NCBI GenBank assembly: GCA_019683805.1 | Contig: JADGHQ010000015.1 | Coordinates: forward strand, 1 to 42,985 | Length of the DNA stretch: 42,985 bases | Source: Thermoleophilaceae bacterium | GTDB taxonomy: Bacteria > Actinomycetota > Thermoleophilia > Solirubrobacterales > Thermoleophilaceae | Direction of reading: 5' to 3' | Shown here: one piece after another, positions 1 through 42,985 of the stretch | Layout: each line of letters opens with the position of its first letter | How positions within the stretch are numbered: position 1 is the first letter of the stretch | Notes under the pieces: model-generated | What the model saw: the letters and a program-made list of their open reading frames with translations, nothing else | Told to the model about the DNA's origin: nothing | Databases searched by the model: none | Position numbers and translations under genes: made by a program

Positions 1-119
1 GGGTTGGGGGGGGGGGCGGGGCCCCCCCGCCCCGCCGAGACCATCTCCATCGCCCGGGTGATCTTCTGGATGTTCTTGATCGAGCCGATCCGGCTCTTGA
101 TCTCCTTCTGGCTCGCCAT
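1..119 (-). CDS. atpG: ATP synthase gamma subunit, N-terminal fragment
   Basis: The gene starts at an ATG at 119 and begins [20 protein letters not shown], followed by [10 protein letters not shown], the typical first 30 residues of the F1 gamma subunit. Gamma is the central rotor stalk that couples proton flow to catalysis. It sits 24 bp downstream of atpA, the normal operon position. After about residue 30 the reading becomes a run of Gly/Pro encoded by G and C homopolymers (about 1-35), where the family has an A/L/K/R-rich helix. That last part is probably bad sequence at a contig end, not real protein. The rest of the gene lies outside the window. Confidence 0.85.
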
Positions 120-143
120 AGGCGGCTAGCGGTGCGCCTCGGC

Positions 144-1802
<1,659 letters not shown>

Positions 1803-1821
1803 TGCGGATGTAAGTCTCCTT

Positions 1822-2355
1822 CTAGGCGGCGGCCGCCACTTGCTTCCTGAGTCGTTCGAGTCGGTTGCGGATGCTCGCGTCGAGGACCATGTTCCCGACC
1901 TTCAGCACGAGCCCGCCGATGACGCCCTCGTCGACCTTCGCCGAGAGCTGGATGCGCCTGCCCGTCTGCTGCTCGATGCGGCGGCCGATCGCCTCGACCG
2001 TGGCCGCGTCGAGCTGGATCGCGGAGGTGACCTCCACGTCGAGCAGCCGCTGCTCCTCGGCCCACAGCTCGTGGAGCGCGCGGTTGATCCGCGCCACGAA
2101 CGGTAGCCGGTGCTTCTCCGCGAGCAGCTCCAGGAAGCGCACCAGGTGCTCGTCGCCGTCGACGACGACCCTGCCGATCCCCTCCCTCTTCTCCTCGGAC
2201 GAGAAGTACGGCGAGAAGAAGAAGATCTGCAGCTCGCGGCTCTGCTCGAGCGCGTCGGCGAACTGGGCGAGCTGCTCGTGGATCGTGTCGAGCTTCCCGT
2301 GCGCCTGCGCGACCTCGAAGAGCGAGCGCGCGTAGACCGAGGCGATCTCCTCCAT
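1822..2355 (-). CDS. atpH: ATP synthase F1 subunit delta
   Basis: The 177-residue protein is the delta subunit (OSCP), which ties the peripheral stalk to the top of the F1 head. It has the expected all-helical N-terminal half ([16 protein letters not shown], then [11 protein letters not shown]) and the C-terminal family signature [20 protein letters not shown], normally seen as GG.v..ig..v.D.Svr..L. Length is normal for bacteria. It lies 3 bp downstream of atpF and 19 bp upstream of atpA, so it is co-translated in the same operon. The delta subunit is separate here and not fused to subunit b as in mycobacteria. Confidence 0.97.
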
Positions 2356-2358
2356 GGC

Positions 2359-2952
2359 CTACGAGGCGCCTCCGTTCGCGCCGCCCGTGCGCCCGCCGAC
2401 GTGGCCGGCGAGAGCCTCGAAGTCGAGCTCCTGGAGCGCCTCGTCGATCAGGCGGCGCTGGTCCGCCTCGTCGAGGGACTTGCGCGCGATCTTCTCGGTG
2501 GCGAGCACCGTGAGGTTCGCGACCTCCTTGCGGATCTCGTCGAGCGCGCGCCGCGTCTCGGCCTCGATGTCGCGGCGGGTCTGCTCCATCATCTCCTCGC
2601 GCGTGCGCATGGCCTCGGCGCGCGTCTCCTCCTCGAGCCGCTCGGAGGCCTGGCGCGCCCGGTGCACGATGTCCTCAGCCTGCTCGCGGGCCTCGCGCAG
2701 GCGCGCGCGGTACTCCTCGAGCAGCTCGTCGGCCTCGCGCCGGGTGCGCTCCGCGGCCTCGATCGACTCCTCGATCGCGCGCCGGCGCCGGTCGAGCGCG
2801 TCGGCGATCCGCGGGAACGCGTAGCGGCGCAGCAGGTAGAGCGCGACGAAGAACGTCAGGAGCGTCCAGATCATCAGCCCGACGCCGGGCTGGACCAGGA
2901 AGTTCCCGCTGCTCTCCTCGGCCGCTACGACCGTGTTGATCGCGACTGGCAT
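2359..2952 (-). CDS. atpF: ATP synthase Fo subunit b
   Basis: I chose the ATG at 2952 (197 residues, MPVAINTVVAAEESSG). A longer in-frame reading would run back through atpE and has no family similarity. One transmembrane helix (about residues 23-45, LMIWTLLTFFVALYLLRRYAFP) is followed by a long Arg/Glu/Ala coiled coil (about 50-170), the classic peripheral-stalk layout. The tail ends in a Gly-rich stretch. It starts 5 bp after the atpE stop. A single b gene is present, with no b' partner. Confidence 0.95.
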   Translation of the reverse strand: MPVAINTVVAAEESSGNFLVQPGVGLMIWTLLTFFVALYLLRRYAFPRIADALDRRRRAIEESIEAAERTRREADELLEEYRARLREAREQAEDIVHRARQASERLEEETRAEAMRTREEMMEQTRRDIEAETRRALDEIRKEVANLTVLATEKIARKSLDEADQRRLIDEALQELDFEALAGHVGGRTGGANGGAS

Positions 2953-2957
2953 CCGCC

Positions 2958-3239
2958 CTACCCGAGGAAGAAGGCGATCAGGCCGAAGATGAAGGCGTAG
3001 AACACGATCGCCTCGGTCAGGGCGAAGCCGAGCCACTGGATCGAGGTGATCTCATCGCGCATCTCGGGCTGGCGGGTGACCGACTCGATCACCTTGCCGA
3101 AGATGAAGCCCACGCCGATGCCCGGGCCGATCGTGCCCAGGCCCGCGCCGATGCCGAGCGCGATCGCCTTGCCGGCCTTGCGCCCGTACTCCTGCGGGTC
3201 GGCCGCCTGGGCGATGGTCACGAGGGTGTGCAGAATCAC
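2958..3239 (-). CDS. atpE: ATP synthase Fo subunit c
   Basis: This is the 93-residue proteolipid of the rotor ring. I place the start at the GTG at 3239 because AAGGAGG lies 7-8 nt upstream; a longer reading to 3290 would begin inside atpB's end with an Arg-rich stretch. There are two hydrophobic hairpin helices. The first carries the Gly-rich packing motif (GIGAGLGTIGPGIGVGF). The second carries the ion-carrying carboxylate Glu76 in GFALTEAIVFYAF. The residues around Glu76 look like a proton-type site. An N-terminal extension of about 20 residues precedes the first helix. Confidence 0.95.
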   Translation of the reverse strand: MILHTLVTIAQAADPQEYGRKAGKAIALGIGAGLGTIGPGIGVGFIFGKVIESVTRQPEMRDEITSIQWLGFALTEAIVFYAFIFGLIAFFLG

Positions 3240-3264
3240 GAAAGGGTCCTCCTTGGGTTCTCGG

Positions 3265-4161
3265 TTAGTGCGCCTCCGACGTCGCGCCACCGAGGTAGAT
3301 GGCCGCGAGGATGGCGAAGATGAAGGCCTGCAGGCTCGCGATCAGGCCGACCTCGAAGAGGAAGAACACGACCGCGACCGGGACGGTGACGACGTTCAGC
3401 GCGGCGAAGCCCAGCAGGATGCCGAGGCCGCCGGCCATGAACAGGATCAGCAGGTGGCCCGCCAGCAGGTTGGCGAAGAGTCGCACGGACAGCGAGATGA
3501 GGCGCACGAAGTGCGAGATCACCTCGATGCCGAAGATCGGGATGCGAGCGGCGCCCTCGACGCCCGCCGGGATCCACGACTTGAAGTAGTCGACCAGGCC
3601 CTTGGTGCGGATGCCCTCGACGTGGTAGGCGATCCACACGAACAGCGTCAGCGCGAGCGGCACCGAGATGTTCGCGGTGGCCGCGTAGAGCGCGAAGCTC
3701 GGGATCTCGAGGCCGCCGATGTGGACGGGGTGCTCGCTGTTGGTCGGCAGCGGCAGGTAGCCGATCATGTTCGAGAACCAGATGAACATGAACAGCGCGC
3801 CGATCACCGGGAACCACCTGGCGGCCATCGACGCGTTCATGTTGGAGCGCACCATCTGGTTGTAGGTGAGGTCGTACGCGGCCTCGACGGCGGTCTGGAC
3901 GCGGTTCGGGCGATCCTGCATCCGCTTCGCGACGTAGACCATCGTCCAGACCGTGAGCGCGGCGGCGATCCAGAGGTAGAGCACCGCCTTGGTGATGCTG
4001 AGGTCGATCGGCCCGACGTGGATCGGGATCCACTTGTCGAGCTTGAACTCGTCCTGCGGCTTGAAGTTCTCGTTGATGGTGATCGCGAGCGCGCTTGCGG
4101 GCGCGACCAGGATGAGCGCGAGCGGCGCCAGGAAGGCTGCCAGGCGGGCGCGAAGGGTCAT
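3265..4161 (-). CDS. atpB: ATP synthase Fo subunit a
   Basis: The start is the ATG at 4161 (298 residues), which overlaps the end of the upstream atpI gene by 4 bp (ATGA). Subunit a forms the proton half-channels against the c-ring. The essential arginine is Arg227 in LSVRLFANLLAGHLL. Several transmembrane helices follow the family pattern, including MFIWFSNMIGYLP and the C-terminal FEVGLIASLQAFIFAILAAI. The first 28 residues are hydrophobic and signal-like, ending around AxA at residues 22-26. Translation coupling with atpI and position before atpE support the assignment. Confidence 0.96.
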   Translation of the reverse strand: MTLRARLAAFLAPLALILVAPASALAITINENFKPQDEFKLDKWIPIHVGPIDLSITKAVLYLWIAAALTVWTMVYVAKRMQDRPNRVQTAVEAAYDLTYNQMVRSNMNASMAARWFPVIGALFMFIWFSNMIGYLPLPTNSEHPVHIGGLEIPSFALYAATANISVPLALTLFVWIAYHVEGIRTKGLVDYFKSWIPAGVEGAARIPIFGIEVISHFVRLISLSVRLFANLLAGHLLILFMAGGLGILLGFAALNVVTVPVAVVFFLFEVGLIASLQAFIFAILAAIYLGGATSEAH

Positions 4162-4526
4162 GCGGAGGTGCCCCCGTTCTTCTCGAATGGACGCAGGATG
4201 ATGCTGGTGGAGAACTGGACGGTGAAGACGGCCAGGAAGAGGACGGCGGCGGCGAGCCCCGAGTCCTTGTCGGCCAGGCCGACGCCGAAGATGGTAAGCG
4301 CTACGAGCCAGCCGCGGAGGATCATCGAGCCGGCGACCAGCCCGACGGTCGTGCGCGCCTCGCTCGAGGCGAGCGCCTTGCGCTCCATCAGCTCCTTGAC
4401 CGCGCGCTGAGCGACCCACACCGCGGCGCCGGCCGCCCAGCCCGCGAGCGGGAGCCCGGCCGCGACGAACACGGCGAGCGCGAGCGCCAGCACGATCAGG
4501 TCGAGGTTGCGCAGGATGCGAAGCAC
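4158..4526 (-). CDS. atpI: AtpI-like ATP synthase accessory membrane protein
   Basis: A product of about 122 residues with four hydrophobic segments lies directly upstream of atpB and overlaps it by 4 bp. Its last residues are KNGGTSA. This position, size and topology fit AtpI (ATP synthase protein I), which assists assembly or stability of the c-ring. The start is uncertain. I prefer the GTG at 4526 (LRILRNLDLIVL follows), because a longer reading runs through the upstream atpZ gene and is Ser/Arg-rich. AtpI sequences diverge quickly, so the call rests mainly on context and topology. Confidence 0.75.
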   Translation of the reverse strand: MLRILRNLDLIVLALALAVFVAAGLPLAGWAAGAAVWVAQRAVKELMERKALASSEARTTVGLVAGSMILRGWLVALTIFGVGLADKDSGLAAAVLFLAVFTVQFSTSIILRPFEKNGGTSA

Positions 4527-4548
4527 GAGCGAGCCGCCGGCGGCGCTG

Positions 4549-4740
4549 TCAGAGGTCCTTAAAGCGTGAGTAGACAAGCGCGAACCCGGCGACGATCCCC
4601 AGAAACCCACCGACTCCCGCGAGCACGCCCGGCACGCCGACCAGCGCCCCGAGCCCGTAGCCGATCGCCGCGCAGACGACGATCGTCGTGACGAGCAGGA
4701 TGCCCGCACCGGCTGCGGCATTGGGCGAGCGGTCGTTCAC
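4549..4740 (-). CDS. AtpZ/AtpI-type small membrane protein
   Basis: A 63-residue protein starting at the GTG at 4740 has two transmembrane segments: GILLVTTIVVCAAIGYGLGA and a Gly-rich second helix, GVPGVLAGVGGFLGIVAGFA. It ends FALVYSRFKDL. The pattern of a short N-terminal tail, two helices and a charged end matches the AtpZ family, encoded first in many atp operons and linked to ATP synthase assembly or divalent cation movement. It is the first gene of this operon. No strong Shine-Dalgarno is visible before the GTG, so the start could differ. Confidence 0.7.
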   Translation of the reverse strand: MNDRSPNAAAGAGILLVTTIVVCAAIGYGLGALVGVPGVLAGVGGFLGIVAGFALVYSRFKDL

Positions 4741-4848
4741 GTCGAATGTCTTCTCTGCGCATGGATGAGCGAGACGGCCGGGCCGCCTGCGGGGCGGCGA
4801 CTGGCGATGACGGCGGCTCCCGGCGTACTGGAGGGTACATGACGCCCT

Positions 4849-4870
4849 ACTTTGTAACAACTTTGTGACA
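4849..4870 (-). promoter_or_regulatory. Tandem 11-bp repeat in the atp operon promoter region
   Basis: On the plus strand ACTTTGTAACA (4849-4859) is followed immediately by ACTTTGTGACA (4860-4870), two direct copies with one mismatch. They are spaced by one helical turn in an AT-rich island, about 110 bp upstream of the first atp gene. Read on the minus strand the repeats supply a TTGTTA at 4855-4860. With a 17-bp spacer this leads to TACCCT, a weak -10 candidate. The repeats may be an operator or part of the promoter. No regulator is known from the sequence. Confidence 0.4.
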
Positions 4871-5380
4871 GTTGCGCGTTGGCGGGAGTTGGCGGGGTCG
4901 ACCGCGGGCTTTGCCGCGCCGAACCGCGTTGCGAACCGGCGTCGCCGGGCGACATCCGTTCAGCGAGAACGAGTGAGCTCGCGAATGCGGCCCGAGTGGA
5001 GGAACTCGTCCGGCGTTTGCACGGGAATTTGGTGCATGGTCTCTGCGCTGCTTGCCATCGGCGCCGACGGGGCCAGGGGCGGGCGGCTCGCCGCGCTGGC
5101 GTCCCGGCATCGACGGCCGGGTCGGCCGCTCGGTCTGCCACTTCTTCGGCACGCGCCGCTTCCGTAGCGCCTGCGCTGGCGGGAGCTCGACCCCGGCTGG
5201 GTCGTGATCCGCGCCCTCGAGCTCGTGGGCCTCGCGCGCAACGCGGTGCGGATCGCGCCCCCGCGCCAGGCGCAGAAGCCGACCGCGTCGCGCTAGGGGG
5301 ATGCGCGCGGCGGCGCGCCCCGTGCGCGCAGCGGCGCGCCCCGTGCGCGCGGCGGCGGCGATCGAATAGGCTCGCCGGCC
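4871..5380. other. Intergenic region between the atp operon and the amidase
   Basis: About 510 bp contain no convincing intact gene. Near the right end two plus-strand frames look protein-like but are separated by a one-base shift (see the separate entry at 5106-5296). The stretch 5306-5357 holds tandem copies of a GCGCGCGGCGGCGCGCCCC-like unit (GGCGCGCCCCGTGCGCGC occurs twice), a short simple repeat just before the amidase start. Nothing else was recognised. Confidence 0.5.
5106..5296 (+). pseudogene. Possible frameshifted remnant of a small gene
   Basis: In one plus frame (about 5106-5165) the reading is PGIDGRVGRSVCHFFGTRRF. One base out of register, from 5168 to the stop TAG at 5294-5296, it continues LRWRELDPGWVVIRALELVG, then LARNAVRIAPP. 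Both parts have balanced, protein-like composition, unlike the Arg/Pro-rich shadow frames around them. Together they read as one C-terminal region broken by a single-base shift near 5163-5168. No clear start codon or family was recognised. It could equally be a sequencing indel in a real small gene, a decayed gene or chance. Confidence 0.25.
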
Positions 5381-6784
5381 GTGGACGCGCGTGAGCTGGC
5401 ATTCGCGGGCGCGGCCCGGCAGCTCGAGCTGCTGCGCGCAGGCGAGGTCTCGTGCCGCGAGCTCGTCGAGGCGCACCTCTCGCGGATCGAGCGGCTCGAC
5501 CCGCGCCTCAACGCCTTCCGCGTCGTCTTCGCAGAGCGCGCGCTGGCCGAGGCCGAGCAGGCGCAGGCGCGCCTGCGCGCCGGCGACGAGCGCCCGCTGC
5601 TCGGCATCCCCGTCGCGCTGAAGGACAACGTGGACGTGGCGGGCGAGATCACCGCGCACGGGAGCGGGGCGGCGCGCGTCCCGGCCGGCGCCGACTCGGA
5701 GGCGGTGCGGCGGTTGCGCGCCGCGGGCGCGATCCTGATCGGCAAGACGCACATGCCCGAGCTCGCGATCTGGCCGATCTGCGAGTCGATCAACTGGGGC
5801 GCGTCGCGCAACCCCTGGGCGCCCGACCGCACGACCGGCGGGTCGAGCGGCGGCTCGGGCGCCGCCGTCGCGGCCGGCCTCGCGCCGCTCGCGCTCGGCA
5901 CCGACGGCGGCGGGTCGATCAGGATCCCCTCCGCCTGCTGCGGCGTCTTCGGGCTCAAGCCGCAGCGAGGGCGCGTGAGCCTCGGAGACCCGGTCGAGCA
6001 CTGGCACGGGCTCTCGGTCATCGGCCCGATCGCGCGCAGCGTCATCGACGCCGCGCTCTTCCTCGACGCCGTCGCCGGCGCCGCGCCGGGCGACCCGGAG
6101 GGGCCTCCGCCCCCGGAGCGCCCGTTCGCGGAGGCGGCGCGCAGCCGGCCGCCCCGGCTGCGCATCGCGATCTCGGCGAAGCCGGTCCTGCGCGCGAAGG
6201 TCGACGAGCAGTGGGTCGGCGCGCTCCACTCCACCGCCGCCTTGCTGCGCTCGCTCGGCCACGAGGTGGTGGAGCGCGATCCCGACTACCCGGAGCTGCG
6301 GCCGCACTTCGCGCCCCGCTGGCTGCGCGGCATCTACGAGGACGCCCGGGCGATGGACATGCCCGACCGGCTCGAGCGGCGCACCCGCCAGGCCGCGCTC
6401 ATGGGCCGCCTGACGCCCCCGGCGGCGGTTCGCTGGGCGCGCGGGAAGGAGCGCGAGGTGGCCGCGCGCATCAACCGCGTGCTCGACGACTGCGACGTGC
6501 TCGTCACGCCGACGCTCGCCTACTCCGCCCCGCCGATCGGGCGCTGGGAGGGTCGCGGCGCGCTGACCACGCTCGACGGCGTCGCCCGCTGGATCCCGTT
6601 CACGACGCCGTGGAACGTGACCGGGCAGCCGGCAGCCTCGGTGCCCGCCGGCTTCGACCGCGACGGGCTGCCGCTCGCCGTGCAGCTCGTGGGCCGGCCG
6701 CGCGACGAGGCGACGCTGCTCTCGCTGGCCGCGCAGATCGAGGCGGAGCGGCCGTGGGCGGACGCGCTCCCGCCGCTCTCCTAG
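5381..6784 (+). CDS. Amidase signature family hydrolase
   Basis: The 467-residue enzyme belongs to the amidase signature family, which hydrolyses carbon-nitrogen amide bonds. The Ser-cisSer-Lys triad is visible: Lys81 in GIPVALKDNVDVAG, Ser155 in TTGGSSGGSGAAVAAG, and Ser179 in GTDGGGSIRIPS. The region between about 150 and 190 is the Gly/Ser-rich signature. Length is typical for stand-alone amidases. The start is a GTG at 5381 with no good Shine-Dalgarno. It is not next to gatC or gatB, so a role as GatA in Glu-tRNA amidation is unlikely. The substrate cannot be told from sequence. It lies 25 bp upstream of the YjbQ gene in the same direction. Confidence 0.9.
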   Translation: MDARELAFAGAARQLELLRAGEVSCRELVEAHLSRIERLDPRLNAFRVVFAERALAEAEQAQARLRAGDERPLLGIPVALKDNVDVAGEITAHGSGAARVPAGADSEAVRRLRAAGAILIGKTHMPELAIWPICESINWGASRNPWAPDRTTGGSSGGSGAAVAAGLAPLALGTDGGGSIRIPSACCGVFGLKPQRGRVSLGDPVEHWHGLSVIGPIARSVIDAALFLDAVAGAAPGDPEGPPPPERPFAEAARSRPPRLRIAISAKPVLRAKVDEQWVGALHSTAALLRSLGHEVVERDPDYPELRPHFAPRWLRGIYEDARAMDMPDRLERRTRQAALMGRLTPPAAVRWARGKEREVAARINRVLDDCDVLVTPTLAYSAPPIGRWEGRGALTTLDGVARWIPFTTPWNVTGQPAASVPAGFDRDGLPLAVQLVGRPRDEATLLSLAAQIEAERPWADALPPLS

Positions 6785-6809
6785 CGCGCGGCGGCGTACC
6801 GTCTGGGAC

Positions 6810-7235
6810 ATGTGGGCACAGCGAACGATTCGGTTGCAGCCGATGCCCCGCGGGTTCCACCTCATCACGCGCGAGGTGGAGGAGGCGCTGCCGGAGCTCA
6901 CCCGCCTGCGCGTGGGCATCGCGCACCTGTTCATCCTCCACACGTCCGCCTCGCTGACGCTCGGCGAGAACGCCTCGCCCGACGTCCGGCGCGACTTCGC
7001 CACCTGGTTCGACCAGGCCGTGCCGGACGGCGCCCCCTACTGGACGCACACGCTCGAGGGGGACGACGACATGCCGGCGCACGTGAAGTCGTCGCTGCTC
7101 GGGAGCTCGCTGAGCCTGCCAGTGTCGAACGGGCGCTTCGCGCTCGGCACCTGGCAGGGGATCTACCTCTGCGAGCACCGCGACTCGGGCGGCCCGCGCC
7201 GACTCGTGGCGACGCTGCTGGGCGAGGAGGGCTGA
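6810..7235 (+). CDS. YjbQ/UPF0047 family protein
   Basis: The 141-residue protein matches the YjbQ (UPF0047) family throughout. It has HTSASLTLGEN with His44, DDDMPAHVKSSLLG with His91, and GTWQGIYLCEHRD with His123. The three conserved histidines probably form a metal or phosphate site in a compact beta-barrel trimer. Some members have weak thiamine-phosphate synthase activity, but the physiological role is unsettled. It is short, complete and collinear with the amidase, although nothing links the two functions. Confidence 0.92.
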   Translation: MWAQRTIRLQPMPRGFHLITREVEEALPELTRLRVGIAHLFILHTSASLTLGENASPDVRRDFATWFDQAVPDGAPYWTHTLEGDDDMPAHVKSSLLGSSLSLPVSNGRFALGTWQGIYLCEHRDSGGPRRLVATLLGEEG

Positions 7236-7339
7236 GCGGGCGCCCCTTCGCTCGAAACCGCAGTTCGCCACGACATATGGGGAAGACTGCCCCCTTCGGA
7301 GTGAGGTCCTCGGCGCCTTGGCGCCGTCCGGCGGGTGTG

Positions 7340-7353
7340 CGAACATACGTTCG
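7340..7353 (+). promoter_or_regulatory. LexA (SOS) box
   Basis: CGAACATACGTTCG fits the Gram-positive SOS-box consensus CGAAC-RNRY-GTTYG at every position, with perfect CGAAC/GTTCG half sites. It lies immediately before the radical SAM gene; its last base is the first base of the GTG start I prefer at 7353. LexA bound here would cover the start region and block transcription until DNA damage. This argues against the longer reading that begins at 7335, which would put the operator inside the coding sequence. Confidence 0.85.
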
Positions 7354-8396
7354 TGCGCTGGGACAACCTGAGAGTCGACGCTGAGGAGGCGCAGCGCCTC
7401 CCGGGCTACAGCGAGCCAGCCGTGGTCCGGCGCTTCGACGCGCCCGAGGCGCTCGACATCCGCTTCTACGAGGTCAGGGCGAAGTCGGCGCTGAACAGGG
7501 TCCCGCCGCAGTCCCGGATGCCGTTCCGTTGGACCGTCAACCCGTACAGGGGGTGCACCCACGCCTGCGCCTACTGCTTCGCCCGCCCGACGCACAGGTA
7601 TCTCGACTTCGGGCCGGGCCGCGACTTCGAGCGCGAGATCGTCGTGAAGGTCAACGTGCCGGAGCTGCTGCGGGCCGAGCTGGCGCGGCCCTCGTGGAGA
7701 CGCGAGCACGTCGCGCTCGGCACCAACACGGACCCCTACCAGTGGGTCGAGGGGCGCTACAGGCTGATGCCGGGGATCTGGGAGGCATTCCGCGACTTCC
7801 GCAACCCCTGCTCGGTGCTCACGAAGTCGCCTCTGCTCCTGCGCGACCTGCCGCTCATGAAGGAGGTGGCGGCGGTGGCGCCGATCAGCGCGAGCCTCTC
7901 GGTGCCGACCATCGACGAGAAGGCCTGGCGCGCCAGCGAGCCGCACACGCCGCACCCGCGAGCGCGGCTCGAGGCGGTCGGCGAGCTGAACCGCGCGGGC
8001 ATCCCGTGCGGGATCCTGATCGCGCCGCTGATGCCCGGCATCAACGACAGGCCGGAGCGGGTCGAGGAGATCCTCGAGCTCGCGGCCGAGGCGGGCGCGG
8101 TGAGCGTCGGCGGCATCGCGCTCCACCTGCGCGGCGAGGTGAGGGACGTCTTCTTCGACTGGCTGCGCTCGTACCGGCCAGACCTCGTCCCGCGCTACGA
8201 GCAGCTCTACCGGCGGGGCGCCTACGCGCCGCCGACGGAGCGGAAGCGGCTCCAGGACCTCGCGCGCCCGAGCGGCGCGTTCGCGCTTCGCGGGAGGGGC
8301 CGCCGGCCCAACCGCGAGCGTGCCGCGTCCGCGCCGCGGCGCGAGCGCCGGGCCGGCGCGCCGGGCGATAGGTACGAGCAGCGTGCGCTGTTTTGA
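7353..8396 (+). CDS. Rv2578c-family radical SAM protein, probable SOS gene
   Basis: The 347-residue protein starts at the GTG at 7353 (MRWDNLRV). I chose this over a GTG at 7335 because mycobacterial Rv2578c, as I remember it, also begins MRW, and because the SOS box occupies 7340-7353. The radical SAM cluster motif is Cys68-x3-Cys72-x2-Cys75 (RGCTHACAYCFARPTHRYLD), which resembles SplB-type enzymes. Further family marks are LGTNTDPYQWVEGRYRLMPG and TKSPLLLRDLP. The protein ends EQRALF, which fits the QxxLF pattern of sliding-clamp binding peptides. The LexA operator and that tail suggest work on damaged or replicating DNA. The substrate is unknown. Confidence 0.88.
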   Translation: MRWDNLRVDAEEAQRLPGYSEPAVVRRFDAPEALDIRFYEVRAKSALNRVPPQSRMPFRWTVNPYRGCTHACAYCFARPTHRYLDFGPGRDFEREIVVKVNVPELLRAELARPSWRREHVALGTNTDPYQWVEGRYRLMPGIWEAFRDFRNPCSVLTKSPLLLRDLPLMKEVAAVAPISASLSVPTIDEKAWRASEPHTPHPRARLEAVGELNRAGIPCGILIAPLMPGINDRPERVEEILELAAEAGAVSVGGIALHLRGEVRDVFFDWLRSYRPDLVPRYEQLYRRGAYAPPTERKRLQDLARPSGAFALRGRGRRPNRERAASAPRRERRAGAPGDRYEQRALF

Positions 8397-8426
8397 GGAG
8401 CGGTCGTGGATCCTGGACTCGGCACC

Positions 8427-8457
8427 GAGGGGCGCTCGAAGGCCCCCGCCGCCCCTC
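8427..8457. terminator. Possible hairpin between convergent genes
   Basis: GAGGGGCG (8427-8434) and CGCCCCTC (8450-8457) form a perfect 8-bp stem with a 15-nt loop between the convergent radical SAM and acyltransferase genes. The right arm overlaps the last two bases of the acyltransferase stop. There is no T-run on either side, so its action as a terminator is uncertain. Confidence 0.35.
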
Positions 8458-9661
8458 AGGGCGCCGCGTGCGTCTCGAGCGCCCGGCGCGGCGAGGCCGG
8501 CTGGGCGCGACGGGCCCGGCGCCTGCCGTCCCTGCGGTGGACCTTCGCGAGCACGGGCCGCTCGACGAGCAGCCAGCTCGCTGTCGCCACGGCGAGCGAG
8601 GGCGCGAGCACGGCGAGGAAGCGGGCGGCGAACGGGCCCGGCATCACGCCGATGCGCTGCTCGAACAGGAGGATCGGCAGGTGCCAGAGGTAGAGCGCGT
8701 AGGAGACGACGCCTGCGCCGACGAGCGCGCGCGAGCGCGACCACGCGACCGCCGGGCCGCTCCCCGCGCTCACGGCGAGCACGAGCAGCCCGAAGCCGAG
8801 ACCGGCGGGCAGGTTCTGCATCGTGAGCGTGATTCCCTGGTGGCTCATGCCGACCTCGCTCGCGTGCCAGAAGCTGTTCGCGAGCACCCCCGCCGCGCCG
8901 GCGAGCGCGACCCCGAGCGTCGCCAACGGCCCGAGGCGCAGCGGGCGCCGCTCGGCGAGCAGGGCGACGAGCATGCCGAAGGCGAAGTACGGCAGATAGG
9001 CCGGGAGCGCCTTCGACGCGATCATGCTCCAGCCGCGCGAGTACACGATCCAGTTCCACAGCACGCCCACCGCGACGAGCCCGAGCAGCATCCAGAGCTG
9101 GCGGCGCGCACGGCCCGCGCCGAAGCGGTAGGCCGCGAGCCCGAGCAGCGGCAGCAGCGCGTAGAAGAGCACCTCCAGGCACAGCGTCCAGGTGACCGGG
9201 TTGAACGCCAGCAGCGTGTGCGGCGAGTAGTTCTGGGCGAACACCGCGAACAGCGCGAGGTCGGCCTCGTCGGGCAGGCGCACGCCGTGCCTGTCCGCCG
9301 CGCCCCAGAGCAGCGCGAAGGTGCCGAGCATCGCGAGGTAGTACGCGGGCAGGATCCTCCCCGCCCGCCGGACCGCGTACGAGCGCACGTCGACCGTGCC
9401 GTCGCGCCGCAGCGCCGCGCGCGCGAAGGGGCGGTAGAGCAGGTACCCGGACAGGACGAAGAACAGGATCAGCCCCAGCCGGAGGTCGGACGCGACGTAG
9501 TCGAGGAAGGTGTTGCGCCGGACGTTCGCGGGATCCGGGAAGTGGTACAGCCAGACGTGGAAGGCCAGCACCGACAGGGCCGCGACGCCGCGCAGGCCGT
9601 CGAGCCCCGCCGTGCGCTCCCTGCTGCGCGCGGGCGAAGCCATCCCGCTGACTGTACCCAT
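8456..9661 (-). CDS. Acyltransferase 3 family membrane protein
   Basis: A 401-residue polytopic protein begins with the acyltransferase-3 pattern GLDGLRGVAALSVLAFHVWL (the family histidine in helix 1), followed by LGLILFFVLSGYLLYRPF and RRAGRILPAYYLAM. About ten membrane helices follow. Such proteins (OafA/YrhL-like) transfer acetyl or other acyl groups to surface sugars or lipids. It ends with an Arg/Ala-rich cytoplasmic tail. The start may be the ATG at 9661 or the ATG at 9643; neither has a good Shine-Dalgarno. It lies alone, divergent from the CDF gene, a few kb from the glycan cluster. Confidence 0.9.
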   Translation of the reverse strand: MGTVSGMASPARSRERTAGLDGLRGVAALSVLAFHVWLYHFPDPANVRRNTFLDYVASDLRLGLILFFVLSGYLLYRPFARAALRRDGTVDVRSYAVRRAGRILPAYYLAMLGTFALLWGAADRHGVRLPDEADLALFAVFAQNYSPHTLLAFNPVTWTLCLEVLFYALLPLLGLAAYRFGAGRARRQLWMLLGLVAVGVLWNWIVYSRGWSMIASKALPAYLPYFAFGMLVALLAERRPLRLGPLATLGVALAGAAGVLANSFWHASEVGMSHQGITLTMQNLPAGLGFGLLVLAVSAGSGPAVAWSRSRALVGAGVVSYALYLWHLPILLFEQRIGVMPGPFAARFLAVLAPSLAVATASWLLVERPVLAKVHRRDGRRRARRAQPASPRRALETHAAP

Positions 9662-9713
9662 CGCGCGACGGCCGGCGCGGCGCCCCTCCGCGCCGGCTGC
9701 TCCAATACAGCCC

Positions 9714-10634
9714 GTGCACGGCCATCACCACCACGGCGGGCCGCAACGGGCCGGGAACCGGGCGCGCATGACGCTCGCGCTCGCGGTCAACGCGGCGCTG
9801 CTCGTCGCGGGCGTGGTCGGCTGGCTCGTGTTCGACTCGGTGGCCCTGCTGGCCGATGCCGGCCACCTGCTCTCGGACGTCGCCGCCATCGGGCTCGGGC
9901 TCTTCGCGGCCGCCATGACCGCCCGTCCGCCGAGCGCCAGCCGCACCTTCGGGTATCACCGCACCGAGATCCTCGCCGCGCTGGCGAACGGGCTCCTGCT
10001 CGTGGCGGTCTCGATCGTGGTGTTCGTGGAGGCGGTCGGCCGCCTGTCCGACCCGCCCGAGGTGGGCGCGGCGGGCGTGCTCGCGATCGGCGCTGTCGGG
10101 CTTGCGGGCAACCTGGTCGCGACCGTCGCGCTGGCAGGAGGCGACCGGGAGGACATCAACCTCGAGGGCGTCCTGCGCCACTCCGCGGCGGACGCGCTCG
10201 GGTCGCTCGGGGTGATCGCCGGCGCGATCGCCGTGCTCGCCACCGGGTGGCGCCAGGCCGACGCGGTCGCCGGCATGCTGATCGGGCTGCTCGTGCTGCT
10301 CGGATCGTGGCGGCTCATCCGCGAGCCGATCGACGTGCTCATGGAGGCGGCGCCCCCGGGCGTGGACGTGAACGAGGTGGGCCGCGCGATGGTGAGCGTG
10401 GACGGCGTGCGCGAGGTCCACGACCTGCACGTGTGGACTGTCACGAGTGGGTTCCCGGCACTCGCCGCGCACGTGATCGTCGAGCCGGCGCGCGATGTCG
10501 ACGAGGTGCGCGCGGCGGTCGAGGCGCTCCTCTCGGAGAGGTTCGGCATCGAGCACACCACCCTCCAGACGATGGGCGAGCGCCTGCTCGAGCTCGAGGA
10601 CCGGCTGCCCGGGAATCCCTCCGACCGCGGCTGA
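9714..10634 (+). CDS. Cation diffusion facilitator, zinc-type exporter
   Basis: The 306-residue protein starts at the GTG at 9714 with a His-rich N-terminus (HGHHHHGG). Six membrane helices carry the two metal-binding HxxxD pairs of the transport site: His51/Asp55 in DAGHLLSDV (helix 2) and His156/Asp160 in RHSAADALGS (helix 5). The HD-HD set is typical for Zn/Cd/Co exporters of the CzcD/ZitB type. The C-terminal cytoplasmic domain has VREVHDLHVWTVTSG. It would export zinc or similar ions in exchange for protons. No metal-responsive regulator is adjacent. The divergent acyltransferase starts about 50 bp away. Confidence 0.93.
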   Translation: MHGHHHHGGPQRAGNRARMTLALAVNAALLVAGVVGWLVFDSVALLADAGHLLSDVAAIGLGLFAAAMTARPPSASRTFGYHRTEILAALANGLLLVAVSIVVFVEAVGRLSDPPEVGAAGVLAIGAVGLAGNLVATVALAGGDREDINLEGVLRHSAADALGSLGVIAGAIAVLATGWRQADAVAGMLIGLLVLLGSWRLIREPIDVLMEAAPPGVDVNEVGRAMVSVDGVREVHDLHVWTVTSGFPALAAHVIVEPARDVDEVRAAVEALLSERFGIEHTTLQTMGERLLELEDRLPGNPSDRG

Positions 10635-10661
10635 GCGGCTCGCGGCGGCGGCGGCCGCCTC

Positions 10662-10667
10662 TATATT
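10662..10667 (+). promoter_or_regulatory. Candidate -10 box of the glycan cluster
   Basis: TATATT stands out in very GC-rich DNA 64 bp upstream of the DUF354 gene, after the CDF gene has ended. No matching -35 box is seen at the usual distance, so this is a weak promoter call. Confidence 0.3.
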
Positions 10668-10730
10668 GGGCGCCCGGAGTCGGGTCCATCGCCGCCTGCG
10701 TCCCGGCCGCGTCGCCCACACGACGATCTC

Positions 10731-11738
10731 ATGAGGATCTGGATCGACATGACCGCCCCGGCGCACGTGCTCGTGTTCCGGCCGATCATCGCGCGCCTCC
10801 GCGAGCAGGGGCACGAGGTCGAGGTGACGGCGCGCGACTACGCCCAGACGCTCGAGCTGCTCGAGCTGCACGGGATCGAGCACGTGAGCTTCGGCCGCCA
10901 CGGCGGCGCGACGCGCGCCAAGAAGGTCGCGGCGCTCGTGTCGCGCACCCGCGCGATGCGCAGGTTCGGAAAGCGCCGCGGCTTCGAGCTCGCGCTCGCC
11001 CACGGCTCGAACGACCTCGCTCTCGCCGCCGCGTCGCTCGGGATCCCGGCCGCGAACATGTTCGACTACGAGTTCGCCACCGCGCAGCACAACGTCGGCT
11101 GCCGGCTCGCGCGGCGGGTCGTGACGCCGGAGGCGATCCCGCGCGAGCGGCTCGCCCGCTACGGCGCCGGGCCCGGGAAGCTCGTCCAGTACCCAGGGCT
11201 CAAGGAGGAGTACTACCTCGCGGACTTCGAGCCGGACCCGGGCGTGATCGAGGAGCTTGGCGTCGACACCGAGCGGGTGACGGTGGTCGTGCGGCCGCCC
11301 CCGGACGTGTCGCTCTACCACCGCAAGTCGAACAAGCTCTTCCCGCAGGTGCTCGATCGCCTCGGCAACGACGAGAACGTGCAGGCCGTGGTCCTGCCAC
11401 GCACCCAGGCGCAGCGCGAGCACGTGAAGGCGCTCGCGCTGCCGTCGGTGATCGTGCCCGATCGCGCCGTGGACGCCCAGAGCCTGATCGCGCTCGCCGA
11501 CCTGGTCGTCTCCGCGGGCGGCACGATGAACCGCGAGGCGGTGGCGCTCGGAACGCCCGTCTACACGACCTACGGCGGCCGCCTCGGAGGCGTCGACGAG
11601 TGGCTGATCCGGGAGGGGCGGCTGCGGCCGCTCACGAACGCGCGCGCGATCGAGCTCGAGAAGCGCAGCGGCAACGGTCGGCGCACCCGGCGCGATCCCG
11701 CCATACTCGTGGACATCCTCCTCGGCACCCCGAGATGA
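10731..11738 (+). CDS. DUF354 glycosyltransferase-like protein
   Basis: The 335-residue protein matches DUF354, a family with a GT-B fold related to MurG and UDP-GlcNAc 2-epimerase. The N-terminus MRIWIDMTAPAHVLVFRPII and the region VVSAGGTMNREAVALGTPVY (a nucleotide-sugar-binding-like loop) are characteristic. PGLKEEYYLADFEPD is another family signature. No membrane helix is present, so it is probably cytoplasmic. It is the first of four genes and overlaps the sugar transferase start by 4 bp (ATGA). Position beside two lipid-carrier glycosyl transferases supports a role in making a surface glycan. The exact reaction is unknown. Confidence 0.82.
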   Translation: MRIWIDMTAPAHVLVFRPIIARLREQGHEVEVTARDYAQTLELLELHGIEHVSFGRHGGATRAKKVAALVSRTRAMRRFGKRRGFELALAHGSNDLALAAASLGIPAANMFDYEFATAQHNVGCRLARRVVTPEAIPRERLARYGAGPGKLVQYPGLKEEYYLADFEPDPGVIEELGVDTERVTVVVRPPPDVSLYHRKSNKLFPQVLDRLGNDENVQAVVLPRTQAQREHVKALALPSVIVPDRAVDAQSLIALADLVVSAGGTMNREAVALGTPVYTTYGGRLGGVDEWLIREGRLRPLTNARAIELEKRSGNGRRTRRDPAILVDILLGTPR

Positions 11739-12460
11739 GCGTTAGGGAGCTCGTGACCCGCTCGCCCCGCCGCCGCGCGCCCGCCCCGGCGGTCGCGCAC
11801 CCACCAGGCTCGCTCGCCGAGCGCTACGCGCGGATGGCGCACGAGGCGTTCGAGCGCAGCCCCGCCGATCCGCTGCTGCGCGCGCTCGACGTGCTGCTCG
11901 CGGCCGTGGCGCTGCTCGTGCTCTCGCCGGTGATGGGCGTCGCCGCGCTCGCGATCCTCCTGGACTCCGGTGTGCCCGTCCTCTACCGCGGCGAGCGCGT
12001 GGGCCGCTCCGGGCGCCTGTTCACGATGTACAAGTTCCGCACGCTCGAGGTCGATGCGGAGACACGCCTAGGGCCCTACCTCGGCCACGAGCTGACGAGG
12101 CTCACGGAGGCGGAGGTCACGCGCGTCGGCCGCTGGCTGCGCCGGACCCACGTCGACGAGCTGCCCCAGCTCTGGAACGTCCTGAGGGGTGACATGAGCC
12201 TGGTCGGTCCGCGGCCGATCCGCCCCGCCTTCTACGAGGAGCTGTGCGAGCAGATCCCGCAGTACTGGCAGCGCCTCGTGGTCCGGCCGGGCATGACCGG
12301 CTTCGCCCAGATCCGGGTGGAGCGCGAGATGACCTGGGCGGAGAAGCTCGCGCACGACTTCGAGTACATCGCCGACCGCTCGCTCGGCCTCTACGTGCGC
12401 GTGATCCTCGCGACCGCCGCCCGAGTCGCCCGGCGCACGCTCGGGCGCGAGTCCGGCTGA
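11735..12460 (+). CDS. Bacterial sugar transferase (WcaJ/PglC-type)
   Basis: The 241-residue product begins at the ATG at 11735, overlapping the previous stop. It is a short monotopic phosphoglycosyl transferase, which loads the first sugar phosphate on undecaprenyl phosphate. The family marks are a re-entrant hydrophobic helix (about 51-76), [20 protein letters not shown], the catalytic Asp141-Glu142 in [15 protein letters not shown], and [12 protein letters not shown]. It lacks the large N-terminal membrane domain of full WcaJ proteins. The adjacent asnB starts 1 bp after its stop, so the genes are clearly co-transcribed. Confidence 0.93.
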
Positions 12461-12461
12461 C

Positions 12462-14348
12462 ATGTGCGGCATCTGCGGCGTCGCGTCGCTCGCCGGCGAG
12501 GCGGTCGACCCCACGGTCGTCGCCGCGATGAGCGCCACGCTCGTGCACCGCGGCCCCGACGACGACGGCCTGCACGTCGACGGCCAGGTGGGGCTCGCGG
12601 CGCGGCGGCTCTCGATCATCGACCTCGAGGGCGGGCACCAGCCGATCGCGAGCGAGGACGGCCTCGTGTGGGTCGTCCAGAACGGCGAGATCTACAACCA
12701 CGAGGAGCTGCGGGGCGAGCTCGAGCGCCGCGGCCACCGCTTCAGGACCCGCTGCGACACCGAGGTGCTCGCCCACCTCTACGAGGAGCGCGGCCAGCGC
12801 TTCGTCGAGGATCTGCGCGGGATGTTCGCGATCGCGCTCTGGGACGCGCGGCGGCGACGGCTCGTGCTCGCGCGCGACCGCTTCGGCATCAAGCCGCTCT
12901 ACTACCGACTCGAGGGCGGGAAGCTCTCGTTCGCCTCCGAGCTCAAGGCGCTGCTCGCCCAGCCCGGCTTCTCGCGCGAGATCGACCTCGACGCGCTCGA
13001 GGCGTTCCTCGCCTTCAACTCGATCCCCGCGCCGTACACGATCTTCAAGGAGGCGCGCAAGCTCCCGCCCGGCCACCTGCTCGTGCTCGAGGGCGGCGGC
13101 GCGCGCATCGAGCGCTACGCGCGCCCGCAGCCCGTGCCGGCGTCGGAGGTGCGCCGCGAGGGCATCGAGGAGCTCGCCGAGGAGCTGCGCGAGCGGCTGC
13201 GGGACTCCGTCCGCGCGCACCTGGTGTCGGACGTGCCGGTCGGCGTGATGCTGTCCGGCGGCGTCGACTCCTCGACGCTCGCGGCGCTCGCGGCGCAGGA
13301 GAGCGGCGAGCGCGTCAACACGTTCTCGATCGGCTTCGAGGAGCGATCGTTCGACGAGCTCGAGCTGGCCCGGATCGTCGCGCGGCGCTACGACACGAAC
13401 CACCACGAGCTCGTGCTGCGGCCCGACGCCGCCGAGCTCCTGCCGGAGCTCGCCGAGCTCTTCGACGAGCCGTTCGCGGACTCGTCCGCGCTGCCCACGT
13501 TCCTCGTCTCCCGGCTCGCGTCCGAGCACGTGAAGGTCGCCCTCTCCGGCGAGGGGGGCGACGAGCTGTTCGGCGGCTACTACACCTACGTCGCGGACCT
13601 GCTCGCGCCGCGCGTCGGCCGCGTCGCGGCGGCGCTGCGCCCCCTCGTCGAGCTGCTGCCGAGCTCGTCGGCGAAGGTCAGCTTCGACTACAAGGCGAAG
13701 CGCTTCGCGCGCGGCGCCCACCTGCCCCCGCTCGAGCGCCACCACGCGTGGAAGGAGATCTTCTCGCCCGACGCCCGCGACGAGCTGCTCGGGCGCAGCG
13801 GGCGCGGGCGCATCGACCCGCTCGACATCTACCGCGCGCGCTACGAGGAGACGGCCGGCGCCGAGCAGCTCGCCCGCCTCCAGGACGTCGACATGGGGAT
13901 CTACCTCGTGGACGACCTGCTCGTGAAGACAGACCGCGCGAGCATGGCGAACTCGCTGGAGGCGCGCGTCCCCTTCATGGACACGGTGGTGGCCGAGCTG
14001 GCGCTCGCGCTCCCGACCGCGCTCAAGGTGCGCGGCTTCCAGAAGAAGCGGCTGCTGCGCAAGGCGGTCGAGCCGCTCGTACCGAGGGAGATCCTCGAGG
14101 CGAAGAAGCAGGGCTTCTCGATCCCGGCCGCCGCCTGGCTGCGCGGCGAGCTACTGCCGTTCGCCCGCGAGGTGCTCGCGCCCGAGAACGTGCGGGCGCA
14201 GGGGCTCTTCGACCCCGCGGCGGTCACCGCGCTGATCGAGCGACACGTGTCGAGGCGCGAGGACCTGAGCCGCCAGATCTGGGGGCTCATCTCGTTCGCG
14301 CTCTGGCACGAGCGCCACGCGCGCGCCCCGGGGCCGGTGGCCGCGTGA
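12462..14348 (+). CDS. asnB: Asparagine synthase-type glutamine amidotransferase
   Basis: The 628-residue protein has an N-terminal class II glutaminase domain starting MCGICGV, where Cys2 becomes the nucleophile after Met removal. It has the NGEIYNH and CDTEVLAHLY motifs. The synthetase domain follows, with the PP-loop SGGVDSS at 265-271 and SGEGGDELFGGY. It would use glutamine and ATP to amidate a carboxylate: aspartate, or a sugar acid or other envelope substrate. Its position inside a surface-glycan cluster suggests modification of a glycan or its precursor, as for AsnB-like proteins in other polysaccharide loci. Simple asparagine synthesis cannot be ruled out. Confidence 0.93.
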   Translation: MCGICGVASLAGEAVDPTVVAAMSATLVHRGPDDDGLHVDGQVGLAARRLSIIDLEGGHQPIASEDGLVWVVQNGEIYNHEELRGELERRGHRFRTRCDTEVLAHLYEERGQRFVEDLRGMFAIALWDARRRRLVLARDRFGIKPLYYRLEGGKLSFASELKALLAQPGFSREIDLDALEAFLAFNSIPAPYTIFKEARKLPPGHLLVLEGGGARIERYARPQPVPASEVRREGIEELAEELRERLRDSVRAHLVSDVPVGVMLSGGVDSSTLAALAAQESGERVNTFSIGFEERSFDELELARIVARRYDTNHHELVLRPDAAELLPELAELFDEPFADSSALPTFLVSRLASEHVKVALSGEGGDELFGGYYTYVADLLAPRVGRVAAALRPLVELLPSSSAKVSFDYKAKRFARGAHLPPLERHHAWKEIFSPDARDELLGRSGRGRIDPLDIYRARYEETAGAEQLARLQDVDMGIYLVDDLLVKTDRASMANSLEARVPFMDTVVAELALALPTALKVRGFQKKRLLRKAVEPLVPREILEAKKQGFSIPAAAWLRGELLPFAREVLAPENVRAQGLFDPAAVTALIERHVSRREDLSRQIWGLISFALWHERHARAPGPVAA

Positions 14349-14400
14349 GCGCGCGGGCAGGTCCCGCGGCGGGCCGCGCCGAACCCTACCCTTGAGAGCG

Positions 14401-15597
14401 GTGAAGCTGAGCGACGCCTTCCTCGGCCTCGGGCTGGCGCTCGTTGTGGTGTGGGTGATGACGCCCGTCGCCGCCGCGATCGCCTGGCGGATCGGGGCGA
14501 TCGACGAGCCCCGCGAGCGCGGGCTCCACCAGTTCCCCACGCCCCGGCTCGGCGGCCTCGCGGTGTTCCTCGGGGTGCTCGCCGCCGCGCTCGTCTTCCT
14601 GCCCGATACCGCGGAGACGCGCGGCATCCTCATCGGCGCCGCGGTGATCACGCTCGTCGGCGCGCTCGACGACCTCTTCGAGCTCTCCGCCGACGTGAAG
14701 CTCGCCGGCCAGGCGCTCGCCGCGCTGATCCCGATCTCGATGGGTGTGCGCGTGGCGAGCTTCACCCTGCCGTTCCTCGGCCACGTGGACCTCGGGACCG
14801 CGTCGTATCCGCTCACGATGCTCGGCGTCGTCGCGGTGATGAACGCCGTCAACTTCATCGACGGCGTCGACGGGCTCGCGGCCGGCGTCTGCACGATCGC
14901 CGCCGCGACGTTCGCGGCGATCGCGCTGTCGCTCGACCGCGACGCGGCCGGGGTGCTCGCGCTGGTCACGGCGGGCGCCTGCCTCGGCTACCTGCGCCAC
15001 GGCTTCCACCCCGCGTCGATCTTCCTCGGCGACTCGGGCTCCAACCTGCTCGGGTACCTGCTCGCGGTGATCGCCGTGCAGGGCGCGCTCAAGACGAACG
15101 CCGTGATCGCCCTCGTGTTCCCGCTCGTGATCCTCGCCGTGCCGATCCTCGACTCGAGCTTCGTGATCGCCAAGCGCGTGAAGTACGGCAGGCCGGTCTA
15201 CAAGGCGGACGCCTGGCACTTCCACCACCGCCTCGCGAACATCGGCTTCTCGCAGCGGCGCACGGCGGTCTACATCTACCTCTGGACGCTCTCGCTCGGC
15301 ATCCTCGCCCTGGCGCTGCGCTTCGTGCCCTACACCGACGACCAGGGCCACTGGAACCTGAAGTGGAGCCTCGTGATGGCCGCGTTCGGGCTGCTGGCGC
15401 TCGCGGCGAGCGTCTACCTCGTGGTCGTGCTCGAGATCCTGAAGCTGCGCCGCTTCCGCCAGTTCCAGCTCCGGCGCAGCGCGGCGGCCCGCGGCGGCCC
15501 GCCGCCGGACGAGCGCGACATCGACGCCCTGATCGCGCGCGAGCTCGAGACCGGCGAGCTCGACGCGGTCGAGCCGCCCGAGCGCGAGCGGCGGTAG
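14401..15597 (+). CDS. WecA/TagO-type polyprenyl-phosphate sugar-1-phosphate transferase
   Basis: This polytopic protein of about 398 residues belongs to the MraY/WecA family (glycosyltransferase 4). It has the aspartate motif GALDDLFELSADVKLAGQ, then NFIDGVDGLAAG, FLGDSGSNLLGYLL and the HFHHRL loop of the WecA/TagO branch. It would transfer an N-acetylaminosugar phosphate from UDP to undecaprenyl phosphate at the membrane. A cytoplasmic tail of about 60 residues (RRFRQFQLRR to ERERR) follows the last helix. I prefer the GTG at 14401; a TTG at 14392 is also in frame. It converges on glyA, 12 bp away. Confidence 0.93.
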   Translation: MKLSDAFLGLGLALVVVWVMTPVAAAIAWRIGAIDEPRERGLHQFPTPRLGGLAVFLGVLAAALVFLPDTAETRGILIGAAVITLVGALDDLFELSADVKLAGQALAALIPISMGVRVASFTLPFLGHVDLGTASYPLTMLGVVAVMNAVNFIDGVDGLAAGVCTIAAATFAAIALSLDRDAAGVLALVTAGACLGYLRHGFHPASIFLGDSGSNLLGYLLAVIAVQGALKTNAVIALVFPLVILAVPILDSSFVIAKRVKYGRPVYKADAWHFHHRLANIGFSQRRTAVYIYLWTLSLGILALALRFVPYTDDQGHWNLKWSLVMAAFGLLALAASVYLVVVLEILKLRRFRQFQLRRSAAARGGPPPDERDIDALIARELETGELDAVEPPERERR

Positions 15598-15603
15598 CGG
15601 CCC

Positions 15604-15623
15604 CCGCGGCTAGACGGCCGCGG
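15604..15623. terminator. GC-rich hairpin between convergent genes
   Basis: CCGCGGC (15604-15610) and GCCGCGG (15617-15623) form a perfect 7-bp stem with a 6-nt loop. It lies just after the WecA-type gene and overlaps the end of glyA, so it could act on both transcripts. No T-run follows on either strand. Confidence 0.35.
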
Positions 15624-16902
15624 CGGCCTTCGCGAGCTGCGGGTAGAGCGGGTAGCGCTCGGCCAGGGCCCGCGTGCGCGCGGACAGCTCCGACCGCAGC
15701 GGGTCGCTCCAGTCCGAGGCCGTCAGCGCCCGGGCGATCACGCGCCCGATCTCGTGGAAGTCGCTCACCTGGAGGCCGCGCGTCGCGAGCGCGGGCGTGC
15801 CCACGCGCAGGCCGGACGACACGGCCGGCGGGCGCGGGTCGAACGGCACCGCGTTGCGGTTCACGGTGATGCCGATCTCGGCGAGCCGGTCCTCGGCCTG
15901 CCTGCCGTCGAGGTCCGACTCGCGCAGGTCCACGAGCACGAGGTGCACGTCGGTCCCGCCGGTGAGGACGTTGATCCCGGCGGACAGGAGCTCCTCGGCC
16001 ACCGCCGCCGCGCCCGCGCGCGTGCGCCGCTGGCGCTCGGCGAACAGCTCGCTCTGGGCGATCTTGAGCGCCACCGCCTTGCCGGCGATCACGTGCATCA
16101 GCGGGCCGCCCTGCTGGCCGGGGAAGACCGCCGAGTCGATCTTCCTGGCGAGCTCCTCCCGGCACAGGATCATGCCGCCGCGGGCACCGCCGATCGTCTT
16201 GTGGATCGTGGTCGTGACGACGTCCGCGTAGGGCACGGGGTTGGGGTGCTCGCCCGCCGCGACGAGCCCGGCGAAGTGCGCCATGTCGACCATCAGGTAG
16301 GCGCCTACCTCGTCGGCGATCGCGCGGAAGGCATCGAAGTCGAGCTGGCGCGGGTAGGCGGACCAGCCGGCGATGATCAGCTTCGGCCGCTGCTCGCGCG
16401 CGATCCTCGCCACCTCGTCCATGTCGACCCGCGAGTCGGACTCGCGCACGCCGTAGGCGACGATCTCGTAGAGGCGGCCCGACACGTTGAGCCTCATCCC
16501 GTGCGAGAGGTGGCCGCCGTGGTCGAGCTTCATGCCCATGATGCGGTCGCCCGGCTCGAGCAGCGCGTGGTAGACCGACGCGTTCGCCTGGGCCCCCGCG
16601 TGCGGCTGGACGTTCGCGTGCTCGGCGCCGAACAGCTCCTTGGCGCGGTCGATCGCGAGCTGCTCGACCACGTCGACGTACTCGCAGCCGCCGTAGTAGC
16701 GCCGGCCGGGATAGCCCTCCGCGTACTTGTTCGTCAGCACGGAGCCCTGGCAGTCGAGGACCGCCTGGGGCACGAAGTTCTCGGACGCGATCATCTCGAG
16801 CGTCGCCTCCTGGCGCCGCAGCTCGCTCTCGAGCGCCTCGGCGACCTCGGGGTCGACCTCTGCTACCGGTCGCGTGAAGTAGTCGGGGCTGAGGTCCGTC
16901 AC
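15610..16902 (-). CDS. glyA: Serine hydroxymethyltransferase
   Basis: The 430-residue PLP enzyme interconverts serine and glycine with tetrahydrofolate, feeding one-carbon metabolism. The start is the GTG at 16902, with GGAG about 9-10 nt upstream. Family marks are [41 protein letters not shown], and the PLP lysine Lys235 in [18 protein letters not shown]. That segment departs from the common TTTTHKTLRGPRGG form but keeps the lysine and the Arg-Gly-Gly. Length is normal. It lies downstream of the prfA-prmC-sua5 group, an arrangement seen in many Gram-positives. Confidence 0.97.
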
Positions 16903-16957
16903 TTTGCGAACTCCGTTCTGGCTCGGTTCGGCGGCGCCGCGCGCGGGCGGCCCGTGC

Positions 16958-16966
16958 ACCGTATCA
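16958..16966 (-). promoter_or_regulatory. Candidate extended -10 of glyA
   Basis: On the minus strand TGATACGGT (extended -10 pattern TGn-TAnnnT) lies about 56 nt upstream of the glyA start, in the 92-bp gap after the sua5-type gene. The predicted leader would be about 50 nt. No -35 match was seen, so this is tentative. Confidence 0.3.
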
Positions 16967-16994
16967 GCGCACGCGCGCGCGCAGGAGCGGGCGG

Positions 16995-17612
16995 CTACAG
17001 CGCGCCGACCGCGGCCTCCACGGCGGCCCGCGGCAGCGCGCCCTCGCGCAGGATCTCGGCGCCGCCGCCCGCGTCGAGCCGCGTCAGGTCGACGACCGTC
17101 GACGGCGTGCCGGGCAGCTCGCCGCCGTCGAGCTCGAGGTCCGCTCCCGCACGGATCGCGGGGTGGACGTCCCCGAGCCGCCGCGCGTCCCTCCCCCCGC
17201 TCGGGTTCGCGCTCGACTGGAGCACGGGCAGCGGCATCGCGGCGAGCGGCGCGAGCCGCCCCGCGAGCGCGGGTACGCGCAGGCCGAGCCTCGCGGGCGT
17301 CGGGCCGCACGCGAGCGGAAAGCGCCGCCTCGGGTTCGGCACGATCAGCGTGACGGCGCCCGGGAGCAGGCGCTCCGCCGCCGCGCGCGCACGCCCGGAG
17401 AGCTCGGGCAGCGCCGCAAGCGCGCGCTCGCGCGAGAAGAACATCACGGCCGCGGGCTGCGCGGGCGGCCTGCCCTTGAGCTCGTAGAGGCGCCGCACCG
17501 CGTCCTCGGACTCGGGGTCGGCGGCGAGCCCGTACACGGTGTCGGCGGGGAACAGCGCGACGCCGCCCGCGGCGATGCAGCTCTCGAAGGCGCGCACCTC
17601 GGCCTCGGTCAC
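16995..17612 (-). CDS. Sua5/YciO/YrdC family threonylcarbamoyl-AMP synthase
   Basis: The 205-residue protein matches the YrdC/Sua5 domain, which makes threonylcarbamoyl-AMP from threonine, bicarbonate and ATP for the t6A modification of tRNA. Motifs seen are [32 protein letters not shown] (the KxR binding signature), [16 protein letters not shown] and SSANPSGG. The GTG start at 17612 overlaps the prmC stop by 4 bp (GTGA), so it is translated together with prmC. It lacks the extra C-terminal Sua5 domain. Confidence 0.93.
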
Positions 17613-18423
17613 GGCGCCGTCCCCACGGTCACGCGCTCCCGGCCCGCGAGGTCGCGCAGCGTCGCCGCCTCGCGCAGCAGCGCCCGCACCGCCACCGCCT
17701 GCGCCGGCGCGTGCTCGAGCGCGAGCCGGACGCCCGGCTCAGCCTGCGCCACCAGCGCGCGGATCGAGTCGAGCCCGTCGACGCCCCCGAAGAGCGCCTC
17801 CGCGGGCTCGTAGAGCCCGATCTCGGGCGCCAGCGAGGCGCGCTCGCCCTCGCCGACGTAGGGCAGGTTCGCGACCACGAGCGCGGGCCGCCGCCCCGGC
17901 GGCAGCCCGTCCGCGACCTCGACCGGCACCTCGAGCCCGAGCCGCTCGGCGTTCGCACGGGCGACCTCGACCGCGCCCGGCGAGACGTCGGAGGCCGTCA
18001 CGCGCAGGTCCGGGCGCTCGTGCTTGATCGCGAGCGCCACGGCCCCCGAGCCCGTGCCGACGTCGTGCACGCTCGCCCCGCGCGGGAGCTCGAGCGCCAC
18101 CTCCACGAGCAGCTCGGTCTCCGGGCGCGGCACGAGCACGCGGCGGTCAACGCGCAGCTCGATGTGCCTGAAGCCCTTGCGCCCGAGGATGTAGGCGACG
18201 GGCTCGCGCCGCGCGCGCCGGCTCACGTATCCGTCGAGCCGCTCGCGGGCGTCCGCGGGGAGCGGGTCGAGCGCGTTGGCGTAGAGCCAGGCGCGCTCGA
18301 CCCCGAGCGCCTCCGCCGCGAGCAGCTCCGCGTCGAGCCGCGCGCTCTCGCAGCCCGCCTGCTCGAGCGTCGCGGTGGCGGCGGCGAGCGCCTCGCGCAC
18401 GCTCGGCGCGGCCTCGACCGGCA

Positions 18424-18424
<1 letters not shown>
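17609..18424 (-). CDS. prmC: Release factor glutamine methyltransferase
   Basis: The 271-residue methyltransferase modifies the glutamine of the GGQ motif in release factors. The helical N-terminal domain ([20 protein letters not shown], then [10 protein letters not shown]) is followed by the SAM-binding fold, with [11 protein letters not shown] and [13 protein letters not shown] (121-133). The catalytic motif, normally NPPY, is Asn186-Leu-Pro-Tyr189 (ANLPYVG) here. It starts at the last base of the prfA stop (TGATG), so it is directly coupled to its substrate gene. Confidence 0.95.
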
Positions 18425-19479
<1,055 letters not shown>

Positions 19480-19524
19480 TTCGAGCGGGAGGTTAGCCGC
19501 GCGCAGACGCCGGGCGCTGGCGCG

Positions 19525-20586
19525 TCACGCCACGACTTCCATGCCGACCCGGTCCTCGTCGGAGGCGTCGAGCGGGTCCTCGACGGCGAGCACGGCCTCG
19601 AGCGCCGCGATCGCCACGGCGAGCTGGTCGAGGTCGGGCTCCCGCGTGGTGAGCTTCTGGAGCTGCATCCCGGGCCACATGAGGATCTGCGCCCAGCGCC
19701 TCTGCCGGTTGCGGCCGAAGAGCTTGATCACCTCGAACGCGAGGCCCGCGACGAGCGGGATGCCGATCACGCGCGAGGCGAAGAGCCAGTACCACGCCGG
19801 GGTGCCGAGCGGCGCGAACACGAAGAAGGCCACGATCATCACGATCAGCAGGAAGCTGGTGCCGCAGCGCGGGTGCAGCCGCGAGAAGCGCTGCGCGTTC
19901 TCGGGCGTGAGCTCGACGCCGGCCTCGTAGCAGGAGATCGTCTTGTGCTCGGCGCCGTGGTACTCGAACACGCGCTGCAGGTCCTTCAGCCGCGAGATCA
20001 GCCAGAGGTAGAGCAGGAAGATCGAGATGCGGATCAGCTTCTCGACGACCACGAAGACGACCGCGCTGGGCAGCGCGTCCTTGAACAGGCTGGTGAGGCC
20101 CGCCGGGAGGATGAAGAAGAGCGCGATCGCGAACAGCACAGAGAAGAGCACCGTGCCCGCCCACGCGCCCCTGCCGATCTCCTCCTCGCCCGCCTCCTCG
20201 GGCACCTGGGCGTTGGCGGAGATGCCGAGCGCGCGGAAGCCGATCTTGAGCGACTCGCCGAGGGCCGCCACGCCGCGCACGACCGGCAGGCGGAGCAGTC
20301 GGTGGCGCTTGGTCCAGGAGACGAGCGGCTCCGAGACGATCTCGATCTCGCCGAGCGTCCCCTCCGGCGCGCCCTCGGGCACGGGCCTGCGGACCGCCAC
20401 CGCCCAGGTCGAGATGCCGCGCATCATCACGCCCTCGAGCACCGCCTGACCGCCCACGGGCAGGTCGCGCGGGGCGCTGAGCCCGTCCGGGCCCTGGGCG
20501 CCGACGCCGTTCGCCGGCGCCGGCGCGGCCGCCGGCCCGGCGGCCTCCGAGCCGTCCGAAGCTGCGGTCTGGGCGGCCTCGCTCAT
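19525..20586 (-). CDS. DUF1385 (YqhQ-like) membrane protein
   Basis: The 353-residue protein matches the DUF1385 family. It has GGQAVLEGVMMRGISTWAVA near the N-terminus, about four central membrane helices, FEYHGAEHKTISCYEAGVEL, and FSRLHPRCGTSFLLIVMIVA. The N-terminal 40 residues are a low-complexity Ala/Gly/Pro tail. The His, Glu and Cys residues of the EYHGAEHK and HPRCG motifs suggest a metal-linked enzyme in the membrane, but its reaction is unknown. The family is commonly encoded next to rpmE and prfA, as here. Confidence 0.9.
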   Translation of the reverse strand: MSEAAQTAASDGSEAAGPAAAPAPANGVGAQGPDGLSAPRDLPVGGQAVLEGVMMRGISTWAVAVRRPVPEGAPEGTLGEIEIVSEPLVSWTKRHRLLRLPVVRGVAALGESLKIGFRALGISANAQVPEEAGEEEIGRGAWAGTVLFSVLFAIALFFILPAGLTSLFKDALPSAVVFVVVEKLIRISIFLLYLWLISRLKDLQRVFEYHGAEHKTISCYEAGVELTPENAQRFSRLHPRCGTSFLLIVMIVAFFVFAPLGTPAWYWLFASRVIGIPLVAGLAFEVIKLFGRNRQRRWAQILMWPGMQLQKLTTREPDLDQLAVAIAALEAVLAVEDPLDASDEDRVGMEVVA

Positions 20587-20636
20587 GCCCCCATGCTAAC
20601 GGCGGCCGGGCGGCTTCCAACGGGCACCGGCTGTGC

Positions 20637-20777
20637 TCACTTCTCCGTGCGCCTGCGCTTCTCGATGCGCTCCGCCACCTTCAGCCCCACGATCAGGAGC
20701 AGCACGGGACCGAGGTAGATCGGGAGCGTCACAAGCACGTGTCCGGCGTGCGCGAGCGGCAGCAGCAGGCCGAGCAT
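20637..20777 (-). CDS. 46-residue single-helix membrane protein
   Basis: A small gene starts at the ATG at 20777, two bases after the stop of the large membrane protein at 20780, so it is probably translated by coupling. The product, MLGLLLPLAHAGHVLVTLPI followed by YLGPVLLLIVGLKVAERIEK and RRRTEK, has a hydrophobic helix and a basic, charged tail, suggesting a small inner-membrane protein with the tail inside. The HAGH motif near the start may bind metal. I know no named family for it. Confidence 0.6.
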   Translation of the reverse strand: MLGLLLPLAHAGHVLVTLPIYLGPVLLLIVGLKVAERIEKRRRTEK

Positions 20778-20779
20778 CG

Positions 20780-22195
20780 TCAGCGGTTCGCAGCCGAGAG
20801 GAGCCACAGGCCGAGACTCGTGAAGCCGATCATCACCACCAGCATCCAGTATTGCGAGCGTGTGGCCTCGCGCACGCGACTGTAGATCGCGATCGCGCGG
20901 TCGTGGGCGAGCACGAGGCCCGCCACGTGGCCGAGCACGAGCGCCGCCACCTGCACGTACCAGATGCCCGTGGCCGTCATCCAGCCGTAGTCGATCGCGA
21001 CATCCGCCGTGCCGAAGATGTCGGAGCCGTGCCCGAGCGGATCGGAGGCGAGGTAGGCGATCGCCTGGCCCTGGTAGGCGAGCAGCGAGAAGTAGTGCGC
21101 GAGCGCGTAGGCGAACGCGATCGGAACGAGCGAGTGGGCGAAGCGGCGGCTGAGCTCGCGCGTGTCGTGACCGACGCCCACCGAGCTCATGCCGCGCACG
21201 CCGAGCCGGTAGAAGCCGGAGACCGCCAGGATGCAGACCACGAGCCCGACGCTGAAGCCGAGCTCGAGCGCGGCCGACGGGCCCAGGCCCAGGTCGCCGA
21301 AGAAGCCCGTGAGGTGCGGCTCGAGCGAGCGCCACAGCGGCCCGCCCGAGAGGCCGTCGAAGGTCGTGGAGCCGAGCGCGACGAGCAGCAGCGCGACCGT
21401 GCCCGGGACCGCGTCGAGCTGCGGCGCCCCGGCGAGTGGCGGGCGCAGGTAGAGCGCGCCGTCCGCGCGCCGCTCCAGCACCGAGAGCCGCGACAGGATG
21501 CCGAACCAGACGCCGAAGGCGTCCCCGTGGCGGCTCCAGGCCTCCACGCCGTAGAGCCCCATGCCGACGAGCTGCACGAGCGCGTAGCCGAGCGCGAGCA
21601 GCGCGAGCGTGCTCGGGTCGTCGCGGCTCACGTAGCAGAGCTCGAGCCAGGCGAAGCCGAGCAGTCCCGCCGCGGCGGGCCAGCGCCCCAGCCGCGCCGG
21701 GTAGGGAAGCGCGTCCGCCTCGCTCGTGCCGATCGTGCGCGCGGCGACCCAGGACGCCGCGCGGCCCACGGCGAGCCACGGGTTGAACGCCCGGAACACG
21801 TCCCCGAAGAGCACGCTGAGGACCGCGAGCCCCACCCAGAAGTGGACGTAGACGAACGTGGGCGCGAAGTTCGCGGTGGCGGTCTGGGTGCCCGCGAGGC
21901 CCGCGTAGACGACGAGCGCGAACAGCCCGACGCCGATCGCGCCGCAGAGCGCGTCGAGCGCACGCGGGATCCGGAACAGGCGCCGCGCGGCGGGCCGCTC
22001 GAGCCGTGGCCTGGGCCAGAGGGTGGCGAGCGCCATGAACGACGCGATCAGCACCGCGGAGGCGGCCCAGCCGAACAGCCACGTCGGGATCGGCAGGTCC
22101 GCGCGGCCGACGAGCCCATGCGCGGACGCCACCGCGGGAGCGGCGAGCGCCCCCAGGGCGCCCGCCGCCGCCGCGACCGAGAGCCGCCGGCGCAT
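20780..22195 (-). CDS. Large polytopic membrane protein (fenitrothion hydrolase-like annotation)
   Basis: The 471-residue protein has a signal-like N-terminus ending VASAHGLVGRADLPIPTWLF, about ten membrane helices, and conserved-looking loops such as FVYVHFWVGLAVLSVLFGDV and FRAFNPWLAVGRA. Homologues in actinobacteria are, from memory, often labelled fenitrothion hydrolase, a name I would not trust for function here. Histidines such as those in VHFW and LAHYFSLLAYQGQAIAY lie in or near helices and may bind metal or heme. Its start overlaps the cupredoxin-like gene's stop (TGATG), implying a joint function with that protein. Confidence 0.7.
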   Translation of the reverse strand: MRRRLSVAAAAGALGALAAPAVASAHGLVGRADLPIPTWLFGWAASAVLIASFMALATLWPRPRLERPAARRLFRIPRALDALCGAIGVGLFALVVYAGLAGTQTATANFAPTFVYVHFWVGLAVLSVLFGDVFRAFNPWLAVGRAASWVAARTIGTSEADALPYPARLGRWPAAAGLLGFAWLELCYVSRDDPSTLALLALGYALVQLVGMGLYGVEAWSRHGDAFGVWFGILSRLSVLERRADGALYLRPPLAGAPQLDAVPGTVALLLVALGSTTFDGLSGGPLWRSLEPHLTGFFGDLGLGPSAALELGFSVGLVVCILAVSGFYRLGVRGMSSVGVGHDTRELSRRFAHSLVPIAFAYALAHYFSLLAYQGQAIAYLASDPLGHGSDIFGTADVAIDYGWMTATGIWYVQVAALVLGHVAGLVLAHDRAIAIYSRVREATRSQYWMLVVMIGFTSLGLWLLSAANR

Positions 22196-22629
22196 CAGTC
22201 TCGAACCTCGAGCTCGGCGATCTGCTCACCGCGCGACTCGAGCTCGATGTCGAAGATCCCGTCGATCTTCGCCGGGAACGAGAAGCTCACCGAGCCCCCC
22301 GCCTCCACGTCCCTGTGCAGGTCGTACCCGTGGACGTGGACCTCGTCCGCGGTGTCCGAGACCACCTTGAAGCGGACCCGATCGCCCTTCCTCGCCTCGA
22401 TCCTCTGCACGCCGCCGACGGGCTTCGCGTCCTTCACCCGGATCACCTGGACCGCGGGCCGCGGCGGCTCCGCGCTGCCGCCGGAGCCGCCCGTCGTCGT
22501 GGTGGCCGCGGCGCTCGAGGGCCCCGTTCGATTGTTGTCGTCGCCGCCCGAGGAGGCGATCACGAACGCCACGACGATCGCGACCACCCCGACGGCGATG
22601 ATGGCAAGGCGCTTGCCCTGCTGGCTCAT
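22195..22629 (-). CDS. Membrane-anchored cupredoxin-like protein
   Basis: The 144-residue protein has one N-terminal helix (about 8-26), a low-complexity Ser/Ala/Thr/Gly linker (36-52) and a C-terminal cupredoxin-like beta domain (about 58-144). GGAGGTGACGA precedes the ATG at 22629, a strong ribosome site. HVHGYDLHRDVEAGGSVSFS resembles the plastocyanin/EfeO-type fold. No Cys and no C-terminal His-x-Met ligand set are visible, so a type 1 copper centre is unlikely. Histidines at 98, 100 and 105 could bind another metal, or the fold may be structural. It probably sits outside the membrane and partners the next gene. Confidence 0.75.
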   Translation of the reverse strand: MSQQGKRLAIIAVGVVAIVVAFVIASSGGDDNNRTGPSSAAATTTTGGSGGSAEPPRPAVQVIRVKDAKPVGGVQRIEARKGDRVRFKVVSDTADEVHVHGYDLHRDVEAGGSVSFSFPAKIDGIFDIELESRGEQIAELEVRD

Positions 22630-22679
22630 TTCGTCACCTCCGAAGTCGTTCGGGGCGCGGCCCAGCGCCGCGCCCGGGA

Positions 22680-23273
22680 TCAGCGACCGGAGGCCGTGGG
22701 AGGAGCGCGGCCGGCGCAGCAGAGCGCAAGCGGCGCGAGCCGGAGAGCGGAGAACGTGCGCGGGCGTGGGAGCGGCGGCGCCTCGACCCCGCGCGGGAGC
22801 GCGCGCACCTGGCGGGCGGCGGCGGCGATGACCGTCGCGGCCCCGCGGAGCAGCAGCGCCACGACCGCGCCGACCGCGAGCGCGAGCGGCAGGGCGACCC
22901 ACCCCCCGTGGCCGACGACGCCGGCAATCCCCGCCGGGTGGCCGGCCTCGAACGTCCCCTCGAGCCACTCCTGGAGCGCGTACAGCGCCACGAGCGCCGT
23001 GCTCGCGAACGCCCAGCAGTGACCGAAGCCCCGCGGCGCGTCGGACGCGTCGCTGCGGCGCGGGCGGGTGAGGCGCCAACCGAACTCGGCCAGCGCGAGC
23101 GCGAGCGCGCCGCCCACGGTGGGGGTGAGCAGGCTCAGGTACGCGTGACCCTGGACCGTGAGCGCCCTGGCGGCCTCGCCCTCATAGCCGAGCAGGTAGC
23201 GCAGCTGGTGCACGACCATCGCGCCCGTGAGCACGAGCGCCGCCGCCCGCAGTCTCCAGACGAGAGAGCGCAC
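22680..23273 (-). CDS. Uncharacterised membrane protein
   Basis: A 197-residue protein starts at the GTG at 23273 and has four to five hydrophobic segments, including VWRLRAAALVLTGAMVVHQL, the region LTPTVGGALALALAEF, CWAFASTALVALYALQEWLE and ALPLALAVGAVVALLLRGAA. The C-terminal 45 residues are Arg/Pro-rich. I do not recognise a family. It lies between the CARDB-like secreted protein (10 bp gap) and the cupredoxin-like gene (50 bp gap), so it probably belongs to the same envelope unit. Confidence 0.7.
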   Translation of the reverse strand: MRSLVWRLRAAALVLTGAMVVHQLRYLLGYEGEAARALTVQGHAYLSLLTPTVGGALALALAEFGWRLTRPRRSDASDAPRGFGHCWAFASTALVALYALQEWLEGTFEAGHPAGIAGVVGHGGWVALPLALAVGAVVALLLRGAATVIAAAARQVRALPRGVEAPPLPRPRTFSALRLAPLALCCAGRAPPTASGR

Positions 23274-23282
23274 ACGCCGATT

Positions 23283-24032
23283 CTAGGGACGAGACGAGCC
23301 CGCCGGACAGCCGTTCGCGAACCGGTTGTCGAGCTCGTCCGCCTCCGCGACCGCGCGATCGGGGTCGGCGGCGGCGACCACCACTCGCCGGCAGGAGGGT
23401 CCCGTGAAGGCGAGGACCGCGCTCGCGCCCGGGGGCAGCAGGTCGACGCCCCTCTCGTCGAGCTCGGCGCCGTCCACGATGAGCTCGACGCGCGGCCTCC
23501 TCGCCGCTGCGCGGCCGCTGTTGCGGAGGGTCACCGAGTACGCCACCGAGCCCCGGAGCTCGCCCGGGCGCGCGACGATCGCGACGATCTCGAGGTTCGG
23601 CAGCGCCCCCGCCTGGGAGCAGACCGGCGAGCGGCGCTTCGCCTCCGCGAGCGCTCGGCCGCTCGCGTCGAGCCAGCGGAAGCGCACCACGACCCTGTAG
23701 CGGCCGCCTTCGCGCAGCCGGCTCACGCGCTGCGTGTAGTTGAACGCGCGCACCCCCGGGCGCGACTCCCGCCACGCCCTCAGCTGCGGGATGTCCACGC
23801 GCGCGAAGCCGCCGGCGCCGAGCTTCTGGAGCACGGTGAAGCGCATCTCCATGCGCGCCGTTCCGGGCACGGCCCGCATCCGGCCGGCGAAGTCCGCGTA
23901 GCGCGCCTCCGCGTCCTCGGAGGTGTGGCAGCCGGCGAGCCTCACGGACGCAGGGGCTGCCGCAGCGGCGGGCGCCGCGGAGAGCCCTACCGCTGCGGCG
24001 ACGGCGACGACGATTCCTGGTCTCGGTGCCAT
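23283..24032 (-). CDS. Secreted protein with CARDB-like domain
   Basis: The 249-residue protein has a clear signal peptide (GIVVAVAAAVGLSAAPAAAA). Cysteines lie at about 35, 142, 219 and 246. The C-terminal half (about 140-245) has the CARDB pattern of an Ig-like fold: LRNSGRAAARRPRVELIVDG, then LPPGASAVLAF and AVAEADELDNRFANGCP. Such domains are usually adhesion or spacer modules of exported proteins. The N-terminal half is not recognised. It heads the envelope gene group that separates rpmE from the DUF1385-prfA genes. Confidence 0.75.
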   Translation of the reverse strand: MAPRPGIVVAVAAAVGLSAAPAAAAAPASVRLAGCHTSEDAEARYADFAGRMRAVPGTARMEMRFTVLQKLGAGGFARVDIPQLRAWRESRPGVRAFNYTQRVSRLREGGRYRVVVRFRWLDASGRALAEAKRRSPVCSQAGALPNLEIVAIVARPGELRGSVAYSVTLRNSGRAAARRPRVELIVDGAELDERGVDLLPPGASAVLAFTGPSCRRVVVAAADPDRAVAEADELDNRFANGCPAGSSRP

Positions 24033-24086
24033 GGCCCAGTCAGAACAGCCACCCGGCCCCGAAGTTGCGCTTGGAGAGGGCGCCCG

Positions 24087-24293
24087 CTAGCGGCGGCGCT
24101 TCGCGGCGCGCCGGCGGAAGCGCTCCACCCGGCCGCCGGTGTCGACGAGCTTCTGGCGCCCCGTGTAGAACGGATGGCAGTTCGAGCAGATCTCGACGTG
24201 CAGCTCGGGCTTCGTGGAGCGCGTCGTGAACTCGTTGCCGCAGGTGCAGCGGACGTGCGACTCGACGTACTCGGGATGGATCTCGGTCTTCAT
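24087..24293 (-). CDS. rpmE: Ribosomal protein L31, zinc-binding type
   Basis: The 68-residue protein starts at the ATG at 24293 ([20 protein letters not shown]). It is bacterial L31 with the zinc ligands Cys16, Cys18, Cys36 and Cys39 (CTCG and CSNC), so it is the zinc-replete form. [20 protein letters not shown] is the family C-terminal motif, followed by a basic tail. Its promoter probably lies just upstream in the divergent gap with the HD-GYP gene, where TAGACT (24302-24307, minus strand) is a possible -10. Confidence 0.97.
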
Positions 24294-24411
24294 CGCAGTC
24301 GAGTCTAGCGGCGGGTGGCGAGGCAGCGCTTGGCCCTCCAAGGCCCGGCCGGGCGTTCGCACAAGTCCTCTCAAGATTCCCGGCGCGTTGACGATCTCGC
24401 AACTGGAGCCG

Positions 24412-25809
24412 ATGGCGCGCACGGCACCCCCCAAGCATCCCTTCCTCCCGCACCTGATCCCTGCATACGTGGGCGTCCTCTGCACGGCGGCGGTAACGCT
24501 GGCCGTGCTCGCGCCGCACGCCGAGATCGGTCGCCGGCCCGTCCTCTTCGCGCTGCTAGGGGCCTTTGCGTTGACGCTCAACGTCGTGCCGATCGACCTG
24601 TTCGAGCGCGGCAAGACCTCGCCCGCGGGCATCCCGCTGCTTGCGGTCGCCTACCTGTTCGGCGCGCCCGGCGCCGCCGCCTGCGAGGCCGCGATGGCGG
24701 CGGTGACGGTCCTGCGCGGCGGCGGCCCGCTGCGGGCGCTCCACGACTTCGGCTCCCTCAGCCTGGTGGCGGCGTCGGCAGCCGGGGTGATGCAGGCGCT
24801 GCCGGGCGAGAGCCGCACGGAGATCGTGGTCGCGGCCGGCGCCGGGGGGATGGTCTACTACCTCGCGAACTCCGCCGCGCTCGGGGCGATCTGGCTGCTC
24901 GACGAGGGCGTCAACCCGCTCGTCGCATGGCGTGAGCGGATGGCCTGGCTGTGGCCGCACCAGCTTGCCTGCGGCCTCCTGGCCGGCGGGCTCGTGATCT
25001 CGATCAACGCGATCGGGAGCTGGGCGGTCGCCGCGTTCGCGCTGCCCGTCTTCATGCTCTGGGTGGCGCAGAAGCAGTACCTCGACCACTCGCGCGAGAG
25101 CGCCCGCACGCTGCGCAAGCAGGCGCAGGCGCTCGAGGAAGCGAACGCCGAGCTGCGCGAGGCGCTCGCCCAGAACGAGGCGCTGATCGAGAACCTGCAC
25201 CGCTCGTACCTCTCGACGATCGAGTCGCTCGCGCGCACGATCGAGGCGAAGGACCCCTACACGGGCGGGCACACCGAGCGCGTCGCCGACCTCTCGCTGA
25301 TGCTTGCGCGCGAGCTCGGCTTCAACGCCGAGGAGCTCCGCGCGGTGCAGGTCGGAGCGATCATCCACGACATCGGGAAGATCGGCATCCCCGACCAGAT
25401 CCTGCTGAAGCCGGGCCCGCTCACCGACGAGGAGGCGGCCGAGATGCGCAGGCACCCGGAGATCTCGACCTACATCCTGGCCGAGCTCGAGCTTCCCAAG
25501 ATCGTCAAGGCGATGGTGCGCCACCACCACGAGCGCTACGACGGCGACGGCTACCCGGACGGGCTCGCGGGCGAGGACATCCCACTCGCGGCGCGGATCC
25601 TGACCGTGGCCGACGCCCTCGACGCGATGATCAGCGATCGGCCGTACCGTGCCGCGCTGTCGCTCTCGGAGGCGCGCGCGGAGATCGAGCGCAACGCCGG
25701 CTCCCAGTTCTGCCCGCGTGTGGTCGAGGCGCTGGGACGCTGCCTCGAGCGCGACCCGGGCCTGCTGCAGCTCCCGTCGGGGACGCTCGCGCCCGAGCCG
25801 GCGAGCTAG
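24412..25809 (+). CDS. Membrane-anchored HD-GYP domain protein
   Basis: The 465-residue protein starts at the ATG at 24412, which has TGGAG upstream. About seven helices fill the first 220 residues (a MASE-like sensor region), followed by a coiled coil (about 223-265) and an HD-GYP phosphodiesterase domain. The HD pair is His319-Asp320 in [14 protein letters not shown], and the GYP motif is at 380-382 in [14 protein letters not shown]. All metal ligands appear intact, so it probably degrades cyclic di-GMP or a related dinucleotide in response to a membrane signal. It converges on the MFS gene with overlapping stop codons (CTAG). Confidence 0.93.
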
Positions 25810-27065
25810 CCGGCGACCGCCGCCGTCGCCGTCGGCGCGCGGCCGCAGCCCGCCGGGCACTCCGAGAACGCGCCGCGCAGCGCGATGCTCGACGCCGCCC
25901 ACACGAGCGCGACCGCCGCGCCCGCCGCGATCAGCAGCGCGCGCGGCCCGAGCAGAGAGGCGACCGTCCCGCCGCAGACGAACGAGACGGTGAACGCGCC
26001 GGCCACGAGCGAGCTCCGCACCCCGAGCACGCGCCCGAGCACGGAGTCGTCGACCGTGGTCTGGATCAGCAGCGAGTCGGAGACCATTGCCGCGCCGTTG
26101 CTGAGGCCTGAGGCGAGGAAGGCGGCGACGGCGAGCCAGAAGACCGGGGCGGCGCCCGCGCCCGCGATCGAGAGCCCCATCGAGAGCAGCCCGGCCAGGT
26201 ACCACCGCTTCATGCCCGCGGGCGAGCAGCGGCCGCCGGCGAGCAGCGACCCGGCGACGATCCCGAGCCCGGACGCCGTGACGAGCGCGGAGTAGCCCGC
26301 GCCGCCGGCGTGGAAGGAGGACTTCGCGAGCAGCAGCTCGCCGACGTTGACGGCCCCGACGCAGAGCACGGTCGCGGCCGAGCCGAGCAGCAGCGTGCGG
26401 ACAGCGGGTGTCCGCCGGGGCGCGGCGCCGCCCTCGCGCGCCTGGGGGAGCTGGGTGGGGCGGCGGCCGGCGGGGCGCCGGCCGCGCGGCGCGGCGGCGC
26501 CGAAGTCGGTCCCCGCGAGCACGGCGGCGGAGACGGCGAACGTGAGGCCGTTCGCGAGCATCAGCGCCGACGGGCTCACGACCAGCAGGGCGACCGCCGC
26601 GAGCGCGGGGCCGAGCGTGTTGCCTGCGTCCGAGATCGCGCTGAAGAGGGAGGTCGCCGCGGGCAGGCGCTCGCGCCCCACCATCCCGGGCAGCGCGGCG
26701 AGCGCGGCGGGCTTGAAGAGCGCCGTGCCCGCGCCGGCGGCGAGCGCGAGCGCGAGCGTGGCGGCGAAGCCGTCGACGAAGGTGAGGGCTGCGAAGCAGC
26801 CGGCGCGCAGCGTGTCCGCCGCGACCGCGCAGGCGCGGCGCGACCAGCGGTCCGCGGCGGCGCCGGCGAGAGGCCCGAGCAGCGTCGCGGGCAGGAAGTC
26901 GGCGAGCAGGATCAGCGTGATCGCCCACGGCGAGCGGAAGCGCTCGTAGGCGAGCAGGACGAGGCCGACGTATGCGGCCCCCGTGCCGAGCGAGGACTGG
27001 GCGTGGGCGGCGAGGAAGCGGCGCGCCCGGGCGTCCCCGCGCAGCAGCGCGAGCGAGCCGCTCAT
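25806..27065 (-). CDS. MFS exporter (EntS/MFS_3 type)
   Basis: The 419-residue protein has about 12 membrane helices in two halves and a cytoplasmic Pro/Arg-rich loop in the middle (about 195-220). The motif LLGPLAGAAADRWSRRAC is the MFS motif A between helices 2 and 3. GRVLGVRSSLVAGAFTVSF is its counterpart in the second half. It resembles the EntS-like MFS_3 group of drug or siderophore exporters; substrate unknown. The C-terminus has two cysteines (ECPAGCG). Its ATG at 27065 overlaps the stop of a short upstream ORF with a stronger ribosome site. Confidence 0.88.
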   Translation of the reverse strand: MSGSLALLRGDARARRFLAAHAQSSLGTGAAYVGLVLLAYERFRSPWAITLILLADFLPATLLGPLAGAAADRWSRRACAVAADTLRAGCFAALTFVDGFAATLALALAAGAGTALFKPAALAALPGMVGRERLPAATSLFSAISDAGNTLGPALAAVALLVVSPSALMLANGLTFAVSAAVLAGTDFGAAAPRGRRPAGRRPTQLPQAREGGAAPRRTPAVRTLLLGSAATVLCVGAVNVGELLLAKSSFHAGGAGYSALVTASGLGIVAGSLLAGGRCSPAGMKRWYLAGLLSMGLSIAGAGAAPVFWLAVAAFLASGLSNGAAMVSDSLLIQTTVDDSVLGRVLGVRSSLVAGAFTVSFVCGGTVASLLGPRALLIAAGAAVALVWAASSIALRGAFSECPAGCGRAPTATAAVAG

Positions 27066-27175
27066 GCGGCCGCCCCCGCGGCGGAAGGGGCCGGCGCCGG
27101 CACCTCCGGGCGACCAGCGGCCCGGAGATGCCGGCGAGAGTCGTGCGAATCAACCCCAGGAGACGCGCAAGGCAT
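27062..27175 (-). CDS. 37-codon upstream ORF coupled to the MFS gene
   Basis: On the minus strand GGAGGAGG-TGG-ATG gives a very strong Shine-Dalgarno before an ATG at 27175. The ORF MPCASPGVDSHDSRRHLRAA and 17 further residues ends at a TGA that overlaps the MFS ATG (ATGA). The MFS start itself has only a weak G-rich site, so ribosomes may reach it by re-initiation after this peptide. The peptide is Pro/Ala-rich at the end, with no known family, and may act only as a leader. Chance cannot be excluded. Confidence 0.45.
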   Translation of the reverse strand: MPCASPGVDSHDSRRHLRAAGRPEVPAPAPSAAGAAA

Positions 27176-27471
27176 CCACCTCCTCCGTGTCTGCGTCGAT
27201 GTCGCGGCAAGCGCGGGGCTTACTCGGGCCCCGCGTGGCCAGGACGGCCACCGGACGAACGTCCACGACGCCCGGCCCGCGCCGAAGCCCGCGCCGCTCT
27301 CCGGCATGCGGAGAGCGGCCCGATCGCCGCTGCGGGCCGCGCGGAGGCACACGGCTCGAGGCCGGGCATGGCGCGCACGCCACCGAACATTCGTCCAGAT
27401 GAGCACGGTGACGCTCAAGTTACGGATCAGGCCGGGCGGAATGCAAGGGCCCGGTCGAGCGGGGGCGCCTC
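27176..27471. other. Gap between gpsA and the MFS leader with stem-loops
   Basis: About 300 bp contain no convincing gene. A perfect 11-bp stem, GCCGCTCTCCG/CGGAGAGCGGC, with a 5-nt loop occupies 27293-27319. An 8-bp stem GCGGCCCG/CGGGCCGC (27315-27340) overlaps its base, so only one of the two can form at a time. GGACGAACGTCC at 27253-27264 is a near-palindrome. These may end the gpsA transcript or shape the MFS leader RNA. No T-run follows either hairpin on the minus strand. Confidence 0.45.
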
Positions 27472-28554
27472 TCAGGTGCGGCCGCGTCGCCGGCGGCGGG
27501 CGCGGGCGCGGCTCAGCCACTCGCTCAGACGCCCGCGGAAGCGGTCCGGCTCGGGCTGGCGGGCGCGCACGAGCGCGACCCACTCCTCGAGCGGCAGCTC
27601 GCCCGCGATCAGGCGCGCGAGCGCCGAGGTGATCGGCGCCTCGACCCCCGCCCGCTCGATCGCCCGCGCGAGCAGCGGCACGGTCTCGAGCGCCTCCGCC
27701 GCCTGTCCGAGCCGCGCCGGGATCTCGGCCCCCGGCACCCCGGCGGCGAGCAGCTCACCCGCGCTGCGGTTCCGCGACTCGGGCGCCAGCGCGGTCGCGA
27801 CAAGGTCGCCGATACCGGCCCGGCCGAGGAAGGTGCGGCTGCGGCTGCCGTAGGTCGCCGCGAGCGCCATCACCTCGCCGAAGATGTCGGCGGCGGCGAT
27901 CCCGGCGGCGTTGAGTCCCTGCGACTCGGTGGCGCCCGCCGCGAGCGCCGCGGCGTTCTTGGCGCAGCCCGCGAGCTCGACGCCGACGGGATCGTCCGAC
28001 GACTCGCAGACCACCCCCGCGCGCTGGAACACGCGCGCCACGGACTCCGCGAGCGCGGGGTCGCGCGCGGCGCAGACGAGCCCCGCGCCGGCCGTCACCA
28101 TCTCGCGCGCGTGCGCCGGCCCGCCGACGCAGCCGACGCGCTCCGGGCCGCCGAGCGCGCGCTCGAGCGCCACGGTCGGCGGGGTGCCGTCAGGGGGCAC
28201 GAGCCCCTTGGCGAGCGAGACGACGAGCGTGCCGCGCGGGAGGGCCTGGCGCAGCAGCTCGTCGATCGCCGCGCGCAGGCCCGCGGAGGGCACGGCGAGC
28301 AGCACGAGGTCGGCGCGCGCGAACTGCTGCTCGCGGGCGCCCAGGGCACGCACCTTGAGGCGCTCCGGGATCTCCACGCCCGGGAGGTAGCGCGCGTTCT
28401 CGCGCTCGCTCCCGATCCGCTCCGCCTGCTCGGCCGTGCGGCAGAGCAGCGTGGTCCTGACCCCGGCGCGCTCGAGCAGCACGGCGACGGCGGTGCCGAA
28501 CGAGCCTGCGCCCACCACGCTCGCGCGCCTCACCTGGTGGCGTCTGCGCGTCAT
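27472..28554 (-). CDS. gpsA: NAD(P)-dependent glycerol-3-phosphate dehydrogenase
   Basis: The 360-residue enzyme makes sn-glycerol 3-phosphate from dihydroxyacetone phosphate for phospholipid synthesis. The N-terminal nucleotide fold has VVGAGSFGTAVAVLL. The substrate domain has VELAGCAKNAAALAAGATES, which carries the catalytic lysine, and GRAGIGDLVATALAPESRNR. I prefer the ATG at 28554; a GTG at 28575 is also in frame. Neither has a strong ribosome site. The C-terminus is an Arg-rich tail ([12 protein letters not shown]). It lies 39 bp downstream of the DMT-type permease gene. Confidence 0.94.
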   Translation of the reverse strand: MTRRRHQVRRASVVGAGSFGTAVAVLLERAGVRTTLLCRTAEQAERIGSERENARYLPGVEIPERLKVRALGAREQQFARADLVLLAVPSAGLRAAIDELLRQALPRGTLVVSLAKGLVPPDGTPPTVALERALGGPERVGCVGGPAHAREMVTAGAGLVCAARDPALAESVARVFQRAGVVCESSDDPVGVELAGCAKNAAALAAGATESQGLNAAGIAAADIFGEVMALAATYGSRSRTFLGRAGIGDLVATALAPESRNRSAGELLAAGVPGAEIPARLGQAAEALETVPLLARAIERAGVEAPITSALARLIAGELPLEEWVALVRARQPEPDRFRGRLSEWLSRARARRRRRGRT

Positions 28555-28593
28555 CGGGCCGGACCGTACCGGCACGCCGCCGGTCGGCGCCTG

Positions 28594-29481
28594 CTAGGCC
28601 GCGGCCTCGGCCCGCTCGGGCGCCGCCTCGGCGACGGCCACCACGTCGGCCACCGCCTTCGAGCCCGCCAGCACGAGCGTCCCGGCCGTGACGACGGCGA
28701 GCGCGGCGACGATCACGGCGCCGCCGAGCGGCGTCTCGCCCCAGTCCTCGCCGCCCACGAGCGCGGCGAGCACGGCCGGCACCATCATCTGGAGCGCGAA
28801 CACGATCGGCACGACCTGCGTGGCCGGCCGGCGCTGGAACGAGCTGTTCTCGGCGAGCAGGCCCAGCACGGCGAACACGCCGACCCCCGTGGCCCAGCCC
28901 CAGGCGGCGAGCGGCGCGCGGCCGCTCACGGCGTCGGACACGAGCTTCGACACGAAGTCGGTCCACGAGTAGGCGAGGCCGGAGGCGAAGACGATCGCGA
29001 TGCTCGCCGCGAGCAGGCGGCCGCGCAGCACGAACGGCAGGATCGCCGCCGCGCCGACCACCGCGAGCGCGGCGGCGAGCGGCCCGGCGCTCGCGTGGTG
29101 GGGGTTGTGGTCGGGCGCCGCCACGCCGAGCGCCGCGACGCCCGCCACGATCGCCGCCACCCCGAGGTACTCGCGCGGGCCGGCGCGCTCGCCGAGGAAG
29201 CGGACGCCCACGAAGAGCAGCAGCGGCAGCCCGACCGCGCGCACGGGCTGCACGACCGTCAGCGGCGCGAACCCGAGCGCGAGCACGAAGAAGAGCCAGC
29301 CGACCACGAGCAGCCCGACGGCCGCGAGCCAGCGCCGGCTGCGCGCGAGCGTCGTGAGCAGCGACGCGCGCATCGCGTGCTCGTGCGACACCGAGCGCGA
29401 CTCGAGCGCCTGCAGCGCGACGGAGACCGTGAAGATCGCCGTCGCGGCAAGCGCAGCGGCGATCCCGATCGCGAGATCCAC
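28594..29481 (-). CDS. DMT-type (EamA/NIPA-like) permease
   Basis: The 295-residue protein starts at the GTG at 29481 and has nine to ten hydrophobic helices in two similar halves, as in drug/metabolite transporters. LTVVQPVRAVGLPLLLFVGV in helix 3-4 and TQVVPIVFALQMMVPAVLAA in the second half resemble the EamA and NIPA-like magnesium-transporter patterns. No substrate can be assigned. The C-terminal tail is Ala/Glu-rich. It lies downstream of the ETF operon's terminator hairpin and is probably transcribed separately with gpsA. Confidence 0.8.
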   Translation of the reverse strand: MDLAIGIAAALAATAIFTVSVALQALESRSVSHEHAMRASLLTTLARSRRWLAAVGLLVVGWLFFVLALGFAPLTVVQPVRAVGLPLLLFVGVRFLGERAGPREYLGVAAIVAGVAALGVAAPDHNPHHASAGPLAAALAVVGAAAILPFVLRGRLLAASIAIVFASGLAYSWTDFVSKLVSDAVSGRAPLAAWGWATGVGVFAVLGLLAENSSFQRRPATQVVPIVFALQMMVPAVLAALVGGEDWGETPLGGAVIVAALAVVTAGTLVLAGSKAVADVVAVAEAAPERAEAAA

Positions 29482-29515
29482 GCGATCAGCATAGGCGCGG
29501 ACCCGCCCCGACGGG

Positions 29516-29543
29516 CGAGAGGGCGCCCGTGGGCGCCCTCTCG
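29516..29543 (-). terminator. Hairpin terminator after the ETF operon
   Basis: CGAGAGGGCGCC (29516-29527) and GGCGCCCTCTCG (29532-29543) form a perfect 12-bp stem with a CGTG tetraloop, about 10 bp past the ETF-QO stop. Stability and position fit an intrinsic terminator, although the following bases have no T-run, as is often so in high-GC actinobacteria. Confidence 0.7.
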
Positions 29544-29551
29544 ATCTCGCG

Positions 29552-31267
29552 TCAGGTCTGCTGGTAGTTGGGCCCGTCGCCGCCCTCGGGAGGCGTCAGG
29601 CGCCCGCCCTTCGCGGTGATCGCGCCGCACTGCACGCAGTTCGACGGCGTGATCTGCACCTCCACCAGGGTCCCGTCCGGTACCCCGCCGTTGTCGAGGC
29701 GCTCCTGCACGTCCTCCGGCAGCTCGTACACCTGGGCCGGGCACATGTTCTTCCACATGAGCGCGACCTCGATCGGCACGTTCCGCTGGACCCGGATGTG
29801 GTTCGGGGCGTCGTCGCGGGTGGCGTTGCCCGTCGCGAACACGCTCGAGAGCTTGTCGAACGTGAGCTTGCCGTCGGGCTTCGGGTAATCGCGCCTCTTC
29901 CCCTGGAAGACGTCGATCGCCGAGTCGTCGTGCGTGTGCCAGCGGCCGCCTGGGATGCGCCCGCCCGTGGCCTCCATGACGTTGACGATCGCGCCCCCGA
30001 CGAAGAAGCCCTTCGAAAACGGCTGGCGCATGTTGCGCGAGCGGTAGAGATCCTTCTCGATCGTGCTCGCGCGGACCTTGTCCTCGTAGCCCGAGAGGTC
30101 GCGCGTGTCGCCCCTCTTGAGCGCCTCGAAGATCGCCTCCGCGGCGTACATGCCCGCGTGCATGGCGAGGTGGACGCCCTTGAGCTTCGGCACGTTGACC
30201 ATCCCGGCCGCGTCGCCCGCGATCACCATGCCCGGCGCCCAGAGCTGCTTCGGCATCGCCCAGTAGCCGCCGGACGGGATCGTCTTCGCGCCCCAGCCGA
30301 CGCGCTTGCCGCCCTCGAGCAGCTTCCGGAAGAAGGGATGCGTCTTGAGCAGCTGGAGCGTGTCGTGGACCGAGAAGTTGGCGTCGCGGTAGTCGAGGCC
30401 GGCGACGAACCCGAGCGACACCTTGTCCTTGCCCATCGGGTACATGAAGGAGCCGCCGAACTCTCGGTAGCGCGCGCTGAGCTTGAGCGGCCAGCCCATC
30501 GTGTGGATGACCCGGTCGAGAGGCTGCTGGACCTCCCAGATCTCCTTCACGCCGAGCTCCCACTGCTGCGGGTCCTCGGAGGCGATGTCGAAGTAGCCGA
30601 GCGCCGCGCCGGTGAGGTGGCCCTGGGTGCCCTCGGCGAGGACCGTGGCCCGCGCCACGACGTCGGAGCCGGGCTCGAAGTTCGACAGCTCCTCGCCGTC
30701 GCGCCCGCGGCCCTTGTCGCCCGTGCGGATGCCCTTCACCACGCCGTCCTCCACGAGCAGCTTCGTGGCCGCGGACTCGGTGAGCACGTACACGCCCGCC
30801 TCCTCGGCCTTCTGGCCGAGCCAGCGGCCGAGCTGGGCGACCGAGGTCACGTGGTTGCCGTGGTTGCGGAACGGCGGCGGCGTCGGGAGCCGCAGGGCCG
30901 TCCGCGGCGACAGCAGGTAGACGGCGTCCCTGTCGACGGGGCCGTAGGTCGGCCACTCCTCCTCCGGGAGCTCGGGGAAGAGCCGCTTCATCGCGGAGGG
31001 ATGCATCATCGCCCCCGACAGCAGGTGCGACCCGGTGCTCTTGCCCTTCTCGATGACGGCGACCGGGACCTCGCCGAGCGACTCGGCGATCGCCGGAGCC
31101 TCCTCGAGCAGCTGCATCAGCCGGATCGCGCAGGCGAGCCCTGCGGGCCCGCCTCCGACGATCACGACCCCTACCTCGATGCGCTCGTCCTCGGGGTCCG
31201 TCGGCGGGCCGACGAACTCCTCGTAGGACTTGACGGGCGGCGGGAACTCCGCCGGCGCGACGCCCAT
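29552..31267 (-). CDS. Electron transfer flavoprotein:quinone oxidoreductase
   Basis: The 571-residue flavoprotein passes electrons from reduced ETF to membrane quinone. The FAD fold is VGVVIVGGGPAGLACAIRLM (about 32-51). KSTGSHLLSGAMMHPSAMKR, IAGDAAGMVNVPKLKGVHLA and GGRIPGGRWHTHDD are ETF-QO marks. The C-terminal iron-sulfur region has Cys509 (MCPAQVYE), Cys544 and Cys547 (SNCVQCGAITAKGGRL). The fourth ligand position, a Cys in mitochondrial ETF-QO (CxxCxxC), is Ile550 here. The end PPEGGDGPNYQQT is otherwise normal. The gene starts 7 bp after etfA. Confidence 0.95.
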   Translation of the reverse strand: MGVAPAEFPPPVKSYEEFVGPPTDPEDERIEVGVVIVGGGPAGLACAIRLMQLLEEAPAIAESLGEVPVAVIEKGKSTGSHLLSGAMMHPSAMKRLFPELPEEEWPTYGPVDRDAVYLLSPRTALRLPTPPPFRNHGNHVTSVAQLGRWLGQKAEEAGVYVLTESAATKLLVEDGVVKGIRTGDKGRGRDGEELSNFEPGSDVVARATVLAEGTQGHLTGAALGYFDIASEDPQQWELGVKEIWEVQQPLDRVIHTMGWPLKLSARYREFGGSFMYPMGKDKVSLGFVAGLDYRDANFSVHDTLQLLKTHPFFRKLLEGGKRVGWGAKTIPSGGYWAMPKQLWAPGMVIAGDAAGMVNVPKLKGVHLAMHAGMYAAEAIFEALKRGDTRDLSGYEDKVRASTIEKDLYRSRNMRQPFSKGFFVGGAIVNVMEATGGRIPGGRWHTHDDSAIDVFQGKRRDYPKPDGKLTFDKLSSVFATGNATRDDAPNHIRVQRNVPIEVALMWKNMCPAQVYELPEDVQERLDNGGVPDGTLVEVQITPSNCVQCGAITAKGGRLTPPEGGDGPNYQQT

Positions 31268-31274
31268 CTTCGGC

Positions 31275-32252
31275 TCAGCCCCCCTTCTTGGCCTTCACGG
31301 CCTCGATCAGCTTGGGCAGGATCTTGTTCAGGTCCCCGACGATGCCGAGGTCGGAGAACTCGAAGATCGGGGCGTTCGGATCCTTGTTGATCGCCACGAT
31401 GTTCTCCGAGTTCTGCATGCCGACCTTGTGCTGGATAGCGCCGGAGATCCCGGCGGCCAGGTAGAGCTTCGGCGCGACCGTCTTGCCGGTCTGGCCGATC
31501 TGCGCGGCGTACGGGTACCAGCCCGCGTCGACCACCGCGCGGGTCGCGGCGACCGCGCCGCCGAGCGCCTCGGCGAGCTCCTCGCACATCCGGAAACCCT
31601 CGGCCTTGCCGAGGCCGCGGCCGCCGGCCACGAGGATGTCGGCGTCCTCGATGTTCACGTCCGCGCCGCGCTGCTCGCCGCGCTGGACCATCTTCGCCTT
31701 GGTCGACCACTCCGAGAGCTGCACGTCGACGTCCTCGACCTGGGCCGGGCCGCCGCCCGACTCCTCGATCTCGAACGCGTTGAGGCGGCCGATGACGATC
31801 CCCGGCTCGCCCACGTAGTCGACGTCCACGACGGCCGAGTCCTGCAGGATCGGGCGCTCGGCGACGAGCTTGCCGTCCTGCGCCTTGATCGCGGTCACCT
31901 CCATGGTCACGCCGGCGCCGAGGCGCGCGGTGAGGCCCGCGCCGATCTCGAAGCCGAGCAGGCCGCCGCCGAACAGCGCGTAGCTGTAGCCGTTGTCGCG
32001 GATCACCTTGGCCATCACGTCGACGACCGGCTGGGCGAGGCCCTCCGGCGCCTTCGCGCGGTAGACCTTCGAGACGCCGTACTTGCCGAGCGACGCGCAG
32101 AGCTCGTCGGTGAGGTCGTCGCCGCCGACCACGACCGCCGCGGCGTCCTGGCCGAGCTCCCTGGCGAGCTTCGCGCCCTGCGAGACGGCGCCCAGCGAGT
32201 TCTTGTTGAACTCGCCCTGGTAGTGGAGTGCGTAGACGAGGATCCCGCTCAT
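31275..32252 (-). CDS. etfA: Electron transfer flavoprotein alpha subunit
   Basis: The 325-residue protein is the FAD-carrying ETF subunit. The N-terminal domain (MSGILVYALHYQGEFNKNSL) precedes the FAD-binding region, with VAGGRGLGKAEGFRMCEELA, AAQIGQTGKTVAPKLYLAAG, ISGAIQHKVGMQNSENIVAI and NKDPNAPIFEFSDLGIVGDL. Its ATG at 32252 overlaps the etfB stop by 4 bp (ATGA). It takes electrons from acyl-CoA and other dehydrogenases and passes them to the adjacent ETF-QO. Confidence 0.97.
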   Translation of the reverse strand: MSGILVYALHYQGEFNKNSLGAVSQGAKLARELGQDAAAVVVGGDDLTDELCASLGKYGVSKVYRAKAPEGLAQPVVDVMAKVIRDNGYSYALFGGGLLGFEIGAGLTARLGAGVTMEVTAIKAQDGKLVAERPILQDSAVVDVDYVGEPGIVIGRLNAFEIEESGGGPAQVEDVDVQLSEWSTKAKMVQRGEQRGADVNIEDADILVAGGRGLGKAEGFRMCEELAEALGGAVAATRAVVDAGWYPYAAQIGQTGKTVAPKLYLAAGISGAIQHKVGMQNSENIVAINKDPNAPIFEFSDLGIVGDLNKILPKLIEAVKAKKGG

Positions 32253-33043
32253 GCCAGCAGCTTCCTTTCCTCGAGCCAGGAGACGATCTTCTGGACCGTC
32301 TCGTCGGTGTCCTCGTCCTCGATGATCTCGCCCGGCTCCTTCGCGGGCGGCGGGTTGATCGCGAGGACGGCGGTGCGCGAGCCCTGCTCGCCGACCCTGC
32401 TCGGGTCGATGCCCACGTCGGCGGCGGACTTCGTGTCGAGCGGCTTCTTCTTCGCGCCCATGATCGCCTTGAGCGACGGGTAGCGCGGCTCGTTGATCGC
32501 GTCGCCGACCGAGATCACGGCCGGCAGCTCGACCTCGACGGTGTCGTAGCCGTACTCGGCCTGGCGCTCGCAGCGCAGCTTGCCGTCCTGCACGTCGATC
32601 TTGATCACCTGCGTGAGCGACGGCATCTGCAGGTGGTCGGCCACCACCGCGCCGACGGTGTAGCACTCGCCGTCGTCGGACTGCTGCCCGAGCAGCACGA
32701 GGTCCGGGCTCTCGGCCTTCAGGACCTGGGCGAGCGCGTAGCCCGTCGCGCACACGTCCGAGCCGGCGAGCGCCGGGTCGGTCAGGTGGACCGAGCGGTC
32801 GGCGCCCAGCGAGACGGCCTTGTGGAGCGCGCGCACGGCGCTCTCGGGGCCCATCGTCACGGCGACGATCTCATCCACGTCGACCGCGCCGCCCTCCTTG
32901 ATCTGCATGGCGGCCTCGATCGCGTGCGTGTCAAAGGGGTTGAGGTTCTTCTCGCCGCTGCGGTCGAGGCGCTTGGTGCTCGGGTCCATGCGCTTCTCGA
33001 CTGCGGCGTCCGGCACCTCTTTGACCAGGACGCAAATCTTCAA
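32249..33043 (-). CDS. etfB: Electron transfer flavoprotein beta subunit
   Basis: The 264-residue product is the AMP-binding ETF subunit. I place the start at the TTG at 33043 (reading M-KICVLVKEVPD) because AAGGAG lies exactly 6 nt upstream. A longer reading back to 33274 runs into fabI. Family marks are NPFDTHAIEAAMQIKE, LGADRSVHLTDP, DLVLLGQQSDDGECYTVGAV and LPAVISVGDAINEPRYPSLK. It is the first gene of the ETF operon and follows a promoter region with a 16-bp palindrome. Confidence 0.96.
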   Translation of the reverse strand: MKICVLVKEVPDAAVEKRMDPSTKRLDRSGEKNLNPFDTHAIEAAMQIKEGGAVDVDEIVAVTMGPESAVRALHKAVSLGADRSVHLTDPALAGSDVCATGYALAQVLKAESPDLVLLGQQSDDGECYTVGAVVADHLQMPSLTQVIKIDVQDGKLRCERQAEYGYDTVEVELPAVISVGDAINEPRYPSLKAIMGAKKKPLDTKSAADVGIDPSRVGEQGSRTAVLAINPPPAKEPGEIIEDEDTDETVQKIVSWLEERKLLA

Positions 33044-33133
33044 GTCAAGCTCCTTCGGTCGATCCTGCACGGCTCGTCGCGCGGGTTCCGCGCAGCTGCC
33101 GAACGGGCGTGCCGGCGGGCGCGCCCGGCCGCC

Positions 33134-33139
33134 AGTGTA
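33134..33139 (-). promoter_or_regulatory. Candidate -10 box of the ETF operon
   Basis: On the minus strand TACACT (a TAnnnT -10) follows the palindrome at 33147-33162 by 7 bp, so a protein on the palindrome would cover the -35 region. The predicted leader to the etfB TTG is about 85 nt. No -35 close to consensus is seen. Confidence 0.4.
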
Positions 33140-33146
33140 CCCGGTT

Positions 33147-33162
33147 GACTGACGAGTCAGTC
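33147..33162. promoter_or_regulatory. 16-bp perfect palindrome, probable TetR-type operator
   Basis: GACTGACGAGTCAGTC is a perfect 7-2-7 inverted repeat. It overlaps the last two codons of fabI (GAC TGA) and lies just upstream of the candidate ETF -10 box. Its length and symmetry resemble operators of TetR-family regulators of fatty-acid and acyl-CoA breakdown. No TetR gene lies in the window, so the regulator would be encoded elsewhere. Confidence 0.6.
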
Positions 33163-33981
33163 GCCCGGCGCGGCTGCGGGAGCGGCGCGATCCCCGCTCC
33201 CGGGCATCGGCGCCCCGAGCGCGTGGTAGCCCCCGTCGACGTGGAGGATCTCGCCGGTGATGCCGCGCGACCACTCCGAGAGCAGGAAGCAGGCGGCCCG
33301 CGCCACAGGGCCGGGATCATCGCAGTCCCAGCCGAGCGGCGCGCCGCGGCAGAACGCGGAGGCGAGCTCGCGGAAGCCGGGGATCCCGCTCGCGGCCACC
33401 GTCTCGAGCGGCCCTGCCGAGATCAGGTTGACCCGCACGCCGCGCGGGCCGAGGTCGCGTGCGAGATAGCGCGAGACCGCCTCGAGCGCAGCCTTCGAGA
33501 CGCCCATCCAGTCATAGGCCGGCCACGCCACCGAGGCGTCGAAGTCGAGCCCGACGACGCTGCCGCCGCCTTCGGCGCGCTCGAGCAGCGGCAGCAGCGC
33601 GCCCGCGAGCGCCTTGAGCGAGTAGGCGCTCGTCCGGAACGCGAGCTCGGCGCTGTCGGGCGGGGTGTCGAGGAAGCGCCCGCCGAGCGCGTCCTCGGGC
33701 GCGAAGGCGATCGCGTGGAGCACGCCGTCGACGCGCCCCCAGCGCCGCTCGAGCTCCTCCGCGAGCGCCTCGAGGTGCGCGGGCTCGTTCACGTCCAGCT
33801 CGAGCACGTCGGGCGGATCCGGCAGGCGCCGCGCGGCGCGCTCGGTGAGGCGGCGCATGCGGCCGAAGCTCGTGAGCAGGACCTCGGCCCCCGAGCGCTG
33901 CGCGTGCTCGGCGACGGCGTAGGCGATGCTGCGGCGCGTGACCACGCCGGTCAGGAGCAGTCGGCGGCCCTCGAGCGTCAC
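33157..33981 (-). CDS. fabI: Enoyl-ACP reductase, InhA-like
   Basis: The 274-residue short-chain reductase performs the last step of each elongation cycle, reducing enoyl-ACP with NADH. The nucleotide region TGVVTRRSIAYAVAEHAQ resembles InhA. The active site reads GLDFDASVAWPAYDWMGVSK: Tyr156 and Lys163 are the catalytic pair. Phe147, in the LDFD context, sits where InhA has Phe149 in MDFD, so it is closer to InhA than to E. coli FabI. The GTG start at 33981 overlaps the maoC stop (GTGA). The C-terminal 20 residues are Ala/Pro/Gly-rich. It is the last gene of the fab operon. Confidence 0.93.
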   Translation of the reverse strand: MTLEGRRLLLTGVVTRRSIAYAVAEHAQRSGAEVLLTSFGRMRRLTERAARRLPDPPDVLELDVNEPAHLEALAEELERRWGRVDGVLHAIAFAPEDALGGRFLDTPPDSAELAFRTSAYSLKALAGALLPLLERAEGGGSVVGLDFDASVAWPAYDWMGVSKAALEAVSRYLARDLGPRGVRVNLISAGPLETVAASGIPGFRELASAFCRGAPLGWDCDDPGPVARAACFLLSEWSRGITGEILHVDGGYHALGAPMPGSGDRAAPAAAPGD

Positions 33982-34493
33982 AGCGGCAGCACGGCGGTCG
34001 ACGACGCGGACTGCTCGAAGGGCTCGGGCGCCTCGGCGCTGCGCGGCGCGCCGTCGCGGCGCCAGAGTACCTGGGTGCGCGCCCGCACGAGCGTCGCGCC
34101 GTCCTGGTTCACAAGCCGCCAGGCGAGCGTGACGAGGCCGGCGCGCTCGTCCACGGGCGCGAGCGCCTCCACGCGCCCGACGGCGCGCACCGTGTCGCCG
34201 ATGAACGCGGGGCGCTTGAACACCACGTCCTCCATCCGGCGCAGCGCGACGACCCGCTCGGGGTCGAGCGGGAAGAGCCCGACCGCGTAGGAGACGAGCA
34301 GCATGCCGTGCGCGATGCGGGCGCCGAACGGGCTCTCGGCGGCCCAGACGGCGTCGCTGTGCTGCGGGTGCCAGTCGCCCGTGAGCGAGGCGAACGCGAC
34401 GATGTCGGCCTCGGCGATCGTCCTGCCCCGCGTCTCGAAGCTCTCGCCGACCTGCAGCGACTCGAACGGGAGCGACAGCGGATTGCGGGTCAT
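33978..34493 (-). CDS. MaoC-like hydratase/dehydratase
   Basis: The 171-residue hot-dog fold protein has the hydratase-2 motif TGDWHPQHSD with catalytic Asp40 and His45, followed by PFGARIAHGMLLVSYAVGLF. Inside a fatty-acid synthesis operon that lacks fabZ and fabA, its likely job is 3-hydroxyacyl-ACP dehydration, like the HadB component in mycobacteria. A role as an (R)-specific enoyl-CoA hydratase is possible. Its ATG at 34493 has AGGAGG about 7-8 nt upstream. No second HadA-like partner is present nearby. Confidence 0.9.
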   Translation of the reverse strand: MTRNPLSLPFESLQVGESFETRGRTIAEADIVAFASLTGDWHPQHSDAVWAAESPFGARIAHGMLLVSYAVGLFPLDPERVVALRRMEDVVFKRPAFIGDTVRAVGRVEALAPVDERAGLVTLAWRLVNQDGATLVRARTQVLWRRDGAPRSAEAPEPFEQSASSTAVLPL

Positions 34494-34510
34494 GCTTCGG
34501 TCCTCCTTGG

Positions 34511-35989
34511 TCAGAGCGGCAGGTTCCCCGAGCGCCCGCTGCGGCCCTCGGCGCGGCCCGCGAGCGCGTCGAGGCCGGACTCGAGGAAGGCGCGCGTCTC
34601 GGCGGGCTCGACGAGCGTGTCGACGACCCCCTCGCGCGCCGCGAGCCGCGCCCCGAGCCGCTCGCGCGCGTACGCGGCGGCGAGCCGCTCGCGCTCGCGC
34701 ACGGGGTCGTCGGCTGCGGCGATCTCGCGGCGGTGGATCACGCTCGCCGCCTGGGCGCCGCCCATCACGCCGATCTGGGCGTCCGGCCAGGCGGCGACGA
34801 AGTCGGCCCCGAGCGACTTCGAGCTCATCGTGATGTAGGCGCCGCCGAAGGCCTTGCGCAGCACCACCGTGAGCTTCGGGACGGTCGCCTCGGCAAAGGC
34901 GTGCAGGAGCTTCGCCCCCTCGCGGATCACGCCCGCGCCCTCCTGCGCGGTGCCGGGCATGAAGCCCGGCGAGTCGACGAGCACCACGAGCGGCAGGCCG
35001 TAGGCGTCGCAGAGGCGCACGAAGCGCGCCGCCTTGCGCGCTGCGAGGCAGTCGATCGTGCCGCCGAGGTGGCGCGGCTGGTTGGCGACGAATCCCACCG
35101 GGCGGCCGCCGATCCGCGCGAGCGCCGTGACCATGTTGCGCGCGAAGCGCGGCGCGATCTCGAGCGTCGAGCCGTCGTCGGCGAGCGCGCGCACCACCTC
35201 GCGCACGTCGTAGACGCGACGCTGCTCGCGCGGCACGATCGCGCGGAGGTCGCCCTCGCCCGGCTGCGGCGGCGAGGCCGGGGCGAAGCGCTGCGGAGGC
35301 TCGTCCCAGGCGCTCTGGGGCAGGTAGGACAGCAGGCGCCGGGCTGTGAGCACGGCCTCGGCCTGCGATCCCGCGACCAGCTCGCAGACGCCGCTGCGCT
35401 CGTGCACGGCCGCGCCGCCGAGCTCGGCCGCGGTCACCTCCTCGCCGATCGCCTCGCGCACGACGCCCGGCCCGGTGAGGAACATCGCGGCGTCGCGGTC
35501 CATCACCACGAAGTCGGTGAGCGCCGGCGAGTACGCCGCGCCGCCCGCCGCCACGCCGCAGACCACCGAGATCTGCGGCACGCGGCCGGAGAGGCGCACC
35601 GTCTCGCGGAAGACGCGCCCGTAGCCGTCGAGCGCCGCGACCCCCTCCTGCAGGCGCGCGCCGCCCGAGCTGACGAACCCGACCACGGGGGCGCGGGCGC
35701 GGCCCGCGAGCCGCAGCACCTCGACGATCGTGTCGGCGTGCGCGGGGCCGAGCGAGCCGCCCGCGAACGACTGGTCCTGCGCGTAGGCGAACACCTGGCG
35801 GCCCTCCACGCGACCGGAGGCGCCCACGACGCCGTCGCCCGGGCGGGCGCGGTCGCCGAGCCGCAGGGACTCGACGTGCGTGCGCAGCAGCCGCACCGAC
35901 CCGGGGTCGCAGAGCAGCTCGAGGCGCTCGAGCGGCGAGAGCGGCTCGCTCGCCTGCGCACGGTCGATCGCGGGGGCCGTCTGCGTCAC
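34511..35989 (-). CDS. Acyl-CoA carboxylase carboxyltransferase (beta) subunit
   Basis: The 492-residue protein is a PccB/AccD5-type carboxyltransferase carrying both halves of the transferase. The N-half has FAYAQDQSFAGGSLGPAHAD and GFVSSGGARLQEGVAALDGY. The C-half has FVANQPRHLGGTIDCLAARK, FVRLCDAYGLPLVVLVDSPG, GAGVIREGAKLLHAFAEATV and KAFGGAYITMSSKSLGAD. It moves CO2 from biotin to acetyl- or propionyl-CoA; within a fab operon, malonyl-CoA production is most likely. The start is the GTG at 35989, overlapping the fabF stop (GTGA). The biotin carboxylase and carrier are not in the window. Confidence 0.92.
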   Translation of the reverse strand: MTQTAPAIDRAQASEPLSPLERLELLCDPGSVRLLRTHVESLRLGDRARPGDGVVGASGRVEGRQVFAYAQDQSFAGGSLGPAHADTIVEVLRLAGRARAPVVGFVSSGGARLQEGVAALDGYGRVFRETVRLSGRVPQISVVCGVAAGGAAYSPALTDFVVMDRDAAMFLTGPGVVREAIGEEVTAAELGGAAVHERSGVCELVAGSQAEAVLTARRLLSYLPQSAWDEPPQRFAPASPPQPGEGDLRAIVPREQRRVYDVREVVRALADDGSTLEIAPRFARNMVTALARIGGRPVGFVANQPRHLGGTIDCLAARKAARFVRLCDAYGLPLVVLVDSPGFMPGTAQEGAGVIREGAKLLHAFAEATVPKLTVVLRKAFGGAYITMSSKSLGADFVAAWPDAQIGVMGGAQAASVIHRREIAAADDPVRERERLAAAYARERLGARLAAREGVVDTLVEPAETRAFLESGLDALAGRAEGRSGRSGNLPL

Positions 35990-37176
35990 GACACCGAGAT
36001 GCAGAGCACGGCGTTGTGACCGCCGAACCCGAAGGAGTCGGAGAGCGCGAGCCCGCCCGCGGGCAGCGGCCGGGCCTCGCCGGGCACGTAGTCGAGGTCG
36101 AGGCCCTCCTCGCGCTCCTCGAAGCCCACGGTGGGCGGCGCGAGGCGCCCGCGCAGCGCGAGCACCGTGGCCACGGCCTCGACCGCGCCCGCGGCGCCGA
36201 GCAGGTGGCCGATGACCGACTTCGTCGAGGAGACCGGAATGCGCGCGGCGTGCTCGCCGAGCGCGAGCTTGAGGGCCATCGTCTCCGAGCGGTCGTTGAG
36301 CGGCGTGGAGGTGCCGTGCGCGTTCACGTAGTCGACGTCGGCGGGAGCGGCGCCGGCGTCCGCGAGCGCGGCGCGGATCGCGGCCGCCGCGCCCTCGCCC
36401 GAGGGGTCGGGCGCCGTGATGTGGTGCGCGTCCGAGCTCGCGCCGTAGCCGCGCAGCTCCGCCAGCGGCTCGGCGTCGCGCGCCTCGGCGACGTCGGCCG
36501 CCTCGAGCACGAGCACGCCCGCGCCCTCGCCCATCACGAAGCCGTCGCGGCGGGCGTCGAACGGCCGCGAGACGCCGCACTCCGACGTCGCGCCCATCGC
36601 CTCGAACGCGCTGCGCGCGAGCGGGGTCAGCGCGGCCTCCGCGCCACCTGCCACGGCGGCGTCCGCCTGGCCGGAGCGGATCAGCCTGAGCGCGGTGCCG
36701 ATCGCGTCCGCGCCCGCGGCGCAGGCAGAGGCAGTGGCGAACGACGGGCCGCGCAGGCCGCGCCGCATGGCCACGGCGGCCGCGGCGGCGTTGGCCATCA
36801 TCAACGGCACCGCAAGCGGCGAGACCCGCCCCGGGCCCTCGTCGCGTAGCACGTCGTGCTGGCGCCCGAGCGACTCGAGCCCGCCGATCCCCGTGCCGAC
36901 GATGCACGCCGCCCGGGTCGCATCGACCGGGGGCGCGCCGTTCCAGCCGGCCTGCGCGAGCGCCTCGTCGGCGGCCGCGAGCGCGAGCTGCGCGAAGCGG
37001 TCGGTGCGGCGCGCCTCCTTGCGCGTGAGGTGGTCGGCCGGGTCGAAGTCGGCGCAGCGCCCGAGGCCGTCCACGATCCCGCACTCGCCCGCGGCCCAGC
37101 GCTCGAACAGCGGGCGGGCGCCCACGCCGAGCGGCGTGACCGCGCCCACGCCCGTTATGACGACGCGCCGGCTCAC
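35986..37176 (-). CDS. fabF: 3-oxoacyl-ACP synthase II
   Basis: The 396-residue condensing enzyme elongates acyl-ACP with malonyl-ACP. The Cys-His-His triad is Cys152 in FATASACAAGADAIG, His287 in YVNAHGTSTPLND, and His324 in STKSVIGHLLGAAGA. The C-terminal GGHNAVLCI is typical. The start is the GTG at 37176, overlapping the acpP stop by 4 bp. It is slightly shorter than E. coli FabF but complete. Confidence 0.97.
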   Translation of the reverse strand: MSRRVVITGVGAVTPLGVGARPLFERWAAGECGIVDGLGRCADFDPADHLTRKEARRTDRFAQLALAAADEALAQAGWNGAPPVDATRAACIVGTGIGGLESLGRQHDVLRDEGPGRVSPLAVPLMMANAAAAAVAMRRGLRGPSFATASACAAGADAIGTALRLIRSGQADAAVAGGAEAALTPLARSAFEAMGATSECGVSRPFDARRDGFVMGEGAGVLVLEAADVAEARDAEPLAELRGYGASSDAHHITAPDPSGEGAAAAIRAALADAGAAPADVDYVNAHGTSTPLNDRSETMALKLALGEHAARIPVSSTKSVIGHLLGAAGAVEAVATVLALRGRLAPPTVGFEEREEGLDLDYVPGEARPLPAGGLALSDSFGFGGHNAVLCISVS

Positions 37177-37421
37177 GATGCGCGCGACACCACCAGGTCG
37201 ATCGCGTCGCCCACCGTCTCGAGCCGCTCGGCGTCCTCGGACTTCATCTCCACGCCGAACTCGTCCTCGATCACCTGGGCGAGCTCCACGAGGTCGAGCG
37301 AGTCGATGTCGAGCGACTCGAAGGTCGCCTCGCGGGTGATCTGGTCGCGCTCGGGGCCGAGCTTGGCGAGCGCCTCGAAGATGACCTCCTCGACGTGCTC
37401 CCTGGTTGCGGATACGGGCAT
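37173..37421 (-). CDS. acpP: Acyl carrier protein
   Basis: The 82-residue acidic protein carries the phosphopantetheine site Ser41 in ESLDIDSLDLVELAQVIEDE. The following helix GVEMKSEDAERLETVGDAID is typical of ACP. I chose the ATG at 37421 because AGGAG lies 5 nt upstream; the ATG at 37442 has no such site. It sits between fabG and fabF and is translated in coupling with fabF. Confidence 0.97.
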   Translation of the reverse strand: MPVSATREHVEEVIFEALAKLGPERDQITREATFESLDIDSLDLVELAQVIEDEFGVEMKSEDAERLETVGDAIDLVVSRAS

Positions 37422-37443
37422 CTCTGCTCCTCTCGTTGGCATG

Positions 37444-38169
37444 TCACGCGCTCAGCCCACCGTCGACGGTGAGCGTCGCGCCCGTCACGTACGCGGCCTC
37501 CTCCGAGGCCAGGAAGCGCACGCAGGCGGCGACCTCGGCCGGCGTCCCCGCGCGGCGCGCCGGGATCTCGGCGACGACGCGCTCGAGCAGCCCCTGGGTC
37601 ATCTCGGTCTCGACGAAGCCCGGCGCCACCGCGTTCACGGTCACGCCGCGCCGCGCGACCTCGGCCGCGACGGTGCGCGTGAATCCGATCAGGCCGGCCT
37701 TCGACGCCGCGTAGTTCGCCTGGCCCGGGTTGGCGCGCGGCCCGACGACCGACGCCACGTTGACGATCCTGCCGAAGCGCTCGCGCACCATGCGGCGAAG
37801 CGCGCGGCGCGTGAGGCGGAAGGCGGCCGAGAGGTTCGTGTCGATCACGCTCTGCCAGTCGTCGTCGTCGAGCTGCGGCGCGAGCGCGTCCGCGCGCACG
37901 CCGGCGTTGTTCACGAGCACGAGCACCGGGCCGAAGCGCTCCTCCAGCACGGGGAAGAGCGCGTCGGCCGCGCCGGGGTCCCGCACGTCCGCCTGGAGCG
38001 CCACGGCGCGCCCGCCCGCCGCCTCGATCGCGGCCGTCACGCGCTCGGCCCCCTCCGCGTCCGAGCGGTAGTTGACGCCCACCGGCCAGCCGTCGGCGGC
38101 GAGCGCGAGCGCCGTCGCAGCGCCGATGCCGCGCGAGGCGCCGGTGACGAGCGCGCAGCCCTTACGCAT
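37444..38169 (-). CDS. fabG: 3-oxoacyl-ACP reductase
   Basis: The 241-residue short-chain dehydrogenase reduces 3-oxoacyl-ACP with NADPH. The cofactor motif is TGASRGIG (9-16), with VNNAG at 86-90. The catalytic Ser140, Tyr153 and Lys157 lie in IVNVAS and ANYAASKAGL. PGFVETEMT and YVTGATLTVDGG complete the FabG pattern. Its start overlaps the fabH stop by 8 bp, and acpP follows after 22 bp, which fits FabG rather than another dehydrogenase. Confidence 0.96.
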   Translation of the reverse strand: MRKGCALVTGASRGIGAATALALAADGWPVGVNYRSDAEGAERVTAAIEAAGGRAVALQADVRDPGAADALFPVLEERFGPVLVLVNNAGVRADALAPQLDDDDWQSVIDTNLSAAFRLTRRALRRMVRERFGRIVNVASVVGPRANPGQANYAASKAGLIGFTRTVAAEVARRGVTVNAVAPGFVETEMTQGLLERVVAEIPARRAGTPAEVAACVRFLASEEAAYVTGATLTVDGGLSA

Positions 38170-39166
38170 CGGACGGCGCTCCCCACTCGCACACGGCCGC
38201 GCCCCAGGTGAGCCCGGCGCCGAAGGCGGCGAGCAGCACGCGCGCCCCCGGGCGCAGCAGGCCCTCGGCCTCCGCGTCGACCAGCGCGATCGGGATCGAG
38301 GCGGCCGACGTGTTGCCGTAGCGCGTGACGTACGCGGGCACGCGCTCCGGCGGAAGCCCGAGCCGCTCGCCGACCGCCCGCAGGATGCGCGCGTTCGCCT
38401 GGTGGTAGACGAACAGGTCGATCGCCTCGAGCGAGGTCCCCGCGAGAGCGACGGCGTCGAGCGTCGCCTCGGAGAGGCGGTCGACCGCCTGGCGGAAGGT
38501 GTCGGGCCCGCGCATCGCGATCACCGGGCGGGAGAGCGGAGCGCGGATCAGGTCGGCCCCCGTGCCGTCCGCGCGCAGGATCGCCGGCCCGATCCGGCCG
38601 GGCCGGGAGGGCAGCAGCACGGCGGCGCCGGCGCCGTCCCCGAAGAGCGCCGCGGTGGAGCGGTCGAGCGGGTCGACGTGGCGGGAGAGCACGTCGGCGC
38701 CGATCACGAGCGCTCCGGTGCTGCGGCCCGACTCGATCTGCGCGCAGGCGAGCGCGAGCGCCGCCAGGAAGCCCGTGCAGGCGGCGCCGACGTCGAGCGC
38801 GGCGGCGGCATGCGCGCCGAGCTGCGCGGCGACGCGCGGCGCGCCGTTCGGGATCAGCTCGTGGTGGCTCGTCGTGGCGAGCAGCAGGAGGTCGACCGCC
38901 TCGGCGCCCACGCCGGCGGCCGCGAGCGCCCGCTCCCCCGCGCGCGCCGCGAAATCGGTCATCAGCTCGCCCGGGGCCGCGACGCGGCGCTCGCGCACGC
39001 CGGTGCGCGTCTCGATCCAGTCCTCTGCGACGCCGAGCCGGCCCGCGACCTCCGCGCTGCGCACGACCTGCTCGGGGAGCGCGGCGCCGACTCCGGCGAA
39101 CGCCGCGCCCGCCTCAGGCGCCTCGAGCGGCCGCCGCTGCGCGCTCTCGCGGGCGAGCTCAAGCAT
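38162..39166 (-). CDS. fabH: 3-oxoacyl-ACP synthase III
   Basis: The 334-residue thiolase-fold enzyme starts chain synthesis by condensing an acyl-CoA with malonyl-ACP. The triad is Cys130 in LDVGAACTGFLAA, His255 in VYHQANARIL and Asn285 in RYGNTSAASIP. WIETRTGVRERR is a family hallmark. The first 20 residues are a short extension. The ATG at 39166 overlaps fabD by 8 bp. Branched or straight primer preference cannot be read from sequence. Confidence 0.96.
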   Translation of the reverse strand: MLELARESAQRRPLEAPEAGAAFAGVGAALPEQVVRSAEVAGRLGVAEDWIETRTGVRERRVAAPGELMTDFAARAGERALAAAGVGAEAVDLLLLATTSHHELIPNGAPRVAAQLGAHAAAALDVGAACTGFLAALALACAQIESGRSTGALVIGADVLSRHVDPLDRSTAALFGDGAGAAVLLPSRPGRIGPAILRADGTGADLIRAPLSRPVIAMRGPDTFRQAVDRLSEATLDAVALAGTSLEAIDLFVYHQANARILRAVGERLGLPPERVPAYVTRYGNTSAASIPIALVDAEAEGLLRPGARVLLAAFGAGLTWGAAVCEWGAPSDA

Positions 39167-40001
39167 GCGACATCGACATCGGGTCGGCGCTCACCGCGGC
39201 GGCGTCGGGGAAGATGCGGCGCACGAGGCCCGTGAGCACCTTGCCGGGCCCGGTCTCGAGGTAGGTGCGAACGCCCTGCTCGTCGAGCCGGCGCACCACG
39301 GCGGTCCAGCGCACCGGCCGCGTGAGCGCCTCGACGAGCCTGCGCCGAACGTCGTCGAACGGCTCCGCCGTCGTGCTGCAGAAGACCGGGAAGCGCGGCT
39401 CGCGCACCTCGACCGCCGCGAGCGCCTCCGCGAACGGGCGCACGGCGGGCTCCATCGCCGGCGAGTGGAAGGCGCCCCGGACCTGGAGCCGCAGCGCGCG
39501 CACGCCCGCCGCGCGGGCGCGCCGCTCGAGCTCGTCGAGCGCGGCCTCGGAGCCCGAGACGACAACCTGGTCGGGCGCGTTCTCGTTGGCCACCCAGGCG
39601 TCGAGGCCCTCGATCAGGGTCTCGGCCCGGGCGGTGTCGACGCGGAGGGCGGTCATGCCCCCGCCGTCGGCGCCGGCCTCGTCCATCAGCCTCCCGCGCA
39701 GCACGACGATTCGCAGCCCGTCCTCCTCGGAGATCGCGCCGGCCGCCGCGAGCGCCGCGATCTCCCCCAGCGAGTGGCCGGCCGCCACCGCGGGCTCGGG
39801 CCGCTCGAGCAGCTCGTAGCCCGCGAGGCTCGCGCAGTAGATCGCGGGCTGCGCGAAGCGCGTGCTCTCGGCCGCCTTCGCGCAGAGGTCGACGCCCAGC
39901 TCACGCTCGGCGAGCTCGAGCAGATCGGGGCGCCCCTGCCGCGCGAGCTCGCGCATGCCGGGCGTGTGGCTCCCCTGGCCGGGAAAGAGCAGCGCGTCCA
40001 C
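39159..40001 (-). CDS. fabD: Malonyl-CoA:ACP transacylase
   Basis: The 280-residue enzyme loads malonyl groups onto ACP. The nucleophile is Ser77 in AAGHSLGEIAALAAAG, and His179 is in RGAFHSPAMEPA. The N-terminal LFPGQGSHTPGM is the family start. The C-terminal LETGPGKVLTGLVRRI is also typical. The start is the GTG at 40001, without a clear Shine-Dalgarno. It heads the fab operon. A C6-N4-G6 palindrome lies 55-70 bp upstream. Confidence 0.96.
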   Translation of the reverse strand: MDALLFPGQGSHTPGMRELARQGRPDLLELAERELGVDLCAKAAESTRFAQPAIYCASLAGYELLERPEPAVAAGHSLGEIAALAAAGAISEEDGLRIVVLRGRLMDEAGADGGGMTALRVDTARAETLIEGLDAWVANENAPDQVVVSGSEAALDELERRARAAGVRALRLQVRGAFHSPAMEPAVRPFAEALAAVEVREPRFPVFCSTTAEPFDDVRRRLVEALTRPVRWTAVVRRLDEQGVRTYLETGPGKVLTGLVRRIFPDAAAVSADPMSMSHA

Positions 40002-40055
40002 GCCGGGACAGGCTCACAGCCGCCCGGCCGCTCCTGAAGGCCCGGCCCGGCGCGA

Positions 40056-40071
40056 CCCCCCGACCGGGGGG
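40056..40071. promoter_or_regulatory. C6-N4-G6 palindrome upstream of fabD
   Basis: CCCCCCGACCGGGGGG lies in the 96-bp gap between the response regulator stop and fabD. The same sequence, inverted, occurs at 42168-42183; with flanks the match is CCCCCCGGTCGGGGGGTCG read on the minus strand. It could be an operator or a short transcription stop; there is no T-run. Confidence 0.45.
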
Positions 40072-40097
40072 ACTATCCGGGATGCGCGGGGGGTGCC

Positions 40098-40712
40098 CTA
40101 CCCGATCAGGCCGAGCCGCTGAGCCCGCTGCACGGCCGCGGCGCGGTTGCGCACCGAGAGCTTCCGGTAGACCGCGCTCGTGTGCTCCTTCACCGTGTGC
40201 GGCGAGAGGTGCAGCCGCTCGGCGATCTCGCGGTTGGTCGCGCCGGAGGCGATCAGGTCGAGCACCTCGCGCTCGCGCGCCGAAAGGGAGCCGGCCGGAG
40301 GCTCGGGAGCCGGCTCGAACACGGTCATCCCCTTGGCGACCATCCGCACCGCGCGCGCGACATCGTCGCCCGACCACTCCTTCGACACGAAGCCGGACGC
40401 GCCGGCGGCCTTCGCTGCCGGCGGCGAGATCCGCCCGGCGCCCGAGATCAGCAGCACCTTGGTGGCGGGCGACTCGGACCGGATCTGCTCGCAGACCTCG
40501 GCGCCGGACTGGTCGCCGAGGAACAGGTCCACGAGGGCGACGTGCGGCTCGAAGCGGCGGGCCAGCTCCACCGCCTGGGCGCCGTCGCGCGCCGAGAGGC
40601 AGCGCTCGACCCACGGCTGGCGCGTGAGCAGAAGCCGGAAGCCCCAGTGCACGACGTCGTGGTCGTCGACCACGAGCACGCGCAGGCGGCGCCGGCCGTC
40701 AGGGTCGCTCAT
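40098..40712 (-). CDS. NarL/LuxR-type response regulator
   Basis: The 204-residue regulator has a receiver domain with phospho-acceptor Asp62 (HVALVDLFLGDQSG) and acidic Asp16-Asp17 (VVDDHD). A LuxR-type HTH follows (about 142-195: LSAREREVLDLIASGATNRE, IAERLHLSPHTVKEHTSAVY). The ATG at 40712 overlaps the kinase stop (ATGA), so kinase and regulator form a pair. Target genes are unknown. The fabD operon begins 97 bp downstream, with the palindrome in between. Confidence 0.94.
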   Translation of the reverse strand: MSDPDGRRRLRVLVVDDHDVVHWGFRLLLTRQPWVERCLSARDGAQAVELARRFEPHVALVDLFLGDQSGAEVCEQIRSESPATKVLLISGAGRISPPAAKAAGASGFVSKEWSGDDVARAVRMVAKGMTVFEPAPEPPAGSLSAREREVLDLIASGATNREIAERLHLSPHTVKEHTSAVYRKLSVRNRAAAVQRAQRLGLIG

Positions 40713-41821
40713 GCGGCCCTCCTCGGCACGACCAGGCGGACGCGCCAGCGGTCGTCCGGGCCGGGGCCGTACTCGACCACGCCGCCGTGCTGGACCGCCT
40801 GGTAGGCGGTGAGGCGCAGGCCGAGCCCGCCGCCCGGGGGCGAGTCGCGCAGCCCGTCGTTCTCGACCTCGAGCGAGAACGTCTCCTCGCCCGGGCTCAC
40901 GCGCACCGTCACGCGCGAGCCGCGCGCGTGCTTGTGGGCGTTCAGCAGCGCCTCCGCGAGCACCGCCTGGGCGAGCGGCTCGAGCTCGGGCGGCACCTCG
41001 CGCCCGGACGGCCACTCGACCTCGAGCGAGAGGTCGCGGTAGCGGTGCGAGAGCCGCTCGATCTCGTCCCGGAGCGTCGACTGGGTCTCGCGCGTCGGCG
41101 GCGCCAGCGGCCGCTCGAGCGCGCTGCGCAGCTCGCGCAGCGCCTCGTGGATCTCCTCCGAGCAGCGCCGCAGGTCCTCGGCGGTGGGCTGCGCGTCCGG
41201 GCCGAGCGCGAGCGACACGCCGAACAGCCGCTGCATCACCCGCTCGTGCACCTCGCGCGCGAGGTCGATGCGCTCCGCGAGGCGCCGCGCGCGCTCGTGC
41301 TGGCGCGTGGCGATGCGCACGCTCTCGGCGAGTGCGGCGGTCTTGCCCAGCGTCAGCAGCGCGTGGCGCTCGGCCGCGGTGATCTCGAGGCCGTCGCCGC
41401 CGCCGCGGTCGGCGATGATCACGCCGAACCAGCGGCCGCCCGCGGCGACCGGGGTGCAGGTGATCCTGCCCGCGTCCAGGAGCTTGGCGTAGCGGGGCGG
41501 CACCTCCTTCTCGAGGCGCTCCGACGACACCACCACGTCGCCGCTCGCCAGCGCGCGCTGCGCGATCGGCGTCTCCTCGAGCATCGCGTGCACGTCGGCG
41601 ATCGCGCTGCGCTCGATCCCGTGCGAGCCCGTGGCGCGCACCCAGCGCACCGCCTCGTCGTAGACGAACAGCACCGCCCGCTCCATCGAGGTGAGCAGGC
41701 AGACGGCCTCGCAGACGCGGTCGTGGAACTCGCGCGACGGCCGCGCCGCGTCGACGTCCGAGAGCAGCTCGGCCAGGAGGTCGAGCGTGTCGGTCCGGGG
41801 TGGGGTCAGGGAAGGGCTCAT
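40709..41821 (-). CDS. GAF-domain sensor histidine kinase
   Basis: The 370-residue cytoplasmic kinase has a GAF domain (about 28-165), a HisKA_3 dimerisation region with His192 in AREVHERVMQRLFGVSLAL, and an ATPase domain with the N-box AEALLNAHKHARGS and the G-box GGGLGLRLTA. No membrane helix is present, so it senses an internal signal. I use the ATG at 41821 (GGGG 7 nt upstream); the adjacent GTG at 41824 is possible. Its promoter may include TATAAC (41842-41847), which overlaps the stop of the upstream zinc-ribbon gene. Confidence 0.92.
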   Translation of the reverse strand: MSPSLTPPRTDTLDLLAELLSDVDAARPSREFHDRVCEAVCLLTSMERAVLFVYDEAVRWVRATGSHGIERSAIADVHAMLEETPIAQRALASGDVVVSSERLEKEVPPRYAKLLDAGRITCTPVAAGGRWFGVIIADRGGGDGLEITAAERHALLTLGKTAALAESVRIATRQHERARRLAERIDLAREVHERVMQRLFGVSLALGPDAQPTAEDLRRCSEEIHEALRELRSALERPLAPPTRETQSTLRDEIERLSHRYRDLSLEVEWPSGREVPPELEPLAQAVLAEALLNAHKHARGSRVTVRVSPGEETFSLEVENDGLRDSPPGGGLGLRLTAYQAVQHGGVVEYGPGPDDRWRVRLVVPRRAA

Positions 41822-41841
41822 CACGGAACCCCTGCCCGGCC

Positions 41842-41847
41842 GTTATA
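41842..41847 (-). promoter_or_regulatory. Candidate -10 box of the kinase gene
   Basis: TATAAC on the minus strand matches five of six -10 positions and lies 20 bp upstream of the kinase ATG, overlapping the TAA of the preceding gene. No -35 match was found. Confidence 0.35.
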
Positions 41848-42115
41848 GCGGAACGTCACCGATGCCCGGGTGCGGAACGGGATCGAGGGGACGAGCCTCG
41901 TGCAGGGAGAGCCTGAGCGCCTGGTCGGGCGCGAGGTAGACGCGGCGCTCGTGCCCGCAGCGGGTGCAGCGGCAGTCAACCCAGCCGTCCCAGGGCGTCA
42001 TCCCGAGGCGCCAGTCGACCTCGCCGGAAAGGCACGACGGGCAGGCCAGCGAGGCCGCGACGAGGCAGTCCACGTCGTCCGAGCGGAAGCTGGCGGTCTC
42101 CACCACCTGGGGCAC
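41843..42115 (-). CDS. Small zinc-ribbon protein
   Basis: A protein of about 90 residues has two Cys pairs, ACPSCLSG and CRCTRCG, spaced by about 20 residues (EVDWRLGMTPWDGWVD). This is a treble-clef/zinc-ribbon layout often used for binding nucleic acid or protein. I prefer the GTG at 42115 (MPQVVETASF); a TTG at 42121 is also in frame. I do not recognise a family. It is followed by the kinase-regulator pair, so it might belong to the same signalling unit. Confidence 0.65.
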   Translation of the reverse strand: MPQVVETASFRSDDVDCLVAASLACPSCLSGEVDWRLGMTPWDGWVDCRCTRCGHERRVYLAPDQALRLSLHEARPLDPVPHPGIGDVPL

Positions 42116-42167
42116 GCCCAAAGGATCACCGGCGCGCCGCCCAGGTAACAGGCGCGCGGGGTGACAA

Positions 42168-42183
42168 CCCCCCGGTCGGGGGG
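42168..42183. promoter_or_regulatory. C6-N4-G6 palindrome upstream of the zinc-ribbon gene
   Basis: CCCCCCGGTCGGGGGG is the exact reverse complement of the copy at 40056-40071. It lies in the 77-bp gap between the B12-binding subunit stop and the zinc-ribbon gene start, about 55 bp upstream of the latter. The two copies bracket the kinase-regulator genes. Confidence 0.45.
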
Positions 42184-42192
42184 TCGGGCGGC

Positions 42193-42633
42193 TCAGCCGC
42201 GGACGGCGCCGCGGATGAAGTCGATGATCTCCTGCGTCGGCGATCCCGGCGTGAAGACCTCCGCCACGCCGAGCCGCTTGAGCTCGGGGATGTCGTCGCT
42301 CGGGATCGTGCCGCCGACGGTGACCACGACGTCCTCCGCCCCCTGCTCGCGCAGGAGCTCGATCACCCTGGGGACGAGCGTCATGTGCGCGCCCGAGAGA
42401 ATCGAGAGCCCGACGGCGTCGGCGTCCTCCTGGACGACGGTCTCGGCGATCTGCTCGGGCGTCTGGTGGAGGCCGGTGTAGATCACCTCCATGCCCGCGT
42501 CGCGCAGCGCGCGCGCGATGATCTTCGCGCCGCGGTCGTGCCCGTCGAGGCCCGGCTTGGCCACGACGACCCGGATCTTGCGGCCCGAGGCCTGCCCGGC
42601 CGGCGGCGCCTGCGTGCTGCTGCTTGCTTCCAC
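42193..42633 (-). CDS. Methylmalonyl-CoA mutase, B12-binding subunit
   Basis: The 146-residue protein is a free-standing cobalamin-binding domain. The base-off/His-on motif is Asp30-x-His32-x-x-Gly35 in [37 protein letters not shown] and [20 protein letters not shown] complete the pattern. With the catalytic subunit next door it converts methylmalonyl-CoA to succinyl-CoA in propionate, odd-chain and branched-chain metabolism. The start is the GTG at 42633; a Ser/Ala/Pro stretch precedes the fold. The split two-gene form is common in archaea and some actinobacteria. Confidence 0.94.
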
Positions 42634-42666
42634 GGGGCGAGAAGGGTAGCCGAGTCGGACGGTGGG

Positions 42667-42985
42667 CTAGAAGACGGGCGACTCGGTGTAGGTGCCGAAC
42701 ACGCGCTGGAGCGACTCGACGATCTCGCCCTCGCTGGCGTGGACGCGTGCCGCCTCGACGAGCGCGGGCATCAGGTTCATCTGCGCGCTCGCGGCCGCCT
42801 TCACCTCCGCCAGCGCGTGCTCGACCGCGCTCGCGTCGCGACGGGCGCGGACCGCCTGCAGGCGGCCGATCTGCTTGCGCTCGAGCGCGGCTGCTGCGCC
42901 GTCAGCGACACGCCCGCCGTCTGGGCGTGGAAGCGCATCAGCCACGACTTCGGGTTCTTGGCGCCGTAGGTCTCGCGCAGCTCGC
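42667..42985 (-). pseudogene. Methylmalonyl-CoA mutase catalytic subunit, partial and internally deleted
   Basis: From the window edge one frame reads [20 protein letters not shown] then [12 protein letters not shown], the typical barrel segment of the mutase large subunit. At about 42887-42899 the similarity jumps, one base out of frame, to [20 protein letters not shown]. It then continues to the C-terminal end (NLMPALVEAARVHASEGEIV, ending TYTESPVF). In normal mutases these parts are separated by well over 100 residues. Either the assembly collapsed here or the gene is truly broken. The upstream part lies beyond the window. Confidence 0.8.

What the first reader, a model, noticed from the sequence alone, without database searches (positions are those of the whole stretch)
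7335..8396. SOS-box radical SAM protein with a C-terminal clamp-binding-like motif
Seen: a perfect CGAAC-ATAC-GTTCG operator ends exactly at the preferred GTG start, the protein has a CX3CX2C radical SAM site, and its last residues are EQRALF. Known: this operator pattern is the LexA box of Gram-positives; QxxLF peptides bind the beta sliding clamp; Rv2578c of M. tuberculosis, the family namesake, is (from memory) DNA-damage inducible and ends in a similar QATLF. Inference: this is a LexA-controlled radical SAM enzyme recruited to the replication clamp, perhaps repairing a base lesion like its distant relative SplB.
Basis: partly seen in the sequence, partly recalled or inferred. Interest (0 to 1): 0.78.

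Follow-up and report, generated by a model that had tools for sequence, protein, structure and literature searches.

The report
SOS radical SAM enzyme with clamp-binding tail
A DNA-damage-controlled enzyme built like the spore photoproduct lyase, which repairs a UV lesion in spores, ends in a short tag that across Actinomycetota and Proteobacteria relatives matches the signal for docking on the sliding clamp of the replication machinery, suggesting an unstudied repair enzyme that works beside the replication fork.

Summary
The gene is 7353-8396 (+), a 347-residue Rv2578c-type radical SAM protein with a perfect LexA box (7340-7353) ending on its GTG start and the tail EQRALF. Both features were tested on relatives and both hold. 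The box is perfect in 78 of 176 relatives with enough upstream DNA (1 of 892 background windows) and within one mismatch in 129 of 176 (31 of 892). In this genome perfect boxes also precede lexA, recA and an imuB-like gene. The tail matches the beta-clamp peptide QL(S/D)LF: Qxx[LM][FLIMVA] in 137 of 184 relatives, against 2 of 454 neighbouring ORFs and 0 of 30 true spore photoproduct lyases. It also ends 27 of 28 proteobacterial PA0069-type relatives, so the tail is probably older than the actinobacterial operator. The predicted core is closest to spore photoproduct lyase (Z 20, next fold 14.6), but that enzyme's H-donor Cys140 is Thr or Gly here, so the lesion is probably different. LexA control of this family is already published; I found no report of the clamp tail. 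Most likely it is an SOS-induced radical SAM enzyme tethered to DnaN that reverses a base lesion near forks. Chemistry unproven.

The parts
7340..7353 (.). LexA (SOS) box CGAACATACGTTCG, ending on the first base of the GTG start
   Evidence: perfect palindrome; same position (-13 to -17) in Solirubrobacterales relatives
7353..8396 (+). Rv2578c-type radical SAM protein, 347 aa, GTG start
   Evidence: NF038135 412 bits (below its 430-bit cut-off), PF04055; tree position inside the Rv2578c clade
7554..7577 (+). CX3CX2C [4Fe-4S]/SAM site (C68, C72, C75), invariant in all 53 aligned relatives
7722..7724 (+). codon of Thr124, aligned with the hydrogen-donor Cys140 of spore photoproduct lyase
   Evidence: Thr in 44/53, Gly in 9/53
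8283..8378 (+). low-confidence, unconserved Arg/Ala/Pro-rich linker (residues 311-342)
   Evidence: pLDDT about 50; columns mostly 10-40% conserved
8379..8393 (+). C-terminal clamp-binding motif QRALF (residues 343-347)
   Evidence: Q343 91% and L346 94% conserved next to an unconserved linker

Best explanation
It is a LexA-repressed radical SAM enzyme. After DNA damage RecA inactivates LexA and the gene is switched on together with lexA, recA and an imuB-like gene. The folded SPL-like core (residues 1-310) is joined by a disordered linker to a C-terminal QxxLF peptide that plugs into the hydrophobic cleft of the DnaN sliding clamp, tethering the enzyme to DNA at or behind the replication fork. 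There it most likely uses a 5'-deoxyadenosyl radical to reverse a DNA base lesion that is not the classical spore photoproduct. Shown by sequence: operator, tail, their conservation. Predicted: the fold. Inferred: LexA binding here, DnaN binding, DNA as substrate, the lesion.
For: Operator: perfect in 78/176 and within one mismatch in 129/176 relatives, against 1/892 and 31/892 background windows; two same-composition control palindromes reach one mismatch or better in only 2/176 and 0/176. Own genome: perfect boxes before lexA, recA and an imuB-like gene with the same 14-mer at its start. Tail: 137/184 against 2/454 neighbours and 0/30 SPLs; 27/28 PA0069-type proteobacterial relatives; Q343 and L346 nearly invariant beside an unconserved linker. 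Published bacterial clamp consensus is QL(S/D)LF (PMC9690074); NucS of Actinobacteria binds DnaN through C-terminal [E/K][L/Y][T/R]LF (PMC8228993), and this genome's own NucS ends ELTLFDAA. Fold: SPL Z 20, next fold 14.6. Published LexA control of COG1533/radical SAM genes: PMC9380542, PMC7739468, PMC8565304, PMC3323433.
Against: No binding, expression or activity data for this protein. Two relatives of one genus (L076, L086) keep the box but have lost the tail, not by frameshift, so the tail is not indispensable. Some actinobacterial tails lack the Gln (xPTLF, xALF). A DNA substrate is inferred from SOS control, fold and tail only. The family replaces SPL's Cys140.
Confidence: 0.66

Rival explanations
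1. The enzyme is SOS-controlled and clamp-tethered, but modifies a protein or RNA at the fork (for example a replisome component or mRNA) rather than a DNA base.
For: Radical SAM enzymes with peptide or RNA substrates are also among the structural matches (SkfB, SuiB, PFL-activating enzyme, RlmN); SPL's catalytic Cys is missing.
Against: SPL, a DNA enzyme, stands clearly above all other folds over nearly the full length (Z 20 against 14.6); the best sequence-profile hits in the PDB are also SPLs.
Confidence: 0.15
2. It is LexA-controlled, but the tail is a C-terminal degradation tag or other recognition signal rather than a clamp-binding peptide.
For: Many tails end exactly at the C-terminus with hydrophobic residues (96 of 154), and SOS proteins are often short-lived (own knowledge).
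Against: In 58 of 154 motif-bearing tails 1-20 residues follow the motif, unusual for an end-recognised degron; the Gln and Leu positions and the QLxLF form match the clamp consensus in several phyla.
Confidence: 0.1
3. It is a true spore photoproduct lyase homologue repairing the spore photoproduct.
For: Closest solved structures are all SPL.
Against: No PF20903 (SPL) hit among the reported Pfam matches; Cys140 replaced by Thr/Gly; none of 30 SPLs has the tail; the spore photoproduct is a spore lesion (own knowledge).
Confidence: 0.06

Closest known systems
Rv2578c family radical SAM protein (NCBIfam NF038135; COG1533; SOS-regulated 'SplB' of Actinomycetota)
   Same: Full-length match, same clade, LexA box upstream; LexA control of a COG1533-type radical SAM gene is already published
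   Different: 412 bits against a 430-bit cut-off, as for the rest of this class; a clamp-binding tail is not described in the papers found
PA0069 family radical SAM protein (NF033668)
   Same: Homologous core and the same clamp-like tail in 27 of 28 proteobacterial members
   Different: Separate clade with full support; the actinobacterial LexA box is mostly absent there
Spore photoproduct lyase SplB (PDB 4fhc, 4fhf)
   Same: Best fold match, CX3CX2C site, SPL-like core
   Different: H-donor Cys140 is Thr/Gly, no SPL Pfam hit, SPLs lack the linker and tail
NucS/EndoMS of Actinobacteria
   Same: DNA repair enzyme that docks on DnaN through a C-terminal xLxLF peptide
   Different: Unrelated nuclease; mismatch repair
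ImuB of the mycobacterial mutasome
   Same: LexA-controlled and clamp-bound (QLPLWG, PMC10421592)
   Different: Catalytically inactive polymerase acting in mutagenic bypass, not a radical SAM enzyme

Membership tests
Rv2578c family (NF038135) | Score over the curated cut-off of 430 bits | tested here: not met
   412.4 bits; 0 of 149 genomes of the class pass it, so the cut-off excludes the whole lineage
Rv2578c family (NF038135) | Full-length homology and placement in the actinobacterial clade rather than with PA0069 | tested here: met
   Residues 1-304 match profile 1-307; inside the 94-row clade, support 100
Radical SAM superfamily | PF04055 and CX3CX2C | tested here: met
   PF04055 48 bits against 29.5; the three Cys invariant in 53 sequences
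LexA (SOS) regulon | Consensus LexA box at the promoter or start, in a genome with lexA and recA carrying the same box | tested here: met
LexA (SOS) regulon | LexA binding and induction by DNA damage | not testable with these tools
   Only literature on another species: vnz_31145, FC 19.97 with mitomycin and a LexA ChIP peak (PMC9380542)
Beta-clamp-binding proteins | QL(S/D)LF-like peptide in a flexible, exposed segment | tested here: met
   QRALF at 343-347, pLDDT about 50, conserved across the family
Beta-clamp-binding proteins | Physical binding to DnaN through the motif | not testable with these tools
   A dnaN gene is present (G000:C112); no complex was modelled
Spore photoproduct lyase (PF20903) | SPL family profile match | tested here: not met
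   Pfam scan returns only PF04055 at E 0.001
Spore photoproduct lyase (PF20903) | Catalytic H-donor Cys140 | tested here: not met
   Aligned residue is Thr124; Thr 44/53, Gly 9/53; some SPL-like sequences also lack it

The most novel reading that the evidence does not exclude
The Rv2578c/PA0069 proteins are a broad class of clamp-tethered radical SAM DNA repair enzymes that reverse an unknown base lesion at replication forks, distinct from spore photoproduct lyase; the clamp tail is ancestral, and LexA control was added in separate lineages.
Probability: 0.5. Interest if true: 0.82.

Novelty: new variant of a known kind. Interest (0 to 1): 0.66.

Why it matters
SOS-controlled 'SplB-like' genes have been listed in LexA regulons for over a decade without a known function, and a recent paper calls the link of an Rv2578c-family member to repair speculative (PMC12924846). 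A conserved clamp-docking peptide would link the enzyme physically to the replisome and narrow the search to lesions met by forks, and it can be tested with a five-residue deletion. It would be, as far as I know, the first radical SAM enzyme tethered to the sliding clamp.

Tried and rejected
NCBIfam TIGR00620 is not in the library, so PF20903 was used for the SPL control. A single-sequence search found no PDB relative; the family profile found SPL weakly. Gene neighbours give no clue: YjbQ upstream is shared by only 7 loci, the amidase and acyltransferase by 3 each, the window's own included. Considered and rejected: chance tail (neighbours, shuffles, SPL controls), chance box (background windows, control palindromes), and frameshift as the cause of tail loss in L076/L086. 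Looking for E. coli- or alpha-type LexA boxes before proteobacterial relatives gave only a few good matches without a proper background; no claim is built on it. No paper was found that joins radical SAM enzymes and clamp binding, but most subscription journals are not held.

Full report
What is there. The window belongs to a 2.56 Mb actinobacterial MAG (134 contigs, 95% complete) whose closest named relatives at this gene are Thermoleophilaceae and Solirubrobacterales. The gene runs from GTG 7353 to the stop at 8396 and gives 347 residues; the finding's start, 7335, is the first GTG of the open frame. Relatives start with M/V-R-W at the same place. CGAACATACGTTCG occupies 7340-7353, so it ends on the start codon.

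LexA box. The pattern CGAACN4GTTCG has 8 perfect copies in the genome. One starts 60 bases before the lexA start, one 73 bases before recA, and one (the same 14-mer) lies at the start of an imuB-like gene. In 176 relatives with enough upstream DNA, 78 have a perfect box and 129 have at most one mismatch, against 1 and 31 of 892 background windows; two control palindromes of the same composition never reach a perfect match and reach one mismatch in 2 and 0 cases. In this order the box sits at -13 to -17 from the start, in other groups mostly at -22 to -35, with a few at -69 to -90. On a tree of 139 sequences the box is found in 77 of the 94 members of the Rv2578c clade (the 30 proteobacterial loci were entered there as without the actinobacterial box, on the strength). 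A Streptomyces-like group (f28; large genomes) mostly has GGAACN4GTTCT at a constant place instead.

Tail. Aligned on the Gln, the consensus is Q-L-[T/S/A]-L-[F/L], the published clamp peptide being QL(S/D)LF (PMC9690074). In a 53-sequence alignment Q343 (91%) and L346 (94%) stand out from a linker whose columns are mostly 10-40% conserved. Of 28 proteobacterial PA0069-type relatives 27 carry the motif and 23 the exact QxxLF, although the actinobacterial LexA box is mostly missing there. One actinobacterial family (f21) nests in the PA0069 clade, keeps the tail and lacks the box. The tail therefore goes with the protein and is probably older than the operator, which goes with the lineage. Exceptions: L076 and L086, of one genus, keep the box and have lost the tail.

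Structure and chemistry. The AlphaFold2 model is confident for residues 1-310 (mean pLDDT 90 overall) and poor for 311-347. Spore photoproduct lyase is the closest fold (Z 20, 3.3-3.6 A over about 270 residues; next fold 14.6) and the best profile hit in the PDB (E 4e-4). A profile alignment puts Thr124 on SPL's Cys140; the family has Thr in 44 and Gly in 9 of 53, and no further Cys conserved in most members besides the three of the cluster (one column has Cys in 24 of 53). Fold and SOS control argue for a DNA substrate, while the missing Cys argues against the classical spore photoproduct reaction. The alignment in this region is at low identity, so the residue match is likely rather than certain.

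Clamp docking. NucS of Actinobacteria binds DnaN through its last residues [E/K][L/Y][T/R]LF, and removing them prevents maintenance of a low mutation rate (PMC8228993); NucS in this genome ends ELTLFDAA. ImuB needs QLPLWG (PMC10421592). A dnaN gene is present. That actinobacterial clamps accept xLTLF also fits the Gln-less tails (xPTLF) in some relatives. Binding itself was not tested.

What is known already. LexA control of COG1533 or radical SAM genes is published for Gram-positives, in a comparison that includes M. tuberculosis (PMC7739468), for Streptomyces venezuelae (vnz_31145, 20-fold with mitomycin, PMC9380542), for alpha- and beta-Proteobacteria (PMC3323433) and for Bacteroidetes (PMC8565304). 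I did not verify that vnz_31145 is an Rv2578c-type protein. The function is unknown; one recent paper calls the repair link of an Rv2578c-family member speculative (PMC12924846). No paper joining radical SAM enzymes and clamp binding was found. The new part is the family-wide clamp tail.

Step by step confidence (my estimate): LexA control 0.95; clamp binding 0.87; DNA-lesion substrate 0.7; lesion different from the spore photoproduct 0.85.

Noticed in passing
L021, L037, L041, L043, L059 and others (40 of 184 relatives): Probable inteins interrupt the radical SAM site right at the third cysteine of CX3CX2C, so the catalytic cluster would form only after splicing; NCBIfam already has a model for such members.
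   Followed up: partly
L204-L217: An actinobacterial family (f21) carries a PA0069-type copy nested among proteobacterial sequences, suggesting transfer; tail QPSLF kept, LexA box absent.
   Followed up: partly
L221-L224 and L229: Distant radical SAM homologues (about 50-110 bits) end in QTSLF/QASLF/QEKLF, so clamp-like tails may occur in further radical SAM families.
   Followed up: no
L005 (G000:C21:44262) and L004 (G000:C21:16039): Other perfect LexA boxes in the genome lie just before a 166-aa protein and a 384-aa protein whose function was not worked out.
   Followed up: no
L009 (G000:C86:9208): An imuB-like gene carries the same 14-base LexA box at its start as the radical SAM gene.
   Followed up: partly
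L100-L109: Streptomyces-like relatives mostly share GGAACN4GTTCT at a constant distance instead of the standard box; may be a lineage-specific LexA site.
   Followed up: no
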